From positions 434,964 to 498,963 of the forward strand of contig PHEY01000001.1 of the NCBI GenBank assembly GCA_002841335.1: a stretch of 64,000 nucleotides of DNA, read 5' to 3'. The notes below the pieces were generated by a model. That model worked only from the letters and a program-made list of their open reading frames with translations, was not told the DNA's origin and did no database searches. Positions within the stretch are counted from its first letter, which is position 1; each line of letters starts with the position of its first letter. Both the position numbers and the translations under genes were made by a program. Below, piece after piece: positions 1 through 64,000 of the stretch. This DNA comes from Actinobacteria bacterium HGW-Actinobacteria-2. GTDB taxonomy: Bacteria; Actinomycetota; Actinomycetes; Propionibacteriales; Propionibacteriaceae.

Positions 1-147
1 CGGCGCCCCGAAGACCAGGCCCGGCGCGATCGGATTCAGCACGCCGGCGTCGATACGTGAGGAGACGAACACGTTGGCGATCGGATCCCGCGCCAACAGC
101 TGCCGCACCAACGGTGTGTCGGCGTAGGTGAGGATCCGCGCGGGCAC
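1..147 (-). CDS. GNAT family N-acetyltransferase, N-terminal fragment (runs off the left edge)
   Basis: Only the first 49 codons are present, read from a GTG at 147 that lies 4 bp after the ispG stop. The peptide begins MPARILTYADTPLVRQLL and continues DPIANVFVSSRIDAG. It resembles the N-terminal domain (DUF4081 type) of the GNAT-like protein encoded beside ispG in many actinobacteria, such as mycobacterial Rv2867c. The acetyl-CoA binding core would lie outside the window, so activity cannot be judged. The tight spacing suggests it is the last or a late gene of the dxr-protease-ispG operon. The family call rests on the short match plus gene order. Confidence 0.6.
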   Translation of the reverse strand, partial: MPARILTYADTPLVRQLLARDPIANVFVSSRIDAGVLNPIAPGLVFGAP

Positions 148-151
148 GGGA

Positions 152-1300
152 TCAGCCTACGAAGACTTCAGCTGGTCCGGACTCCTGCTCCGGCATCTCG
201 GCGGCCATCTTGTTCGCCTCGGCGATCAGCGTCTCCACGATCGCCGACTCCGGCACGGTGGCCACCACTTCGCCTCGGACGAAGATCTGGCCCTTGCCGT
301 TGCCCGAAGCGACACCCAGATCGGCCTCCCGGGCCTCGCCGGGTCCGTTCACGACGCAGCCCATCACGGCTACCCGCAGCGGCACGGTGAGACCCTCCAG
401 GCCCTTGGTGACCTCCTCGGCGAGGGTGTAGACGTCGACCTGTGCCCGCCCACAGGACGGGCAGGAGACGATCTCCAGCTTGCGCGGCCGCAGGTTGAGC
501 GACTCGAGGATCTTGACCCCGACCTTCACCTCTTCCACCGGCGGCGCGGACAGCGACACCCGAATCGTGTCGCCGATGCCCTTGCTCAGCAGCGCGCCGA
601 AGGCCACCGACGACTTCACCGTGCCCTGGAAGGCCGGACCGGCTTCGGTGACCCCCAGGTGCAGCGGGTAGTTGCAGGCTTCGGAGAGCAGCTCGTAGGC
701 GCGCACCATGACCACCGGATCGTGGTGCTTGACCGAGATCTTGAAGTCGTGGAAATCGTGCTCCTCGAACAGACTGGCCTCCCACAACGCGGACTCGACC
801 AGCGCCTCCGGCGTCGGCGAGCCGTACTTGGCCAGCAGTCGGGCGTCCAAAGAGCCCGCGTTGACCCCGATTCGCAGCGACACTCCGGCCTCGGCCGCGG
901 CCTTGGCGATCTGACCGACCTGGTCGTCGAACGCCCGGATGTTGCCCGGGTTCACCCGGACGGCCGCGCAACCGGCCTCGATCGCGGCGAACACGTACTT
1001 CGGCTGGAAGTGGATGTCGGCGATCACCGGGATCGGGCTGTGCGCGGTGATCCGCGGCAGCGCCTCGGCGTCGTCCTGGCTGGGCACGGCGACCCGGACG
1101 ATGTCGCAGCCGGCAGCGACCAGCTCGGCGATCTGCTGCAGGGTGGCGTCCACATCAGTGGTCTTGGTGGTGGTCATCGATTGCACCGAGATCGGTGCAT
1201 CACCGCCGACCAGCACCTTGCCGACCCGGATTTGCCGGGTGGGCCGGCGCACAGCCAGGACGGGCGGAGGGGGCTTGGGAATTCCCAGGGATACAGGCAT
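152..1300 (-). CDS. ispG: 4-hydroxy-3-methylbut-2-enyl diphosphate synthase (MEP pathway)
   Basis: IspG (GcpE) reductively converts MEcPP to HMBPP with a [4Fe-4S] cluster, the penultimate step of the MEP isoprenoid route. The 382-residue protein has the N-terminal TIM-barrel signature [19 protein letters not shown]. The cluster ligands are visible as CPSCGRAQ (about residue 280) and [10 protein letters not shown] about 35 residues later, which also supplies the conserved Glu. I chose the ATG at 1300 because GAGGAA stands 4 nt upstream and homologues begin close to MPVSLG; the frame is open 15 codons further but without conservation. It lies 130 bp behind the site-2 protease gene, in the conserved actinobacterial order dxr-rip1-ispG-GNAT. 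Confidence 0.97.
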
Positions 1301-1430
1301 GCGTTCCTCGTTCGATGGACCTCGACGGACCGAAATCCGCCACACTCAGACTACCCAGATGGGCGCGTCAATCTTGGCCAGCGCACCGAATCTCTTCACG
1401 GCGATCCGACGACGCTTCAGCGGCCGTGGA

Positions 1431-2723
1431 TCAGAACAACTTCAGCGGGGAAACGATGTCGGCCACGATCAACGCCACCCCGGAGATCAGTAACAGGCCG
1501 CCGACGCTGTAGGCGATCGGTAGCAACTTTGCGGTGTCGAAGAAGCCCGGATCGGGACGCCGGAACACCTTGGCCAGCCCTCGACGCAGGGCCTCCCACA
1601 ACGCCCCAGCGATGTGACCACCGTCCAAAGGGGGCAGCGGCACGAAGTTGAAGATCGCCAGGAACAGGTTCACAGACGCCAACAGCGCGGCATAGGTGGC
1701 GAACTTCTGGCCCAGATTGAGCTCGTCGTCACCGGCCACCTGCCCGGCCACCTGGCTGGCGCCCACGATGCTGATCGGGTCGTAAACGTCGCGAGGCTGT
1801 CCGGTGGCCATGCCGTAGACGACATGCCAGACCTTCACCGGGAACTGCACCAGCGCGACCACACTCTGCTGGGTCATCGTCCACATGTCGGAGAGAACCT
1901 CGACCGGGCCACCCTTTACCAACACCTGCTGGGGGCTGATCCCCAGCCACCCGGCCCGGACGGTGTGGCTGGGATCCAGCCGGTCGGGCAGGTTGTTGAC
2001 ACCGGTGTGCACCACCGGAAGGGTCACATTCTGGCCGTTGCGTTCCACCACCATTTGCGCCGGCCCGTCCAGGTTGGCGCGGATGAGGTCGGAAAGCTGG
2101 AGATAGCTGGTGATCGCCACGCCGTTGAAGCTGACCACCCGATCGCCGACCTGCAGGCCGGCCTGCGCGGCGGGAGTCTTGGGGTCACTGGGCAGGCATT
2201 CGGTGCGGGCGGGGTCGGAGATGATGCACTGCTGGACGAAGCCCACGGTGGTCTGCGGACGCATTACGCCGTAACCGGCGGTCACCCCCAACAGCAGCAC
2301 GAAGGCGATCAGCAGGTTCATCGTCGGGCCGCCGGCCATCACGATCAGCTTCTGCCAGGTCTTCTTCTGGTAGAACAGCCGCTGATCGGCGACGTCGGTC
2401 TCGGTGATCTCCTCCCACTCGCTGGCCCGCGCGCCGTCGGCGAAATCGCTGAGGCGGGTGCGGCGCTTGCGTCCGTCCGGGGTGGGCGGGTACATCCCCA
2501 ACAGCCGGACGAAGCCGCCCAGAGGGAACCATTTCAGGCCGTACTCGGTCTCGCCGCGGGTGGTCGACCACAGCGTCGGGCCGAAGCCGATGAAGTACTT
2601 GGGCACCCGGACGCCGAAGATCTTGGCCGGCACCATGTGGCCGATCTCGTGCAGTCCGACCGAGATCATGATCAGGGCGAAGAAGCCCACGGCGAAACCG
2701 ATCACGGTGAGGAGTTCCATCAC
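1431..2723 (-). CDS. rseP: Site-2 (M50) intramembrane metalloprotease, RseP/Rip1 type
   Basis: Membrane zinc protease of the S2P family that cleaves transmembrane substrates, classically anti-sigma factors (RseP in E. coli, Rip1 in mycobacteria). The first membrane helix carries the catalytic HExxH motif (GLHEIGHM, near residue 25). A PDZ-like domain follows around [18 protein letters not shown] (about 185-240). The second active-site segment [12 protein letters not shown], with the conserved LDG, lies near residue 365, and a final helix ends the 430-residue protein. The start is GTG 2723 or the adjacent ATG 2720, overlapping the dxr stop by 4 bp or less, which implies translational coupling. 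Substrates cannot be inferred from the window. Confidence 0.95.
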
Positions 2724-3871
2724 ATTCCCTTGATCTTGTTGGCGGCTGCCTGCCTGGCGGCGGCATCGGCGGCCAACACAGCGCTCACGCTGAGTGGTTC
2801 GACGGTGGTCTGTGCCAGGTGGTCGGCGAGCACATCGGCGACCACGTCAACGATGCCACTGAACTCCAAGTCACCGGCGCAGAAGGCGTCCACGCAGACC
2901 TCGTTGGCCGCGTTGTAGACCGCGGGTGCGGTGCCCCCGGCCTTGCCCGCAGTGCGCGCCAGCTCAACGGCGGGGAAGGCGTCGTTGTCGAGGGGTTCGA
3001 AGGTCCAACTGGTCGGGCTGGACCAGTTGCAGGCACCGGCGGCGTCGGCCAGTCGTTCGGGCCAGACCAAGCCCAGAGCGATCGGCAGGCGCATGTCGGG
3101 AGGCGAGCATTGGGCGATGGTCGACCCGTCGTGGAACTCCACCATCGAATGGACGATCGACTGCGGGTGCACGACCACCTCGATCGCGTCCAGATCGACG
3201 TCGTACAGCAGCCCGGCCTCGAGCAACTCCAGGCCCTTGTTCACCAAGGTGGCCGAGTTGATGGTGATCACCCGTCCCATCGCCCAGGTGGGGTGCGCCA
3301 TCGCCTGGTCAGGGGTGACACCACGCAGCTGGTCACGCGTGCGGCCGCGGAACGGGCCGCCGGAGGCGGTCAGGATGAGCTTGCGCACCTCGTCCGCCCG
3401 GCCCGAACGCAAGGCTTGAGCGAAGGCGGAATGCTCGGAGTCGACCGCGACGATCTGTCCGGGCGCGGCGGCCTCGGTGACCAGTCGTCCGCCGATCACC
3501 AGGGACTCCTTGTTGGCCAGCGCGAGGCTGGTTCCGGCGGCCAGGGTGGCCAGCGTCGGCTCCAGCCCGGCAGCGCCGGTGATCGCGTTGAGCACCACAT
3601 CAGCGGAGTAGGCGGCCAGTCGGGTGGCCGCGTCCGGGCCACTCCACACGTCCACCCCTGGCAACTGGGTGGCGACCCGATCGGCGGCCTCAGGATCGGT
3701 CACCGCCACCACCGCCGGATGCAATGACCGGGCTTGGGCCACCAGGACGTCCACCGATGAGCCACCGGCGGCCAGCCCGACCACCTCGAAGCGGTCACGT
3801 CGAGGCTCGATCACCTCCACCGCCTGGGTGCCGATGGAACCGGTACTGCCGAGAATCACCACGCTGCGCAC
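2720..3871 (-). CDS. dxr: 1-deoxy-D-xylulose-5-phosphate reductoisomerase
   Basis: DXR catalyses the first committed MEP-pathway step, NADPH-dependent isomeroreduction of DXP to MEP. The 383-residue protein shows the N-terminal NADPH-binding GSTGSIG (residues 8-14), NKESLVIGG, the metal/substrate region DSEHSAFAQ, the flexible loop [23 protein letters not shown] and [12 protein letters not shown]. The start is a GTG at 3871 with no Shine-Dalgarno. A TAGACT hexamer lies 6 nt upstream, so the mRNA is probably leaderless. It is the first gene of the dxr-rseP-ispG operon, divergent from the LOG-family gene. Confidence 0.97.
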
Positions 3872-3877
3872 CGGTTC

Positions 3878-3883
3878 AGTCTA
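3878..3883 (-). promoter_or_regulatory. -10 element for leaderless dxr mRNA
   Basis: Read on the minus strand: TAGACT, six bases (GAACCG), then the GTG start of dxr. TANNNT is the usual actinobacterial -10, and transcription normally begins 6-7 nt downstream, which is the start codon itself. No convincing -35 was found. Confidence 0.6.
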
Positions 3884-3927
3884 GGCGTGAGGGCACGTCG
3901 AGGAGTGACCCGGGAGCGGCCCGCAGC

Positions 3928-3933
3928 TACGCT
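3928..3933 (+). promoter_or_regulatory. -10 element for leaderless LOG-family mRNA
   Basis: TACGCT followed by seven bases and then GTG AAC CCC at 3941. There is no Shine-Dalgarno ahead of this GTG, and the hexamer-to-codon distance matches the other leaderless candidates in the window. It is divergent from the dxr promoter 45 bp away. Confidence 0.55.
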
Positions 3934-3940
3934 CGCCGAT

Positions 3941-5038
3941 GTGAACCCCGCTTTCGGCCAGACCGAGATCGAATCGGTCGACCAGTTCGATGCTCAGGTG
4001 AGCCGGACCGGCTCTCTCAGCGGCTGCTCCATCCAGTCGGTCGACCTGACCGAACACGCCGCTGCGCTGCGTACCGCGGAGGTGCACGGCGCTGTCTTCC
4101 TGGGCTGCAGGTTCGCTCCCGGTAGCGAGGCCGAGATCGAGGAGCGCGGCGCGCTGGTCTTCCCGGCGTTGCCCGATCTGCCGTTCAACCCCTACCGCAC
4201 CGGGCTCTACTCCCCCGCCGAGCTGTACGTCGACCTGGACGCCGGCTACCGCTACACCCGCGATGCGGTGATCTACCGCTGGTGGCGTCACGTCGGCCAG
4301 CGGCGCAGCCTCACCAGCGAACTGGCAATGACCTTGCACGACCATGCGATCACCGAGGCGCTGGCCGATCTCGGCCTGGACGGCGCCATCGGGGTCATGG
4401 GCGGACACCAGCTCACTCGCGACGATCCGACCTACGCCGCCGCCGCCCGGTTGGGACGCCAACTAGCCGCCGAGGGACATGCAGTCATCACCGGTGGCGG
4501 CCCGGGCGCCATGGAGGCAGTCAATCTCGGTGCCGCCCTGGTGGGCAGCCCGGACGAGCTCGACGCTGCGATCGCCGCTTTGGCCGGCCATCCTCGCTTC
4601 ACCGACGCGGTCGAGGATTGGGCGCGGGCAGCCTTCGAGGTCGCCACGCGCTGGCAGCTCACCGGACCCAGCTATGGCGTGCCCACCTGGCTGTACGGCC
4701 ATGAGCCGCCCAACGCCTTCAGCGTCGGCGTCGCCAAGTTGTTCTCCAACGCCATCCGCGAGGACGTCCTGCTGCGGCAAGCGTCCGGCGGGCTGGTGTG
4801 CCTCCCGGGCGCGGCCGGAACTATTCAGGAGATCTTCCAGGCGGTCACGCCGCGCTATTACGCCGCAGAAGCCGATCGGATTCCGCCGTTGATTCTGGTC
4901 GGCGTCGACTATTGGACCCAAGCCATGCCCGCCTGGCCACTGCTCTCCGCGATGGCCTCCGGACGCGCGATGGATCCCCGGGTGAGACTGGTGGACTCGG
5001 TCGCCGAGGTGATTCCCGTCCTCGACGAAATCAGCTAG
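3941..5038 (+). CDS. LOG-family protein (nucleotide-binding Rossmann fold)
   Basis: About 365 residues from the GTG at 3941. The C-terminal two thirds is a LOG/lysine-decarboxylase-like Rossmann domain, with IGVMGGHQLTRDDPTY, VITGGGPGAMEAVNLG and LPGAAGTIQEIFQAV. The last is the PGGxGTxxE signature with its second Gly replaced by Ala. Family members hydrolyse nucleoside 5'-monophosphates, including cytokinin ribotides, so a phosphoribohydrolase is plausible but not shown. The N-terminal ~110 residues are an extension without a motif I recognise. The frame is open upstream to GTG codons at 3887 and 3905; 3941 is preferred for the leaderless promoter. Its stop shares the tetranucleotide CTAG with the convergent HdeD-like gene. 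Confidence 0.8.
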   Translation: MNPAFGQTEIESVDQFDAQVSRTGSLSGCSIQSVDLTEHAAALRTAEVHGAVFLGCRFAPGSEAEIEERGALVFPALPDLPFNPYRTGLYSPAELYVDLDAGYRYTRDAVIYRWWRHVGQRRSLTSELAMTLHDHAITEALADLGLDGAIGVMGGHQLTRDDPTYAAAARLGRQLAAEGHAVITGGGPGAMEAVNLGAALVGSPDELDAAIAALAGHPRFTDAVEDWARAAFEVATRWQLTGPSYGVPTWLYGHEPPNAFSVGVAKLFSNAIREDVLLRQASGGLVCLPGAAGTIQEIFQAVTPRYYAAEADRIPPLILVGVDYWTQAMPAWPLLSAMASGRAMDPRVRLVDSVAEVIPVLDEIS

Positions 5039-5601
5039 ACGGCGCTGGCCCGTCCCAGCTGGAAGGCACGCACCAGCTGAACCACTCCCACCACGACCAG
5101 CGAGATACCTAGCCACAGCCACAGCAAAGCCGCCGCCCAGAACGGGGCCATCAGCAACACCACGCCGGCCAGGATGCTCACCACGGCGTAGATCACCGGC
5201 CAGGCGCCTTCACCGCGGGAGGTGAACAACACCACCGCACCTTGAATGATCCAGCCGACACCGACGATGACCCCGATCATGATGGCCAGGACTTCGGTGG
5301 CGGCGCCGAGATTGGCCCAGGCCACGATGCCGGCGATCAGGAAGAGCAACCCCAGCGCCAGATACGAGATGCGTCGCTTGCCCGGGCTGCTGCCGAAAAT
5401 GCCGACCGCGATGTTGCCCAAGCCGGCCACCAGCGTCCACAGCACGACGAAGATGCCCACCACTGCCATGGCGGTGTGCTCCGGCCACACCAGGATCACG
5501 ATCCCGAAGGCCAGGGACGCGAGACCGCTCACGCCCGCGACGATCCGCAGGTTCTTCAGCAGGAGGATTTCGGCGCTGGAAACGCCCAGGTAGTCGGCCA
5601 C
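5035..5601 (-). CDS. HdeD-like (DUF308) six-helix membrane protein
   Basis: A 188-residue integral membrane protein with about six hydrophobic helices in three repeated pairs separated by short loops (for example LRIVAGVSGLASLAFGIVI and LALGLLFLIAGIVAW), as in the HdeD/DUF308 family. E. coli HdeD is linked to acid resistance; the function of actinobacterial relatives is unknown. The GTG at 5601 is chosen because AAAGGAG lies 6 nt upstream; an ATG at 5631 in the same frame has poor spacing. It lies 62 bp downstream of the ABC-F gene on the same strand and may be co-transcribed with it. Confidence 0.8.
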   Translation of the reverse strand: MADYLGVSSAEILLLKNLRIVAGVSGLASLAFGIVILVWPEHTAMAVVGIFVVLWTLVAGLGNIAVGIFGSSPGKRRISYLALGLLFLIAGIVAWANLGAATEVLAIMIGVIVGVGWIIQGAVVLFTSRGEGAWPVIYAVVSILAGVVLLMAPFWAAALLWLWLGISLVVVGVVQLVRAFQLGRASAV

Positions 5602-5663
5602 GATGCTCTCCTTTGGGGGATGTGTCTCCATTCTCCCTACTCGGACCGCACCGCGTGGGGATT

Positions 5664-7280
5664 TCACTCAGTGATCAAGTCAACGCGGCGCAACATGATC
5701 GGCTGCTCGAGGTCGGCGGTGGCACCCAGTTGCCATTCCTCGGTGATCCCGATGTCGGCCAAGAAGCCGGCGTCGTGGCTGACCACGATCAGTCCGCCAC
5801 GGAAGGCGTTCAGCGCGTCGATCAAGCCGGTACGTCCGGGCAGATCGAGGTTGTTGGTCGGCTCGTCCAGCACCATCAGCTGAGGCACCGGATCGCTGAG
5901 CAGGAGCCGGGCCAACGCCACGGCCAGGCGCTCGCCGCCGGACAGGGTGCCGACCGGACGCTCGACGGTGGCCGCCGGCAACCCGAAGGCGGCCAGTTGG
6001 TGGCGGATCCGTTGCGGCAGCGCCTGCGGGACGACCTCGGCCACGTTGGCCACAGCAGTGGCCGCGTCATCGAGCCCGTCCAGGCGTTGACGGAGGTAGC
6101 CCACGCGGTCGGTATGCAAGGCGGCAGTCAGACCGGCGGACGCGGCTGCGCCGAACAGCGCCTCCAGCAGACGGGTCTTGCCGATGCCGTTCGGCCCGGT
6201 GATGGCCAGCCGGGTGGAGCCGGTGACCACAACGCTGCGATCGGCGTCGCCGAACTCGGCCAGTCGACGACCCGGGGCCACCTGGGGGTCGGCCGGGTCG
6301 AGCCGCACCACCTTCTCGCGCCGCAGCCGGGCATCTGCGCTGGCCAGCCGGGCCTCTGCCTGCGCCACCCGGTCGTCCAGGCGGCCTCGCAGCGAACCGG
6401 CACTGGCCTCGGCCCGCCGTCGACGCTCGTCCGCCATGGCACCGATGAAGCGCGAGTTGGCCACATCCCGCCGCCCCTGGCGGGCACTGCGAGCCAGCCG
6501 GGTCTCGGCCTCGACGCGTTGGCGCCGCTCGGCGCGCAGCTGCTGCTTGGCCGTGGCCACCGCCTGCTCAGCGGCGGCCTGTTCGCGGGCCACGTGCTCG
6601 CGATAGGCGCTGTAGTTGCCACCGAAGACGCTCACCGAGCCCGCCTCGAGTTCGGCGAGGTGATCAAGCCGGTCCAGCAGATCGAGATCGTGGCTGACCA
6701 CCACCAACGACCCGGGCCAGGCGTCCAGGACGTCGTAGAGCATGGCGCGAGTGCGGGCGTCCAGGTTGTTGGTGGGCTCGTCAAGGAGGGTCACCTCAGC
6801 GGCGGCCAGGCGCAGCCCGATCAATGCGGCCAAGATCACCTCCCCACCGGAGAGGGTGTCCACCCGCCGGTCGAGCGCGAGGCCGTCCAGACCGACCTCG
6901 AACAAGGCCGCGATCGTCCGGGCTTCGATGTCCCAGTCCGGTCCGATGGTCTCGTACAGGACCGGATCGACTGCCCCGGCCTCGATCGCGGCGATGGCGG
7001 CGACCTTCGCCCCCACCCCGAGGACGTCAGCGACATTCGCCTCGGCACGCAGCGTGAGGTTCTGCGGCAGCACGGCCACCGCACCGGGAACCACGATCCG
7101 TCCGGCCTGTGGGGTGAGCTGGCCGGCGATCAGCCGCAGCAGGGTGGACTTCCCGGCGCCGTTGCGTCCGATCAGGCCAGTACGGCGCCCGAAGGACGCG
7201 CTGGCATCACGTAGCACCACCCGGCCATCCGGCCAGGCGAAATCGACGCCGTCAAAGACGACGGAAGGAACAAAACACAT
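5664..7280 (-). CDS. ABC-F family ATPase (ribosome-associated type)
   Basis: 538 residues with two ABC domains in one chain and no membrane segment, the hallmark of ABC-F proteins. Domain 1 has GRNGAGKSTLL (about 38-48), LSGGE and LLDEPTNNLD. Domain 2 has GPNGIGKTRLL, LSGGERLAVA and VLDEPTNNLD. Between them is a charged Arg/Ala-rich coiled linker, the P-site tRNA interaction motif region. ABC-F proteins act on the ribosomal E site to relieve stalling or displace antibiotics. Which role applies here is not evident. The ATG at 7280 has GGAG 6 nt upstream. The 172-bp leader may hold a short upstream reading frame (see 7349-7438). Confidence 0.9.
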   Translation of the reverse strand: MCFVPSVVFDGVDFAWPDGRVVLRDASASFGRRTGLIGRNGAGKSTLLRLIAGQLTPQAGRIVVPGAVAVLPQNLTLRAEANVADVLGVGAKVAAIAAIEAGAVDPVLYETIGPDWDIEARTIAALFEVGLDGLALDRRVDTLSGGEVILAALIGLRLAAAEVTLLDEPTNNLDARTRAMLYDVLDAWPGSLVVVSHDLDLLDRLDHLAELEAGSVSVFGGNYSAYREHVAREQAAAEQAVATAKQQLRAERRQRVEAETRLARSARQGRRDVANSRFIGAMADERRRRAEASAGSLRGRLDDRVAQAEARLASADARLRREKVVRLDPADPQVAPGRRLAEFGDADRSVVVTGSTRLAITGPNGIGKTRLLEALFGAAASAGLTAALHTDRVGYLRQRLDGLDDAATAVANVAEVVPQALPQRIRHQLAAFGLPAATVERPVGTLSGGERLAVALARLLLSDPVPQLMVLDEPTNNLDLPGRTGLIDALNAFRGGLIVVSHDAGFLADIGITEEWQLGATADLEQPIMLRRVDLITE

Positions 7281-7348
7281 GTCGGACTCCAGGGATCAGC
7301 GGGATGCGCTGCCAGGAGTCGCGGACGACTCAACCGATCAGCGCAGGG

Positions 7349-7438
7349 TTACGCGAGACGGGAGTCGAAGTACATGTCGGCCTCAATCGGGTAGGCGATG
7401 TCGGTTCCATGGTGGCAGCCGGGACGGCCCGTAGGCAA
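7349..7438 (-). CDS. Candidate leader ORF upstream of the ABC-F gene
   Basis: In the 172-bp gap between the ABC-F start and the end of rlmN, a minus-strand frame runs from TTG 7438 to TAA 7349 (29 codons) and contains an ATG at 7375 preceded by GAGG with 5-nt spacing. The ATG version encodes only MYFDSRLA; the longer frame reads GTDIAYPIEADMYFDSRLA before the stop and looks protein-like in composition. A perfect 6-bp hairpin (7316-7331) lies between it and the ABC-F start. Antibiotic-responsive ABC-F genes are often attenuated by leader peptides, so this could be one. It could also be a remnant of an older gene. I recognise no homologue. Confidence 0.25.
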   Translation of the reverse strand: MPTGRPGCHHGTDIAYPIEADMYFDSRLA

Positions 7439-7452
7439 CCGCGGCGCCGCTC

Positions 7453-8658
7453 CTAGCCTTCGGCGGCGGCCAGCTGACCGCAGGCGCCGTCGATGTCGCT
7501 GCCGCGGGTGTCGCGGATGGTGACCGGCACCCCCCTGGCCTCCAGGCGGGCCACGAACTCTTCAGCCACGCCGGGACGCGAGGCCGTCCATTTCGAGCCG
7601 GGCGTCGGGTTGAGCGGGATCAGGTTTACGTGCACCCAGCCGTAGCTGTGCGGGCCGCGCAGGACGGCGGCCAGTTCGTCGGCGCGATGGGCTTGATCGT
7701 TGACGTCCCTGATCAGTGCGTACTCGATCGAGATCCGTCGTCCGGTGGTCAGGAAGTACTGCTTGGCCGCGGCGACCACCTCGGAGATCCGCCAGCGGGT
7801 GTTGATCGGGCAGAGCTCGTCGCGCAACTCGTCATCGGGGGCGTGCAGGCTGACCGCCAGCGTCACCGGCAGCCCTTCGGTGGCGAGCTTGCGAATGCCG
7901 GGCACCAGCCCGACCGTCGACACCGTCACCCCACGAGCGGAAATGCCCAACCCGTCGGGGGCCGGCGAGACGATCGTGCGCACGGCTCGGATCACGGCGT
8001 TGTAGTTGGCCAAAGGCTCACCCATGCCCATGAACACCACGTTGTTGACCCGGCCGGTGCCGCCAGGCACTTCGGCGTCGCGGAGCCGACGGACGGAGTC
8101 CATCACCTGCAACACAATCTCGGCGGTACTCAGGTTGCGCCGCAAGCCGCCCTGGCCGGTGGCGCAGAACGGGCAGGCCATCCCGCACCCGGCCTGGGAG
8201 GAAATGCACACCGTGGCCCGTTCACGTCCCCGTCCGCTCGCCCGGATGCCGGGCACGCCGTAACGCATCAGCACGCTCTCGATCAGCGAACCGTCTGCCA
8301 GCCGCCACAATGACTTCACCGTGGTGCCGGCGTCGGCCTGCTGATCGCGCACCAGGGAGATCAGCGGCGGCACGAACCGCTCGGCCAGCTCGGCTCGGAC
8401 GGCCTTGGGCAGATCGGTCCACGAGTCGGGGTCAGTGTTCAGCCCGGCGAACAGCTGGCGACTGATCTGCCCGGCCCGGAAGGCGGGCAAGCCCAACTCG
8501 GCCACGGCAGCCGCGCGGGCGTCGGCGTCCAGATCGATCCAGTGAGGTGCGGCCCGGCCCGGACGAGTGGTCAGATCGAGCGGGACGATTCGGCCTTCCT
8601 CGGCCTGCCGCACGGATTCGGCGAAAGCCTGCTCCTCGGCGTCGCTGAGCCCGCTCAC
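7453..8658 (-). CDS. rlmN: 23S rRNA (A2503-C2)/tRNA (A37-C2) methyltransferase, radical SAM
   Basis: RlmN methylates C2 of A2503 in 23S rRNA (and tRNA A37) by a radical-SAM, ping-pong mechanism. The 401-residue protein has the cluster motif [11 protein letters not shown], the downstream [10 protein letters not shown] segment and the C-terminal catalytic Cys in DIDGACGQL. The start is GTG 8658, sharing GTGA with the cdsA stop. The frame is open 68 codons further upstream, but that part is out-of-frame cdsA sequence and not conserved. It is the last gene of the pyrH-frr-cdsA-rlmN cluster. Confidence 0.96.
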
Positions 8659-9530
8659 GTGCCCAGCCCCAGCAGGGCGAACAGCACCCAGACGGCCGGC
8701 ACTGCGACCAGCATCGAATCCAGCCGATCCATCACTCCACCGTGACCCGGCAGGAACGAACTCATGTCCTTGATTCCGATGTCGCGCTTGATCATCGACT
8801 CGATCAGGTCGCCGGCCGTGCCGAAGACCACGACCACGGCCGCCAGCGCCAGCCCCACCCACCAGGGCTGATCGAGCACGAAGATCGTGTAGATCGTGGC
8901 CACCACGGACGCAAGTCCGAAGGACCCCGCCAGGCCTTCCCAGGTCTTCTTCGGGCTGATCACCGGAGCCATCGGATGATTACCGAAGGCTGCGCCGATG
9001 GCGTAGCCGCCGGTGTCGCTGGCCACGATCGCCAGGATCGCCCCGGCCAGCTTGGCCACGCCATTGGTCTGGGCCAGCAGCAGCCCCACGAAGGACGCCA
9101 GCAGCGGCACGTACCCGATGATGAACAAGCTGGCGGCGCTGTCGCGGGCATAGCCCTCCGCACCGCCGAACATCCGCCAACCCAGCGCCACCAGGACAGT
9201 GCCGCCGATGGTGGCCATCAGCACCACATGCCAGGGCACGTTGGTGAGCTTCTGCAGTTCGGCGGCGGCGTAGGTGCCGCCGATGATCACGATGTTGCCG
9301 ACGACCACCGGGATGATCGCCGAGGTCATACCGATCCGCCGGAACGCCTGATGCACCTCCACTGCGCCGAGGCTGGTCAGCACCACCAGGAGTGCGATGA
9401 ATCCGGGGTTCCACCAGATCAGCGTGGCCACGGCGGCTCCGAGCAGCAGCAGCCCGACCGCGATGGCGGCGGGCAGGTCTCGTCCGGCTCCGCGACGAGT
9501 CCGGGCTGGCGGTTCGGATTCGGTTGTCAC
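8655..9530 (-). CDS. cdsA: Phosphatidate cytidylyltransferase (CDP-diacylglycerol synthase)
   Basis: CdsA makes CDP-diacylglycerol from phosphatidate and CTP, feeding all phospholipid synthesis at the membrane. The 291-residue protein has about eight hydrophobic helices and the family signature near the C-terminus: [12 protein letters not shown] and [16 protein letters not shown] with [13 protein letters not shown]. The start is GTG 9530, overlapping the frr stop by one base (TAGTG). The gene order frr-cdsA-rlmN is standard for actinobacteria. Confidence 0.96.
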
Positions 9531-10087
9531 TAGACCTCGAGCAGTTCGGCTTCCTTGGCCTTCAGCAGCTCATCGACCTCGTCGGTGTGCTTCTTGGTGG
9601 CCGCATCCAACTGCTTCTCCGCGCCGCGCGCGTCGTCCTCGCCGATCTCCTTGTCCTTGACCAGCTTGTTGACGCTCTCGATCGCATGGCGACGGATGTT
9701 GCGAACCGCAACGCGTCCCTCTTCGGCCTTGTGTCGGGCCAGTTTGATGTACTCCTTGCGGCGCTCCTCGGTGAGCTGCGGCAGCACGATGCGGATCAGG
9801 TTGCCGTCGTTGGCCGGGTTCACGCCCAGGTCGGAATCGCGGATGGCCTTCTCGATACCGGCCATCGCGCCCCGATCGAAGGGGGTGATCAGGACCGTGC
9901 GGGCTTCGGGCACCTGGAAGGTGGCCAGCTGCTGCAGCGGCGTGGGCGCGCCGTAGTAGTCCACCAACAACTTGTTGAACATGGCTGGGTGCGCACGCCC
10001 GGTACGAATGGCGGCGAACTCCTCACGAGTGTGTTCGACTGTCCCGTCCATCTTGTGCTGGGCGTCGGCGACGATCTCTGTGATCAC
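9530..10087 (-). CDS. frr: Ribosome recycling factor
   Basis: RRF splits post-termination ribosomes together with EF-G. The 185-residue length and the motifs fit the family: EEFAAIRTGRAHPAMFNKLLVDYYG at the start, VLPQLTEERRKEYIKLARHKAEEGRVAVRNIRR in the middle, and a charged C-terminal helix. The start is GTG 10087, with GGAGGG about 9 nt upstream. It lies 29 bp behind pyrH. Confidence 0.98.
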   Translation of the reverse strand: MITEIVADAQHKMDGTVEHTREEFAAIRTGRAHPAMFNKLLVDYYGAPTPLQQLATFQVPEARTVLITPFDRGAMAGIEKAIRDSDLGVNPANDGNLIRIVLPQLTEERRKEYIKLARHKAEEGRVAVRNIRRHAIESVNKLVKDKEIGEDDARGAEKQLDAATKKHTDEVDELLKAKEAELLEV

Positions 10088-10116
10088 TGGGGCTGTCCCT
10101 CCGTCTGTATCTGCAC

Positions 10117-10830
10117 TCAGGCGTGCAGGGTGGTACCGATCTTCTCACCTGCGACCACGCGGGCGATATTTCCTACCACCCCGAGGTCGAAGAAGACCAT
10201 CGGCAGGTGGTGCTCGCGCGCCAGGCTGATCGCGGTGGCGTCGGCCACCTTGAGGTCGGCGGCGAGGAAGTCGTCATAGGTGAGCTCGTCGTAGCGGCGG
10301 GCGTTCGGGTTGGTGCGCGGGTCACAGTCGTAGACGCCGTCGGTGCCCTGCTTGGCCATCAGCAGGACGTCCGCGCCGATCTCCAGGGCGCGCTGGGCAC
10401 CCACGGTGTCGGTGGAGAAGAACGGCATCCCGGAGCCGGCCCCGAAGATCACCGCCCGACCCTTTTCCAGGTGCCGGATCGCTCGCAGCGGGATGTAGGG
10501 CTCAGCGACCTGTCCCATGGTGATCGCAGTCTGCACGCGGGTCGGCACGCCGGCCTTCTCCAGGAAGTCCTGCAATGCCAGGGAGTTCATCACCGTGCCC
10601 AACATGCCCATGTAGTCGGCGCGGGCGCGGTCCATGCCGCGAACCTGCAGTTCGGCGCCGCGGAAGAAGTTGCCGCCACCGGTGACGATCGCCACCTGCA
10701 TGCCGGAACCGACCACCTCGGCGATCTGCGCCGCGATCGAGGAAATGACGTCCGGATCGACCCCCAACTTGCCACCGCCGAAGGCCTCACCGGACAGCTT
10801 CAACAAGACACGACGATAGGGGCTGCTCAT
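10117..10830 (-). CDS. pyrH: UMP kinase
   Basis: PyrH phosphorylates UMP to UDP; it belongs to the amino acid kinase fold, unlike eukaryotic UMP kinases. The 237-residue protein shows [21 protein letters not shown], the [18 protein letters not shown] core and the C-terminal [16 protein letters not shown]. The ATG at 10830 is preferred over the in-frame start 33 nt upstream because AAGGAG lies 5 nt before it and homologues start near [11 protein letters not shown]. It leads the pyrH-frr-cdsA-rlmN cluster, separated from tsf by a strong terminator. Confidence 0.97.
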
Positions 10831-10933
10831 CTGGACTCCTTCAACTCCGGGCGCGCCCACCACCCTAACCGAAAGCGGCCTGCGTCCGGACCCGACAAGC
10901 CCGGACAGACCGACGCCGGCGGCACAGAAAGGC

Positions 10934-10968
10934 GTTGCGGCCGCCCGAATCTCTCGGACGGCCGCAAC
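10934..10968 (-). terminator. Rho-independent terminator of rpsB-tsf
   Basis: Inverted repeat with 15-bp arms (10934-10948 and 10954-10968) and a 5-nt loop. On the minus-strand RNA every position pairs, one of them as G-U. A short pyrimidine tail (CCTTTCTG) follows. It stands 11 bp past the tsf stop and ahead of the pyrH start. Confidence 0.85.
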
Positions 10969-10978
10969 GAGGACGTGA

Positions 10979-11791
10979 TCAGGCGCCGGCGGAGAAGCGC
11001 ACGAAACGCTTCACCTCGACCCCGTTCTCCTTCAGCAACTGACCGACGGTCTTCTTGTCGTCGGACACGCTGGCCTGCTCGACCAGACAGACTTCCTTGT
11101 AGAAGCCGCCCAGACGACCCTCGACGATTCGCGGAATGATGGCTTCGGGCTTGCCCTCTTCCTTCGCGGTCAGTTCGGCGATCTTGCGCTCGTTCTCCAG
11201 CACCTCGGTGGGGACTTCCTCGCGGGTCACGTAGCCCGGGGACATCGCCGCGATCTGCATCGCGATGCCCCGGATGAAGTCCTCTTCGCCACCCTCGTGC
11301 TCGACCATCACGCCGACCTGCGGCGGGAGGTCGGCCGAACGGCGGTGCAGGTAGACCACGACCGGACCGCCGAAGGTGGCCGCAGCGGCCAGCTCCAGCT
11401 TCTCGCCGATCTTGGCCGACAGCTCGCTGATCGCCTCGGCGACCGACTTGCCCGACGGCAGCGCGACGGCCAGGGCCGCCTCGACGCCATGCGCACCGGC
11501 GGCGTCGACCGCGGTGGCGATCTCGTCGGCCAGCGCCATGAACTCGGCGTTCTTGGCGACGAAGTCGGTTTCGGCGGCGAGCTGGATCACGGTCTTGCCG
11601 GCCGAAGCCACCAGGCCGTTGCTGGCGTCCCGATCGGACCGGTTGGCCATCTTGGCCTGGCCGGTGACCCGCAGGATCTCCACCGCAGCATCGAAATCGC
11701 CGTCGGCTTCGGTGAGCGCCTTCTTGGCGTCCATCATTCCGGCGCCGGTGGCATCGCGGAGCTTCTTGACGTCCGCAGCAGTAATTGCCAT
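10979..11791 (-). CDS. tsf: Translation elongation factor Ts
   Basis: EF-Ts exchanges GDP for GTP on EF-Tu. The 270-residue protein begins with the UBA-like domain [26 protein letters not shown] and contains the EF-Tu contact TDFVAKN (about residues 80-86), followed by two subdomain repeats. It lies 15 bp behind rpsB in the classic rpsB-tsf operon and ends in a perfect hairpin. Confidence 0.98.
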
Positions 11792-11806
11792 GACTGTTCC
11801 TTCTTC

Positions 11807-12790
11807 TTACTTGGTCTCGTCGGCGTCGCCGGCCTCGGCGGCCTTCTTGGCGCGCGGAGCCTTGGCGGGCTTGTCCTCGGCGGCCGGAGCCTCGACCTCG
11901 GCGGGAGCCTCGACCTCAACAACCGGAGCCTCAACCTCGGCGGCCGGAGCCTCAACCTCGGCGGCCGGAGCCTCGACCTCGGCGGGAGCCTCAACCTCAA
12001 CAGCAGGGGCTTCAGCAGCGGGGGCCTCGGCAGCACCCAGCAGGTCGCGCTCCCAATCGGGCATCGGCTCGGCCTCTTCACCCGAGGCGGTCGCCGCGCT
12101 GGAGCGAGCCAGCAGGCCCTCGGCCACGGCGTCGGCCAGGATCCGAGTCAGCAGACCGACCGAGCGGATGGCGTCGTCGTTGCCCGGGATCGGGAAGTCG
12201 ACCTGGTCGGGATCGCAGTTGGTGTCCAGGATGCCGACGATCGGGATGTGCAGCTTGCGGGCCTCGTCGATGGCCAGGTGCTCCTTGTTGGTGTCGATCA
12301 CCCAGATCGCCTGCGGCAGCTTGTGCATGTCGCGGATGCCGCCCAGGGTCTTGGCCAGCTTGTCCTTCTTGCGCTTCTGCTGCAGCAGTTCCTTCTTGGT
12401 CAGCCCGGACGAAGCGACGTCGTCGAAGTTGAGACCTTCCAGCTCCTTCATCTTCGCGATCCGCTTGCTGATCGTGGAGAAGTTGGTCAGCATGCCGCCC
12501 AGCCAACGCTGGTTCACATACGGCATGCCCACGCGGGTCGCCTGCTCGGCGACGGCTTCCTGGGCCTGCTTCTTGGTGCCGATGAACAGGATCTGGCCAC
12601 CCTTGGCAACGGTCTCCTTGACGAAGGCGTACGCGGTGTCGATGTAGGCCAGCGACTGCTGCAAGTCGATGATGTAGATGCCATTGCGCTCGGTCAGGAT
12701 GAAGCGCTTCATCTTGGGGTTCCAACGACGGGTCTGATGCCCGAAGTGGACGCCGCTGTCGAGCAGCTGGCGCGTAGTAACGACGGCCAT
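11807..12790 (-). CDS. rpsB: 30S ribosomal protein S2 with a repetitive acidic C-terminal extension
   Basis: Ribosomal protein S2. The body (about residues 1-245) is canonical: [52 protein letters not shown] and the C-terminal [17 protein letters not shown]. The protein then continues for about 80 residues, giving 327 against 241 in E. coli. This tail carries six VEAP(A/V)xE repeats and ends in a Lys/Ala-rich segment. The ATG at 12790 has a GAGAGGAA Shine-Dalgarno; the frame extends 14 codons further without a ribosome site. The tail is probably disordered; some actinobacteria have Ala/Glu-rich S2 tails, but the repeat array looks locally expanded. Confidence 0.97.
11878..12003. repeat. In-frame 18/21-bp minisatellite encoding VEAPAE(E) repeats in rpsB
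   Basis: About six tandem copies of an 18- or 21-bp unit, differing by a few synonymous or Ala/Val changes and always in frame. They encode [13 protein letters not shown] or VEAPVVE. Near-identical neighbouring units suggest slippage or unequal recombination. Confidence 0.85.
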
Positions 12791-13095
12791 AGCCGTTCCT
12801 CTCTGCGTGGGTTCGGACATGCCAGTACCCACTAGGTTGTTCGGACCGAGCGTTTCGGCCCGCCTGACACAGTCGCCTTCTTGTCCACCCCGGAGGGACC
12901 TTGGACGTACGGCCCGTCTGACGACGGAGAGACTGCGTGCGAAGTCAACCCGGATCTGCCGAGTTGCGCCCAGGATTCTACGCTGTTATGGCCGATGAAG
13001 GCCAACCGGGGCCGCCCTGTGGAAGAGCCCCTCCGCAATCCACAATCTCGCCACCACCGGAACGGCGGCCGCACCGGCGAACCAAAGTGCCCAGT
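12791..13095. other. Divergent intergenic region rpsB / M23 peptidase
   Basis: About 305 bp without a convincing gene. On the plus strand a TACGCT hexamer (12979-12984) could be a -10. An in-frame ATG at 12988 would add an Arg/Pro-rich 36-residue leader to the peptidase but has no ribosome site. GTTCGGAC occurs twice, 28 bp apart (12811-12818 and 12839-12846), in the rpsB leader. I could not identify an unambiguous rpsB promoter. Confidence 0.4.
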
Positions 13096-14022
13096 GTGAC
13101 CACTCTTCGCACCGCCCTCATCATCGTGCTGACCGGGCTGTTGAGCCTCACCGCCACCGTCGCCGAGGCCGTGGACGGGGTTCCGCCGGTCGGCGGCCCC
13201 GTCGTGCGCGGCTTCGACCCACCGGCCCAGAAATGGCTCAGCGGCCACCGCGGCATCGATCTATCGGCTGCCCCGGGTGCGCCGGTGTTCGCGGTGCTCG
13301 CCGGCACCGTCAGCTTCGTCGGGCGCGTCGGCGGAACGCCCGTGGTGGTGATCAGCCACGGCGACACCCGCACCACCTACGAACCGGTGAACGCCGAAGT
13401 GGTCGTGGGCCAGGAACTCTCCGCCGGCGAGCAGATCGGCAGCGCGACCACGGGGCACGCCTGTCCCGGCGGAACCTGCCTGCACCTGGGCTGGCTGCGC
13501 GGCCAGACCTACCTCGATCCGTCCACCCTCTTCGACACCGGTGGCATCCGGCTGCTGCCGGCCGACGCACTGGCCACCGTCCGGCAGTTGGCGGCCGATC
13601 GCGCCGCCCAGCTCAGCTCGGGCTCCCCCGGTCTGCTGTTGCAGCCGGTCGGAGGCCGCATCGGATCAGGCTTCGGGATGCGGATGCACCCGATCTTCCA
13701 CGTGTGGCGAATGCACTCCGGTGTCGACATCGGTAGCGGTTGTCGCACGCCGATCCGGGCCGCCGCCGATGGGGTGGTCGTCGGGGTCTCCTATGACTCG
13801 GCCAGCGGCCACCGGCTGACCATCAACCACGGGCGCCTCGGTGATGCTGACCTGTCCACCATCTACCTCCATGCTCGTAGCTACTCGGTCCACATCGGGC
13901 AGCACGTCAAGCGTGGGCAGGTGGTCGGGCAGGTGGGCTCCACCGGGTGGAGTACCGGCTGCCACCTGCACCTCAGCGTCCGGGTGAACGGACGGCTGGT
14001 CGATCCGGCGCGCTACTTGTGA
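13096..14022 (+). CDS. Secreted protein with two tandem M23 (LytM-type) peptidase domains
   Basis: A short signal peptide or anchor (about residues 1-27) precedes two M23 domains. Domain 1 (about 38-142) keeps HRGIDL (His51, Asp55), but its last motif is CLHLGWLRGQTYLDP, with Cys128 in place of the first His of HxH. Domain 2 (about 185-306) is canonical: MHSGVDIG (His207, Asp211), YLHA (His259) and HLHL (His290, His292), with GSGFGMRMHP ahead. Single-domain relatives of domain 1 sit beside rpsB in other actinobacteria, such as Rv2891. M23 enzymes are zinc endopeptidases that cut peptidoglycan cross-links. The start is uncertain: GTG 13096 or 13087, or an ATG at 12988. Confidence 0.85.
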   Translation: MTTLRTALIIVLTGLLSLTATVAEAVDGVPPVGGPVVRGFDPPAQKWLSGHRGIDLSAAPGAPVFAVLAGTVSFVGRVGGTPVVVISHGDTRTTYEPVNAEVVVGQELSAGEQIGSATTGHACPGGTCLHLGWLRGQTYLDPSTLFDTGGIRLLPADALATVRQLAADRAAQLSSGSPGLLLQPVGGRIGSGFGMRMHPIFHVWRMHSGVDIGSGCRTPIRAAADGVVVGVSYDSASGHRLTINHGRLGDADLSTIYLHARSYSVHIGQHVKRGQVVGQVGSTGWSTGCHLHLSVRVNGRLVDPARYL

Positions 14023-14070
14023 CGAGGCGCATCCCCAGCGGGAGGCGCGTGCCGAGGTGGAGACGCGGCC

Positions 14071-15012
14071 CTAGGCGCGCGGATGAGCCTGTTGATAGGC
14101 CCGTCGCAGTCGCTCGGTGGTGACGTGGGTGTAGAGCTGGGTCGTAGCCAGCGAGGAGTGTCCGAGGATCTCCTGGACGGCGCGCAGGTCGGCACCACCT
14201 TCCAGTAGATGGGTGGCCATCGCGTGCCGCAGCCCGTGGGGTCCCAGGTCGGGTGCGTCCGGCACCGCGGCGAGCGCGCGATGCACGACGCGGCGCACCA
14301 CCCGCGGATCGATCCGCGCTCCCCGATCGCCGACGAACATTGCCGTCCGGGCCGACGGACCGACCAACAGCGGGCGACGTTCCAACCAGCGATGCAACGC
14401 AGCCACCGCCGGCGCCCCCAGCGGCGCGGTGCGTTCCTTGCTGCCCTTTCCCAACACGCGCAGGAGCCCGCGGCCGGTGTCGAAGTCCGATACGTCGAGC
14501 CCACAGGCCTCCGACACCCGGATCCCTGAGGCGTACAGCACCTCCATGATGGCCACGTCCCGTGCCGCGGCCGCAGCCTGAATCGGTTCCTCGGTCGCCG
14601 CAGCGCGGGCGGCGATCGCGTCCAGGACCCGACGGGCCTGGTCGATCTCCAGGGTCGCCGGCAGCCTCCGGGCCACCTTCGGCGAACGCAACGCAGCTGC
14701 GGGGTTGGCCGAAATCCGACCGGTATCGGCGGCCCAGGCGAAGAAGGTCCGCACCGAGGCCGCGCGCCGCTGCAAACTCGATCGTTCGGCACCAGCGGCG
14801 TACTGGTTGGCCAACCAGGTACGCAACTCGGCCAGGGTCACCGCGGCCGGATCCGCCGCGCCGACCCGATCCAGGTGTTCGAACAAGGCGGTCAGATCAC
14901 CGAGGTAGGCCCGCACCGTGTGTGCCGAGCAGCCGCGTTCCAGGCGCAGGTGCGTGTCGAACGCGGCCAGCAAGGCGGCCACGTCCGATGGCAGGGGCGC
15001 ACCGGTGTGCAT
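14071..15012 (-). CDS. xerC: Tyrosine recombinase, XerC type
   Basis: Site-specific recombinase that resolves chromosome dimers at dif together with XerD. The 313-residue protein has an N-terminal SAM-like core-binding domain and a C-terminal catalytic domain with the full set: Arg in SGIRVSEA, Lys in [17 protein letters not shown], the His of LGHSS and the nucleophilic Tyr in TQLYTHV. The ATG at 15012 is chosen because homologous sequence begins there; the frame upstream is antisense to def. Its position near rpsB is typical for actinobacterial xerC and argues against an integrase of a mobile element. Confidence 0.92.
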
Positions 15013-15100
15013 GGCCCCAGCGTCACCGCCACACCCCACACCTGGCAAGCAGGCTCGCCCACGGCCCCTATGATGACCGGAGTTCGGAGAGGAGTGACGG

Positions 15101-15691
15101 GTGGACGTTGAAGAGTTTCTGACCGGTGGCAAGCTGCGTCGGATCACTCGCTGGGGCGAGGACGTGATGCACGCCAAGACCAGGCCCGTGACCGAGTTCG
15201 GCGACGAACTCCACACCCTCATCCGTGACATGTTCACCACCATGGCGATCGCCCACGGCGTGGGCCTGGCCGCCACCCAGGTCGGAGTCGACCTGGCGGT
15301 CTTCACCTACGACTGCCCTGATGCCGACGAGGTCAACCAGGTCGGGGTGATCTGCAATCCGGTGGTGACTCTGCCCGAAGGCGATCAGCGCAACCTGGAC
15401 TCCATCGAAGAGGGCTGCCTCTCCTTGCCCGGCGCCTACCAGCCGTTGGCCCGTCCCGATCTGGCCACCTGCACCGGCCAGGATCCCTGGGGTAACCCGG
15501 TGACCGTGGTTGGTACCGGACTGCTGGCTCGCTGTCTGCAGCACGAAACCGATCACCTCAACGGCACGGTCTTCGGCGATCGTCTCTCCAACCGGCTGCG
15601 GCGCAAGCTCTACCAGCAGGCCGAGGAGCTAGCCCACCTCTACCCGTCAGATTGGCCGCTGACCCCGCGAGCCACGTCGGCCAACGCGTAG
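15101..15691 (+). CDS. def: Peptide deformylase
   Basis: Removes the N-formyl group from nascent proteins. All three family motifs are present: [18 protein letters not shown] and the metal-binding QHETDHLNG (HExxH). The 196-residue length is normal. The start is GTG 15101, preceded by GAGAGGAG with 6-nt spacing, and a TATGAT hexamer (15069-15074) may be its -10. Its 3' end overlaps the convergent SpoU methyltransferase gene by 52 bp. Confidence 0.96.
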
Positions 15692-16485
15692 CACGCCACC
15701 GCCGCAGCTGCGGCGACGTTGAGCGAATCGATCCCCGGTTGCATCGGGATGCGCACGGCCACGTCCGCCTGCTGCGACCAGGTCTGGCTCAGGCCGTGAC
15801 CTTCGGTTCCCAGCAGGATGGCCACCCGCTGCGGCGAACGGCTCACCTGGTCGGCAAAGTCGGCCAACTCCACCGAATCCGACCTCAGGGTCAGTGCAGC
15901 CACAGTGAATCGGTGCTGATGCAGCAGCTCGATGGTGCCGGCCCAATCGGCGAGCCGCGCCCACGGCAGCGTGAGCACCGCTCCCATCGAGACCTTCACC
16001 GACCGTCGATACAGCGGGTCGGCGCACCGCGGACTCAACAACAGTCCGTCCCAGCCCAGCCCGGCAGCACTGCGGGCGATCGCCCCGACGTTGGCGTGAT
16101 CGACGATGTCCTCGGTCACCACCACCCGACGGGCGGACGCCAGGATGTCGTCGGCGGTATGGCGCTGAGCCCGTCGCAGCGAGGCCAGTGCCCCACGATG
16201 CACGTGAAAACCCGTCACCGCCTCCGCCACTTCCGGCAGCACCACGTAGACCGGAACGTCGGAGTGCGCGTCCAGCAGGTCGGCCAACTCCGGTAGCCAG
16301 CGCTCGGCCAGCAGGAACGAACGCGGCTGATACCCGGCCTCGACCGCCCGACGGATCACCTTCGAGCCTTCGGCGATGAACAGCCCCTCCGCGGCTTCCA
16401 GACTGCGGCGCAGCGTCGACTCGCGCAGCCGCACATAGTCAGCGAGTCGGTCGTCCTGCGGATCGGAGATGGGCGTCAGCATCAC
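15640..16485 (-). CDS. SpoU/TrmH-family RNA 2'-O-methyltransferase
   Basis: SPOUT-class enzyme methylating ribose 2'-OH in rRNA or tRNA. The 281-residue protein has an N-terminal substrate-binding domain (EGLFIAEGSKVIRRA) and the three SpoU motifs: NVGAIARSAAGLG, ILLGTEGHGLS and IPMQPGIDSLNVAAAAAV, which form the SAM-binding knot. The target nucleotide cannot be told from sequence. The start is GTG 16485 or ATG 16482, sharing bases with the stop of the STAND regulator gene upstream. Confidence 0.9.
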   Translation of the reverse strand: MMLTPISDPQDDRLADYVRLRESTLRRSLEAAEGLFIAEGSKVIRRAVEAGYQPRSFLLAERWLPELADLLDAHSDVPVYVVLPEVAEAVTGFHVHRGALASLRRAQRHTADDILASARRVVVTEDIVDHANVGAIARSAAGLGWDGLLLSPRCADPLYRRSVKVSMGAVLTLPWARLADWAGTIELLHQHRFTVAALTLRSDSVELADFADQVSRSPQRVAILLGTEGHGLSQTWSQQADVAVRIPMQPGIDSLNVAAAAAVACYALADVARGVSGQSDG

Positions 16486-18953
16486 TGGTGATCCTGCGGA
16501 TCGTCAGCCTCGGGTCCCCGCCGCACCCTGGCCAGAGCCTGCCGTGCCCGGCCCAGCTCCAGCTGATCACCATGTTCCCTCGCCAGGGCTGCGGCCAACT
16601 CATGAGCGTTCACCCCGTCATCGATCTCACCGGTGGCACACAACAGCTCGCCCAGCTCGCTGTACGCCCGGATCGTCAGCGGCACGACCCCCAATCGGCC
16701 CGCCTCCTCGATGGTTCTTGCCAGTTCGGCCTTCGCTTCGACTCGTCGCCCGTGGGCAACCAGCAGGGCCGCCCGTGCGAGCCCCAGTTCACATTCAATC
16801 AAGACGCTGCCAGTCGAGTGCGCCCGGGCCGTCGCCTCCACCAACGCCTCTTCAGCGGCCGCCAGTTCGCCGAAAGTGATCAAGCCGCGGATCACCACCT
16901 GCTGGACAATCAGCGACGGCCCGACAAACCCCAGTTCGTCGAACCGCTCCACCGAGGCGCGCGCCAAGCCCATCGCCTGCTCGATTCGACCCCGCTGCTC
17001 GACCAGGATGCAGCGATTCCCCGCCAATACTGCCAAGCCCACCACATCGTCTGCCTCGCGGCTCAGCACCTCAGCAGCATCGAACACCGGTTCGGCGATT
17101 CCCTCATGGCCCATGAGCCGCAATGTGTCGGCCAGGTTCCCCAATGCCCGTCCGTGATCCATCGCACCGGCAGCGAACCGCGCTGCCCGGCAGTAGTAAC
17201 CCACCGAGGCGCGGTGTCTGCCCAACCGCTTGTTGACATTGCCCAACCCGTTGAGGGCCCGTCCGTACTCCGGGTTCTCCGGCACCGCGGCGATCGCCAG
17301 TTCGGCCAACGCGGCGACCAAATCGCCGCGCAACTCCAGGACTCGGCCGAGCTTGCGCCGAAGGAGCAGCTGTTGCGCCGGAGGGGCCGACGTCAGCGCC
17401 AACCGAATCAGCTCCTCAGCCATCATCAAACGCCCGGAGGCGTCCAAGAACTCCGAAGCGAGCAGTACCAGTTGGCTTCGCTCGGCATGCAGATCCCAAT
17501 CACCGGCCACCTCGACGACGGCCTGCAGTACCGGGAGGTGGTGCTCCAGCCATTGCGAATCGGGTCGCCCCTGAACCGCGTGTGCCCGCGCATCGGTGAT
17601 CAAGGCATCAGCCAGCCGGCGCATCGCCGCTACCTGTTGACTCCGCGGATCCTCCAGCACAGCCTGCCGTAGCGCAAACGCCCGGACGAGATCATGAAGC
17701 GCGTAGCCAGACGGGGTTTCGCCGAGCAGATGTTCGTTCAGCAACACCAAGACCTGATTCGCCACCACGTCAGGACTCAATCCGGCCATGGCTACCAGCT
17801 GCTCCCGGCTGACCCACGGGCCGGGATGGAGCGCCGTGAGCCGCAGCAGCCGTCGCACCGGTTCCGTCAAAGCCTGATAGGACAGCCACAGCGCCGGGCG
17901 AACCATTTCGTCGGCCGGCAACGCTTCCAGCCGGGTCACATGATCAGCCAGGGTCCAGTCGTCGGATTCTGTGGCGATGGCGGCCCCCGCCAATCGAAGA
18001 TCCAGCGCCAGCAGGCCGCATCGAGCCGCCATTTGTGCTGCCGCCGCCGGCTCCGAGGCCACCCGCTCGATACCGATTTCGCCGGCCAATACCTGGATCG
18101 CCGCGGTGTGACTGAGTTCGCCCAGCACCACCTGATGATGTGAACTCGGTTCGAGTTCAGCCAGGCGACGACGACTGGTCACGATCACCCGCCAGCGCCG
18201 TCCGATCGGGAGCAGCGGCAAGACCTGGCCGGCGCTGTGAGCGTTGTCGAGAAGCAACACCAATGGACGCACGCCTACCGCCTCGCGCAGCAACTCGGCC
18301 ATCGAGAAGGCTGCCATGCCATCGAACCGGCTCGGTGCGACGTTCACCGCACCCAGCAATCGAGTGAGCACTGAGGTCGAGGACAGCGGCTCCAAGTCAG
18401 GATCGAACCCCCGCAGATCCACTGCCAGGCCGAGCGCTGTCGGCCCCAACTGGCGCAACCAGCGGTTAGCCACATGCAACGCCAACTCGGTCTTGCCGGC
18501 CCCAGCCAACCCGACGATCAGCGATATCGATCCGGGACCGCACCCAGCCAACGCGGTCAGTTCGTCTTCACGCCCGATAAGTCGGGTCCGTGGCGGCGGC
18601 AGTTCGACGCTCGCACCGCCCGAGGGGATCGCTGTCATCGGTTGCCCCAGGGCCGAACGATAGGCCTGGTGCCAGCCGACTTGCGCCCGCCGCGGAAGTC
18701 CCATGACTTCGATCAGATCGGCGAACAGCTGCACATCCAGTCGCTTTCGACCCTCGCGAAAGCAGTCGTACACCGTCACCTTGCCGGGTCGGCGAGCATC
18801 CCCGCGTTCGGCTCGCAACGACGCGATGGCATTGGTCAAGACCGCGTACGAGGGGCTCCCCGCCCATGCCCTCAACTCGCCGAGTGCACGCGCCAAATCA
18901 TCCAGTGAAGTCACCGGGCCGGGTTCCGGCGGCAAGGTCAGTGGGAGATCCAC
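16482..18953 (-). CDS. STAND-type NTPase regulator with HTH-like N-terminus and TPR repeats
   Basis: An 823-residue putative signal-transducing ATPase. Residues 15-100 resemble the N-terminal DNA-binding-like module of actinobacterial NB-ARC regulators. An NTPase core follows: Walker A GLAGAGKT (148-155), Walker B LVLLLDN (231-237) and a sensor-like VIVTSRRR (257-263). From about residue 470 to the end the chain is all-helical with TPR-like spacing (for example GRALNGLGNVNKRLGRHRAS and GRALGNLADTLRLMGHEG). The start is GTG 18953 with TAGACT 7 nt upstream, so the mRNA is probably leaderless. It diverges from an unknown two-gene cassette across a 145-bp region rich in GTTCG repeats. STAND proteins act as ligand-gated switches; ligand and target are unknown here. 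Confidence 0.8.
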   Translation of the reverse strand: MDLPLTLPPEPGPVTSLDDLARALGELRAWAGSPSYAVLTNAIASLRAERGDARRPGKVTVYDCFREGRKRLDVQLFADLIEVMGLPRRAQVGWHQAYRSALGQPMTAIPSGGASVELPPPRTRLIGREDELTALAGCGPGSISLIVGLAGAGKTELALHVANRWLRQLGPTALGLAVDLRGFDPDLEPLSSTSVLTRLLGAVNVAPSRFDGMAAFSMAELLREAVGVRPLVLLLDNAHSAGQVLPLLPIGRRWRVIVTSRRRLAELEPSSHHQVVLGELSHTAAIQVLAGEIGIERVASEPAAAAQMAARCGLLALDLRLAGAAIATESDDWTLADHVTRLEALPADEMVRPALWLSYQALTEPVRRLLRLTALHPGPWVSREQLVAMAGLSPDVVANQVLVLLNEHLLGETPSGYALHDLVRAFALRQAVLEDPRSQQVAAMRRLADALITDARAHAVQGRPDSQWLEHHLPVLQAVVEVAGDWDLHAERSQLVLLASEFLDASGRLMMAEELIRLALTSAPPAQQLLLRRKLGRVLELRGDLVAALAELAIAAVPENPEYGRALNGLGNVNKRLGRHRASVGYYCRAARFAAGAMDHGRALGNLADTLRLMGHEGIAEPVFDAAEVLSREADDVVGLAVLAGNRCILVEQRGRIEQAMGLARASVERFDELGFVGPSLIVQQVVIRGLITFGELAAAEEALVEATARAHSTGSVLIECELGLARAALLVAHGRRVEAKAELARTIEEAGRLGVVPLTIRAYSELGELLCATGEIDDGVNAHELAAALAREHGDQLELGRARQALARVRRGPEADDPQDHQ

Positions 18954-18960
18954 GGCCAGA

Positions 18961-18966
18961 AGTCTA
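18961..18966 (-). promoter_or_regulatory. -10 element of the STAND regulator gene
   Basis: On the minus strand TAGACT, seven bases, then GTG. The hexamer is identical to the dxr -10. No clear -35 is seen; the GTTCG repeats lie 20-60 bp upstream, where an activator could bind. Confidence 0.5.
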
Positions 18967-18986
18967 GGGGGACGTCAGGCTGAGGT

Positions 18987-19028
18987 GTTCGTCCGAACTG
19001 CAGACCGCATTGTTCGGGTTCGTTCGGG
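18987..19028. promoter_or_regulatory. Candidate operator: GTTCG palindrome and direct repeats
   Basis: Between the divergent STAND gene and the 19099 cassette lies the palindrome GTTCG-TC-CGAAC (18987-18998). It is followed by GTTCGGG at 19012-19018 and again at 19022-19028, ten base pairs apart, which is one helical turn. The block GTTCGGGTTCGTTCGG recurs exactly at 50836-50851. This arrangement suits a regulator contacting one face of the helix. Confidence 0.45.
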
Positions 19029-19098
19029 ACGGCCATTCCGGCTGGAACCAGCTGCTGGAAAACCGCGAGGCTTTCGACCCGGCACGGGAGGGGTGTAA

Positions 19099-19404
19099 AT
19101 GGAAAACAAGCCTGCGGTGGAGTTCACGCCGCAAAGCGAAGAGGACACGAGCGAACCCACGTGGTGGGTTCTGGGCGGAATCGGACTGATCACCGGCGGG
19201 CTCGCTGTCGTGGCAGCGATCCCCGGCTTCTGGGAAGACCAGGTCGTGGGCAACACCAGCCGCCGCGGACGCGGGCTCTCAGAGTTCCTGGAGTTCGTCG
19301 GCTTCGTCCCCACGGTGTCAGTCCTGGGGGGCGTCGCTGTGATCTGCCTGCTCATCGCCGTGGTCAGCTTCCTCAGGTCGACACACAACGAACGGAAGGA
19401 GTGA
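19099..19404 (+). CDS. Small two-helix membrane protein of unknown function
   Basis: 101 residues. Acidic cytoplasmic-like N-terminus (about 1-20), hydrophobic helix about 22-42, a charged loop with SRRGRG, a second helix about 70-92 and a short basic tail. I recognise no family. The ATG has GGGAGGGG 5 nt upstream. It is followed after 3 bp by the 19408 gene, whose Shine-Dalgarno overlaps its end, so the two form a transcription unit divergent from the STAND regulator. A membrane partner or sensor for the second protein is possible but unproven. Confidence 0.7.
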   Translation: MENKPAVEFTPQSEEDTSEPTWWVLGGIGLITGGLAVVAAIPGFWEDQVVGNTSRRGRGLSEFLEFVGFVPTVSVLGGVAVICLLIAVVSFLRSTHNERKE

Positions 19405-19407
19405 GCA

Positions 19408-19938
19408 ATGGGGTTCTTGGACAAGTACGTCCAGATGGTGTCTGGTCCGGCGCCGGATATGCCGGTATTGATGGGAGGCCTACTCGCAGAAGGGGACACG
19501 TTTCTGTCCTGGACGACGGCAACCCCCGAGGCCGTCGAGAGCGACGGGTCCGGCGGGGTTTCCTCCGACCCATTCAACAGACTCCTGAACATGGCGGTGA
19601 AGGCGGCCGTCTCGGCGCACTCGGCCAGCAAGCACATCGGCGGGGCGGAGGGCTCCATCGCCCGAACATTGCCGCGCGACGGTGAGCAACTCACACTGGT
19701 CGTGAGCCAGGCGGGGCTGTCGGCCTGGCGCGGCAACGGTTACCACGGCAATGTTCCCGAACCGCTCTACCGGATTGCGGGCGAGCACGTCGCCACAGTG
19801 ACCGACACCGGACAGCGCCGCCAGGGCAAGGCCGCGGTCTGCCGGGTCGACTTCGTGGACGGATCGTTCTTCGACTACTGCCTCTACATCAACCAGGACG
19901 AGTTCCTGGAGGCCTGCCGCAAGCGCTGGGGGATCTGA
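19408..19938 (+). CDS. Conserved-looking soluble protein of unknown function (bPH-like C-terminus?)
   Basis: 176 residues, no signal peptide or membrane helix. The middle and end (LTLVVSQAGLSAWRGNGYHGN, then AVCRVDFVDGSFFDYCLY) have the alternating hydrophobic pattern and DGS turn seen in bacterial PH-like domains, but this is only a resemblance. AAGGAG overlaps the end of the preceding gene, indicating translational coupling. The pair is bounded downstream by a 13-bp perfect hairpin. Function unknown. Confidence 0.65.
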   Translation: MGFLDKYVQMVSGPAPDMPVLMGGLLAEGDTFLSWTTATPEAVESDGSGGVSSDPFNRLLNMAVKAAVSAHSASKHIGGAEGSIARTLPRDGEQLTLVVSQAGLSAWRGNGYHGNVPEPLYRIAGEHVATVTDTGQRRQGKAAVCRVDFVDGSFFDYCLYINQDEFLEACRKRWGI

Positions 19939-20004
19939 GAACTCCGGCCACCCACACCGATAAGGACGCCAGATGGGTGGGCCGGTTCAACGGGGGAAAA
20001 CGCC

Positions 20005-20033
20005 GAACGGGGCTCGCATCGCGAGCCCCGTTC
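20005..20033 (-). terminator. Terminator between the unknown cassette and the SPFH-NfeD operon
   Basis: Perfect 13-bp stem (20005-20017 with 20021-20033) and a 3-nt loop. On the minus strand it is followed by GGCGTTTTCCCC, so it best serves the SPFH operon; being symmetric, it may also stop the convergent cassette transcript. Confidence 0.8.
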
Positions 20034-20061
20034 AGGTGTATCTGGGCGGCCGCACCACCGA

Positions 20062-21231
20062 TCACTGCTGCGGCGCACTGACCTCCTGGCCGGAAGCCGC
20101 CGGAGGCTCGAAGTTCGGTCCGGAAGTCAGCGAGTTCGGCGCCTCGGGCACTGACAGCCGAGCTGCTTTGCGGCCCTCCAGAGCCTGCGCCTCGGCGATG
20201 GCCTGTTGGACGGAAGCCGCCGAACTGGCCTCATCTGCCTTCTTCTGGGCCTCGATCTCGGCGAACACATCAACCGGCTTAGGCGCGATGAAGTCGCCGT
20301 CGGCTTCGGGCTCGGGCGCACCCTTCGCCGAGGCGGCCATGGTTCCGAGCCCCTTCAGCGCATCGTTGAGTTCGCTCGGGATGATCCACATCTTGTTCGA
20401 CTCACCACGGGCCAGGTTCGGCAACATCCGCAGATACTGATAGGCCAACAGTGACTGCGTCGGCCTACCGGCGTGGATGGCATTGAAGGTGGTGCTGATC
20501 GCCTGAGCTTCACCCTCTGCCCGCAGAATCGAAGCTTGCCGATCAGCCTGCGCCCGCAGCACGGCCGACTCTCGTTCGCCCTGCGCTCGAAGGATCGCCG
20601 ACTCCCGGTCACCGGAGGCCGACAGGATCTGCGACTGCCGCTGGCCCTCGGCGAGCAGAATGGCGGCTCGCTTGTCGCGTTCGGCCCGGGCACCCTTCTC
20701 CATCGCGTCGCGGATCGTGGCCGGCGGCTCGATCGAGCGCAGCTCGACACGGTTCACCTTGATACCCCACTTGCCGGTGGCCTCGTCCAAGACTGCCCGC
20801 AGCTTCTGGTTGATCTCTTCGCGGCTGGTCAGAGTCTGCTCCAGATCCAGACCACCGATGATGTTTCGCAGCGTCGTCATGGTCAGCTGTTCAATGGCCT
20901 GGATGTAGTTCTGGGCCTCGTAGGCGGCGCGAACTGGATCAACCACCTGGAAGTAGATGACCGAGTCGATGCTCACCATCAGGTTGTCTTCGGTGATCAC
21001 GGCCTGCGGCGGGAACGGCACCACGGCCTCACGCATGTCCATCGTGTAGCGGACAGTGTCGATCACCGGCACCAGCAGGTGCGGGCCGGGGTCCAGGGTT
21101 CGGCGGAACTTGCCGAGCCGCTCCACCACGCCGACCTGCTGCTGGCGGATCACTCGGACCGAGCGGACCAGAATCGTGACCACGACGGCGATCGCGACCA
21201 GCCATCCGATCAGCATCAACAGTTGCTCCAT
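20062..21231 (-). CDS. SPFH-domain (paraslipin/QmcA-like) membrane protein
   Basis: A 389-residue band-7 protein. One N-terminal membrane helix (about residues 5-23) is followed by the SPFH domain (about 28-200, with QQQVGVVERLGKFRRTLDPGPH and NRVELRSIEPPATIRDAM). A long Ala/Glu/Arg-rich coiled coil with heptad-like RESAILRAQGERESAVL repeats comes next, then a Pro/Ala-rich tail. Such proteins oligomerise into membrane microdomain scaffolds. It lies 33 bp behind an NfeD-like gene; SPFH-NfeD pairs are widespread (for example Rv1488-Rv1487). Confidence 0.9.
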   Translation of the reverse strand: MEQLLMLIGWLVAIAVVVTILVRSVRVIRQQQVGVVERLGKFRRTLDPGPHLLVPVIDTVRYTMDMREAVVPFPPQAVITEDNLMVSIDSVIYFQVVDPVRAAYEAQNYIQAIEQLTMTTLRNIIGGLDLEQTLTSREEINQKLRAVLDEATGKWGIKVNRVELRSIEPPATIRDAMEKGARAERDKRAAILLAEGQRQSQILSASGDRESAILRAQGERESAVLRAQADRQASILRAEGEAQAISTTFNAIHAGRPTQSLLAYQYLRMLPNLARGESNKMWIIPSELNDALKGLGTMAASAKGAPEPEADGDFIAPKPVDVFAEIEAQKKADEASSAASVQQAIAEAQALEGRKAARLSVPEAPNSLTSGPNFEPPAASGQEVSAPQQ

Positions 21232-21264
21232 GTTTCTCCTTGTGTTGTTGCCCGCGGTGCCCGA

Positions 21265-21720
21265 TCAGGGCAGGGCTTCATGCTTGGGGTAGACCACGGC
21301 AATCGCCCCATCGATCTGGTAGACCTCGATCGCCGTTCCGGCCGGGATCGTGCCGTCCACGGCTCGGGCGGACCATACTTCGCCATTCACTTTGGCCTCA
21401 CCGCCGGAAGTGGTGATCTCAGCGGTGGCGACTCCTGCCGAACCGACCATCTTGTCCAGGCTGGACCGGTAGCCCGGCGCCTGACGGACGCGCTCCAACA
21501 GCGTCGGGCGCAGGAGTCCCAACAGCGCTACCGCAGCGATCAGCGCGGCGGCGATTTGCAGCCACCACAGCGGTGGGAACACCAGTCCGACGATTGCGCC
21601 GGCCAACGCACCGCCGGCCAACATGAGCAAAGTGAAATCCAATGTCAGCGTTTCGGTGACCGCAAGCGCACCGGCGAGCACAAGCCACACCACCCACATG
21701 TTTTCGGCCAGCCACTGCAT
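21265..21720 (-). CDS. NfeD-like membrane protein
   Basis: About 151 residues: two to three hydrophobic helices in the first 85 residues, then a C-terminal OB-fold-like domain (GSAGVATAEITTSGGEAKVNGEVWSAR...AIEVYQIDGAIAVV) typical of short NfeD proteins that partner SPFH scaffolds. The ATG at 21720 is assumed; a TTG three codons upstream (21729) is also possible. First gene of the SPFH operon. Confidence 0.88.
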   Translation of the reverse strand: MQWLAENMWVVWLVLAGALAVTETLTLDFTLLMLAGGALAGAIVGLVFPPLWWLQIAAALIAAVALLGLLRPTLLERVRQAPGYRSSLDKMVGSAGVATAEITTSGGEAKVNGEVWSARAVDGTIPAGTAIEVYQIDGAIAVVYPKHEALP

Positions 21721-21872
21721 TGTTCCCAACCCCGCTCAGCCACGCTGCTCTCGCCCATTTGGCTCAAGGTAACTCCATCATGCCAACTGAGTTCCAAACC
21801 AGCGAGCTTCGGCCGCCGACATTTACCTGTCGACCCCCTCACGACGGACCGACGATCGGCAGTGAGACCCGA

Positions 21873-22670
<798 letters not shown>

Positions 22671-22730
22671 GAGTCCAACCTATCCAACTCCCCCGCCGTG
22701 GCGGGGTAAGCCAGCCGCAGGTCCGACACC

Positions 22731-23501
22731 TCAAGCGCCGGTGGAGTGCAACCCTCCGTCGACGTGCACCATCTCTCCGGTCGTTGCCGGGAACCAGTCG
22801 CTGAGCAGGGCAACCACCGCCTTGGCCGTTGGCGTGGAGTCCTTGGAGTCCCAGCCCAGCGGCGCGCGATCCTCCCAGATGGTGTTGAACTCCTCGGCTC
22901 CGGGGATGGCCTTCTTGGCGATGGTGTCCAGCGGGCCGGCGGCCACCAAGTTGCAGCGGACGCCGTCCGGACCGAGGTAGCGCGCCAGGTACCGGGTGGC
23001 GCTCTCCAAAGCAGCCTTGGACACCCCCATCCAGTCGTAGGTGGGCCACGAGATCCGGGCGTCGAAGGTCAGGCCCACGATCGAGGCGTTGGTCGACAGC
23101 ATCGGCTTGCACGCCATCGCCAGGCTGACCATCGAGTAGGCGGAGACCTGCACAGCGGTGCTGACGTCGGCGAACGGAGTGGTCAGGAACTTGCCGCCGA
23201 GCGCGGTCTCGGGATTGGCGAAGGCGATCGAGTGCACGACTCCGTCCAGGTGGTCAAAATGCTCCCCGAGGAGTTCGGGCAGACGCTCCAGGTGGGACGC
23301 GTCGGTGACGTCGAGTTCCAGCAGGGGCGGCTCGGGATCGAGCTTCTTCAGCACCCGCGCGGTGAGGCTCATCGCGCGTCCGAAGTTCGACACCACGACG
23401 TTCGCACCTTCGGCCAGTGCCAGTTCGGCCACCCGGTAGCCGATCGAGGTGTTCATGGTCACACCGGCGACCAGGATGTTCTTACCCTCGAGAATTCCCA
23501 T
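22731..23501 (-). CDS. fabI: Enoyl-[acyl-carrier-protein] reductase, InhA type
   Basis: NADH-dependent enoyl reductase of type II fatty acid synthesis. The 256-residue protein starts MGILEGKNILVAGVTMNTSIGYRVAE and shows HSIAFANPETALGG and the active-site region TYDWMGVSKAALES, with Tyr and Lys placed as in InhA. GAAGGAAACGAACA precedes the ATG at 23501, which is why this start is chosen over the open frame upstream. It lies 16 bp behind fabG, matching the mabA-inhA arrangement of mycobacteria. Confidence 0.95.
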   Translation of the reverse strand: MGILEGKNILVAGVTMNTSIGYRVAELALAEGANVVVSNFGRAMSLTARVLKKLDPEPPLLELDVTDASHLERLPELLGEHFDHLDGVVHSIAFANPETALGGKFLTTPFADVSTAVQVSAYSMVSLAMACKPMLSTNASIVGLTFDARISWPTYDWMGVSKAALESATRYLARYLGPDGVRCNLVAAGPLDTIAKKAIPGAEEFNTIWEDRAPLGWDSKDSTPTAKAVVALLSDWFPATTGEMVHVDGGLHSTGA

Positions 23502-23517
23502 TGTTCGTTTCCTTCTC

Positions 23518-24243
23518 TCAAAAACCCATGCCGAGGCCACCGTCGACCGGCAGCACGATGCCACTGATGTATCCGGCCTGGTCACTGGCCAGATAGCTGA
23601 CCGCGGCGGAGACTTCGGCGACGTCGCCGAATCGTCCTGCCGGGATCTGACTGCGGTACTTCTCGGCGATCTCGTCGCCCAAAGCTGCCGTCATGTCGGT
23701 CTCGATGAAGCCCGGAGCCACCACATTCGCCGTCACGCCTCGCGCCCCCAGCTCTCGGGTCAGCGAGCGCGCCATGCCCACCAGCGCCGCCTTCGAGGCG
23801 GAGTAGTTGACCTGGCCGGCCGAGCCGTACAGCCCGACCACCGAGCCGATCAGGATGATCCGACCGAAGCGTCCGCGGATCATCGACTTGGCCGCCCGCT
23901 TTGCACACCGGAAGGCGCCGCCCAGGTTGACCGAGATCACCTGATCGAAGTCGGCTTCGCTCATCCGCAGGATCAGCGTGTCCTTGGTGATTCCCGCGTT
24001 GGCCACCAGCACTTCGATCGGGCCGTGGGCAGCCTCGGCCTCGGCGAAGGCCGCCTCGACGGCCTGAGGATCGGTGATGTCGGTGGCAATGCCCAGCACC
24101 CCATCGGGAGCTTTGCCCGTGGTGGACAGCCCAGCCACTCGGTGGCCGGCGGCAACGAAGTCGGCGGCGATGGCCGCCCCGATTCCCCGGCTCGCCCCGG
24201 TCACCAGGACGCTGCGCGGCGTCGGTGTCGTCGATTCAGTCAC
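23518..24243 (-). CDS. fabG: 3-oxoacyl-[acyl-carrier-protein] reductase
   Basis: Short-chain dehydrogenase reducing beta-ketoacyl-ACP with NADPH. The 241-residue protein has VLVTGASRGIGAAIA, the NAG motif, catalytic Ser in ILIGSVVG, YSASKAALVG (Tyr/Lys) and the C-terminal YISGIVLPVDGG. The start is GTG 24243 with TACCCT 6 nt upstream and no Shine-Dalgarno, hence probably leaderless; the frame continues 20 codons further upstream without support. First gene of fabG-fabI. Confidence 0.95.
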   Translation of the reverse strand: MTESTTPTPRSVLVTGASRGIGAAIAADFVAAGHRVAGLSTTGKAPDGVLGIATDITDPQAVEAAFAEAEAAHGPIEVLVANAGITKDTLILRMSEADFDQVISVNLGGAFRCAKRAAKSMIRGRFGRIILIGSVVGLYGSAGQVNYSASKAALVGMARSLTRELGARGVTANVVAPGFIETDMTAALGDEIAEKYRSQIPAGRFGDVAEVSAAVSYLASDQAGYISGIVLPVDGGLGMGF

Positions 24244-24249
24244 CAGCGA

Positions 24250-24255
24250 AGGGTA
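24250..24255 (-). promoter_or_regulatory. -10 element of leaderless fabG-fabI mRNA
   Basis: Minus-strand TACCCT, six bases (TCGCTG), then GTG. It fits TANNNT and the 6-7 nt distance seen at the other leaderless candidates. Confidence 0.45.
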
Positions 24256-24427
24256 GCGGACCAAGCCCCTGGCCTCACTCCTGCTCACCGCAGGTCGACG
24301 CATTGCGCGAGTGTCCGGACCCGTGGTCTTGCTGGTTGCGCTTCAATAGATTCAGGCCTGCCGAATGGGGAGAGCGCATCGCGGCGGCCTCCGCTGACCG
24401 CCACCGCCGTGGCAAGCTGGGAGAACA

Positions 24428-25192
24428 ATGAAACGTCTCATGCTCACCTTGATCGGGGTGATGGCGATGACTGCGGGCTGCGTCGCACCGCCGCCCGGAC
24501 CGGCCGCGCCGGCGCTCACCGACACCGCCTGGGTGGTCACCGCCATCAAGGGCTCCCCCACCGCCGCCGACCAGCACCCCACCATGACGTTCACTGCCGA
24601 GCGGTACGGCGGCAACACCGGCTGCAACTCCTTCAGCGGCGAGTTCACCCAGAATGGTTCGTCACTGACCTTGCGACCGGCCGCCGTGACCGAGATGGCT
24701 TGCCTCGATGGGCGGATCATGACCCAGGAGGCCCAGTTCTTGGCCGCGCTGGGCGAGGTCGCCTCGATCACCTCAACCAGCGCCGGCGCCGAGGCGCTCA
24801 ACGCTTCCGGCCAGAGCGTGCTCAGCCTGACCAAGGCCCCGACACCCTCACCGCGTCCGCTGGTCGGCACCACGTGGAAACTGACCGGCATCCGCTCCGG
24901 CGGCACGTCCGCCTCGGTGGTCGCCGACAGCACCGTCACCCTGACTCTCGCCGCGTCCAGCTACACCGGCAGGGCGTGCAACACCTTCGGCGGTGATCTG
25001 ACCACCACTGGCGACCAGATCACCTTCTCAGCACCACATTCGACGAGGATGGCCTGCCGTCCACCCGAACTGGCCGCCCAGGAAACCGCAGTGCTGGGCA
25101 CCTTGCCCACCGTCGTCTCCTGGACGATCAGCGGCACCTCACTGAGCCTGTCCACGCCGGACGGCTCGGGATTGGACTTCGTCGCCTCGTGA
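24428..25192 (+). CDS. Lipoprotein with two META (HslJ-like) domains
   Basis: 254 residues. The signal peptide ends in the lipobox MTAGC (Cys18). Two META domains follow: the first (about 30-135) with GNTGCNSFSGEF and TEMACLDGRIMTQE, the second (about 145-254) with ACNTFGGDL and TRMACRPPELAAQE. Paired Cys in each suggest one disulphide per domain. HslJ in E. coli is a heat-inducible outer-membrane protein linked to novobiocin resistance; function here is unknown. The ATG has GGGAG 5 nt upstream. Its stop overlaps the next gene (GTGA), which implies coupling with an rRNA methyltransferase. Confidence 0.85.
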   Translation: MKRLMLTLIGVMAMTAGCVAPPPGPAAPALTDTAWVVTAIKGSPTAADQHPTMTFTAERYGGNTGCNSFSGEFTQNGSSLTLRPAAVTEMACLDGRIMTQEAQFLAALGEVASITSTSAGAEALNASGQSVLSLTKAPTPSPRPLVGTTWKLTGIRSGGTSASVVADSTVTLTLAASSYTGRACNTFGGDLTTTGDQITFSAPHSTRMACRPPELAAQETAVLGTLPTVVSWTISGTSLSLSTPDGSGLDFVAS

Positions 25193-25992
25193 ACCTGTCC
25201 GCCGCTGCCGTCCTGCTCGCCTGTCCGACCTGCCGCGACTCGCTCTCCCTGACCGAAGGCGCCTTGCGCTGCCCGAACGGCCACAGCTACGACATCGCTC
25301 GCCAGGGCTATGTCAATCTGCTCGGCGGCGCCGAACCGCCCAACGCCGACACCTCCGCCATGCTGGACGCCCGCGCGCGGGTCCATCAGGCCGGGGTGTT
25401 CGAACCGGTGGCCACAGTGATCGGCGAGCTGTGCAGCGGGCGTCTACACGTCCTGGAGGCCGGCGTCGGCACCGGGCACTACCTGGCCGCCGCACTCGGC
25501 ACCGAGCCCAGCGCGGTGGGCGTCGGATTGGACGTGTCCAAGGCTGCCGCGCGGCATTGCCTGCGCGCAGACCGCCGGATCGCCGCGGTGGTGGCCGATG
25601 TGTGGAAACCGCTCCCGGTGCGCGATCGCGCCGTCGATGTGGTGATGTCGGTGTTCGCGCCCCGCAACCTGCCCGAGTTCTCCCGCGTCCTGCGCCCCGA
25701 TGGACGCTTCATCGCCGTCACCCCACGCGGCGGGCACCTGACCGGCCTGCGCGATGCCTATGGGCTGCTCGACATCCCGATCGGGAAAGCCGACCAACTC
25801 AGCGCCGCGGCCGGTGAATTCTTCGATCTGATCGACACCCGGGTGGTGAAGTATCGCCTCCCGGTCTCCGAGACTCTGGCCACCGACTTGATCGCCATGG
25901 GACCGAACGCCTTCCACCAGGTTCCGACCACGGTCACCGCCTCCACCATCAACGTCGACGTAACCATCCAGGTGTTTCGACCGCTGCCCTGA
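25189..25992 (+). CDS. RlmA-type 23S rRNA (guanine-N1)-methyltransferase
   Basis: 267 residues. The N-terminal zinc finger CPTCRDSLSLTEGALRCPNGH followed by SYDIARQGYVNLL is diagnostic of the RlmA/TlrB group, which methylates N1 of G745 or G748 in 23S rRNA helix 35 and can affect macrolide sensitivity. The SAM-binding motif is VLEAGVGTGHY. Gram-positive members are usually RlmA(II) (G748); the exact target is not decided here. The start is GTG 25189, overlapping the lipoprotein stop by 4 bp. Confidence 0.88.
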   Translation: MNLSAAAVLLACPTCRDSLSLTEGALRCPNGHSYDIARQGYVNLLGGAEPPNADTSAMLDARARVHQAGVFEPVATVIGELCSGRLHVLEAGVGTGHYLAAALGTEPSAVGVGLDVSKAAARHCLRADRRIAAVVADVWKPLPVRDRAVDVVMSVFAPRNLPEFSRVLRPDGRFIAVTPRGGHLTGLRDAYGLLDIPIGKADQLSAAAGEFFDLIDTRVVKYRLPVSETLATDLIAMGPNAFHQVPTTVTASTINVDVTIQVFRPLP

Positions 25993-26013
25993 GCGGCTCA
26001 CTAACCCCCAGGC

Positions 26014-26071
26014 GCCCCCGAATCGCGCAGCTGCTACCGAAATATCGGTGGCTGGTGCTCGTTTCGGGGGC
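26014..26071. repeat. 58-bp imperfect palindrome (candidate structured or REP-like element)
   Basis: A fully symmetric, unbulged inverted repeat with outer arms GCCCCCGAA/TTCGGGGGC (26014-26022, 26063-26071) and an inner stem around CTACCGA/TCGGTGG, centred at 26042/26043. About 24 of 29 position pairs can pair (one as G-U). It fills the gap between the RlmA-type gene and the amidohydrolase. No T-run follows on either strand, so it is not a typical terminator. Confidence 0.7.
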
Positions 26072-26136
26072 AGCTACCTGCGGACAGGGGCAGGTCTGCG
26101 GGTGCATCGGTGCCGGGCGGTGAGAGGATGGGATCC

Positions 26137-27372
26137 ATGACGACCTGGCCGGACCGCGCGACAGCGCAGCTCCTGGCCCAACTCGCTACCCGGATCGACC
26201 ACCAGTTGGCTCATGCACAGGCGCTGCGCCGGGAGTTGCATCGCCATCCTGATCTCAGCGGGGCCGAACGGCCCACGGCCGACCGCCTCCGTCACGAGTT
26301 GCCGGGGTTGAAGGCCACCCGTGTCGCCGATACCGGCTTCCTCGTCCGGCTCGGGCCGCCGGGACCGGCGGTGGTCGTCCGCAGCGAACTGGACGCTCTC
26401 CCGCTGACCGAGGAGACCGGCGTCAGCTGGGCAGCCTCGGACGGAGCCATGCACGCTTGTGGTCACGACGTCCATATGGCTGCGCTCTGGTCGCTGTTGG
26501 AGGCCGCGCGATCAGTGGAACTCCCCATCGGCCTGATCGGGCTCTTCCAGCCGCGCGAAGAGGTCCAGCCCTGCGGCGCGGAATCAGTGATCGGCTCCGG
26601 CGTGCTCGCCGCCGAGGACGTGGTTGCGGTGATCGGCGCCCACGTCCAGCCCCGAGTGGCTCCCGGGGTGATCAGCACCGGCCCAGGCGCGGTGAACGCC
26701 GCCGCAGACCGGTTCGAGATCGTCATTCACGGCCATCCCGGCCATGGCGCCTATCCGCACGTGACCATCGACCCGGTGCCGGTGGCCGCGGCGATCATCA
26801 CCGGCTTGCAGGAGTTGGTCGGTCGGACCATCGATCCCCTGCACCCCGCACTGATCTCGGTCGGACGGCTGGAGGCCGGCACTGCGGCGAACATCATCCC
26901 GGCGACCGCCCGGATGGAAGGCGTCATCCGGACCATGGACGAAGCCGACCGCACCCACCTGCAGAACGCGATTCGACAACTCGCCCAGCACACCGCTGCT
27001 GCCCGCGGCGCCCATGCCGAGGTCACCATCATCATCGGCGACCCGGTGTTGTCGAATGATCGTCGGCTGGTGCGGTTCACCGACTCACTGATCGGCCACC
27101 TGGGGCTGCCGCTGGCCCACGAGCCGTTCCGCTCCTGCGGCGCCGACGACTTCTCCCACTACTCGGCGATCGCGCCGATCCTGATGTCGTTCGTGGGCGT
27201 CCGCCAGGACCCCACGGTCCGCCTCCGGCATCGCTCAGACGCGCTGGCGCGGCAGGAGATCGGCCTGCACCACCCGGAGTTCCTGCCCAGCGAGGACGCC
27301 ATCCGCAATGTGGCCTTGACGTTGGCCAGCGGTTACCTGGCCGGCACCCAGCTGGCCCACGCCGCCGAGTGA
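26137..27372 (+). CDS. M20D-family amidohydrolase (N-acyl amino acid hydrolase type)
   Basis: 411 residues in the M20 metallopeptidase fold: a catalytic domain split by a dimerisation domain. Visible metal and active-site motifs are VVVRSELDALPLTEETG, MHACGHDVHMAALW, EEVQPCGAE and near the C-terminus GADDFSHYS. This pattern marks the amidohydrolase subgroup (hippurate/IAA-amino acid/N-acetyl amino acid hydrolases); the substrate is unknown. The ATG at 26137 is preferred; GTG 26110 and ATG 26128 in frame are alternatives. Its stop abuts the convergent ABC-F stop (TGATCA). Confidence 0.88.
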   Translation: MTTWPDRATAQLLAQLATRIDHQLAHAQALRRELHRHPDLSGAERPTADRLRHELPGLKATRVADTGFLVRLGPPGPAVVVRSELDALPLTEETGVSWAASDGAMHACGHDVHMAALWSLLEAARSVELPIGLIGLFQPREEVQPCGAESVIGSGVLAAEDVVAVIGAHVQPRVAPGVISTGPGAVNAAADRFEIVIHGHPGHGAYPHVTIDPVPVAAAIITGLQELVGRTIDPLHPALISVGRLEAGTAANIIPATARMEGVIRTMDEADRTHLQNAIRQLAQHTAAARGAHAEVTIIIGDPVLSNDRRLVRFTDSLIGHLGLPLAHEPFRSCGADDFSHYSAIAPILMSFVGVRQDPTVRLRHRSDALARQEIGLHHPEFLPSEDAIRNVALTLASGYLAGTQLAHAAE

Positions 27373-28971
27373 TCAGGCCAGACTGACCAGATCGAGGTAG
27401 TCGGGGTTCCACAGATCCTCGTCGCCGTCGGGCAGCAACAGCACCCGATCAGGGTTCAAGGCGGTCACCGCACCCTCGTCGTGGGTCACCAGCACCACCG
27501 CGCCGGCATAGTCGCGAATCGCGGTCAGCACCTCGGCCCGGGACGCCGGATCGAGGTTGTTGGTCGGCTCGTCGAGCAGCAGCACATTGGCGGCGCTGAC
27601 CACCAGCATCGCCAGCGCGAGTCGGGTCTTCTCACCACCGGACAGCACCCGTGCGGGCTTCTCGACGTCGTCCCCGGTGAACATGAACGAACCCAGGATC
27701 CTACGTACCTCGGTCTCGTTCAGCTCGGGTGAGGCGGTGAGCATGTTCTCCAGTACCGTCCGGGCCACATCGATGGTCTCGTGCTCCTGGGCGTAGTAGC
27801 CCAGTCGCAGCCCGTGGCCGGGCAGCACCTTTCCGGTGTCGGACGGCTCGATCCCGGCCAACAGGCGCAGCAGCGTGGTCTTGCCGGCACCGTTCAGCCC
27901 GAGCACGACCACTTTGGAGCCCTTGTCGATGGCCAGATCCACCGCGGTGAAGACCTCCAGCGAGCCGTAGGACTTGCTCAGTTCCCTGGCCGTCAGCGGG
28001 GTCTTGCCGCATGGCGCCGGCTGCGGCAATCGAATCCGGGCGACCCGGTCGGCGGCCCGCTCGGCCTCCAGACCGGCCATCAGCTTCTCGGCGCGCTTGG
28101 CCATGTTCTGCGCGGCCACCGCCTTGGTGGCCTTGGCCCGCATCTTGTCGGCCTGGGCGAACAGCGCATCGGCCTTGCGTTCGGCGTTGGCTCGCTCGCG
28201 CTTGCGCCGCTTCTCGTCGGTTTCGCGCTGCAGCAGGTAGCGCTTCCAGTCCATGGCGTAGATGTCGAGTTCGGCCCGGTTGGCGTCGAGGTGGAAGACC
28301 TTGGTGACGGTCGCCTCCAACAGCCCCACATCGTGGGAGATCACGATCAGCCCGCCGTTGTAGCCCTGCAGGAAGCTGCGCAGCCACACGATCGAGTCGG
28401 CGTCCAGGTGGTTGGTCGGCTCGTCCAGCAACATCGTGTCGGCGCCGGAGAACAGGATCCGAGCCAGCTCCACGCGCCGCCGCTGACCGCCGGACAGCGT
28501 CCGCAGCGCTTGACCGAGCACCCGGTCAGGCAAGCCCAGGTTGGCCGCGATCCGGGCTGCTTCGGACTCGGCGGCGTACCCACCGGCCGCGGCCAGCTCA
28601 GCCTCGGCTCGGGCATAGGACGCCATCGCCTTCTCCAGGCCTTCGCCCTCCTCGGTGGCCATCGCCAGCGAGTAGGTCGACAGCCGACGCAGGATCTGGT
28701 CCAGGCCGCGGGCGGACAGGATCCGGTCCTTGGCCAACTGGTCCATGTCGCCGGTGCGGGGGTCCTGGGGCAGGTAGCCGATCAGACCGGTGCGGCTGAT
28801 CTGGCCCCCGGCCGGGAGTGATTCTCCGGCCAGAATGCGGGTCAGCGTGGTCTTGCCGGCACCGTTGCGTCCGACTAGCCCGATCTTGTCGCCGGCTGCG
28901 ACCTGAAAGGACACCGGGGACAGCAACAACCGGGCTCCGGCCCGGACTTCCACATCTTTGACTACCAACAT
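27373..28971 (-). CDS. ABC-F family ATPase (housekeeping type)
   Basis: 532 residues, two ABC domains without membrane helices. Domain 1: GRNGAGKTTL, LSGGQRRRVELARIL, MLLDEPTNHLD. Linker: Lys/Arg-rich coiled region about 240-310 (YLLQRETDEKRRKRERANAER). Domain 2: GLNGAGKTTLL, LSGGEKTRLALAMLV, LLLDEPTNNLD. It resembles the widely conserved actinobacterial ABC-F represented by Rv1473 and probably acts on the ribosome. It is not a duplicate of the ABC-F at 5664: linker and C-terminus differ clearly. The ATG at 28971 has TAACCT 9 nt upstream, so the leader is very short. Confidence 0.92.
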   Translation of the reverse strand: MLVVKDVEVRAGARLLLSPVSFQVAAGDKIGLVGRNGAGKTTLTRILAGESLPAGGQISRTGLIGYLPQDPRTGDMDQLAKDRILSARGLDQILRRLSTYSLAMATEEGEGLEKAMASYARAEAELAAAGGYAAESEAARIAANLGLPDRVLGQALRTLSGGQRRRVELARILFSGADTMLLDEPTNHLDADSIVWLRSFLQGYNGGLIVISHDVGLLEATVTKVFHLDANRAELDIYAMDWKRYLLQRETDEKRRKRERANAERKADALFAQADKMRAKATKAVAAQNMAKRAEKLMAGLEAERAADRVARIRLPQPAPCGKTPLTARELSKSYGSLEVFTAVDLAIDKGSKVVVLGLNGAGKTTLLRLLAGIEPSDTGKVLPGHGLRLGYYAQEHETIDVARTVLENMLTASPELNETEVRRILGSFMFTGDDVEKPARVLSGGEKTRLALAMLVVSAANVLLLDEPTNNLDPASRAEVLTAIRDYAGAVVLVTHDEGAVTALNPDRVLLLPDGDEDLWNPDYLDLVSLA

Positions 28972-29049
28972 CGCCGACCCAGGTTACCGGTTGCCGCGCG
29001 ACCGTTGCGCATCGGCGGGGTCAGCACCGCAGCGACAGCTCGGCCGCTG

Positions 29050-29274
29050 TTAGCTCGACGAGGGCGGACGTCCACGCCGCGGCAGCGGGCCGGCGTCCTT
29101 CGGAGCCCGTCCGGCATGCGCCAGGGCTTGTCGGAGCAGAAGCTCGATGTGGGCGTTCACCGAACGCAGGTCGTCGGCGGCCCAGCGAGTCAGCGCCTCA
29201 TGGACGGCAGGGTCGAGGCGAAGCAGGACGGACTTACGCTCCCGTCCTGCTTCGCCGGCGCTCGATTCGGCCAT
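29050..29274 (-). CDS. Small ribbon-helix-helix (Arc-like) DNA-binding protein
   Basis: 74 residues. The core [38 protein letters not shown] has the beta strand and two helices of the Arc/MetJ RHH fold, with a basic Pro-rich tail ([12 protein letters not shown]). It lies 3 bp behind the SPFH gene and is certainly co-transcribed with it. RHH proteins usually autoregulate; the AT-rich palindrome at the SPFH promoter is a natural operator. A perfect 15-bp inverted repeat falls inside its first 20 codons. No toxin-like neighbour is present, so an antitoxin role is not supported. Confidence 0.8.
29217..29256 (-). repeat. 15-bp perfect inverted repeat inside the RHH coding sequence
   Basis: Arms 29217-29231 and 29242-29256 are exact reverse complements with a 10-nt loop, lying about 19-58 nt into the RHH reading frame. 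Such a stem in the mRNA would hinder elongation or early translation, or could act as a processing site between SPFH and RHH. Confidence 0.75.
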
Positions 29275-29277
29275 GGC

Positions 29278-30243
29278 TCAGGTGTACAGCGATCCGGTGT
29301 TCACCACAGGTGCGACTTGTGCCGATCCGCACAGCACCACCAACAGATTCGACACCATGGCCGCCTTGCGCTCTTCGTCCATGTCGACCACGTGCTCGTC
29401 CTCGAGTTGCTGCAAGGCGCTGCGCACCATGCTCACCGCACCCTCGACGATCTTCTCCCGGGCTGCGATGACGGCCGCGGCCTGCTGGCGCTGCAGCATC
29501 GCGTGGGCGATCTCAGCGGCGTAGGCCAGGCTGGAGATCCGGGCCTCCACCACTTCCAGGCCGGCGATCGCGATCCGCGCGCCGACCTCGGTGGCCAGTT
29601 CGGCCGCGACCGCGTCGGTCGAGCCGCGCAGCGTCTCCTCACCAACCCCGGCATTGTCGTAGGGATGCGTGGACGCGACGTGTCGCAGAGCCGACTCGGA
29701 CTGCACCCGGACGAAGCCGTCGTAGTTCTCTACGGCGAAGACCGCTTTGGCGGTGTCGGTGACCTGCCAGACGATGATCGCGGCGATGTTCACCGGATTG
29801 CCGTCGGCGTCGTTGACCTTCAACTCGTTGGTCTCGAAGTTGCGCACCCGCACCGAGACTCGCTTCGGCAGGACCAGCGGCAGAGTCATTCGCAGACCGG
29901 TCTCGCGCACGGTGCCGACGTAACGACCGAACAGTCGCAACACGACGGTCTCCCCCGGGCTCACCACTCGAATGGTGGTGATCGCCAGGCTCAACACCAC
30001 CAGCGCCACCACAGCCAGGACGACCGGCCCGGTGGCGTCGCCGCCGGTCTCGTCGGCGCGCGCGGCCAACACGAACCCCGCAACCGAGGCCAGCCCGCTC
30101 ACCAACACCAGCAGCACTGCCCACAGCCCGTTCACGCCCCACGCTGGGCGCTCGGCGATCTTCACCTGAACGGGAACCCGCGCCGCAGCGCTGACCTCGC
30201 TCAGGTCGTCACGCGTGGAATCAACAGCAGACATGTCCATCAC
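29278..30243 (-). CDS. SPFH/band-7 domain membrane protein
   Basis: 321 residues. A cytoplasmic N-terminus (about 1-35), two hydrophobic helices (about 38-60 and 72-92), then an SPFH domain (about 92-270: VSPGETVVLRLFGRYVGTVRETGL, NFETNELKVNDADGNPVNI, EVVEARISSLAYAAEIAHAMLQRQQA) and a C-terminal coiled segment. It differs from the 20062 paraslipin in having two N-terminal helices and no NfeD partner; its partner is the RHH gene 3 bp downstream. GAGGGAG precedes the first start codons (30243, with in-frame ATGs close by). SPFH proteins scaffold membrane domains and modulate proteases; the specific role is unknown. Confidence 0.88.
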   Translation of the reverse strand: MMDMSAVDSTRDDLSEVSAAARVPVQVKIAERPAWGVNGLWAVLLVLVSGLASVAGFVLAARADETGGDATGPVVLAVVALVVLSLAITTIRVVSPGETVVLRLFGRYVGTVRETGLRMTLPLVLPKRVSVRVRNFETNELKVNDADGNPVNIAAIIVWQVTDTAKAVFAVENYDGFVRVQSESALRHVASTHPYDNAGVGEETLRGSTDAVAAELATEVGARIAIAGLEVVEARISSLAYAAEIAHAMLQRQQAAAVIAAREKIVEGAVSMVRSALQQLEDEHVVDMDEERKAAMVSNLLVVLCGSAQVAPVVNTGSLYT

Positions 30244-30249
30244 TCCCTC

Positions 30250-30283
30250 GGAAAAACTGATAGCAAATTGATATCACTTTTCC
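30250..30283. promoter_or_regulatory. AT-rich palindromic operator/promoter of SPFH-RHH
   Basis: A conspicuous AT-rich island with imperfect dyad symmetry: GGAAAA at 30250-30255 mirrors TTTTCC at 30278-30283. Inside lie TGATAGCA (30258-30265) and TGATATCA (30269-30276), 11 bp apart. On the minus strand TGCTATCAG resembles an extended -10. Spacing and symmetry suit binding of RHH dimers, most simply the product of the second gene. Confidence 0.6.
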
Positions 30284-30303
30284 GGAGGGTCGGCAAGCCT
30301 GCC

Positions 30304-30678
30304 TCAGACGTTGTAGCCGATCGCTCGCAGCTGTTCGCGGCCGTCTTCGGTGATCATCTCCAGGCTCCACGGCGGCAGCCAGACCCAGTTGATCGCCACC
30401 GAGTTCACCAGGCCTTCGAGGGCCAGTTGGGTGTGGTACTCGATCTGGTCGGTCAACGGGCACGTCGGCGAGGTCAGGGTCATGTCGATCACCGCATCGT
30501 TCCCGACGTCGATGGTCACCCCGTACACCAGGCCGAGATCGACCACGTTGACCCCCAACTCGGGATCGACGACATCCTTCATCGCCTCCAGCACGTCCTC
30601 TTCGGTCGGACGGGCGTTGGGCACGTCGCCGGGGAAGGTGTCGTTGACCAGATCAGAGGGTCGCACGGACTCGCTCAT
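30304..30678 (-). CDS. sufT: SufT/MIP18-type (DUF59) Fe-S assembly factor
   Basis: 124 residues with the DUF59 fold: EEDVLEAMKDVVDPELGVNVVDLGLVYGV, then MTLTSPTCPLTDQI containing the conserved TxxxCP Cys, and WVWLPPWSLEMITEDGREQLRAIGY. SufT assists maturation of Fe-S proteins. It is the last gene of the suf operon, one base after sufU, as in other actinobacteria. Confidence 0.93.
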   Translation of the reverse strand: MSESVRPSDLVNDTFPGDVPNARPTEEDVLEAMKDVVDPELGVNVVDLGLVYGVTIDVGNDAVIDMTLTSPTCPLTDQIEYHTQLALEGLVNSVAINWVWLPPWSLEMITEDGREQLRAIGYNV

Positions 30679-30679
30679 T

Positions 30680-31129
30680 TCATTCCTGCCCTTCTGCAGC
30701 CAAGGCCTGAGCTGCGGCGTCCTTGAACGCCGACCAGCCCAGCAGGGCGCATTTCACACGCGCCGGAAACTGGGAGACTCCCACGAAGGCCACCGCGTCC
30801 TCCAGGCGCTCCTCATCGGGCTCGTAGCGGCCCTGGGAGTGCATCATCTCGGTGAAGTCGGCCAGCAGACTCAGCGCCTCGGGCACGGTCTTGCCGATCA
30901 CCAGGTCGGTCATCACCGATGTGGACGCCTGCGAAATCGAGCAGCCCACCCCGGAGTAGGACACGTCGGTGATCCGATCGCCGTCCAGCGCCACCCGCAT
31001 CACCACCTCGTCTCCACAACTGGGGTTGACGTGGGTGACCTCGGCCCCGAACGGCTCGCGCAGCCCGGAGTGATGCTTGGCCTTGTAGTGATCCAGGATG
31101 ATCTCCTGGTACATCGCTTCGACGCTCAT
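30680..31129 (-). CDS. sufU: SufU-type Fe-S scaffold / sulfur-transfer protein
   Basis: 149 residues, NifU/IscU fold. Three conserved Cys are in NPSCGDE, GVGCSISQAS and RVKCALL, with the conserved Asp of CGDE; together they bind zinc and accept persulfide from SufS. The insertion between the second and third Cys is characteristic of SufU rather than IscU. Overlaps the sufS stop by 4 bp (ATGA). Confidence 0.95.
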   Translation of the reverse strand: MSVEAMYQEIILDHYKAKHHSGLREPFGAEVTHVNPSCGDEVVMRVALDGDRITDVSYSGVGCSISQASTSVMTDLVIGKTVPEALSLLADFTEMMHSQGRYEPDEERLEDAVAFVGVSQFPARVKCALLGWSAFKDAAAQALAAEGQE

Positions 31130-32391
31130 CGCTTTCCTCCGAAGAAGTTCGCCACATACACCAGCCCGTCAGCCAGCGCGTCCACCTCAGCGGTCGTGGT
31201 GTAGAGGTAGAGCGACGCACGGGTCGAGGCGACGATCCCCAAACGCTCGTGCAAGGGACGCGCGCAGTGGTGTCCACCGCGTACCGCGATCCCCCGCGAA
31301 TCCAGCAGCTGCATGATGTCGTGCGGGTGAATCTCTTCACCGTCAGCAGTGCTGAGGGTGAATGAAATGGCCCCGCTGCGATCCACCGGACGAGTGGGCC
31401 CCAGCAGCTTCAGCCCCGGCACGGCAGCGATTCGGGTCAACGCGTAGGCGGTGATCCGCTCCTCGTGCAAGGCGATGTTCTCGATCCCGATCTCATTGAG
31501 ATAGTCGATGGCCGCCCCCAGGCCGACCGCCTCGGCGATCGGCGGCGTGCCTGCCTCGAACCGATGCGGCGGGGTGGCGTAGGTCGAGCCGGTGAGCTTG
31601 ACCACATTGATCATCTCGCCACCACCCAGGAAGGGCGGCAGGTCGGCCAGCAGGTCATAGCGGCCCCACAGCACTCCGATGCCGGTCGGCCCGAGCATCT
31701 TGTGCCCGGTGAAGGAGACCAGATCGGCACCGAGCGCTTCAACTTTCACTCCGGCGTACGGAACGGCCTGGGCGGCGTCCACCACCATCACCGCACCGAC
31801 CGCGTGAGCCTGCGCGGCGATGTCGGCAACCGGATTGACCGTGCCGAGCACATTGGACACCGCCGTGATCGACACCACCTTCGTCCGCTCGTTGATCAGG
31901 TTCTCCGCTTCGGCCTTGGCCAGGTCGAGTCGGCCGTCGTCGGTGATGTCGAACCATCGCAGCACCGCTCCGGTGCGTTCGGCAGCCAACTGCCAGGGCA
32001 CGATGTTGGAGTGGTGCTCCATCACCGAGATCACGATCTCGTCCCCGGGCTGCAGCCGGCTGCCCAAGGTGTAGGCGGCCAGATTGAGCGCCTCGGAGGC
32101 GTTCTTGGTGAACACCACCTCCTCAGGGCCGGCCGCGCCGATGAAGGCCGCCACCTTGGCCCGAGCACCTTCGAACGCCGCAGTGGCCTCGCCGCCCAGG
32201 GTGTGCATCGCCCGAGCGACATTGGCGTTGTGAGCGCGGTAGTGGGCGTCGATCGCGTCGATCACCGCTGCCGGCTTCTGCGAGGTGTTCGCCGAATCGA
32301 GGTACACCAGCGGGACGTCTCCGATCTGGCGGGCCAGGATCGGAAAGTCCTCGCGAATGGCGGCTACGTCGTAGCCGGTGGTATCAGGCAT
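31126..32391 (-). CDS. sufS: Cysteine desulfurase SufS
   Basis: PLP-dependent class V enzyme that takes sulfur from cysteine for cluster assembly. 421 residues: VYLDSANTSQKPAAVIDA, VMEHHSNIVPWQ, the PLP lysine in SFTGHKMLGPTGIG and the persulfide Cys in GHHCARPLHERLG near the C-terminus. The ATG at 32391 overlaps the sufC end by 8 bp; the frame extends 30 codons into sufC without support. Confidence 0.96.
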   Translation of the reverse strand: MPDTTGYDVAAIREDFPILARQIGDVPLVYLDSANTSQKPAAVIDAIDAHYRAHNANVARAMHTLGGEATAAFEGARAKVAAFIGAAGPEEVVFTKNASEALNLAAYTLGSRLQPGDEIVISVMEHHSNIVPWQLAAERTGAVLRWFDITDDGRLDLAKAEAENLINERTKVVSITAVSNVLGTVNPVADIAAQAHAVGAVMVVDAAQAVPYAGVKVEALGADLVSFTGHKMLGPTGIGVLWGRYDLLADLPPFLGGGEMINVVKLTGSTYATPPHRFEAGTPPIAEAVGLGAAIDYLNEIGIENIALHEERITAYALTRIAAVPGLKLLGPTRPVDRSGAISFTLSTADGEEIHPHDIMQLLDSRGIAVRGGHHCARPLHERLGIVASTRASLYLYTTTAEVDALADGLVYVANFFGGKR

Positions 32392-33151
32392 TGGCCTTCG
32401 CGGCCTTGACGAAGCGGTCGTAGCCATCGACCTCGAGCCGGTCAGCCAGCTCCGCGCCGCCCTCTTCGACGATGTGGCCATCGACGAAGACGTGGACGAA
32501 GTCAGGCTTGATGTAGTTCAGGATCCGCGTGTAGTGGGTGATCAGCAGCACGCCGCGGTCGCCGTTCTCGGCGAACCGGTTGACGCCCTCGCTGACGATC
32601 CGCAGCGCATCGATGTCCAGGCCGGAGTCGGTCTCATCCAGGATCGCGAACTTCGGGTTGAGCAGTTCGAGCTGGGCGATCTCGTGACGCTTCTTCTCGC
32701 CACCGGAGAAGCCTTCGTTCAGCGACCGGGCCGCGAAGGTGCCGTCCAGTCCGACCTTGTCGAGGGCGACGTTGACGTCCTTGACCCAGGTACGTACGGC
32801 CGGAGCCTCGCCAGAAAGGGCGGTCTTGGCGGTGCGCAGGAAGTTGGCCACCGACACCCCGGGCACCTCAATCGGGTACTGCATGGCCAAGAACAGGCCG
32901 GCGCGGGCGCGCTCGTCCACACTCATGGTGGTCAGTTCGACACCGTCGAGGGTCACCGAACCGGACGTGATGGTGTATTTCGGGTGCCCGGCGATGGAGT
33001 AGGCCAGGGTGGACTTGCCCGACCCGTTGGGGCCCATGATGGCGTGCACCTCGCCGGAGGCGACGGTGAGATTCACGCCCTTGAGGATCTCCTTAGGACC
33101 GGACTCGGTCTGTACCTCGACGTGCAGTCCGCTGATGCGAAGTTCACTCAT
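32384..33151 (-). CDS. sufC: SufC ATPase of the SufBCD scaffold
   Basis: 255-residue ABC-type ATPase powering SufBCD. Walker A GPNGSGKSTLAYSI, the SufC-type signature FSGGEKKRHEIAQLE and Walker B FAILDETDSGLDIDALR (ILDETDSGLD is diagnostic for SufC). It lies 4 bp behind the Rieske gene. Confidence 0.97.
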   Translation of the reverse strand: MSELRISGLHVEVQTESGPKEILKGVNLTVASGEVHAIMGPNGSGKSTLAYSIAGHPKYTITSGSVTLDGVELTTMSVDERARAGLFLAMQYPIEVPGVSVANFLRTAKTALSGEAPAVRTWVKDVNVALDKVGLDGTFAARSLNEGFSGGEKKRHEIAQLELLNPKFAILDETDSGLDIDALRIVSEGVNRFAENGDRGVLLITHYTRILNYIKPDFVHVFVDGHIVEEGGAELADRLEVDGYDRFVKAAKANA

Positions 33152-33155
33152 GTCG

Positions 33156-33491
33156 TCAGTTCTCCTGGCTTGCGATCGGGTTGTCTTGGTCGATGTAGAT
33201 GTCGCCGGCTTCGATCCGGACGGGGTAGGTGGGCACCGGGGTCACCGCCGGCGGGTCGAGCGGCGCACCGCTGCGAAGGTCGAAACGTGTGCCGTGGGCC
33301 GCGCATTCCAGCGTGCAGCCCTCCACCCAGCCTTCACTGAGCGGTACGTCGGCGTGCGAGCACCGATCCCGGACGGCGAACAGACCGTCGGCGGTGTTCA
33401 CCACCGCGACCAGGTCCTTGCCGCCCAGATCCACCGAGATCACGGTGTCCATCGCGACGTCACTCAGCGCGCACGCGCGGGTGAAGCTCAT
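33156..33491 (-). CDS. Rieske-type [2Fe-2S] ferredoxin inside the suf operon
   Basis: 111 residues, NirD/ferredoxin-like Rieske domain without signal or membrane anchor. Cluster motifs are CSHADVPLSEG (CxH) and CAAHGTRFDL (CxxH). Overlaps sufD by 4 bp and precedes sufC by 4 bp, so it is an integral operon member. In several actinobacterial suf operons a similar gene sits at this place; an electron-donating role in cluster assembly is likely but not established. Confidence 0.92.
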   Translation of the reverse strand: MSFTRACALSDVAMDTVISVDLGGKDLVAVVNTADGLFAVRDRCSHADVPLSEGWVEGCTLECAAHGTRFDLRSGAPLDPPAVTPVPTYPVRIEAGDIYIDQDNPIASQEN

Positions 33492-34657
33492 GCGGTCACC
33501 TCTTCGGTCGCACCCACCAGGACCGCGAGTTCGGCTTCCACGGCCGCCATCAGTCGGGTCTCCACCTCGGGAACACCGATGCGACGGATGATGTCGGCGA
33601 AGAAGCCGTAGACCACCAGGCGGCGGGCCTCGTCCTCGGGGATGCCCCGGGAGCGCAGGTAGAACAGCTGCTCGTCGTCGAAGCGTCCGGTGGTCGAGGA
33701 GTGCCCGGCACCCTCGATCTCGCCGGTCTCGATCTCCAGGTTGGGCACCGAGTCGGCACGGCAGCCGTCGGTGAGCACCAGGTTCTTGTTGGTCTCGTAG
33801 GTGGTGATGCCTTCGGCGATCTTGCGGATCAGCACGTCACCGACCCACACCGAGTGCGCATCCTGACCCTGCAGCGCGCCGCGGTAGTCGACGTGGCTGA
33901 TGGTGTGCGGAGCGTTGTGGTCGACGAACATCCGGTGCTCGATGTGCTGACCGGCATCGACGAAGTAGACCCCGAACTGCTCCAGCGAACCTCCCGGACC
34001 GGCGAACCGAGCCGTTTCGGCCAGGCGGATCAGGTCGCCGCCGAGGCTGGCGGTGACCGTGCGAACCTGAGCGTCGCGCCCCACCGAGACCGCGTGATGT
34101 CCGCCGTGGACGGCATCGCCGGCCCAGTCGGCGATGGTCACGAAGGTCACCTTGGCGCCGCTTCCGACGACCAGGTCGGTCTTGTCGGCGAAGGTTGCGC
34201 TGCCGACGTAGCGGATCACGATGGTGGCCGAGGCGTTGGCGCCGACGGTGATGACCAGGTGTTCGGCCACCTCGCCGCCCAAGCCGGTGGCGGTGAGCAC
34301 GATCGGTTCGGTCAGCTCGGCGTTGTCGGCGATGGCCAACTGCACTCCCCCGGCCGAGTTGCGCGCAGCCAGGGCGGAGATCCGGTCGATCGGGGCCTCG
34401 ACGGCCAGCTCCCGGGCGCGGACGGCGCTGATCGGTTTCATGGTGACCCCGTCGGGCAGGACGTTGTCCCACTCCAGACCGGCACCGATTCGCTCAGCGT
34501 CCGACAACAGTGCGGCGAGCCGGCGCAGCGGGGTGAAGCGCCACACCTCCTCGCGTCCGGTCGGCATCGGGTGATCGGCCAGGTCCCAGGACGGGGTGGG
34601 GTGCAGATGGGAGACGACAGCCTCCACCGCTTCGGCCACATTAGGCACAGCAGTCAC
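33488..34657 (-). CDS. sufD: SufD subunit of the Fe-S scaffold complex
   Basis: 389 residues with the beta-helix repeat body of SufB/SufD. Visible are VWRFTPLRRLAALL at the N-terminus and the C-terminal block ETNKNLVLTDGCRADSVPNLEIETGEIEGAGHSSTTGRFDDEQLFYLRSRGI, with the conserved His of AGHSST. It pairs with SufB around two SufC. Located 31 bp after sufB. Confidence 0.95.
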   Translation of the reverse strand: MTAVPNVAEAVEAVVSHLHPTPSWDLADHPMPTGREEVWRFTPLRRLAALLSDAERIGAGLEWDNVLPDGVTMKPISAVRARELAVEAPIDRISALAARNSAGGVQLAIADNAELTEPIVLTATGLGGEVAEHLVITVGANASATIVIRYVGSATFADKTDLVVGSGAKVTFVTIADWAGDAVHGGHHAVSVGRDAQVRTVTASLGGDLIRLAETARFAGPGGSLEQFGVYFVDAGQHIEHRMFVDHNAPHTISHVDYRGALQGQDAHSVWVGDVLIRKIAEGITTYETNKNLVLTDGCRADSVPNLEIETGEIEGAGHSSTTGRFDDEQLFYLRSRGIPEDEARRLVVYGFFADIIRRIGVPEVETRLMAAVEAELAVLVGATEEVTA

Positions 34658-34688
34658 GTGTGATTCCCTCTCCGAGAAGCCGCGGGCG

Positions 34689-36128
34689 TCAGCCCACAGC
34701 CCCTTCCATCTGCAGTTCGATCAGGCGGTTGAGCTCCAAGGCGTACTCCATCGGCAACTCGCGGGCGATCGGCTCGATGAAGCCACGCACGATCATCGCC
34801 ATCGCCTCGTCCTCGCCCATGCCGCGGCTCATCAGGTAGAAGAGCTGGTCCTCGCTCACCTTCGACACGGTGGCTTCGTGAGCCATCGACACGTCATCGG
34901 TGCGAACGTCGACATAGGGGTAGGTGTCGGAGCGGGAGATGGTGTCGACCAGCAACGCGTCACACTTCACCGAGCTCGCCGAGTGATGGGCGCCTTCGGT
35001 GACCTGCACCAGACCGCGGTAGGACGAACGTCCACCGGAACGAGCCACCGACTTGGAGATGATCGAGCTGGACGTGTACGGCGCGGCGTGAACCATCTTC
35101 GAGCCGGCGTCCTGGTGCTGCCCCTCACCGGCGAAGGCGATGCTCAAGGTCTCGCCGCGAGCGTGCTCCCCCATCAGGTAGACCGCCGGGTACTTCATGG
35201 TCACCTTGGAGCCGATGTTGCCGTCGACCCATTCCATGGTGCCGCCGGCCTCGACGGTGGTCCGCTTGGTCACCAGGTTGTACACATTGGTCGACCAGTT
35301 CTGGATGGTGGTGTATCGAACGCGGGCGTTCTTCTTCACGATGATCTCGACCACCGCCGAGTGCAGCGAGTCCGAGGAGTAGATCGGCGCGGTGCAACCC
35401 TCGACGTAGTGGACGTAGGAACCCTCGTCGGCGATGATCAGCGTCCGTTCGAACTGGCCCATGTTCTCGGTGTTGATCCGGAAGTAGGCCTGCAGCGGGA
35501 TCGACACGTGCACGCCCTTCGGGACGTAGATGAACGAGCCACCCGACCACACTGCGGTGTTCAGTGCGGAGAACTTGTTGTCACCCAGGGGCACCACCGA
35601 CGTGAAGTACTCCTTGAAGATCTCCGGGTACTCCTTCAAGGCGGTGTCGGTGTCGAGGAAGATCACGCCTTGGCGCTCCAACTCCTCGTTGATCTTGTGG
35701 TAGACGACCTCGGACTCGTACTGAGCGGCCACCCCGGCGACCAATCGCGCCTTCTCCGCCTCGGGGATGCCGAGCCGGTCGTAGGTGCGTTTGATGTCAT
35801 CGGGCAGGTCGTCCCAGGTCTGGGCCTGCTTCTCGGTGGAGCGCACGAAGTACTTGATGTTGTCGAAGTCGATACCGCTCAAGTCGGCACCCCAAGTCGG
35901 CATCGGCTTGCGCTCGAACATCTTCAGCGCCTTCAGGCGCAGTTCCAGCATCCATTCCGGCTCGCTCTTCAGCGCCGAGATCCGTCGGACGACATCCTCG
36001 CTGAGGCCGCGCGTGGCGCTGGCGCCGGCAGCATCGGCATCGTGCCACCCGTACTGATAGGCGCCCAGGGCGGCCAGGTGCTCCTCCTGGGTCTGACCCA
36101 GGCCGGGTGCAGGTGTGGTGGTGGTCAT
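34689..36128 (-). CDS. sufB: SufB subunit of the Fe-S scaffold complex
   Basis: 479 residues. Family blocks: [89 protein letters not shown] (with the scaffold Cys) and [30 protein letters not shown] precedes the ATG at 36128, which overlaps the sufR stop by 4 bp. First structural gene of the suf operon. Confidence 0.97.
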
Positions 36129-36829
36129 ACCGACTTCCTTTCGAGATTTGCGCCCGAACGAACTGGACGCGGCACGTGGGTGGTGCACACCCCGTCGCCA
36201 TGGGCGATCGTGGCCAAGCGCTGCACATGGGTATCCAGGAGCACCGCGAAGGCCTTGGTCTCGGCTTCACACAACTGCGGGAACTCCGCAGCCACGTGAG
36301 CGAACGGGCAGTGGAACTGACACAGCTGCACCCCGGTGGACAGCGGCTTCAACGACGCCACGAATCCGGCCTGGGTCAATGCCTCCACCAACGCCTCGGC
36401 ACGCGTGTCGTATTCCGGCACGAGGGCCTCGAACCGTTCGGCGATCGGCTCGGTGATGGTGGCCGCGAACTTCTCCACGGCCGCGTCTCCGGCGAGCACC
36501 TGCAGGTAGCGCAGGGCATCGTTGGCCAGGCGGTCGTAGGCCTGGAAGAAGTTTCCGCGCCCGGTATCGGTCAGTTCGAAGACCTTGGCCGGACGGCCTC
36601 GCCCGCGGGGGCCGTAGACCCGCTGCTGGCGACTCTTCACCTCGGCGGTCTCCAGCAGCACCGTGAGATGCCGTCGCACCGCTGCCGGGGTCAATCCGAG
36701 GCGGTCGGCCAGGTCATTGGCGGTCGAGGGTCCGTGCTGCAGGATCGAGCGAGCGACCCGGGTCCGGGTGGACGCGTCCGCCGCCGCCTGCGCCTCGATC
36801 TCGGCGCTATCAAGCCCCTCGGTTTTCAC
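36125..36829 (-). CDS. sufR: SufR-type Fe-S-sensing transcriptional repressor
   Basis: 234 residues. N-terminal winged HTH ([25 protein letters not shown], then a [16 protein letters not shown] wing) and a C-terminal sensor with Cys in [22 protein letters not shown], suited to bind a [4Fe-4S] or [2Fe-2S] cluster. SufR represses the suf operon when clusters are sufficient. The start is GTG 36829, 6 nt after a CAGAAT -10, apparently leaderless. It heads the eight-gene operon sufR-B-D-Rieske-C-S-U-T, all joined by overlaps or short gaps. Confidence 0.95.
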
Positions 36830-36835
36830 AACTCC

Positions 36836-36874
36836 ATTCTGACCTAAATGCCGACGGCGTCAAACGGACCGTCC
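36836..36874 (-). promoter_or_regulatory. suf operon promoter with adjacent palindrome
   Basis: On the minus strand: -35 TTGACG (36858-36863), 16-bp spacer, -10 CAGAAT (36836-36841), then six bases to the sufR GTG. Directly upstream of the -35 is the palindrome GGAC-G-GTCC (36866-36874) overlapping ACGG-A-CCGT, a possible SufR site. No good match to the mycobacterial SufR operator was noticed. Confidence 0.55.
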
Positions 36875-37122
36875 AACATCGCAACCTGGCGGTAACCAGA
36901 AAGCAACGACGACGACCTGCACGGCGGGCGGGCCGGCGCCGCCTTCCACTCCCCGTGAGCCCACTCAGCTGACCACGATGTGGCCAGATCCGCCCACGAT
37001 TCGGCCCGTCGGACCACCTCGCCCCCGAACAGGCGTAGAGTATTCCGTGGAGTTTGTTACGTCATTGGATTGTCTTGTCAAAGTGGACAGGCAGAACTCT
37101 TCTCTCATGCAAGGAAGCAGAA

Positions 37123-39735
37123 GTGAGTAGGACGCAAGATCCGGCCACGAGCCGGGGGCATCACACAAACATTCGACCGATCGCTGCGGCAGGACTGGGC
37201 GTGTTGGCGACCCTGCTGGCCGGCTGTGCCGGTGGCGCGGGCGGCGGCAGCGGAGAGCACACCTCCGAGGTGAACCTGAAGCTGCCCGACCTGAGCACCG
37301 CGGTCTTCTTCGGTGGCGTCGACGGACGCACCCTACTGATGGCAGGGTTGCTGATCTGCCTGGGCGGGCTGGCCTTCGGTCTGGTCAGCTACCGAGCCCT
37401 CAAGCAGCTCCCCGTGCACAGCTCCATGCGGGAGATCTCCGAACTGATCTACTCCACCTGCAAGGCCTACCTGCTCCAGCAGGGCAAGTTCCTGCTGGTG
37501 CTGTTCGCCTTCATCGGCACGGTGATCTTCGTCTACTTCACCTTCTTGGCCGGGCTCGGCGTCGACCGGGTGCTGATCGTGCTGGCGTTCGCCATCGTCG
37601 GTATGGGCGGCTCCTACGCGGTGGCCTGGTACGGCATCCGGGTGAACACCTTCGCCAACTCGCGCACCGCCTTCGCTGCTCTCGGTGGCAAGCCGCTGCC
37701 GGTCCACCGGATCCCGATGCGCTCGGGAATGAGCATCGGCATGGTGCTGATCTCCACCGAGTTGCTGATGATGCTGGTCATCCTGCTGTTCCTGCCCTCA
37801 GATCTGGCCGGTGCCTGCTTCATCGGCTTCGCCATCGGCGAGTCGCTGGGCGCCTCCGCGCTGCGGATCGCCGGCGGTATCTTCACCAAGATCGCCGACA
37901 TCGGCTCCGACCTGATGAAGATCGTGTTCAAGATCAAGGAGGACGACGCCCGCAACCCCGGCGTGATCGCCGACTGCACCGGTGACAACGCCGGCGACTC
38001 GGTCGGCCCGTCCGCCGACGGCTTCGAGACCTACGGCGTCACCGGCGTGGCCCTGGTCACCTTCCTGCTGCTGGGTGTCCACGACCCGAAGATGCAGGCC
38101 ACCTTGCTGGTCTGGATCTTCACCGTCCGCGCGATCATGCTGATCGCCTCGGCGATCTCCTACCTGGTCAACGACCAGCTGGTGGCCAATCGCTACCGCA
38201 GTGCCGACCGGATGGACTTCGAGCACCCGCTCACCCAGCTGGTCTGGATCACTTCGATCACCTCGATCGTGCTGACCTACCTGACCTCGTATCTGATGCT
38301 CGCACCACTCACCGGCGATGCGGACGGCCTGTGGTGGCGGCTCGCCACGATCGTGTCCTGCGGGACCCTGGCCGGCGCACTGATTCCGGAGTTGGTGAAG
38401 GTGTTCACCTCCACTTCCGCCAAGCACGTGCGTGAGGTCGTCAAGTCCTCCCGCGAAGGCGGACCGAGCCTGAACATCCTCTCCGGCCTGGTGGCCGGTA
38501 ACTTCTCGGCCTACTGGCTGGGCATGGCGATCGTCGCCCTGATGGCCGCGGCCTTCGGGATCAGCCAGATCGGCAACGGGATGGAAGCGCTGATGACCGC
38601 CCCGGCGGTGTTCGCTTTCGGCCTGGTCGCCTTCGGCTTCCTGGGCATGGGCCCGGTCACCATCGCGGTCGACTCCTACGGCCCGGTCACCGACAACGCT
38701 CAGAGCGTCTACGAACTGTCTTTGATCGAGGAGGTCGACGGCATCGACAACGAGCTGCGCACCGACTTCGGGATCGAGCCGAACTGGCGTTCGGCCAAGC
38801 AGATGCTGGAAGAGAACGACGGCGCGGGCAACACCTTCAAGGCCACCGCCAAGCCGGTGCTGATCGGCACCGCCGTGGTGGGTGCGACCACGATGATCTT
38901 CTCCATCGTGATGGCGCTGACTTCTGGCCTGACCGAAAACATGGCGAACCTCTCACTGCTGCATCCGCCCTTCCTGCTCGGCCTGATCTCCGGTGGTGCG
39001 GTGATCTACTGGTTCACCGGCGCCTCCATCCAGGCCGTCACCACCGGCTCCTACCGCGCCGTGGAGTTCATCAAGGCCAACATCAAGTTGGACGGCGTCA
39101 CCAAGGCCTCAGAAGCCGACTCCCGCAAGGTGGTCGAGATCTGCACCGTCTACGCCCAGCGCGGCATGCTGAACATCTTCTTGGGCATCTTCTTCTCCAC
39201 CCTGGCCTTCGCGTTCATCGAGCCCTTCTTCTTCATCGGCTACCTGATCTCGATCGCCACCTTCGGGCTCTACCAGGCCATCTTCATGGCCAATGCCGGC
39301 GGGGCATGGGACAACGCCAAGAAGATCGTGGAGGTCGACCTCCACGCCAAGGGCACGGCCCTTCATGACGCCACGATCGTCGGCGACACCGTCGGCGACC
39401 CCTATAAGGACACCTCTTCGGTGGCACTCAACCCGGTGATCAAGTTCACCACGCTGTTCGGTCTGCTCGCCGTCGAGCTGGCCGTCAGCCTGACCGCCGC
39501 AGGCACCGGCATTCTGGTTCCCGCGTTGGCGGCGGTCTTCTTCGCTGCCTCGGTGTTCTTCGTCCACCGTTCCTTCTACAGCATGCGAATCCGCGGCGGC
39601 GTCGAGGAGAGCGACGGGCTGCCCGCAGAACCGCCCGAACCGCCCAGCAGCACGCCGCCCGCACCCCTGACGACGCCCACTCCGGCGGACACGGACAACC
39701 GAACCGACCTTGTGAAGACAGGTGAGCAGAAATGA
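37123..39735 (+). CDS. hppA: Membrane proton-translocating pyrophosphatase with N-terminal lipobox
   Basis: 870-residue integral membrane ion pump hydrolysing PPi. About 16 helices. Catalytic signatures: EDDARNPGVIADCTGDNAGDSVGPSADGFETYG (Asp/Asn-rich PPi/Mg site), GPVTDNAQSVYELS and GAWDNAKKIVE...VVGDTVGDPYKDTSS. The K+-control site reads GNTFKATAKP: Lys occupies the position that marks K+-independent enzymes, while the residue three further on is Ala, not the usual Thr. The start is GTG 37123 with AAGGAAG 5 nt upstream. Unusually, residues 18-35 form a signal peptide ending in LLAGC (Cys35). A Pro/Thr-rich ~40-residue tail ends the protein. It overlaps the next gene (ATGA). Confidence 0.93.
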   Translation: MSRTQDPATSRGHHTNIRPIAAAGLGVLATLLAGCAGGAGGGSGEHTSEVNLKLPDLSTAVFFGGVDGRTLLMAGLLICLGGLAFGLVSYRALKQLPVHSSMREISELIYSTCKAYLLQQGKFLLVLFAFIGTVIFVYFTFLAGLGVDRVLIVLAFAIVGMGGSYAVAWYGIRVNTFANSRTAFAALGGKPLPVHRIPMRSGMSIGMVLISTELLMMLVILLFLPSDLAGACFIGFAIGESLGASALRIAGGIFTKIADIGSDLMKIVFKIKEDDARNPGVIADCTGDNAGDSVGPSADGFETYGVTGVALVTFLLLGVHDPKMQATLLVWIFTVRAIMLIASAISYLVNDQLVANRYRSADRMDFEHPLTQLVWITSITSIVLTYLTSYLMLAPLTGDADGLWWRLATIVSCGTLAGALIPELVKVFTSTSAKHVREVVKSSREGGPSLNILSGLVAGNFSAYWLGMAIVALMAAAFGISQIGNGMEALMTAPAVFAFGLVAFGFLGMGPVTIAVDSYGPVTDNAQSVYELSLIEEVDGIDNELRTDFGIEPNWRSAKQMLEENDGAGNTFKATAKPVLIGTAVVGATTMIFSIVMALTSGLTENMANLSLLHPPFLLGLISGGAVIYWFTGASIQAVTTGSYRAVEFIKANIKLDGVTKASEADSRKVVEICTVYAQRGMLNIFLGIFFSTLAFAFIEPFFFIGYLISIATFGLYQAIFMANAGGAWDNAKKIVEVDLHAKGTALHDATIVGDTVGDPYKDTSSVALNPVIKFTTLFGLLAVELAVSLTAAGTGILVPALAAVFFAASVFFVHRSFYSMRIRGGVEESDGLPAEPPEPPSSTPPAPLTTPTPADTDNRTDLVKTGEQK

Positions 39736-40781
39736 GAAGGCTGGCCATCAAGTGGGACTCGGTCATCGTCGAAGCCGACGGCACCGTCGGCGGGCATGAC
39801 GCCGGCGCCACCCTGGTGCGACGGTTGCTGCACTTGACCGAGAACCCGATCCTGATCGGGCCCGGGCAGCGCCGCTGCCAGGGCTTCGAGCTGATGCCGG
39901 TGGACTTCGTGGATACCAACTCCACCCTGGTGATCAACCTGGACGTCCTGGACTCCACGCGGGTGTGGCGCACGCTGCGCGAGCACGGAGATCAGCCCGC
40001 GGTGATGAATTTCCAGTGGGGTCCGACCACCACCTACGCCGACGAGGTGCCTCAGCTGATCGAGGCGCTGTCCTTCGCACTGTTCCCGACCTTCGCCAAC
40101 TCCGAGCGCACCGCGCTGGCGGTCCGCGAGACCGTCCGTCGCTGGACGGTGCCCGCCGTGGCAGAAAAGTCCCGGGTGGGTTGGAGCAACCTCGGCTTCA
40201 CCGTCGATCACGTCCAACCGCGCCACCAGACCGCGGTCCCGGTGGTGCTCTACCCCGCGATCTACCTGTCGGAGCGCAAGCGTCCGCGGATCTTCATCGA
40301 CACCGTCGAACGGATCCACCGGACCACCCCGATCCGAGTGGCCATGCGGCTGCACGAGTCGCACCTGGTCTCGGAGCTGGCCATGACGCTGTCCCAGAAG
40401 GAGTGGTTCTGGGTCGGGCCGCTGACCGCGACCCGGCTGTCCTATTGGGAGGCATTGGCCTCCACCACGGCCTTCCTGGCCACCGCGGCCGAGGAGTCCT
40501 ACGGCTTGGAGTACGTCGAGGCCATGGCTGCCGGCGTGATCGGCGTCCTGCCCGAGACCGGTTGGGCGCGCGCGTTGGTACCGGCGAACTACCCCTTCCT
40601 GTGGCGGACGCCGGAGGAAGCGGAGAAGATGCTGCTGCGCGCGGTCACCGAACCCGATGCCTGCCGAGCCGAGTTGGACGCCCTCGCCGACGGCAACTTC
40701 ACCGCCTGGATGGCCGCCAAACACAACGACAGCTCGTTCGAAGACGCGCTGCTCCACAAGATCACCGAGTGGTTCGGGTGA
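39732..40781 (+). CDS. Glycosyltransferase-like (GT-B, family 4-like) protein
   Basis: 349 residues, no signal peptide or membrane helix. The C-terminal half carries TAAEESYGLEYVEAMAAGVIGVLPETGWARALVP, with the two spaced Glu and the AMAAG turn of the E-x7-E motif of GT4-type retaining glycosyltransferases. The N-terminal half lacks a clear acceptor-domain motif. The family call is moderate; donor and acceptor are unknown. It is translationally coupled to hppA through ATGA and is followed by a strong terminator, so it forms a two-gene unit with the pyrophosphatase. Confidence 0.7.
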   Translation: MRRLAIKWDSVIVEADGTVGGHDAGATLVRRLLHLTENPILIGPGQRRCQGFELMPVDFVDTNSTLVINLDVLDSTRVWRTLREHGDQPAVMNFQWGPTTTYADEVPQLIEALSFALFPTFANSERTALAVRETVRRWTVPAVAEKSRVGWSNLGFTVDHVQPRHQTAVPVVLYPAIYLSERKRPRIFIDTVERIHRTTPIRVAMRLHESHLVSELAMTLSQKEWFWVGPLTATRLSYWEALASTTAFLATAAEESYGLEYVEAMAAGVIGVLPETGWARALVPANYPFLWRTPEEAEKMLLRAVTEPDACRAELDALADGNFTAWMAAKHNDSSFEDALLHKITEWFG

Positions 40782-40869
40782 TCGCCGAAACCTGAGAACC
40801 TCCCATCCCGGTACTCACTGTCGAACTCGCGCTCATCTGGTCCGATGGTGAAAATGCCGTACCGACATC

Positions 40870-40903
40870 GACTGCCCGGTCGCCCGCTTGCGATCGGGCA
40901 GTC
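40870..40903 (+). terminator. Terminator of hppA-glycosyltransferase
   Basis: Stem of 12 bp with one G-U pair (40870-40881 with 40892-40903) and a 10-nt loop. A second weaker hairpin (GGGG...CCCC) follows at 40905-40922. It lies about 90 bp after the glycosyltransferase stop. Confidence 0.7.
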
Positions 40904-40954
40904 TGGGGATTCTAAGAACCCCGAACGATTGGACCTGTCAGCACGAACAGCCGG

Positions 40955-40960
40955 TAGCAT
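40955..40960 (+). promoter_or_regulatory. -10 element upstream of pgl
   Basis: TAGCAT, 50 bp ahead of the pgl start and after the terminator pair, the only TANNNT hexamer well placed for a pgl promoter. No convincing -35. Confidence 0.4.
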
Positions 40961-41010
40961 TGCTGCCCTGGCTCGTTCGCCGCTCGGCGAAGCAAGGTGG
41001 GGTTGACCTG

Positions 41011-41748
41011 ATGACGATTCCGTTGGTGCAAGTGGTGCGCCACGCCGACGAGAACGATCTCGCCACTCGCTCCGCCCAGCGCCTTCTGGAGTCCTTGATC
41101 GCTCTGCAGGCCGACGGCCACACCCCGCAGCTGTGTCTGGCCGGCGGCCGCGCCGCGATGGCGGTCTACGCCGAGTTCGCAAAGCTCATCCCCGATTCCG
41201 ATCTGGACACCACTCGTCTGGAGTTGTGGTGGTCGGACGAGCGGTTCCTGCCCACTGACGACCCCGAACGCAATGCCGGCCCGGCGCTGGCCCTGCTGGC
41301 CAGCGCGTTCAGCATCGATCCGGCACGCACCCACCCGATGCCCAGCGCGGACGGCACCATCGACGCCGGCGCCTCCGCGGCGCTCTACGCCAAGGAACTG
41401 GGCGACACCACCTTCGACATCTGCCTGCTCGGGATGGGTCCGGACGGACATGTCGCTTCGATCTTCCCCGACCACCCGTCCAGCGAGCCGGCCAATCAGC
41501 CGGTGATCGGGGTCAGCGATGCCCCCAAGCCGCCGCCGGAGCGGATCAGCTTGACGGTGGCCCGCATCAACACCTCAGCGCAGGTGTGGCTCCTGGTGCA
41601 TGGCGCAGACAAGTCCGCCGCCGTTGCGCGGGCATTGGGTGAGGACCTGTCGCTGCCCGCAGCCCGGGTGGCCGGGCGCGAACGGACCCTGTGGTTGGTC
41701 GATGAAGAATCGGCAGCTCAGCTGCCCTACTTCGTGTGCACGGGCTGA
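41011..41748 (+). CDS. pgl: 6-phosphogluconolactonase
   Basis: Hydrolyses 6-phosphogluconolactone in the oxidative pentose phosphate pathway. 245 residues of the DevB/SOL type: LCLAGGRAAMAVYAEF, LWWSDERFLPTDDPERNAG and LLGMGPDGHVASIFPDH are the three family blocks. The ATG at 41011 (MTIPLVQVV) has AAGGTGG upstream; the open frame before it has no coding features. The usual neighbours zwf/opcA are not in the window. It converges on rbpA. Confidence 0.93.
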   Translation: MTIPLVQVVRHADENDLATRSAQRLLESLIALQADGHTPQLCLAGGRAAMAVYAEFAKLIPDSDLDTTRLELWWSDERFLPTDDPERNAGPALALLASAFSIDPARTHPMPSADGTIDAGASAALYAKELGDTTFDICLLGMGPDGHVASIFPDHPSSEPANQPVIGVSDAPKPPPERISLTVARINTSAQVWLLVHGADKSAAVARALGEDLSLPAARVAGRERTLWLVDEESAAQLPYFVCTG

Positions 41749-41767
41749 TCAGCCCGGCCGAAGAAAC

Positions 41768-42124
41768 TCAGTAGATCACTTCGCCGGAGGCCCGGCGAGC
41801 GCGCAGCGACTCCAGAGCCTCGGTGAGGATCGCCACGGCCTCGTCGTCGGAGCGACGCTCCTTCACATAGGCCAGGTGCGTCTTGTACGGCTGGATCTTC
41901 GGCGGAGGTGGAGGATTCTCGCAGTCCAGGTTGGCCGGAAGCCCACAACGGGGACAGTCCCAGGTCTCGGGGACCAGTGCCTCGGCGGCGAACGCCGGGC
42001 GGGTTTCGTGCCCGTTGGCACAGAAATAGGAGACATACAGCCGCGGTGCGGCGTCGCCGCGTTCGGCTTCGCCCATCGGGCCGGCGCCGACTCGGCTGCC
42101 ACGAATGGCGCTACCACCAACCAA
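41768..42124 (-). CDS. rbpA: RNA polymerase-binding protein RbpA
   Basis: Actinobacterial transcription factor that binds RNA polymerase and group 1/2 sigma factors and stabilises open complexes. 118 residues: N-terminal VGGSAIRGSRVGAGPMGEAERGD, the RbpA core with a zinc-type pattern (FCANGHETRP ... WDCPRCG), and the C-terminal sigma-interaction helix KTHLAYVKERRSDDEAVAILTEAL. The start must be TTG 42124: the conserved N-terminus begins there, GGGAG lies 7 nt upstream, and the nearby ATG is in another frame. secG follows upstream on the same strand. Confidence 0.94.
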   Translation of the reverse strand: MVGGSAIRGSRVGAGPMGEAERGDAAPRLYVSYFCANGHETRPAFAAEALVPETWDCPRCGLPANLDCENPPPPPKIQPYKTHLAYVKERRSDDEAVAILTEALESLRARRASGEVIY

Positions 42125-42159
42125 CAGAGTGCTCCCTCATAGATTTTGGAGGCCAAGCC

Positions 42160-42438
42160 TCACCCAAGCGCCCCGAATTCGGGGAAGAACCGATACAGCA
42201 CCAGCAAGCCGATAATGCTGGTCAGCCAGATCAGGCCGATGATGATCGTCAGCCGATCCAGGTTGCGCTCCGCCACCGACGTGCCGCCCATCCCGGTGGA
42301 CATACCGCCACCGAAGAGGTCGGACATGCCGCCGCCGCGGCTCTTGTGAAGCAAGATGAACAAGGCCAACACGATGCTGGTAAGGATGAGTACCACCGAA
42401 AGGGTCGCAATCGGCCAAGTCATCGCTAGTGGAATCAC
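42160..42438 (-). CDS. secG: Preprotein translocase subunit SecG
   Basis: 92 residues with two membrane helices (about 8-30 and 65-85) and the Gly/Ser-rich loop KSRGGGMSDLFGGGMSTGMGG with SVAERNLDRLT, as in actinobacterial SecG. Part of the SecYEG channel. The start is taken as GTG 42438 because TAGGAT lies exactly 6 nt upstream (leaderless); an in-frame ATG at 42423 is the alternative. It follows tpiA, the usual actinobacterial order gap-pgk-tpiA-secG. Confidence 0.93.
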   Translation of the reverse strand: MIPLAMTWPIATLSVVLILTSIVLALFILLHKSRGGGMSDLFGGGMSTGMGGTSVAERNLDRLTIIIGLIWLTSIIGLLVLYRFFPEFGALG

Positions 42439-42444
42439 CGGAGA

Positions 42445-42450
42445 ATCCTA
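42445..42450 (-). promoter_or_regulatory. -10 element of leaderless secG mRNA
   Basis: Minus strand TAGGAT, six bases, then GTG 42438. secG thus has its own promoter beyond the tpiA hairpin. Confidence 0.5.
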
Positions 42451-42480
42451 ACTCAGGTAGGGCGTTACCACCGAACCGAA

Positions 42481-42518
42481 CTGCAGGCGCCGAGCGGGAA
42501 TCCGCGCAGCGCCTGCAG
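42481..42518 (-). terminator. Hairpin after tpiA
   Basis: Perfect 10-bp arms CTGCAGGCGC/GCGCCTGCAG (42481-42490, 42509-42518) around an 18-nt loop that itself contains a 4-bp GCGG/CCGC stem. It lies about 60 bp beyond the tpiA stop and before the secG promoter. The T-tail is weak. Confidence 0.6.
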
Positions 42519-42575
42519 ATCGCAGTGGTCGAAGGTATCTCAGCCGGGTCATTCGGCCGAGATCTGGGTAAAAGG

Positions 42576-43361
42576 TCAGGCGTTCGCGGAGTAGAACATC
42601 ACGATGCGGGCGAACTCGTCCGCATCCAAGCTGGCCCCACCCACCAAGGCGCCATCGACGTCCGGCTGGGCCATGATGTCGATCACGTTGGAGGATTTCA
42701 CCGAGCCGCCGTACTGAATCCGGACGGCCTCGGCCACCGCTGCGCCGAACTTCTCGGCCACGTAGCCGCGAATCGCGCCACAGACCTCCTGCGCGTCCGC
42801 CGGAGTGGCAACTTCACCGGTGCCGATCGCCCAGACCGGCTCGTAGGCAATCACCGAAGCAGCCACCTGATCGGCGGTCAGCGGCGCCAGGCATTCGGCG
42901 ATCTGGGACAGCACGTGGGACACGTGGGTGCCCTGCTTGCGGATCTCCAGCACCTCACCGCAGCAGATGATCGGGGTCATCCCGGCCGCGAACACGACCG
43001 CGGCCTTCTCTCCGATCAGGGCGTCGGTCTCGCCGTGGTACTCACGACGCTCCGAGTGCCCCACCACCACATAGCTGCAGTTCAGCTTGGCCAGCATCTC
43101 GGCCGACACCTCACCGGTGTAGGCGCCGGACGCATGCGCCGACACATCCTGGGCGCCCCACTTGACCGGGAGCTTGTCGCCCTCGATCACGGTCTGCACC
43201 GAGCGAATGTCGGTGAACGGCACGATCACCGCGGCTTCGGACTTGGTCTCGTCGTAGCGGAAGTCCTTCAACGTCCACGCCAGTTTCTGCACCAGGCCGG
43301 TGGCCTCAATGTGATTGAGGTTCATCTTCCAGTTGCCCGCCATCAACGGGGTACGTGCCAT
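42576..43361 (-). CDS. tpiA: Triosephosphate isomerase
   Basis: Interconverts dihydroxyacetone phosphate and glyceraldehyde 3-phosphate. 261 residues: MAGNWKMN (Asn/Lys), VVVGHSERR (catalytic His), [11 protein letters not shown] (catalytic Glu) and [10 protein letters not shown] phosphate loop. GAGGAG stands 6 nt before the ATG at 43361; the open frame upstream overlaps pgk and is not real. Starts 1 bp after the pgk stop. Confidence 0.98.
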
Positions 43362-43362
43362 G

Positions 43363-44574
43363 TCAGTTCTCCTCTTCCAGCACGGCCAAGCCGGGCAGTT
43401 CTTTGCCTTCCAGGTACTCCAGGGAGGCGCCACCACCGGTGGAAATGTGGCCGAAGGCCTCATCAGCGAACCCGAGGGTGCGTACCGCAGCGGCCGAGTC
43501 TCCCCCACCGACCACGGTGAACGCCGCAGACGCGGCCAGAGCCTTCGCCACCGCAGCGGTGCCCGATGCCAACTCGGGGATCTCCGACACGCCCACCGGA
43601 CCGTTCCAGAACACGGTCTTGGCGCTGCTGATCGCCTCAGCGAACAGCTTCTCGGTCTGCGGGCCGACGTCCAGGCCCATCTGATCGGCCGGGATCGCAT
43701 CGGAGGACACCACGGTGACCGGGCCGGTCACCGTGCGCGCGGCGAAGTCCATCCCTGCGGCCACCCGGACGTCCACCGGCAACAGGATCTTCTTGCCAGC
43801 TGCCGCAGCCTCGGTGAGGTAGGTCGCGCAGGTGTCGATCTTCTCCGCGTCCAGCAGTGAGGTGCCGATCTCATGACCGGAGGCCTTGATGAAGGTGTAG
43901 GCCATGCCACCGCCGATGATCAGGGTGTCGGCCACCTGCAGCAGATTCTCGATCACTGCGAGCTTGTCGGCCACCTTGGCTCCGCCCAGCACGACCACAT
44001 AGGGACGCTCGGGAACCACCGTGAGCTTCTTCAGCACCTCGACCTCCTTGGCCACCAAGTAGCCGGCCGCGCACGGCAGCAGCTTGGCCACGTCGTAGAC
44101 GCTGGCCTGCTTGCGGTGCACGACACCGAAGCCGTCGGAGACGAACACGTCACCCAAAGCGGCGTACTTGGCAGCCAGCGCGGCACGCTCGGCCTCGTCC
44201 TTGGACTCCTCGGCCGGTTCGTAACGAACGTTCTCCAGCAGGACGAGCTCACCCTCGCCCAGCGCGGCCACCGCCGCCTGAGCGCTCTCGCCGACCACGT
44301 CACCGGCCAGCACGACCGGCGCACCGATCAGTTCGCCGAGCCGCTTGGCCACCGGGGCCAGGGAGTACTTGGGATTGACTTCACCCTTGGGACGGCCCAG
44401 GTGGGCCATGATCACGATCTTGGCGCCATCGTTGCGGAGCTTGGTGAGGGTGGGCAGCGCGGCCTTGATGCGACCATCATCGGTGATGGTTTCGCCATCC
44501 AGCGGCACGTTGAAATCGCAGCGGATCAGTACCCGCTTGCCGCGAAGGTCAGGCAGGTCATCGACTGACTTCAT
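43363..44574 (-). CDS. pgk: Phosphoglycerate kinase
   Basis: 403 residues. [22 protein letters not shown] and NVRYEP (substrate side), [14 protein letters not shown] and the nucleotide loop [14 protein letters not shown]. Converts 1,3-bisphosphoglycerate to 3-phosphoglycerate with ATP formation. The segment [19 protein letters not shown] departs slightly from the common GPMGVFE form. Middle gene of gap-pgk-tpiA. Confidence 0.98.
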
Positions 44575-44605
44575 GAGTCCAGCCTTTCTCGAACTGGGTT
44601 GAGGA

Positions 44606-44650
44606 CGACGGGCCGACCCGCGAGAGGTTCGCGAGCCGGCCCGGTCGTCG
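44606..44650 (-). promoter_or_regulatory. Intercistronic hairpin gap/pgk
   Basis: In the 97-bp gap between gap and pgk an extended GC-rich inverted repeat (CGACG/CGTCG outer, GGCCG/CGGCC, then CGCGA/TCGCG inner) with a small bulge can form. It could protect the 3' end of a processed gap mRNA or reduce read-through, raising gap over pgk. Confidence 0.5.
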
Positions 44651-44671
44651 GTGTGTATGTGAAATCGAAGG

Positions 44672-45739
<1,068 letters not shown>

Positions 45740-45741
45740 CT

Positions 45742-45764
45742 ACCCTAGCTGCTCACGCTGACCC
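45742..45764 (-). promoter_or_regulatory. Candidate gap promoter with weak RecA-NDp-like element
   Basis: Minus strand: GGGTCAGCG, 8 bp, TAGGGT, about 65 bp before gap. The hexamer fits TANNNT. The 9-mer matches 6 of 9 positions of the damage-promoter consensus, fewer than the uvr promoters, and may be chance. Confidence 0.35.
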
Positions 45765-45793
45765 CGCTGAGGTTCCGGGATTCGTCTTACCCT

Positions 45794-46780
45794 TCAGTCG
45801 CGGTCGTCTAACATGTCGGGACTAAGTACAGCCTCGGTGTTCGGGATGCCCAACTCCGCAGCCCGCTTGTCGGCTGTCGCCAGCAAACGCCGGATCCGAC
45901 CGGCCACCGCATCCTTGGTCAGCGGCGGGACGTGCAGGCTACCCAACTCCTCCAGGCTGGCCTGCTTGTGCTCCAGGCGCAGCCGTCCGGCCTCCAACAG
46001 GTGGTCGGGAACCTCATCGCCCAGAATCTCCAGGGCCCGCTTCACCCGAGCGCCGGCAGCTACAGCGGCACGCGCCGAACGCCGCAGATTGGCGTCGTCG
46101 AAGTTCGCCAACCGGTTGGCCGAAGCGCGCACCTCGCGCCGCATCCGACGGTCCTCCCAGGCCAGCACCGACTCGTGAGCACCCAGCCGGGTGAGCATCG
46201 CCGAGATCGCATCGCCATCGCGGATCACCACACGGTCGATGCCGCGCACCTCGCGTGCCTTGGCCGCGATTCCCATCCGGCGAGCCGCACCCACCAGAGC
46301 CAGCGCGGCCTCCGATCCGGGGCAAGTCACCTCCAGAGCCATCGAGCGGCCAGGCTCGGTCAGCGACCCGTGCGCCAGAAAGGCGCCTCGCCAGGCCGCG
46401 ACCGACACATCGATACCGCCGCCCACCACCTGGACGGGCAGACCGCGGACCGGACGTCCACGCTGATCGATCAAGCCGGTCTGGCGCGCCAATGACTCGC
46501 CGTCCCTGATCAGTCGGACGACGTAGCGCGTGCCCCGACGCAACCCACTGCCGGTGATCACCACGAAATCGGAGCTGAATCCGAACAACTCGGCGATCGC
46601 GGTGCGCAGTCGTCGGGCGGCGCCGCCGGTGTCCAACTCGGCTTCCACCACGATCCGTCCACCGGCGATGTGCAGGCCGTTCGCGAAGCGCAACAGGGAG
46701 GCGACCTCGGCCTTGCGCAGCTCCGGCTTGGTCACTTCCAAGGTGGCCAACTCCGCTTTCACCTGCTGCGTCATCGCCAT
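45794..46780 (-). CDS. whiA: WhiA transcriptional regulator / cell-division factor
   Basis: 328 residues: an N-terminal LAGLIDADG-like homing-endonuclease fold that lacks nuclease function ([17 protein letters not shown] ... [23 protein letters not shown]) and a C-terminal HTH ([25 protein letters not shown]). It controls sporulation/division genes in Streptomyces and is conserved in non-sporulating relatives. The ATG at 46780 (or 46774) fits homologues. Conserved order rapZ-yvcK-whiA. Confidence 0.96.
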
Positions 46781-46828
46781 GATTGTGGGCTGCCTTCCTG
46801 GCTTTGCTGGTCGAGGGTCGGGCATAGC

Positions 46829-47785
46829 CTACAGACCCATGATCCCGGCATAGACCGAGGCGAGGAGAAGAGGGTCGTGGCGAGCTGATCCGTCCCGCAT
46901 TCGCACCGGCGCGATGACGAGTTCCGCCCCCAAGGAAGCCACATAGGTTGCCAGATGCGGATCGCCCTCGGCGAAGCTCGGATCGGCGACCACCACGTCC
47001 AGCCGCAGTTCGGGAGCGTGCTCGGCCAACACCTCGATATGCCGGGACGCGGTGTAGGCCGGAGTCTCGTCCGCGGTGGGCACCAAGTTCAATGTGAGCA
47101 CCTTGCGTGCCCGACTGGCGGTGATCGCGTCGACCAGATCTGGCACCAACAGGTGCGGAATCACCGAGGAATACCACGAGCCGGGGCCGAGGATCAGGTA
47201 GTCGGCCCGAGCGATCGCCGCCAACGCCTGGGGCACCGCCGGCGGATCGGCCGGCACCAGTCGGACGTCGGCGATGTCGCCGACGGCCAGCGCCACTGCC
47301 TCCTGGCCCACCACGACGGTGCGCTCGTCAGGTCGATGCGGATCAGCCCCGATCACGTCCGCCTCGATCACCAGCGGGATCGACGACATCGGCAGGACCC
47401 GGCCTTCGACGTACAGCATCGAGGCCACCATGTCCAAGCCGGCCACCGGATCGTCGAGCTGCTGCCACAAGCTGGCGATGAGCAGATTGCCGACCGAATG
47501 ACCACCCAGCGGTCCGTCGCCGGGAAAGCGTGCCTGCAGTGCGGCCGCCCACGCCCGACCGACGTCGTCGTCACCGCACAACGCGGCCAACGCCATCCGC
47601 AGGTCACCGGGAGGAAGCAGCGAAGGGAACTCAGCCCGCAGCCGCCCGGACGAGCCACCGTCGTCGGCCACCGTGACGATCGCAGTCAGCCGCGTGGTCA
47701 CCTGTCGCAACGCGCTCAAGCTGGCCGACAGGCCGTGCCCGCCACCGAAGGCGACCACCGATGGGAGCGGACTGAACGGACTCAC
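46829..47785 (-). CDS. yvcK: YvcK/CofD-like gluconeogenesis factor
   Basis: 318 residues. VVAFGGGHGLSASLSAL, VTVADDGGSSGRLR, GHSVGNLL and LGPGSWYSSVIPHLLVPDL are the family blocks that bind UDP-sugar in related proteins. YvcK homologues control cell-wall precursor allocation and growth on gluconeogenic carbon. The start is GTG 47785, overlapping rapZ by 4 bp. Confidence 0.94.
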   Translation of the reverse strand: MSPFSPLPSVVAFGGGHGLSASLSALRQVTTRLTAIVTVADDGGSSGRLRAEFPSLLPPGDLRMALAALCGDDDVGRAWAAALQARFPGDGPLGGHSVGNLLIASLWQQLDDPVAGLDMVASMLYVEGRVLPMSSIPLVIEADVIGADPHRPDERTVVVGQEAVALAVGDIADVRLVPADPPAVPQALAAIARADYLILGPGSWYSSVIPHLLVPDLVDAITASRARKVLTLNLVPTADETPAYTASRHIEVLAEHAPELRLDVVVADPSFAEGDPHLATYVASLGAELVIAPVRMRDGSARHDPLLLASVYAGIMGL

Positions 47786-48648
47786 TCCAACCCCAGATCG
47801 CGGTGAATCACGCCAGTTTCCAGGCCTGCCGTGGCCAGCCGCTTCGACAACTCCTCCACGATCGCGGTGGAGCGGTGTTTACCTCCGGTGCACCCGATCG
47901 CGACGGTGGCGTGGCGCTTGCCTTCGCGCAGATATCCGCTGGAGATCAGCTGGATCAACGAGACCGTGGTGGCGACAAAGGGTTCGGCGTCCGGCTGGCC
48001 GAGGACGTAGGCGGACACCGGCTTGGCCAGGCCGGTCTGTGGGCGCAACGCCGGCACCCAGTGCGGGTTGGGCAGGAAGCGGACGTCCAGCACCATGTCG
48101 GCGTCGATCGGCACACCGTTCTTGAACCCGAACGACATCAGGGTGAACCGCACCGAGCTCGGCTGTTCGGCGGCAAAGGCCTTCGACACCCGGTCGTTGA
48201 GCTGATGAACGTTGATCGAGGTGGTGTCGATCACCAGATCGGCCATCGAGCGCAGGTCGCCCAACAGCTTGCGCTCACGATGAATGCCGTCCAGCAGCCG
48301 GCCCGAGCCTTGCAGCGGCAACGGACGGCGCACCGACTCCTGCCGTCGCACGATCGCTTCGTCACCGGCTTCCAAGAAGAGCACTTCGCGCACGACGTGC
48401 TTGTCGGCGAGCGCGGCGAAGGCGGCGGGTAGTTGGTCGAACTCCGAACGGGACCGGACGTCAAGCACCACTGCGACCCGGCTGAAGCCACGCTCCCGGC
48501 AGACATCGATCAGGCTGGGCAGCAGGCTCGGTGGCAGGTTGTCGATCAGGAACCAGCCCCGGTCCTCCAGGGCGTGTCCTGCGGTGCGACGTCCCGCTCC
48601 CGACAGGCCGGTGATCACCAGCAGCCGGACGGGCGCGGATTCGGTCAT
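47782..48648 (-). CDS. rapZ: RapZ-family nucleotide-binding protein
   Basis: 288 residues. P-loop-like GLSGAGRRTAGHALED, with Arg in place of the usual Lys, a variant I associate with actinobacterial members; FLIDNLPPSLLP; and the C-terminal IGCTGGKHRSTAIVEEL. In E. coli RapZ is an RNA adaptor controlling GlmS. In actinobacteria the role is less clear, but the rapZ-yvcK-whiA order is very conserved. The ATG at 48648 is followed by a normal N-terminus. Confidence 0.95.
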   Translation of the reverse strand: MTESAPVRLLVITGLSGAGRRTAGHALEDRGWFLIDNLPPSLLPSLIDVCRERGFSRVAVVLDVRSRSEFDQLPAAFAALADKHVVREVLFLEAGDEAIVRRQESVRRPLPLQGSGRLLDGIHRERKLLGDLRSMADLVIDTTSINVHQLNDRVSKAFAAEQPSSVRFTLMSFGFKNGVPIDADMVLDVRFLPNPHWVPALRPQTGLAKPVSAYVLGQPDAEPFVATTVSLIQLISSGYLREGKRHATVAIGCTGGKHRSTAIVEELSKRLATAGLETGVIHRDLGLE

Positions 48649-48694
48649 GGCTCCAGTATTCCAACAAATCGAGCCGTCCGAGCGGTGGAAACGA

Positions 48695-50647
48695 TCAGTC
48701 CTCGATCACTTCGCCGGTGGCGAGATTCACCGCAGGCTCAGCGCTTTGTTCGGCGAGCACCGCCACGATGGCCTCGGCCGTCTTCGGACCGATCCCGGCG
48801 ACCTGCGCGATGTCGTCCACCGAGGCTTTGCGGAGCTTACGCAGCGACCCGAAATGGGCCAGGACGGCCTTGCGACGCAACTCCCCCAGCCCGGGCACCT
48901 GATCGAGCACCGACTCCACCATGGCTGCGCTGCGGCGTCCGCGGTGATGGGTGATGGCGAACCGATGGGCCTCGTCGCGGACGCGCTGCAGCAGGTACAG
49001 ACCCTCGCTGGACCGCGGCAGGATCAACGGGAACTCTTGATCGGGAAGCCAGACCTCCTCCAGGCGTTTGGCCAGGCCACACAGCGCCACATCGGTGAAC
49101 CCGACCTCGGCCATCGCGCGCGCGGCAGCCGCCACCTGCGGCGCACCGCCGTCGACCACCACCAAGGACGGGGCGTAGGCGAAGCGACGTGGCACTCCGG
49201 TCTCCGGATCGACCAGCATCGGCCCTTCGGTGTCAGTGGCGGCGGCCATGTTGGCTCGTTCGTCCACCAATCGACGGAAGCGTCGCGAAATCACTTCCTG
49301 CATGGCGGCTACATCGTTGGAGCCCTCGACGGTGCGGATCACGAAGCGGCGGTACTCGCTCTTGCGGGCCAATCCGTCCTCGAACACCACCATCGAGGCA
49401 ACGACCTCGCTGCCTTGGGTGTGGGAGATGTCGTAGCACTCGATCCGCAGGGGCACTTCGGGCAGCTCCAGCGCCTCCTGCAACTCCTCGAGCGCCTGGT
49501 TGCGCACCGACAGGTCTGAGGAGCGGCGCAGCTTGTGCACCGCCAGCACCTCCGCGGCGTTGCGGGCGGCAGTCTGCAGCAGGGCCGCCTTCTCGCCTCG
49601 TTGCGGCACCCGCAACTCCACCTTCGCACCACGCTGCTCGCTGAGCAGTTGGGCCAGCACCACACCAGACGCCGGCGGCGACGGCAGCAGCACCAAGGGC
49701 GGAATGTCGTGGTCGTTCTCGGCGTACAACTGGAACAAGAACTGCTCCAGCAGCTCGCCCTCATCACCGTCATCGCGTTCGGCGACCCAGCCGCGCTCAC
49801 CGCGAATCCGGCCGTCGCGGACATGGAAGACCTGCACCGCCACCTCCAGCGGATCGGTCGCCAACGCCACCACATCGGCATCAGTGCCATCGGCCAGCAC
49901 GATCGCGTTCTTCTCCGAGGCCTGGCGCAGCGCGGTCAGCCGGTCACGCAGGACGGCCGCCCGTTCGAACTCCTCGGCCTGCGCGGCCGCCAGCATCTCG
50001 GACTCGAGTTCGCGCACCAGATGGCGGGTACGCCCGGCCAGGAAGTCGCAAACGTCCTCGACCAACTCACGATGCTCGACGGCGTCGATGCGGCCCACGC
50101 ACGGGGCGGCGCACTTGCCGATGTAGCCCAGCAGACACGGACGCCCCACCGACCGCGCGTTGTTGAACACCCCCTGGGTGCACGACCGCATGGGGAACAC
50201 CCGCAGCAGCGAGTCGATGGTGTCGCGGATCGCCCAGGCCTGCGCGTACGGACCGAAGTAGCGGTTCTGTTTGCGCTTGGCGCCACGTCCGACGAGGATC
50301 CGCGGGAACTCATCGCTCCAGGTGACCGCCACCCACGGGTAGGACTTGTCATCGCGGTACTTGATGTTGAACCGCGGATCGAACTGCTTGATCCAGGTGT
50401 ACTCCAGCTGGAGTGCCTCCAGCTCGTTGCGCACCAGCGTCCATTCGACCTGGGCCGCGGTGCGCACCATCGTCTGGGTGCGAAAGTGCAGCGCGGCCGG
50501 GTCGGCGAAGTACGAGTTGAGTCGCTGACGCAGGTTGATCGCCTTGCCGACGTAGATCACCCGGTGATCGGCGTCGGAGAACCGGTAGACCCCCGGACCA
50601 GTCGGGATCGTCCCCGGCGCCGGACGGTAGCTGGCCGGATCAGCCAC
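48695..50647 (-). CDS. uvrC: Excinuclease ABC subunit C
   Basis: 650-residue dual-incision nuclease of nucleotide excision repair. GIY-YIG domain (about 14-95: [32 protein letters not shown]), UVR helix pair near 205-240 ([20 protein letters not shown]), RNase H-like C-terminal nuclease ([25 protein letters not shown]) and a tandem HhH end ([44 protein letters not shown]). The start is GTG 50647; an in-frame stop lies upstream. The promoter has a damage-type motif (50674-50696). Confidence 0.97.
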
Positions 50648-50673
50648 GATGCACCTGCGTCAACACACGCCAC

Positions 50674-50696
50674 AGCATAGGATCCCGCGCCGACAC
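50674..50696 (-). promoter_or_regulatory. uvrC promoter with RecA-NDp/PafBC-type motif
   Basis: Minus strand: GTGTCGGCG (50688-50696), 8 bp, TATGCT (50674-50679). Against the mycobacterial consensus TTGTCRGTG-N8-TANNNT the 9-mer matches 7 positions with exact spacing. Transcription would start about 20 nt before the GTG. Confidence 0.65.
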
Positions 50697-50941
50697 CCGT
50701 CTGGCCCGGGACGGCCGACCCGACCCGGGACGGTTCGTGACTGGCTCGACTCCGAACAACCCCATCGACTCCTCACCCTCTCGCGACCCCATCGCCGCGC
50801 CACCAACGCCGCGCCCCTGGATCGGCCGTACGGACGTTCGGGTTCGTTCGGCCGATGACGAAACCGGCACCTCAGCACTCTTCGCCACTGCGGGGTCCCG
50901 TTGCGGCTGCCGATTTAGGCTCGGGCCAGAACGGAGGAGTG
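50697..50941. other. Intergenic region between uvrC promoter and the Tat-Rieske gene
   Basis: No gene seen. It contains a direct repeat CCCGGGACGG (50705-50714 and 50724-50733). The inverted arms ATCGGCC/GGCCGAT enclose GTTCGGGTTCGTTCGG (50836-50851), an exact copy of the 16-mer at 19012-19027. A clear -10 for the Rieske gene was not identified. Confidence 0.5.
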
Positions 50942-51319
50942 ATGGCAGATGTGATGTCGCGCCGCAGCGCGTTGGTAGCCGTGGGTGGAACCGCCTTGGC
51001 GGTGTGCCTGGGATGCTCGGCCCAACCGGGGGCCAGTACTCCGGTGACCGTGCCGGTGACCGATATCCCGGTTGGCTCTGGCAAGGTCATCGGGAACTTC
51101 GTGGTCACTCAGCCACAGGCTGGTACGTTCGAAGCCTTCAATGGAGCTTGTACCCATCAGGGCTTCATCGTCCAACAGGTCACCACGTCGGCGATCGTGT
51201 GTGGTCGCCACGGCAGCACCTTCTCGCTCGCTGATGGCTCAGTGATCACCGGCCCTGCAGCCAAGCCGCTAGCGAAGGCCACGGTGACCCGCAGCGGCGA
51301 CACTCTCACGATCTCTTAG
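50942..51319 (+). CDS. Exported Rieske [2Fe-2S] protein with Tat-type signal
   Basis: 125 residues. Twin-arginine signal MSRRSALVAVGGTALAVCLGC followed by a low-complexity linker and a Rieske domain with ACTHQGF (CxH) and VCGRHGSTF (CxxH), SLADGSVITGPAAKPL. A Cys after the hydrophobic core (CLGC) might be lipidated, but the lipobox is imperfect. GGAGGAG precedes the ATG at 50942 with very short spacing. No cytochrome b or c partner is nearby, so it is a stand-alone extracytoplasmic electron carrier or part of a distant complex. Confidence 0.85.
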   Translation: MADVMSRRSALVAVGGTALAVCLGCSAQPGASTPVTVPVTDIPVGSGKVIGNFVVTQPQAGTFEAFNGACTHQGFIVQQVTTSAIVCGRHGSTFSLADGSVITGPAAKPLAKATVTRSGDTLTIS

Positions 51320-51353
51320 CCGGACGCTCTCTCAGGAGGACGGGACCCCCGCA

Positions 51354-51370
51354 GAGCGATCTCCTCGCTC
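51354..51370. terminator. Small hairpin between convergent Rieske and uvrA genes
   Basis: Six-bp stem GAGCGA/TCGCTC with a 5-nt loop in the 101-bp convergent gap. No T-run on either side; weak bidirectional terminator at best. Confidence 0.3.
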
Positions 51371-51420
51371 GGACGCTCCCCTCACGGGGCCGGTCTCCTG
51401 CTGGGACCCCACCTCGCCGT

Positions 51421-54300
51421 TCAGCTAGCGCTGAGCAGCGTGGGTTCCCCGAGCGGAGGATTGTCGGCCAGCACCTGTTTGAGGAACACCCCGGTGTAGG
51501 AGTCCGGGTTCTCGGCCACCTCCTCGGGTGTGCCCTCTGCGATCACCAGCCCGCCCCGCGAGCCACCCTCCGGCCCGAGGTCGATCACCCAGTCGGCTGC
51601 CTTGATCACGTCCAGGTTGTGCTCGATCACCACCACGGTGTTGCCCTTGTCGACCAGCGACTGCAGCACTTCCAGCAACTTGCGGATGTCTTCGAAGTGC
51701 AGTCCGGTGGTGGGCTCGTCGAGCACATAGAACGTCCGACCAGTGGATCGCTTCTGCAGTTCGGCGGCCAACTTCACCCGCTGCGCCTCGCCGCCGGACA
51801 GCGTGGTCGCCGGCTGCCCCAGCCGGACGTAGCCCAGGCCGACGTCGACCAGGGTGCGCAGGTGGCGGGCGATGGCCTCGATCGGCGCGAAGAAGTCCAG
51901 CGCCTCCTCGATCGGCATGTCCAAGACCTCCGAGATCGTCTTGCCCTTGTAATGCACTTCGAGGGTCTCGCGGTTGTACCGCGCGCCATGGCAGACCTCG
52001 CAGGGCACATAAACATCGGGCAGGAAGTTCATCTCGATCTTGATGGTGCCTTCGCCCGCGCAGTTCTCGCAGCGTCCGCCCTTGACGTTGAAGGAGAAGC
52101 GGCCCTGCTGGTAGCCCCGCACCTTCGCCTCGGGGGTCTCGGCGAACAGCTTGCGAATCCGGTCGAAGACGCCGGTGTAGGTGGCCGGGTTGGAGCGCGG
52201 GGTGCGTCCGATCGGCGACTGGTCGACGTGGATGCTCTTGTCGATGTGTTCGGCGCCGGTGAGCTGGCGGTGATGGCCCGGCACCACCTTGGAGCCGTAG
52301 ATCTTCTTGGCCAGGGCCGCGTACAGGATCGCGTTCACCAGGGACGACTTCCCCGACCCGGAGACCCCGGTGACCGCGACGAACTGCCCGAGCGGGAAGC
52401 TGACGGTCACATCGCGAAGGTTGTGCTCGCTGGCGCCATGAACGGTCACCGCCTTGCCCGTGGACGGACGTCGGGTAGTCGGCATCGGGATTCTCCGCCG
52501 CCCCGACAGATAGGCGCCGGTGATCGAGGTGGGATGTTCCAGCAGCTCGGCGACCGGTCCACTGACCACCACTTCACCGCCGTGCTCGCCCGCACCGGGT
52601 CCGATGTCGACGGCCCAGTCCGACGCGCGGATGGTGTCTTCATCGTGTTCGACCACGATCAGGGTGTTACCCAGGCGCTTCAGCCGCAGCAAGGTCTCGA
52701 TCAGGCGGTGGTTATCACGCTGATGGAGGCCGATCGAGGGCTCGTCCAGCACGTACAACACACCCACCAGGCCCGAGCCGATCTGCGTGGCCAACCGGAT
52801 GCGTTGGGCCTCCCCGCCGGACAAGCTGCCAGCGGTGCGCGAAAGGGTCAGGTAGTCCAGACCCACGTCCAGCAGGAAGCGGATCCGCTCGTTGATCTCT
52901 TTCACCAGACGCTCGGCGATCCGGGCGTCTCGCTCGCTGAGGACCAGTCCGCCCATGAACCCGGCCAGGTCACCGATGGGCAATGCCGCCACCTGGGCGA
53001 TGTTGCGCTCCCCCACAGTCACCGCCAGCGAGGACGGCTTCAGCCGATCGCCATGACAGGTCAGGCAGGGCACCTCGCGCATGTAGCCCGCGTAGCGCTC
53101 CCTGGCGTTGTCGGACTCAGCCTCGGCATGCCGGCGGCGAACGTACGGCAGCGCGCCTTCGTATTTGGCTCGGTAGGTGTGATCACGACCGTGCCGGGAG
53201 CGGCTGTGCACCGTCACCTGGCCGGGAACACCCATCAGCAACAACTGCTGGACGCGGTCGGGCAGCTTCTCCCAGGGGGTGTCCACTCTGAAGCCTTCTT
53301 GCTCGGCCAGCGCGACGAAGAGGTTCTGGAAGAACCCGGCGACATAGGGAGTGGTCCAGATCGCGATCGCGCCGTCGGCCAGGCTCTTGGTGGTGTCGGG
53401 CACCACGAGCTCGGCGTCCACCTCCATCCGGGTACCCAGGCCCGAACAGGCCGGGCAGGCTCCCCAGGGGGCGTTGAAGGAGAACTGCCGCGGTTCGAGC
53501 TCCTCGATGGCCACATCGTGGCCGTTGGGGCAGGCCAACCTCTCCGAAAACGAACGCTCCCGTTGCGGATCGTTGGCCGGGCGGTCCACGAAATCGATGG
53601 TCAGCACGCCTCCGGCCAGCCCGAGCGCGGTCTCGACCGAATCGGTGAGCCGCCGTTTGATCGACTCCTTGGCCGACAGCCGGTCGACGATCACCTCGAT
53701 GGAGTGCTTCTTCTGCTTATCCAGCGCCGGCGGATCGGTGAGCTGATGTAGTTCCCCATCGACCCGCACCCGGGCCAGACCCTGCCCGGCCAGCTGGCGG
53801 AACAGGTCCACATATTCGCCCTTACGACCACGCACGACCGGTGCCAACACCTGGAAGCGAGTGCCTTCGGGCAGCTCCATGAGCCGGTCGACGATCTGCT
53901 GCGGTGACTGCCGCGAAATCGACTCCCCGCATTCGATGCAGTGCGGCTGCCCGATCCGGGCGAACAGCAGGCGCAGATAGTCGTAGATCTCGGTGATCGT
54001 GCCGACCGTCGAGCGCGGATTGCGGCTGGTGGACTTCTGATCGATCGACACCGCAGGCGACAGCCCCTCGATGAAGTCGACGTCGGGCTTGTCCATTTGG
54101 CCAAGGAACTGACGCGCGTAGGCTGACAGGCTCTCCACGTAGCGGCGCTGGCCCTCGGCGAAGATCGTGTCGAACGCCAAGCTCGACTTGCCCGATCCCG
54201 ACAGGCCGGTGAACACGATCATCGAGTCCCTGGGCAGATCGAGGTTGACGTTGCGCAGGTTGTGTTCGCGGGCACCACGGACGATCAGGCGGTCATTCAC
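51421..54300 (-). CDS. uvrA: Excinuclease ABC subunit A
   Basis: 959-residue damage-recognition ATPase. Two ABC modules: [16 protein letters not shown] near residue 30 and [15 protein letters not shown] near 650, each with a LSGGEAQR signature, and zinc modules ([52 protein letters not shown]). The start is placed at GTG 54300, not ATG 54309: the -10 hexamer TAGCAT overlaps that ATG, GTG lies 7 nt past it, and [14 protein letters not shown] aligns with the MADRLIVKGAREHN start I recall for mycobacterial UvrA. Divergent from the MDMPI gene. Confidence 0.97.
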
Positions 54301-54307
54301 GTCGATC

Positions 54308-54330
54308 ATGCTAGATGCTCCCACGGACAA
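54308..54330 (-). promoter_or_regulatory. uvrA promoter with RecA-NDp/PafBC-type motif
   Basis: Minus strand: TTGTCCGTG (54322-54330), 8 bp, TAGCAT (54308-54313), 7 bp, GTG. The 9-mer matches TTGTCRGTG at 8 of 9 positions with exact N8 spacing. The predicted transcript is leaderless from GTG 54300. Confidence 0.8.
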
Positions 54331-54345
54331 AACTCCTGGGCACGA

Positions 54346-54375
54346 TTGGCCCCGGGCAGTACTTGGGCCTAGGTT
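54346..54375 (+). promoter_or_regulatory. Promoter of the MDMPI-family gene
   Basis: -35-like TTGGCC (54346-54351), 18-bp spacer, -10 TAGGTT (54370-54375), seven bases, then ATG 54383. No Shine-Dalgarno, so a leaderless transcript is likely. Confidence 0.6.
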
Positions 54376-54382
54376 TGCCTCC

Positions 54383-55093
54383 ATGAACCAGTACCCAGGG
54401 CCGGTTCCAGTGGAGGATGTGCATCGGTGGAAGACCGAAGCCACTCAACGCCTGCTGGGCTACACCATCGCCTTCACCGAAGACGAATGGCATCAGCCCG
54501 CCCGTCTGCCTGGCTGGTCACGGGCCCACCTGGCCACTCACCTGGCTCGACACGCCGACTACTTCGCGGCAATCCTGACCGCGGTGGTGGCCGGAGAACC
54601 CCAGCCCGAGCCCACAGACGAAGCCACCCAGCGAGCCGAACTCGAAGCCGGCGCTGATCGCAACGGCCTGGCCTTGCAGATCGATCTGGACGCCGCCTCC
54701 GGGGCATTGCAGAGTGCCATCGAGCTGGTCACCGATTGGAGCCTTCCGATCAGCCTCCACGGCTCACAGCTGCCGCTCTCGGTGCTGCCGCTGGCCCGGC
54801 TTCACGAGCTGAACCTGCACCTGCTGGATCTCGATTGCGGAGCCGCAGTCGAAGCGATCCCGGTCGGCGCACCGGAGTGGCTACTGCGCTGGGCCTTGTT
54901 CCGGCTGCAGAAGGCCCCGCTGCCCGCAATCACCCTGACCACCGACTCGCTGACCGCAAACATCGGCACCGGTACCGACCTTCCCCTCGCGGTCACCAGC
55001 AGTGACGCGATGGCCTGGGGTTGGCTGACCGGCCGTCTCGGACCGGAGGCGGTCGAAGGCGCCGACGGCCTGATCCTGCCGCTACTGGGCTGA
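54383..55093 (+). CDS. Maleylpyruvate isomerase (MDMPI)-family / DinB-like protein
   Basis: 236 residues. The N-terminal four-helix DinB-like domain carries the family motif [20 protein letters not shown], which includes metal-ligand His. The C-terminal part (from about 160) is an alpha/beta SCP-like domain. Named after mycothiol-dependent maleylpyruvate isomerase, but most members act on unknown thiol-linked reactions. The ATG at 54383 is 7 nt behind a -10. Divergent from uvrA; no catabolic genes are near. Confidence 0.85.
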
Positions 55094-55120
55094 CATCCGG
55101 CGGCAGCCAGATGTGCCCCC

Positions 55121-55156
55121 AGCTGGGGTTCAGTGCTGAGCTGGGGTTCAGTGCTG
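55121..55156. repeat. Perfect 18-bp tandem duplication at the terC 3' end
   Basis: AGCTGGGGTTCAGTGCTG occurs twice back to back (55121-55138, 55139-55156). The terC stop (55148-55150) lies in the second copy. It separates the convergent MDMPI and terC genes. Confidence 0.9.
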
Positions 55157-56116
55157 AGAGGCGCGTCGGTCGGCGGCCAAGCTCGCGATCGTGGTCACCG
55201 CCAATGTGCCGATGATCACCAGCAACGAGGCCCAAATCGGGATCTCGGCATCAAAGCCGAGGCTGGTGTCCCAGCCGTACTCGTGCATCGCGTGCAGCAG
55301 GAGTTTCACACCGATGAACGCCAGGATCACCGACAACCCCACCGACAGGTAGATCAGACGGTCCAAGAGGCCGCCGATCAGGAAGTACAACTGGCGCAGC
55401 CCCATCAACGCGAACACGTTGGCGCTGAACACCAGGTACGGCTCCTGGGTCAGTCCGTAGATCGCAGGGATCGAGTCGAGGGCGAACAGCAGGTCGGTGG
55501 TGCCCAAGGCGACGATGACGAACAGCATCGGGGTGATCAACCTCTTGCCGTCCAACCGCACCACCAGCTTGGTGCCGTGGAACTCGTCGGTGGCGCGGAA
55601 CGTCCGGCGCACCCAACGCATCACCGCATTCTCGGTCATATCGTCGGAGTCGTCGGGTTTTCGGTACTCGAGGTAGAGCTTGATCGCGGTGTAGATCAGG
55701 AAGGCGCCGAAGAGGAAGAACACCCAGACGAAAGCCTCGATCGCGGCGGCGCCGACCCCGATGAAGACGCCTCGCAGGACCAGCGCCAGGATGATGCCGA
55801 CCATCAGCGCGTACTGCTGCAACTGCCGCGGCACCCGCAGGTTCGCCATGATCAGCACGAAGATGAACAGGTTGTCCACGCTCAGGCTGTACTCGGTGAG
55901 CCAGCCGGCGAAGAACTCCCCCGCGTAGCGCGGACCCGAGGTGACCCACACACCGACCCCGAAGACCACTGCCAGTGCGGAAAAGACTCCGATCGCCAGG
56001 CCGGCTTCCTTCATCGACGGCTCGTGCGGCCGGCGGCCGATGTAGACCAGATCAATCCCCAGGACCACCACCATGGCGACGATCGTGATCACCCACGCCT
56101 CGGTGGTTACATGCAT
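55148..56116 (-). CDS. TerC-family integral membrane protein
   Basis: 322 residues with about eight to nine membrane helices. Conserved acidic membrane residues appear in EYSLSVDNLFIFVLIM and GTTDLLFALDSIPAIYGLTQEPYLVFSANVFALMGLRQLYFLI, the TerC signature. Relatives export metal ions (manganese) or take part in tellurite resistance and exoenzyme metalation. No yybP-ykoY-like leader is visible in the ~80 bp between it and uvrB. Start ATG 56116. Confidence 0.92.
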   Translation of the reverse strand: MHVTTEAWVITIVAMVVVLGIDLVYIGRRPHEPSMKEAGLAIGVFSALAVVFGVGVWVTSGPRYAGEFFAGWLTEYSLSVDNLFIFVLIMANLRVPRQLQQYALMVGIILALVLRGVFIGVGAAAIEAFVWVFFLFGAFLIYTAIKLYLEYRKPDDSDDMTENAVMRWVRRTFRATDEFHGTKLVVRLDGKRLITPMLFVIVALGTTDLLFALDSIPAIYGLTQEPYLVFSANVFALMGLRQLYFLIGGLLDRLIYLSVGLSVILAFIGVKLLLHAMHEYGWDTSLGFDAEIPIWASLLVIIGTLAVTTIASLAADRRASQH

Positions 56117-56197
56117 CTACTGACCTTTCGGATGCCTGTGCCAGGGTGGCTCACGGCTCCGGACATTCTCGCAGGGCTGGTCCGGGGAGCCAATTCT

Positions 56198-58276
56198 TCA
56201 CGACGTAGCGGCGATGATCTGCCGCAGCGTCTTCTTCAAGTCGGCGACTTCGTCCCGCAGCCGGGCGGCCAACTCGAACTGGAGATCCGCTGCCGCGGTG
56301 TGCATCTGGTCGGTGAGTTCGCCGATCAGCGCGGTCAACTCGGCCGCAGGCAACTCCCCCAGGTCACGTCGACGCACGGTCGAGGCCGGCACCGGTGACG
56401 TAGGCCGACGACTCCCCCGGTTCACCAGTTCATCAGTGTCGGCATCCTCACGAGCCAACAGGTCGGTGAGGTCGGCGATCTTCTTCCGCAACGGCTGCGG
56501 ATCGAGGCCACGCTCGGTGTTGTACGCGACCTGCTTCTCTCGGCGACGGTTGGTCTCATCGATCGCGGCCGCCATCGAGGGCGTGATCTTGTCGGCGTAC
56601 ATGTGCACTTGCCCGGCGACATTTCGCGCAGCTCGACCGATGGTCTGAATCAGCGATCGCTCCGAGCGCAGGAAGCCCTCCTTGTCGGCGTCCAGGATCG
56701 AGACCAGGCTCACCTCGGGCAGGTCAAGACCCTCACGCAACAGGTTGATGCCCACCAGCACGTCGAACACCCCGAGGCGCAGTTCGCGTAGCAGTTCGAT
56801 CCGGCGCAGGGTGTCGACCTCGGAATGCAGATATCGGGTCCGCACTCCGTTCTCCATCAGGTAGTCAGTGAGGTCTTCGGCCATCTTCTTGGTGAGCGTG
56901 GTGACCAACACTCGCTCATTGATCGCAGCGCGGGCGGTGATCTCGGCCATCAGGTCGTCAATCTGTCCCTTGGTCGGCTTCAGCACGATCTCCGGATCGA
57001 CCAGCCCGGTGGGCCGGATCAGCTGTTCGACCACACCGTCGGCCTTGGCCATCTCGTACGGCCCCGGCGTCGCCGATAGGTAGACGGTCTGGCCGATCCG
57101 GTCGACGAACTCCTCCCAGCGCAACGGACGGTTGTCCATGGCCGACGGCAGCCGGAAACCATGCTCGACCAGGGTTCGCTTGCGGGACATGTCGCCCTCG
57201 TACATTCCCCCGATCTGCGGCACGGTCACGTGGGACTCGTCGATCACCAGCAGGAAGTCCTCGCTGAAGTAGTCCAGCAGACAGTTGGGAGCGGTGCCGG
57301 GGCCACGTCCGTCGATGTGGCGGGAGTAGTTCTCAATCCCCGAACAGGTACCGATCTGGCGCATCATCTCGATGTCGTAGCCGGTGCGCATGCGGAGTCG
57401 TTGGGCCTCCAGCAGCTTGCCCTCGGCCTCCAGGTCGGCCAGCCGCAGAGCCAGTTCCGCCTCGATGTCGGCGATCGCCCGCTCCATACGTTCCGGGCCG
57501 GCCACGTAGTGCGACGCCGGAAACACGTAGATCTCGGTGTCGTTGCTGAGCACCGCCCCGCTGACCGGATGCAGCGTCGACAACGCCTCGATCTCGTCGC
57601 CGAAGAACTCCACCCGCACGGCATGCTCCTCGTACATCGGGAAGACCTCGACGGTGTCGCCGCGAACCCGGAAGGTGCCGCGAGTTCCGGCCAGATCATT
57701 GCGGACGTACTGGATGTCGACCAGCCGCCGCAGCAGCGTGTCCCGGTCGGTCTCCTCCCCCACCCGAAGTCGAACCATCCGGTCCACATACTCCTGGGGC
57801 GTGCCCAGACCGTAGATGGCCGACACCGTGGCCACGACGATCACATCACGTCGGGTCAGCAATGAGTTGGTCGCCGAGTGACGCAGCCGTTCCACCTCCT
57901 CGTTCAGCGAGGAGTCCTTCTCGATGTAGGTGTCGGTCTGAGGCACGTACGCCTCGGGTTGGTAATAGTCGTAGTACGACACGAAGTACTCGACCGCATT
58001 GTCGGGGAAGAACTGCCGCAACTCGTTGGCGAACTGCGCCGCCAGGGTCTTGTTGGGTTGCATCACCAGCATCGGCCGCTGCACTCGCTCGGCCAGCCAG
58101 GCCACCGTGGCCGTCTTGCCCGTGCCGGTTGCGCCCAGCAGGACCACATTCTGTTCACCGGCGTTGATCCGTCGCTCGAGCTCCGCGATCGCCGCCGGCT
58201 GATCGCCGGCCGGCTCGAAATCAGCCACCATTGAGAACGGGGCTACTCGTCTTTGCACATCACTGGTCGGTCGCAC
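56198..58276 (-). CDS. uvrB: Excinuclease ABC subunit B
   Basis: 692-residue DNA helicase-like subunit that verifies damage and recruits UvrC. Walker [13 protein letters not shown], beta-hairpin region [26 protein letters not shown], helicase motifs [48 protein letters not shown] and QTIGRAARN, and the C-terminal UVR motif ([20 protein letters not shown]). The start is GTG 58276, 6 nt behind TAAGCT and leaderless. Confidence 0.98.
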
Positions 58277-58282
58277 AACAAG

Positions 58283-58305
58283 AGCTTAGGTCGCGGCGCT
58301 GACAT
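58283..58305 (-). promoter_or_regulatory. uvrB promoter with RecA-NDp/PafBC-type motif
   Basis: Minus strand: ATGTCAGCG (58297-58305), 8 bp, TAAGCT (58283-58288), 6 bp, GTG 58276. The 9-mer matches 7 of 9 positions of TTGTCRGTG at the exact N8 spacing. Confidence 0.7.
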
Positions 58306-58322
58306 TTCCGTCCCACAGTGAA

Positions 58323-58357
58323 ATCGGGCCCTGCCGAGATCATCGACAGGGCCCGAT
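58323..58357 (-). terminator. Terminator of the 58373-60567 operon
   Basis: Perfect 11-bp arms ATCGGGCCCTG/CAGGGCCCGAT (58323-58333, 58347-58357) with a 13-nt loop, followed on the minus strand by a TTTCACTG tail. It isolates uvrB from upstream read-through. Confidence 0.8.
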
Positions 58358-58372
58358 CGGGTGTAGGAGTGG

Positions 58373-59353
58373 CTAGCCCTTGGCCTGACTCGTCAGCACC
58401 ACCGAGAGCATCTCGTTGATTGCGTTGAACGAGGTCTCCGGTGTCGATTCGGCGAACAGCACGGTCTGCGCCGTCACCACTCCATCGCTGGTACGGACGG
58501 CGATGAAGGTCTGTACGTAGGTCTGCGTGCTCGACCCACCTGAGGCGTCCACGAAGGTCGCCAAGCACTTCCCACCGGCCAGGTTGGCGGCGTTGACGTC
58601 GGTCTTCTCCGCCTTGCCGAACTGCGCGCCACTGACACTCTTGAGAATGCTGCGGTTGTAGCTGTCGCACAGTTGCACCGGGTTGGTCTTGGCATCGACC
58701 TGGTCGACCACCGTGATCAGGGCCGACTTGCTGTCGGTGACCTTGATCATGTTCGGGCTCTGCTTTTCGATCTGGAATCCTGAGGCGACTTGGAACTGCA
58801 CCCCGTGAGTCAGGTCGATCACATTGCCGTTCGGAGGCTGCGGCTGCTCGGTGGGCTGGCCCTGCTGCGTCGGCTGTTCAGTCGGTTGTTCAGTCGGCTG
58901 CTCAGTCGGCTGGGTCGGCTGGGTCGGCTGCGTGGGCGTCACCGGCGGAGTGGGCTGCGGGGTCTTGGCCATCAGCATCAGTCCCCCACCGATCAACACC
59001 AGTGCCACGACGGCGGCGATGACGATGATCAGCACCTTCGACGACGACGCCTTCCCGGCCGGAGCCGGCGGGTAGCCCGGAGCTTGTGGGTAACCCGGTG
59101 CCTGCGGCGGGTATCCCGGCTGCTGCGGGTAGCCGCTCGGCGGGAAGCCACCACCGACCGGGGGGCCGGGCGGTGCCGGAGGCTGCTGCGGCGGGGCTGC
59201 CGGAGGCTGCCCGGGACCCGCTGCGGCCGGCGGCTGGTAGGCCGGCGGCTGACCCTGCGGTGCAGCGTTCGGCGGCTGGTAGGACGGCGGCGGGAAGCCG
59301 GGGTTCGGCTGGCCGCCGGGCGGCGTGGGCCCGGTGGGCGGAATCTGGGTCAT
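58373..59353 (-). CDS. Proline-rich single-pass membrane protein of unknown function
   Basis: 326 residues. Residues 1-103 are a disordered Pro/Gly/Gln/Tyr-rich cytoplasmic tail; one helix spans about 107-129; residues 130-175 are a Pro-Thr-Gln repeat stalk (PTQPTEQ units); a ~150-residue C-terminal extracytoplasmic domain follows, with two Cys (LCDSYN and GKCLATF) that could pair. Such layouts are common in actinobacterial envelope proteins, but the domain is not one I can name. It overlaps the zinc-ribbon/PrsW-like gene upstream by 4 bp (ATGA). Confidence 0.75.
   Translation of the reverse strand: MTQIPPTGPTPPGGQPNPGFPPPSYQPPNAAPQGQPPAYQPPAAAGPGQPPAAPPQQPPAPPGPPVGGGFPPSGYPQQPGYPPQAPGYPQAPGYPPAPAGKASSSKVLIIVIAAVVALVLIGGGLMLMAKTPQPTPPVTPTQPTQPTQPTEQPTEQPTEQPTQQGQPTEQPQPPNGNVIDLTHGVQFQVASGFQIEKQSPNMIKVTDSKSALITVVDQVDAKTNPVQLCDSYNRSILKSVSGAQFGKAEKTDVNAANLAGGKCLATFVDASGGSSTQTYVQTFIAVRTSDGVVTAQTVLFAESTPETSFNAINEMLSVVLTSQAKG
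58870..58932. repeat. Short-unit repeat encoding the PTQ/PTEQ stalk
   Basis: Imperfect tandem 9- and 12-bp units (variants of GTCGGCTGTTCA on the plus strand) encode the Pro-Thr-Gln stalk of the 58373 gene product. Likely length-variable between strains. Confidence 0.7.
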
Positions 59354-60567
59354 TTCTCACCCTCCTGGCTCGGTTCGGTCGCCGCCGCCTCTTCGTCAGC
59401 GGTCGGTGGTGGTGACGACTGCAGAGCGACCGCAACCTTCGCCCGGCCCCGCGTTGACTGGCCACAAGCGCTGCAGAAGGCGGAGCTGGGCAGCAACGGC
59501 ATCTCACATCGCCCGCAGAAGCCCATCTCGTCGCCTTGATCGGGATCCTCGGCCCGCGACGCCGACTCCAACGCGCCTTCCAACAATGCCGCCTGCAGCA
59601 CCGTACGTACCCGCAGAATCAGCAGGCCGAGGACGACCAGGCCCCAGACGACCTGCAGCACCAGCGACAGGCTGGGCGTGCCGACGAAGCCGAGCAGGTA
59701 CACCCCACCGCTGAACAGCACGTTGGCCGCCATCGCCATCAGCAGTGCGCCGAAGTAGCGTCCGGAGAAACCGTCGTAGCCCTTGCCGAGGCCGGAGAAC
59801 TCGGCCACCGCCAATCCGGTCGCGGTGCCCATCACCAGCGGCTTGATGAAGCCCTCCAGGAACACCAGGGACGCCAGTTGAGCCGGCTGGCCGGCAACCA
59901 CGACGGTGGTGAGCAGGTCCCAGTGCCGTACCAGAGTGTCGAAGCTGGCATAAGCCACGCCGCTGACCACACCGAAGGTGAGACCGTCCATCAGATCGTC
60001 GAAAGCCGGACGGCTGGCCAGCACGAGCGGGCCGATCTGGCGGATCAACTCACCGACCACCGGAACAGCCACCGCCGCGATCAGGAAGCCCAACAGGCTC
60101 GGCGTTGCCACCGGCATGCCATCGGTCCCACCGATGGTCGGATTGAACGGCATCCATCCGGCCGACACCCAGCTGAACAACGCCGCGAGGAGGCCGGTGA
60201 GCAGGAAGGCGAGACCGGTCACCAACACCGGCGCGTCCTCCCACAGGTTCACGTCGTACAGATAGGTGATGTAGACCACCGGGATCGCGAAGGCCGCGAT
60301 CAGCACGGCAATCGGCATCCAACCGAGCACCGCGGCCAACAGGGCAGCCACCAAGGTGATGGTCAGCGCCGTCCGATAGGTCTGGGGATGCCGGCCGGCC
60401 TCCCGGGGCATGATCGAGGAGATCAGCGCGAAGGATGCGACCGGTTCGTTGGGCGCCAGGGCGAACCGACGGTTCGCCTTTTCGGTACCGGGCACGAGAT
60501 CTTGGCCACAGCGGTGACAGAAGTGGGCTACTTCAGGGACCGCGGAGTGGCAGCGTGGACAATCCAT
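59350..60567 (-). CDS. PrsW-like multi-pass membrane protein flanked by two zinc ribbons
   Basis: 405 residues. An N-terminal zinc ribbon (CPRC at 3-6, CHRC at 17-20), about eight membrane helices (70-330), and a C-terminal zinc ribbon (CGRC 351-354, CSAC 365-368). The membrane core resembles PrsW (CPBP-related intramembrane protease) in PVVGELIRQIGP (about 169-180) and DGLTFGVVSGVAYASFDTL (194-212). However, the expected EExxK reads GELIR, and the second catalytic-type Glu is Asp210, so proteolysis is doubtful. The ATG at 60567 has GGAGG 5 nt upstream. Coupled to the proline-rich protein gene. Confidence 0.7.
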   Translation of the reverse strand: MDCPRCHSAVPEVAHFCHRCGQDLVPGTEKANRRFALAPNEPVASFALISSIMPREAGRHPQTYRTALTITLVAALLAAVLGWMPIAVLIAAFAIPVVYITYLYDVNLWEDAPVLVTGLAFLLTGLLAALFSWVSAGWMPFNPTIGGTDGMPVATPSLLGFLIAAVAVPVVGELIRQIGPLVLASRPAFDDLMDGLTFGVVSGVAYASFDTLVRHWDLLTTVVVAGQPAQLASLVFLEGFIKPLVMGTATGLAVAEFSGLGKGYDGFSGRYFGALLMAMAANVLFSGGVYLLGFVGTPSLSLVLQVVWGLVVLGLLILRVRTVLQAALLEGALESASRAEDPDQGDEMGFCGRCEMPLLPSSAFCSACGQSTRGRAKVAVALQSSPPPTADEEAAATEPSQEGEK

Positions 60568-60636
60568 GTATGCCTCCTGCATTGGTTGGGCTCAGCATAG
60601 GACCGTCGCTCACTCAAGCCGAGGCGATAAAATTCC

Positions 60637-61245
60637 TCAGTCGCCCGGCGTGTCAGAACCAGTGAGCTCGGCCCAGACCCGGTCGACCTGCGCACGCAGT
60701 TCGGACAGGCTCCCGCCATTCTCGATCACGATGTCGGCGTGCGCCAGACGGACGTCGCGGGCTGCCTGCGCCGAAACCCGGGCCTGCGCCTCCTCCCGGG
60801 AGTAGCCATCGCGCTTGCCCAGGCGGGCCAGCTGGATTTCGGGATCGACATCGACCACGACGACCATCTCGAAGTTGTCGGCCAAACCCGCCTCCACCAG
60901 AAGCGGGATCACCTGCACCACGATCGCTCCTGGCGGCGCGGCCTCGCTGAGAGCGGCCGCCCGCGCTCGGACGGCCGGATGGATGATGGCCTCCAGCGCG
61001 GCGCGGCCCTTGGGATCAGCGAACACCACCCGTCCCAGCGCCGCCCGGTCCAGCGAGCCGTCCGGTGCCAGTATTGCCGGCCCGAACCTGTCCACGACGG
61101 CGGCCAGGCCGGGAGTCCCCGGGGCCACCACTTCGCGGGCAAGCACGTCGGAGTCGATGATCACCGCACCGAGCTCGGCGAAACGCTGCGCCACGACGGA
61201 CTTGCCCGAGGCGATGCCGCCGGTCAGTCCGATCTGCCTCACCAT
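60637..61245 (-). CDS. coaE: Dephospho-CoA kinase
   Basis: Last step of coenzyme A synthesis. 202 residues: P-loop GLTGGIASGKSVVAQRF, DSDVLAREVV, IIHPAVR and VIPLLVEAGL. Unlike mycobacterial CoaE there is no fused C-terminal GrpB-like domain. Start ATG 61245 overlaps the upstream gene by 7 bp. Near rpsA, as in other actinobacteria. Confidence 0.96.
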   Translation of the reverse strand: MVRQIGLTGGIASGKSVVAQRFAELGAVIIDSDVLAREVVAPGTPGLAAVVDRFGPAILAPDGSLDRAALGRVVFADPKGRAALEAIIHPAVRARAAALSEAAPPGAIVVQVIPLLVEAGLADNFEMVVVVDVDPEIQLARLGKRDGYSREEAQARVSAQAARDVRLAHADIVIENGGSLSELRAQVDRVWAELTGSDTPGD

Positions 61246-61958
61246 GGCCAGGAGTCTCTCAGATCGGCGGCCAACTGGGTGGCCTGATCACTGATCATCG
61301 AGTTCTCACCGGCGGTGAGGATCTGCTGGATGAACAGGACCCGGCTGTCGTCGTCGGCGACCAACACTTCGGCAAGTTGGCGTGCCTTGACTCCCTTGTA
61401 CTTCCCCGTCCCGCTCACCGAGACCCGGGTGTAGGCGGGACGCACACTTTGCCGAGGTTTCGACAACGTGCCGGTGAACTCGGCATCGCTGCGCGCCAGC
61501 GCCACCCGCAACTCTGTCTCGGCATCCGAAGTCGCATCGACCACAGACAGCAGGATCCGGTTCCGCCCCGTCGTGAGCAAGGCCTCGGTGTCGGTGTCGG
61601 CCTCCGCCGTCCAACCCTCGGGCAGTGCGATGTCGCCGCCGATGGCGAGGACGTCACCACTGGGGTCTTCGTACTGCCCGGGGTCGTACTCGCTCCCGTC
61701 GATGGTTTGGTCGCTTGAGGCCGAGTTGTTGAACATCCCGTATCCGACGACCGAGACCACGCCGATGCCGATCACTCCTGCCAACAGGGATCGGCGCGAC
61801 CCCTGCGGCGCACTCGGCTGATAGGCCCCACTGCCCTGATAGGAGCGGATGATCGGCGTCGGCGGAGGCGGATTCTCCCAGCCGCTGGCGCGAGCCTGGC
61901 GCTCGGCTTCCTCCGGGCGAGGGTAGTTCTCATAGCCGGTAGGGATCTGCGGCTCCAC
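61239..61958 (-). CDS. Membrane-anchored protein of unknown function
   Basis: 239 residues. Cytoplasmic Pro-rich N-terminus (about 1-55), one helix (about 57-76) and an extracytoplasmic C-terminal domain of about 140 residues (DIALPEGWTAEADTDTEALLTTGRNRILLSVVDA...). I recognise no family. The start is GTG 61958 with GAGGAG upstream; an overlapping ATG is in another frame. Its end overlaps coaE, so the two are coupled. Its layout echoes the 58373 protein, but the sequences differ. Confidence 0.75.
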   Translation of the reverse strand: MEPQIPTGYENYPRPEEAERQARASGWENPPPPTPIIRSYQGSGAYQPSAPQGSRRSLLAGVIGIGVVSVVGYGMFNNSASSDQTIDGSEYDPGQYEDPSGDVLAIGGDIALPEGWTAEADTDTEALLTTGRNRILLSVVDATSDAETELRVALARSDAEFTGTLSKPRQSVRPAYTRVSVSGTGKYKGVKARQLAEVLVADDDSRVLFIQQILTAGENSMISDQATQLAADLRDSWPW

Positions 61959-62032
61959 ATGGACTCCTCAGCTGGGGGCGGCTCCATCATGCCAGCCGAA
62001 ACAAGAACGCAGTACTCCGGCACGAAAGACAG

Positions 62033-62064
62033 CGACGCCCCACCGCTGGTGCGGTGGGGCGTCG
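62033..62064 (-). terminator. rpsA terminator
   Basis: Perfect 14-bp stem (62033-62046 with 62051-62064) and the tetraloop TGGT, 15 bp past the rpsA stop on the minus strand, followed by CTGTCTTTCG. Confidence 0.85.
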
Positions 62065-62078
62065 TCGTCAGAAGGTGA

Positions 62079-63533
62079 TCAGCGACCGCCGGTGAGCTTC
62101 TCCCGCAGAGCCTGCAGGGCCTCGTCAGAGGCGAGCGAGCCTTCGGGGGCCTCGTCGACCGAGCCGGCGGAGTAAGCCGCCGTGCTGGCCTCGGTGACCG
62201 CAGCCTGCACGTCGGCAGCCTCGGCCTCCTCGACCTGCTTCTTGTGAGCGAGCCAGCGGGCCTGAGCCTCGGCGTACTGCTGCTCCCAAGCGCGCTGCTG
62301 CTCCTCGTAGCCGGGCTTCCACTCCTGGGTTTCGGGATCGAAGCCCTCGGGGTAGATGTAGTTGCCCTGCTCGTCGTAGGACGCGGTCATGCCGTACAGC
62401 GACGGATCGAAATCGTCCGCAGCGACGTCGACACCCTCGTTGGCCTGCTTGAGGCTCAGCGAGATGCGACGACGCTCCAGGTCGATGTCGATGATCTTGA
62501 CCATGACATCGTCGTTGACGGTGACGACCTGCTCGGGAATCTCCACGTGACGCTCGGCAAGCTCCGAGACGTGCACCAGGCCCTCGATGCCCTCTTCGAC
62601 GCGGACGAACGCACCGAACGGCACCAGCTTGGTGACCTTGCCCGGAACGATCTGACCGATCTGGTGGGTACGAGCGAAGGTCTGCCACGGGTCTTCCTGG
62701 GTCGCCTTCAGCGACAGGGAGACGCGCTCGCGATCCATGTCGACATCCAGCACCTCGACGGTGACCTCATCGCCAACCTCGACAACCTCGGACGGGTGAT
62801 CGATGTGCTTCCAGCTCAGCTCGGAGACGTGCACCAGGCCGTCCACCCCGCCCAGATCGACGAACGCGCCGAAGTTGACGATGGAGGAGACCACACCCTT
62901 GCGGATCTGGCCCTTGGTGAGCTGGTTGAGGAAGGTGTGACGCACCTCCGACTGGGTCTGCTCCAGCCACGCCCGGCGAGACAGCACCACGTTGTTGCGG
63001 TTCTTGTCCAACTCGATGATCTTGGCCTCGAGCTCGGCGCCGACGTACGGCTGCAGGTCGCGCACCCGGCGCATCTCCACCAGGGAAGCCGGCAGGAAGC
63101 CGCGCAGGCCGATGTCGATGATCAGACCGCCCTTGACGACCTCGATCACGCGGCCGCTGACCACGCCGTCCTCTTCCTTGACCTTCTCGATCTGGCCCCA
63201 GGCCCGTTCGTACTGAGCGCGCTTCTTGCTCAGGATCAGCCGGCCTTCTTTGTCTTCCTTCTGCTGAACCAGGGCCTCGACCTCATCACCGACAGAGACC
63301 ACCTCGAAGGGGTCAACGTCGTGCTTGATGGAGAGTTCCTTGGAAGGAATGACACCTTCAGTCTTGTAACCGATGTCGAGCAGGACTTCGTCCCGATCGA
63401 CCTTGACGACGGTGCCGGTGACGATGTCGCCGTCATTGAAGTACTTGATGGTCGCGTCGACTGCTTCAAGGAAAGCTTCCGGCGATGCGAAATCGTCGAC
63501 CGCGACGCTGAGCGCCTCGTTGGTTGAGGTCAT
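62079..63533 (-). CDS. rpsA: 30S ribosomal protein S1
   Basis: 484 residues with four S1 RNA-binding repeats: about 37-105 (GDIVTGTVVKVDRDEVLLDIGYKTEG), 125-190 (GVVSGRVIEVVKGGLIIDIGLRGFLP), 210-280 (GVVSSIVNFGAFVDLGGVDGLVHVSELSW) and 295-365 (PGKVTKLVPFGAFVRVEEGIEGLVHVSEL). An acidic, Gln/Ala-rich C-terminal tail follows. Four repeats is the actinobacterial norm against six in E. coli. Long leader of about 140 nt from the promoter at 63683-63712. Confidence 0.98.
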   Translation of the reverse strand: MTSTNEALSVAVDDFASPEAFLEAVDATIKYFNDGDIVTGTVVKVDRDEVLLDIGYKTEGVIPSKELSIKHDVDPFEVVSVGDEVEALVQQKEDKEGRLILSKKRAQYERAWGQIEKVKEEDGVVSGRVIEVVKGGLIIDIGLRGFLPASLVEMRRVRDLQPYVGAELEAKIIELDKNRNNVVLSRRAWLEQTQSEVRHTFLNQLTKGQIRKGVVSSIVNFGAFVDLGGVDGLVHVSELSWKHIDHPSEVVEVGDEVTVEVLDVDMDRERVSLSLKATQEDPWQTFARTHQIGQIVPGKVTKLVPFGAFVRVEEGIEGLVHVSELAERHVEIPEQVVTVNDDVMVKIIDIDLERRRISLSLKQANEGVDVAADDFDPSLYGMTASYDEQGNYIYPEGFDPETQEWKPGYEEQQRAWEQQYAEAQARWLAHKKQVEEAEAADVQAAVTEASTAAYSAGSVDEAPEGSLASDEALQALREKLTGGR

Positions 63534-63682
63534 GTAGTAGGGCTCCGATGAGTTGGATGTATTTAGGTGGCCGCACCCCGGCCCCGCTTCGATTGGATGG
63601 GCCAGGCTGCCCTGGAACGGTCCGCACGAAACAGCCCTGACCCACTAGGTCTGAGGTCCGGGCGGACGGAGTGCAGCCGCCA

Positions 63683-63712
63683 GCCTATCGACCCTCGCGC
63701 GGCAGGGTCAAT
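63683..63712 (-). promoter_or_regulatory. rpsA promoter
   Basis: Minus strand -35 TTGACC (63707-63712), 18-bp spacer, -10 TAGGCT (63683-63688), the best sigma-A-type promoter in the window. It leaves a leader of roughly 140 nt (63534 to about 63676), room for S1 autoregulation. Confidence 0.75.
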
Positions 63713-63732
63713 CTGACTCCCACTCGGGGGGT

Positions 63733-63738
63733 TAGGCT
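63733..63738 (+). promoter_or_regulatory. -10 element of the 63768 gene
   Basis: TAGGCT on the plus strand, identical to the rpsA -10 on the other strand, 30 bp before the ATG and leaving a short leader with AAAGGAGG. Confidence 0.5.
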
Positions 63739-63767
63739 AATGCCCGAGGCCAAAGGAGGACCTGACC

Positions 63768-64000
63768 ATGAGCGGTACCGCCATTATCCACGACGCGACT
63801 CTGACCCCCACCAAGCTCGAGTTGCTGGCGACCTGGTTGCCTGAGCAGCCGTGGTTCAACGGGGACGCTGCCGACCTCGAACGCGTTGCCGCCTACCGCT
63901 TCGTCGACCCTGACGGCGAGGTCGGGATCGAGACGATTCTGGTCCGTTCCGGCGGGGTCACCTACCAGGTGCCGCTCACCTACCGTGCCGAGCCACTCGC
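63768..64000 (+). CDS. Maltokinase N-terminal cap-like protein, 5' fragment (runs off the right edge)
   Basis: The first 77 codons: ATG at 63768 with AAAGGAGG 8 nt upstream. The peptide reads MSGTAIIHDATLTPTKLELLATWLPEQPWF and continues RVAAYRFVDPDGEVGIETILV...VPLTYRAEPL. This matches the small cap domain found at the N-terminus of mycobacterial-type maltokinase (Pep2) and as stand-alone proteins in actinobacteria. Whether a kinase domain follows lies outside the window. Confidence 0.65.
   Translation, partial: MSGTAIIHDATLTPTKLELLATWLPEQPWFNGDAADLERVAAYRFVDPDGEVGIETILVRSGGVTYQVPLTYRAEPL

Follow-up and report, generated by a model that had tools for sequence, protein, structure and literature searches.

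Putative PafBC-type promoters precede uvrA, uvrB and uvrC in an actinobacterial genome in which no match to the Pup ligase family was found

The closest described counterparts of the promoters treated here are the RecA-NDp or P1 promoter and the PafBC regulon of Mycobacterium, reportedly described by Gamulin (2004) and Mueller (2018), both as cited in PMC8223512 and PMC5656591. Control of uvrABC by PafBC has already been reported for M. smegmatis, the species in which the PafBC mechanism has been worked out (available part of PMC11804915). According to the accessible text of a review, the Pup-proteasome locus is present in all Actinobacteria (PMC8223512). For Streptomyces venezuelae an initial search suggested that the motif was not conserved (excerpt of PMC9380542). 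Here we describe three sites of this type in a 64-kb stretch of actinobacterial DNA, the window, and relate them to the rest of its genome and to relatives.

A preliminary description had quoted a TGTC-centred 9-mer spaced 8 bp from a TANNNT hexamer at three unlinked loci. All three sequences were found exactly as quoted, each gene with its own site and all on the minus strand, but the loci proved to be neighbours, lying within 7.6 kb on one strand. The putative uvrA promoter (54308..54330) consists of the -26 element TTGTCCGTG (54322-54330), eight nucleotides and the -10 hexamer TAGCAT (54308-54313). At uvrB (58283..58305) the corresponding elements are ATGTCAGCG (58297-58305) and TAAGCT (58283-58288), and at uvrC (50674..50696) they are GTGTCGGCG (50688-50696) and TATGCT (50674-50679), again with eight nucleotides between them. 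Agreement of the 9-mers with the consensus tTGTCRgtg-8 nt-TannnT, as printed in the available text of PMC5656591, is 8/9, 7/9 and 7/9 for uvrA, uvrB and uvrC, as had been stated. The TGTC core and the 8-nt gap to the -10 are exact in 3/3 sites, the purine after TGTC is present in 2/3 (C at uvrA), and the uvrB and uvrC 9-mers deviate by a C for T and another first base. A relaxed form of the pattern, TGTCNGYG-N8-TANNNT, had three matches in the window against 0.09 expected, preceding uvrA, uvrB and uvrC, and none of 100 shuffles reached this number.

The genes downstream, all on the minus strand, encode proteins with the expected domains: uvrA (51421..54309; Pfam UvrA_inter, UvrA_DNA-bind), uvrB (56198..58276; UvrB, UvrB_inter) and uvrC (48695..50647; UvrC_RNaseH_dom, GIY-YIG, HHH). 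The uvrA and uvrB sites occupy the position expected of a -10 element for leaderless transcripts. At uvrA an ATG (54309) overlaps the hexamer and a GTG (54300) lies 7 nt past it, and the uvrB GTG start lies 6 nt past its hexamer; from these distances we infer that GTG 54300 and the uvrB GTG would be leaderless starts. The GTG start of uvrC is 26 nt past the hexamer, and its leader holds a possible leaderless mini-ORF (50640..50666, minus strand) with a GTG 7 nt past the hexamer and a TGA overlapping the uvrC start. Throughout the genome, 10/16 sites had a protein start (ORF of at least 60 aa) 6-7 nt past the hexamer, compared with 3.2% of all positions and 9/65 TANNNT hexamers on the two strands of the window, which suggests leaderless mRNAs.

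Genome-wide, the pattern TGTCNGYG-N8-TANNNT occurred at 16 sites against one for the reversed control. Eight of the 16 lie upstream of clear repair, replication or chromosome genes, set against an assumed genome share of repair genes of 3-5%, and one further site precedes a gene with a weak HNH match. The remaining seven precede genes not clearly linked to repair (two ABC transporters, an MFS transporter, a TIR protein and three without Pfam match), and some chance matches are expected among the 16. The preliminary description had proposed to check for such an enrichment, and had also suggested a lineage shift from GTG to GCG at the end of the 9-mer. We rejected the latter, as most genome sites keep T (11/16, with C in 5/16, counted with a pattern permitting T or C alone), and relatives have T, C and A there.

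The genome also encodes adjacent pafB and pafC genes, the presence of which was a proposed check. Their products match the solved PafB (2e-53) and PafC (3e-36), both of entry 7p5x, and PafC matches Pfam HTH_PafC with 1.4e-39. These two adjacent genes account for both WYL matches in the genome at E <= 0.001. Nearby are an FKBP gene upstream and tatC and a lipid kinase gene downstream. No match to the Pup ligase/Dop family (pafA/dop, PF03136) was found in this genome, hence none near pafBC. PafBC thus persists here where no Pup ligase was found, although the available text of the review (PMC8223512) describes the Pup-proteasome locus as general among Actinobacteria.

Conservation was followed in a set of 41 genomes, with the truncated uvrA of one genome (L210 of G007) excluded from the locus counts. 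TGTC-N12-TANNNT was found upstream of uvrA at 27/29 loci and of uvrB at 29/30, the window genome included. The uvrC site is weakly conserved (present at 18/30 loci, that of the window genome included, and absent from 12/30), and several congeners have kept TATGCT at uvrC and lost TGTC. In the spacer scan of this set 23/29 uvrA loci had the element within 150 nt, and the remaining twelve spacers combined gave three matches at uvrA, uvrB and uvrC. Among 76 named actinobacterial uvrA loci (80 minus four with less than 150 nt upstream) a spacer of 12 was present in 44, and the other twelve spacers totalled two. At uvrA and uvrB the gap and flanking sequence diverge and the 12-nt spacer alone is kept. 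Named Streptomyces uvrA loci carried the element in 8/13 cases and its strict form in 5/13; S. venezuelae is not among them, and a 14th locus was omitted for too little upstream DNA. These counts bear on the question raised for that genus in the available part of PMC9380542.

Within the genus the excess of the strict pattern over controls is uneven, for example 3 vs 6 in G003 (an assembly 74% complete), 3 vs 2 in G021, 1 vs 0 in G011 and 9 vs 5 in G019. Congener G011 encodes pafB and pafC, and neither its uvrA nor its uvrB had TGTC-N12-TANNNT in the 41-genome set. Loss of pafBC as the cause of the few canonical sites in G011 and G021 was rejected because both genomes have PafB and PafC.

For G021 the motif was found changed. 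Its -26 element reads TGTCCTGG, against the canonical TGTCRGTG, before uvrA, uvrB, recC, recQ and a dnaE2-type operon; ftsK was looked for as a target of this form in G021 and not found. The recognition helix of its PafB reads FGRDK for FERDK, a single Glu-to-Gly exchange seen in this genome alone among 70 PafB read (30 loci plus 40 further ones, out of 143 genomes with a match). The changed residue adjoins one of two arginines that, when altered together in M. smegmatis, led to loss of function. Tentatively, and at slightly under even odds, we propose that the PafBC regulon of G021 was respelled from TGTCRGTG to TGTCCTGG, with the exchange in PafB as a specificity switch that moved with it, and that the window genome would be the unswitched reference from a lineage keeping PafBC after Pup ligase loss. 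The G021 case offers a small natural experiment on element recognition by PafB. A wider spread of TGTCCTGG was rejected, with 0/144 other genomes having more than two sites and a total of 31 vs 31 controls.

Taken together, uvrA, uvrB and uvrC are each probably transcribed from their own PafBC-dependent promoter, a reading to which we assign a probability of about 0.9. The earlier proposal that the whole excinuclease belongs to one PafBC-type damage regulon is supported by pafBC in the genome and by site enrichment before repair genes.

The LexA operator, which we take to be GAACNNNNGTTC, fits the box before recA in this genome. This exact SOS box starts 77 nt before the recA PafBC-type site, so that recA has both elements. 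No exact box GAACNNNNGTTY was found near the uvrA, uvrB and uvrC promoters, and uvrABC should therefore answer mainly to PafBC. Dual control of uvrABC by PafBC and LexA, as has been reported for mycobacterial uvrA and uvrC (available text of PMC8223512), would be in line with the two elements at recA and with a one-mismatch box GTACGGACGTTC at 50828, which starts 132 nt before the uvrC site. Such boxes are common (eight listed in 13 kb), so that finding one near uvrC does not exceed chance expectation, and upstream of the uvrA site the closest lies at a distance of about 800 nt; we consider dual control unlikely. A different reader of the sites, such as ClgR or another WYL activator, is very improbable: in M. 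smegmatis, ClgR has reportedly been found to recognise P1 (according to a citation in the available text of PMC5656591), but in the M. smegmatis complex it is the HTH of PafB that sits at the -26 motif (excerpt of PMC11804915), pafB and pafC are the only WYL matches at the threshold used, and the motif change in G021 accompanies the change in the PafB recognition helix. Least probable of all is that TANNNT is an ordinary constitutive leaderless -10 with a chance TGTC half: such starts are indeed common (9/65) and several congeners hold TATGCT without TGTC at uvrC, but the 16 sites against one control, the single conserved spacer amid diverging sequence and the repair or replication genes among half of the targets speak against it.

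For PafBC-dependent transcription, damage induction and PafBC binding at the sites are inferred, the mechanism being transferred by homology from M. smegmatis. Upon DNA damage, the PafB/PafC heterodimer would bind single-stranded DNA through its WYL domains. PafB would then recognise TGTCRG(t/c/a)G as the -26 element, PafC would contact the housekeeping sigma factor at its domain 4, and the TANNNT -10 would be opened by RNA polymerase.

Compared with the LexA/RecA SOS regulon of Actinobacteria, the predicted system is likewise a DNA-damage regulon that includes recA, but the SOS operator is a different one (GAACNNNNGTTC), without an exact copy near uvrABC. It differs from the described PafBC locus near pafA in that the Pup ligase/Dop family was not found, and from the Mycobacterium PafBC regulon in having no exact LexA box near uvrABC, in the looseness of motif position 7 among congeners (T, C or A) and in the leaderless appearance of 10/16 targets. 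Common to both are the TGTCR core, the 8-nt gap, TANNNT, the regulator genes and the targets uvrABC and recA, the latter with a LexA box in addition to its PafBC site. The second DNA-damage response of mycobacteria would thereby extend to a further order of Actinobacteria, on the combined evidence of cis-element, regulator and target set.

The pattern TGTCNGYG-N8-TANNNT, a PafBC-type promoter with a TGTC-centred -26 element and a TANNNT -10 hexamer, was found three times in the 64 kb of the window, solely before uvrA, uvrB and uvrC, where 0.09 matches were expected and none of 100 shuffles reached three. All three sites quoted in the preliminary description were recovered exactly, on the minus strand, which also carries the genes assigned by Pfam: uvrC (48695-50647), uvrA (51421 to about 54300) and uvrB (56198-58276). 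The loci are not unlinked as had been stated; they adjoin within 7.6 kb, and the ORFs in between include a same-strand TerC-family gene and an opposite-strand MDMPI_N gene. The longest uvrA ORF begins at 54444, upstream of the uvrA site, so that the site falls within it; translation more probably begins with the ATG of position 54309 or the GTG of 54300.

The expected genome-wide enrichment before repair genes was also observed. In the genome holding the window (G000; 2.92 Mb, 14 contigs, 98.6% complete) the site pattern matched 16 times and the reversed pattern once. Eight of the 16 targets were clear repair or replication-type cases: uvrA, uvrB, uvrC, recA, recQ, dnaB, ftsK and a DEDD exonuclease with a GIY-YIG domain. 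The others were an HNH protein scoring below the Pfam cut-off (22.1 against 24.8 bits), a TIR-domain protein with a leaderless-like PafBC-type site (L010, contig C7:97676-97697), two ABC transporters and one MFS transporter, of which one ABC protein (L012) and the MFS protein (L014) were named from reading the translation alone, and three targets without a Pfam match. The genome further encoded two adjacent WYL proteins (contig C2:19350-20482, E <= 0.001) with matches in entry 7p5x, the M. smegmatis complex, one to PafB (2e-53) and the other to PafC (3e-36); the second protein also matched HTH_PafC.

LexA control was considered by searching for the SOS box GAACNNNNGTTY, of which no exact copy was present near the three uvr promoters. 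With one mismatch, 8 matches were listed for the surrounding 13 kb; the closest, at 50828, precedes the uvrC site by 132 nt, and upstream of uvrA the closest is some 800 nt from the site. At this density the box near uvrC is no more than chance would give; uvrC could conceivably be under weak LexA control. At the recA site of G000 an exact SOS box begins 77 nt upstream, so recA has both elements, as does mycobacterial recA through its P1 and P2 promoters (PMC5656591).

The PafBC-type arrangement was conserved among relatives. From 41 genomes including G000 the best 30 loci per gene were taken, and 29 uvrA, 30 uvrB and 30 uvrC loci, own included, were examined. Up to a distance of 300 nt, the loose form TGTC-N12-TANNNT was present at 27 of 29 uvrA, 29 of 30 uvrB and 18 of 30 uvrC genes. 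Within 150 nt the 12-nt spacer occurred at 23, 29 and 18 loci, respectively, against 3 matches in total for spacers of 6-11 and 13-18 nt. The gap between -26 element and hexamer varied in sequence, and position 7 of the element was T, C or A among congeners, leaving TGTCRG as the robust core, in agreement with the M. tuberculosis motif described as TGTCGG, TGTCAG or TGTCAC-N10-TA-N3-T (PMC8151990). In one relative, G011 (L151, L227, L133), pafBC was present and the loose form was absent at uvrA and uvrB, with -10-like hexamers still 6 nt ahead of the likely starts.

Genome-wide excess of the strict pattern was clear in G000 and the order relatives and uneven inside the genus (sites vs controls, e.g. 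G003, 3 vs 6; G019, 9 vs 5; G021, 3 vs 2). Of 80 named uvrA loci, 76 had sufficient upstream DNA; 18 carried the strict and 44 the loose form, with 2 for the other twelve spacers combined. Among 13 Streptomyces uvrA loci, 8 had the loose and 5 the strict form (L034, L036, L040, L041, L043); for S. venezuelae, an initial search is reported to have suggested that the motif is not conserved (PMC9380542). Sampled across the phylum, the pattern TGTCRGTG-N8-TANNNT matched 505 times in 17 same-class genomes (14 controls), with little excess in G153 (3 vs 1) and G337 (4 vs 1), and 196 times in 179 genomes of other classes (80 controls). The uvrA DNA of two order relatives (f2 genomes) matched Kribbella antiqua at 87% and 90%; since Kribbella is placed in Propionibacteriales, this is most likely the order concerned. 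Some 22-mers recurred several times per genome in G036 (e.g. TGTCGGTGGCAGCCGGTAGAGT) and G030, which suggests that the promoter is carried by a repeated element or gene family.

Start codons lay close behind the hexamers, 6 nt past it in uvrB and, as GTG, 7 nt past it in uvrA. As this is the expected transcription start, both transcripts are predicted to be leaderless. At 10 of 16 G000 sites a protein begins 6-7 nt past the hexamer, compared with 3.2% of all positions and 9 of the window's 65 TANNNT hexamers, and the UvrB match started at this distance in all 29 uvrB loci with the loose form. The uvrC start lies 26 nt past its hexamer. A leader precedes uvrC in 13 same-genus cases (L169-L183), and in 12 of them a start codon 5-7 nt past the -10 opens a mini-ORF ending in a TGA that overlaps the start of uvrC; the two starts were 19 nt apart in 10, 16 nt in one and 10 nt in one, so that the mini-ORF frame relative to uvrC was the same in all 12. 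In the window the mini-ORF was read at 50640-50666 (minus strand), taking the GTG at +7 rather than that at +5 as its start. G009 had ACG in place of this start codon, and by sequence reading uvrC was directly leaderless in eight order relatives, G016 and G018. The mini-ORF overlap hints at possible translational coupling with uvrC.

The congener G021 showed no excess of the canonical pattern, though PafC and PafB were present. Its uvrA and uvrB elements both read TGTCCTGG with the 8-nt gap unchanged, and a search of its genome with this spelling, picked from those two sites, gave 5 sites and 0 controls (L229, L231, L232, L233, L234). The additional targets were recC (Exonuc_V_gamma), recQ and a DUF6504 gene, behind which a PHP/DNA polymerase III alpha protein, probably dnaE2, is encoded. 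Each of 144 other genomes had at most 2 of these sites (31 in total vs 31 controls). The PafB recognition helix read FERDK in 69 of 70 PafB proteins (143 genomes had a match) and FGRDK in G021 alone; FERDK was also present in ten further PafB, own included, and in two solved PafB proteins. The -26 motif is engaged by the PafB HTH (PMC11804915). The recognition helix of A. aurescens PafB contains F42, R44, F46 and R48, and changing the two equivalent arginines of M. smegmatis PafB to alanine gave the phenotype of a pafBC deletion (PMC6789036). The glutamate replaced by glycine in G021 sits between F46 and R48, and a link between this exchange and the TGTCCTGG spelling is plausible in this one lineage. 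The PafB of G021 also departs from related PafB proteins at many further positions (nearest 66% identical), and a leaderless-like -10 without TGTCCTGG at ftsK counts against a complete switch. The G021 uvrC gene directly follows uvrA, which may be why it lacks a site.

PafC was present in all 41 genomes, and the Pup ligase/Dop family PF03136 in 22 (16 of 16 order relatives, 6 of 25 same-genus genomes). The family search did not detect PF03136 in G000 and 18 other same-genus genomes, all keeping pafC; at a completeness of 90% or above, 11 of 15 same-genus genomes were without it. Since the Pup-proteasome system brings RecA back to its pre-stress level in M. smegmatis (PMC8223512), the lineage of G000 may reset RecA differently after stress. 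A search of the open-licence literature found no paper on PafBC in Propionibacterium, and among the papers listed no title or abstract opening concerned PafBC retained without Pup ligase or a respelled motif. Membership of uvrABC in the PafBC regulon has been reported for M. smegmatis, and the motif is said to reach other Actinobacteria (PMC8223512, citing Gamulin 2004). The window would add another example of such control.
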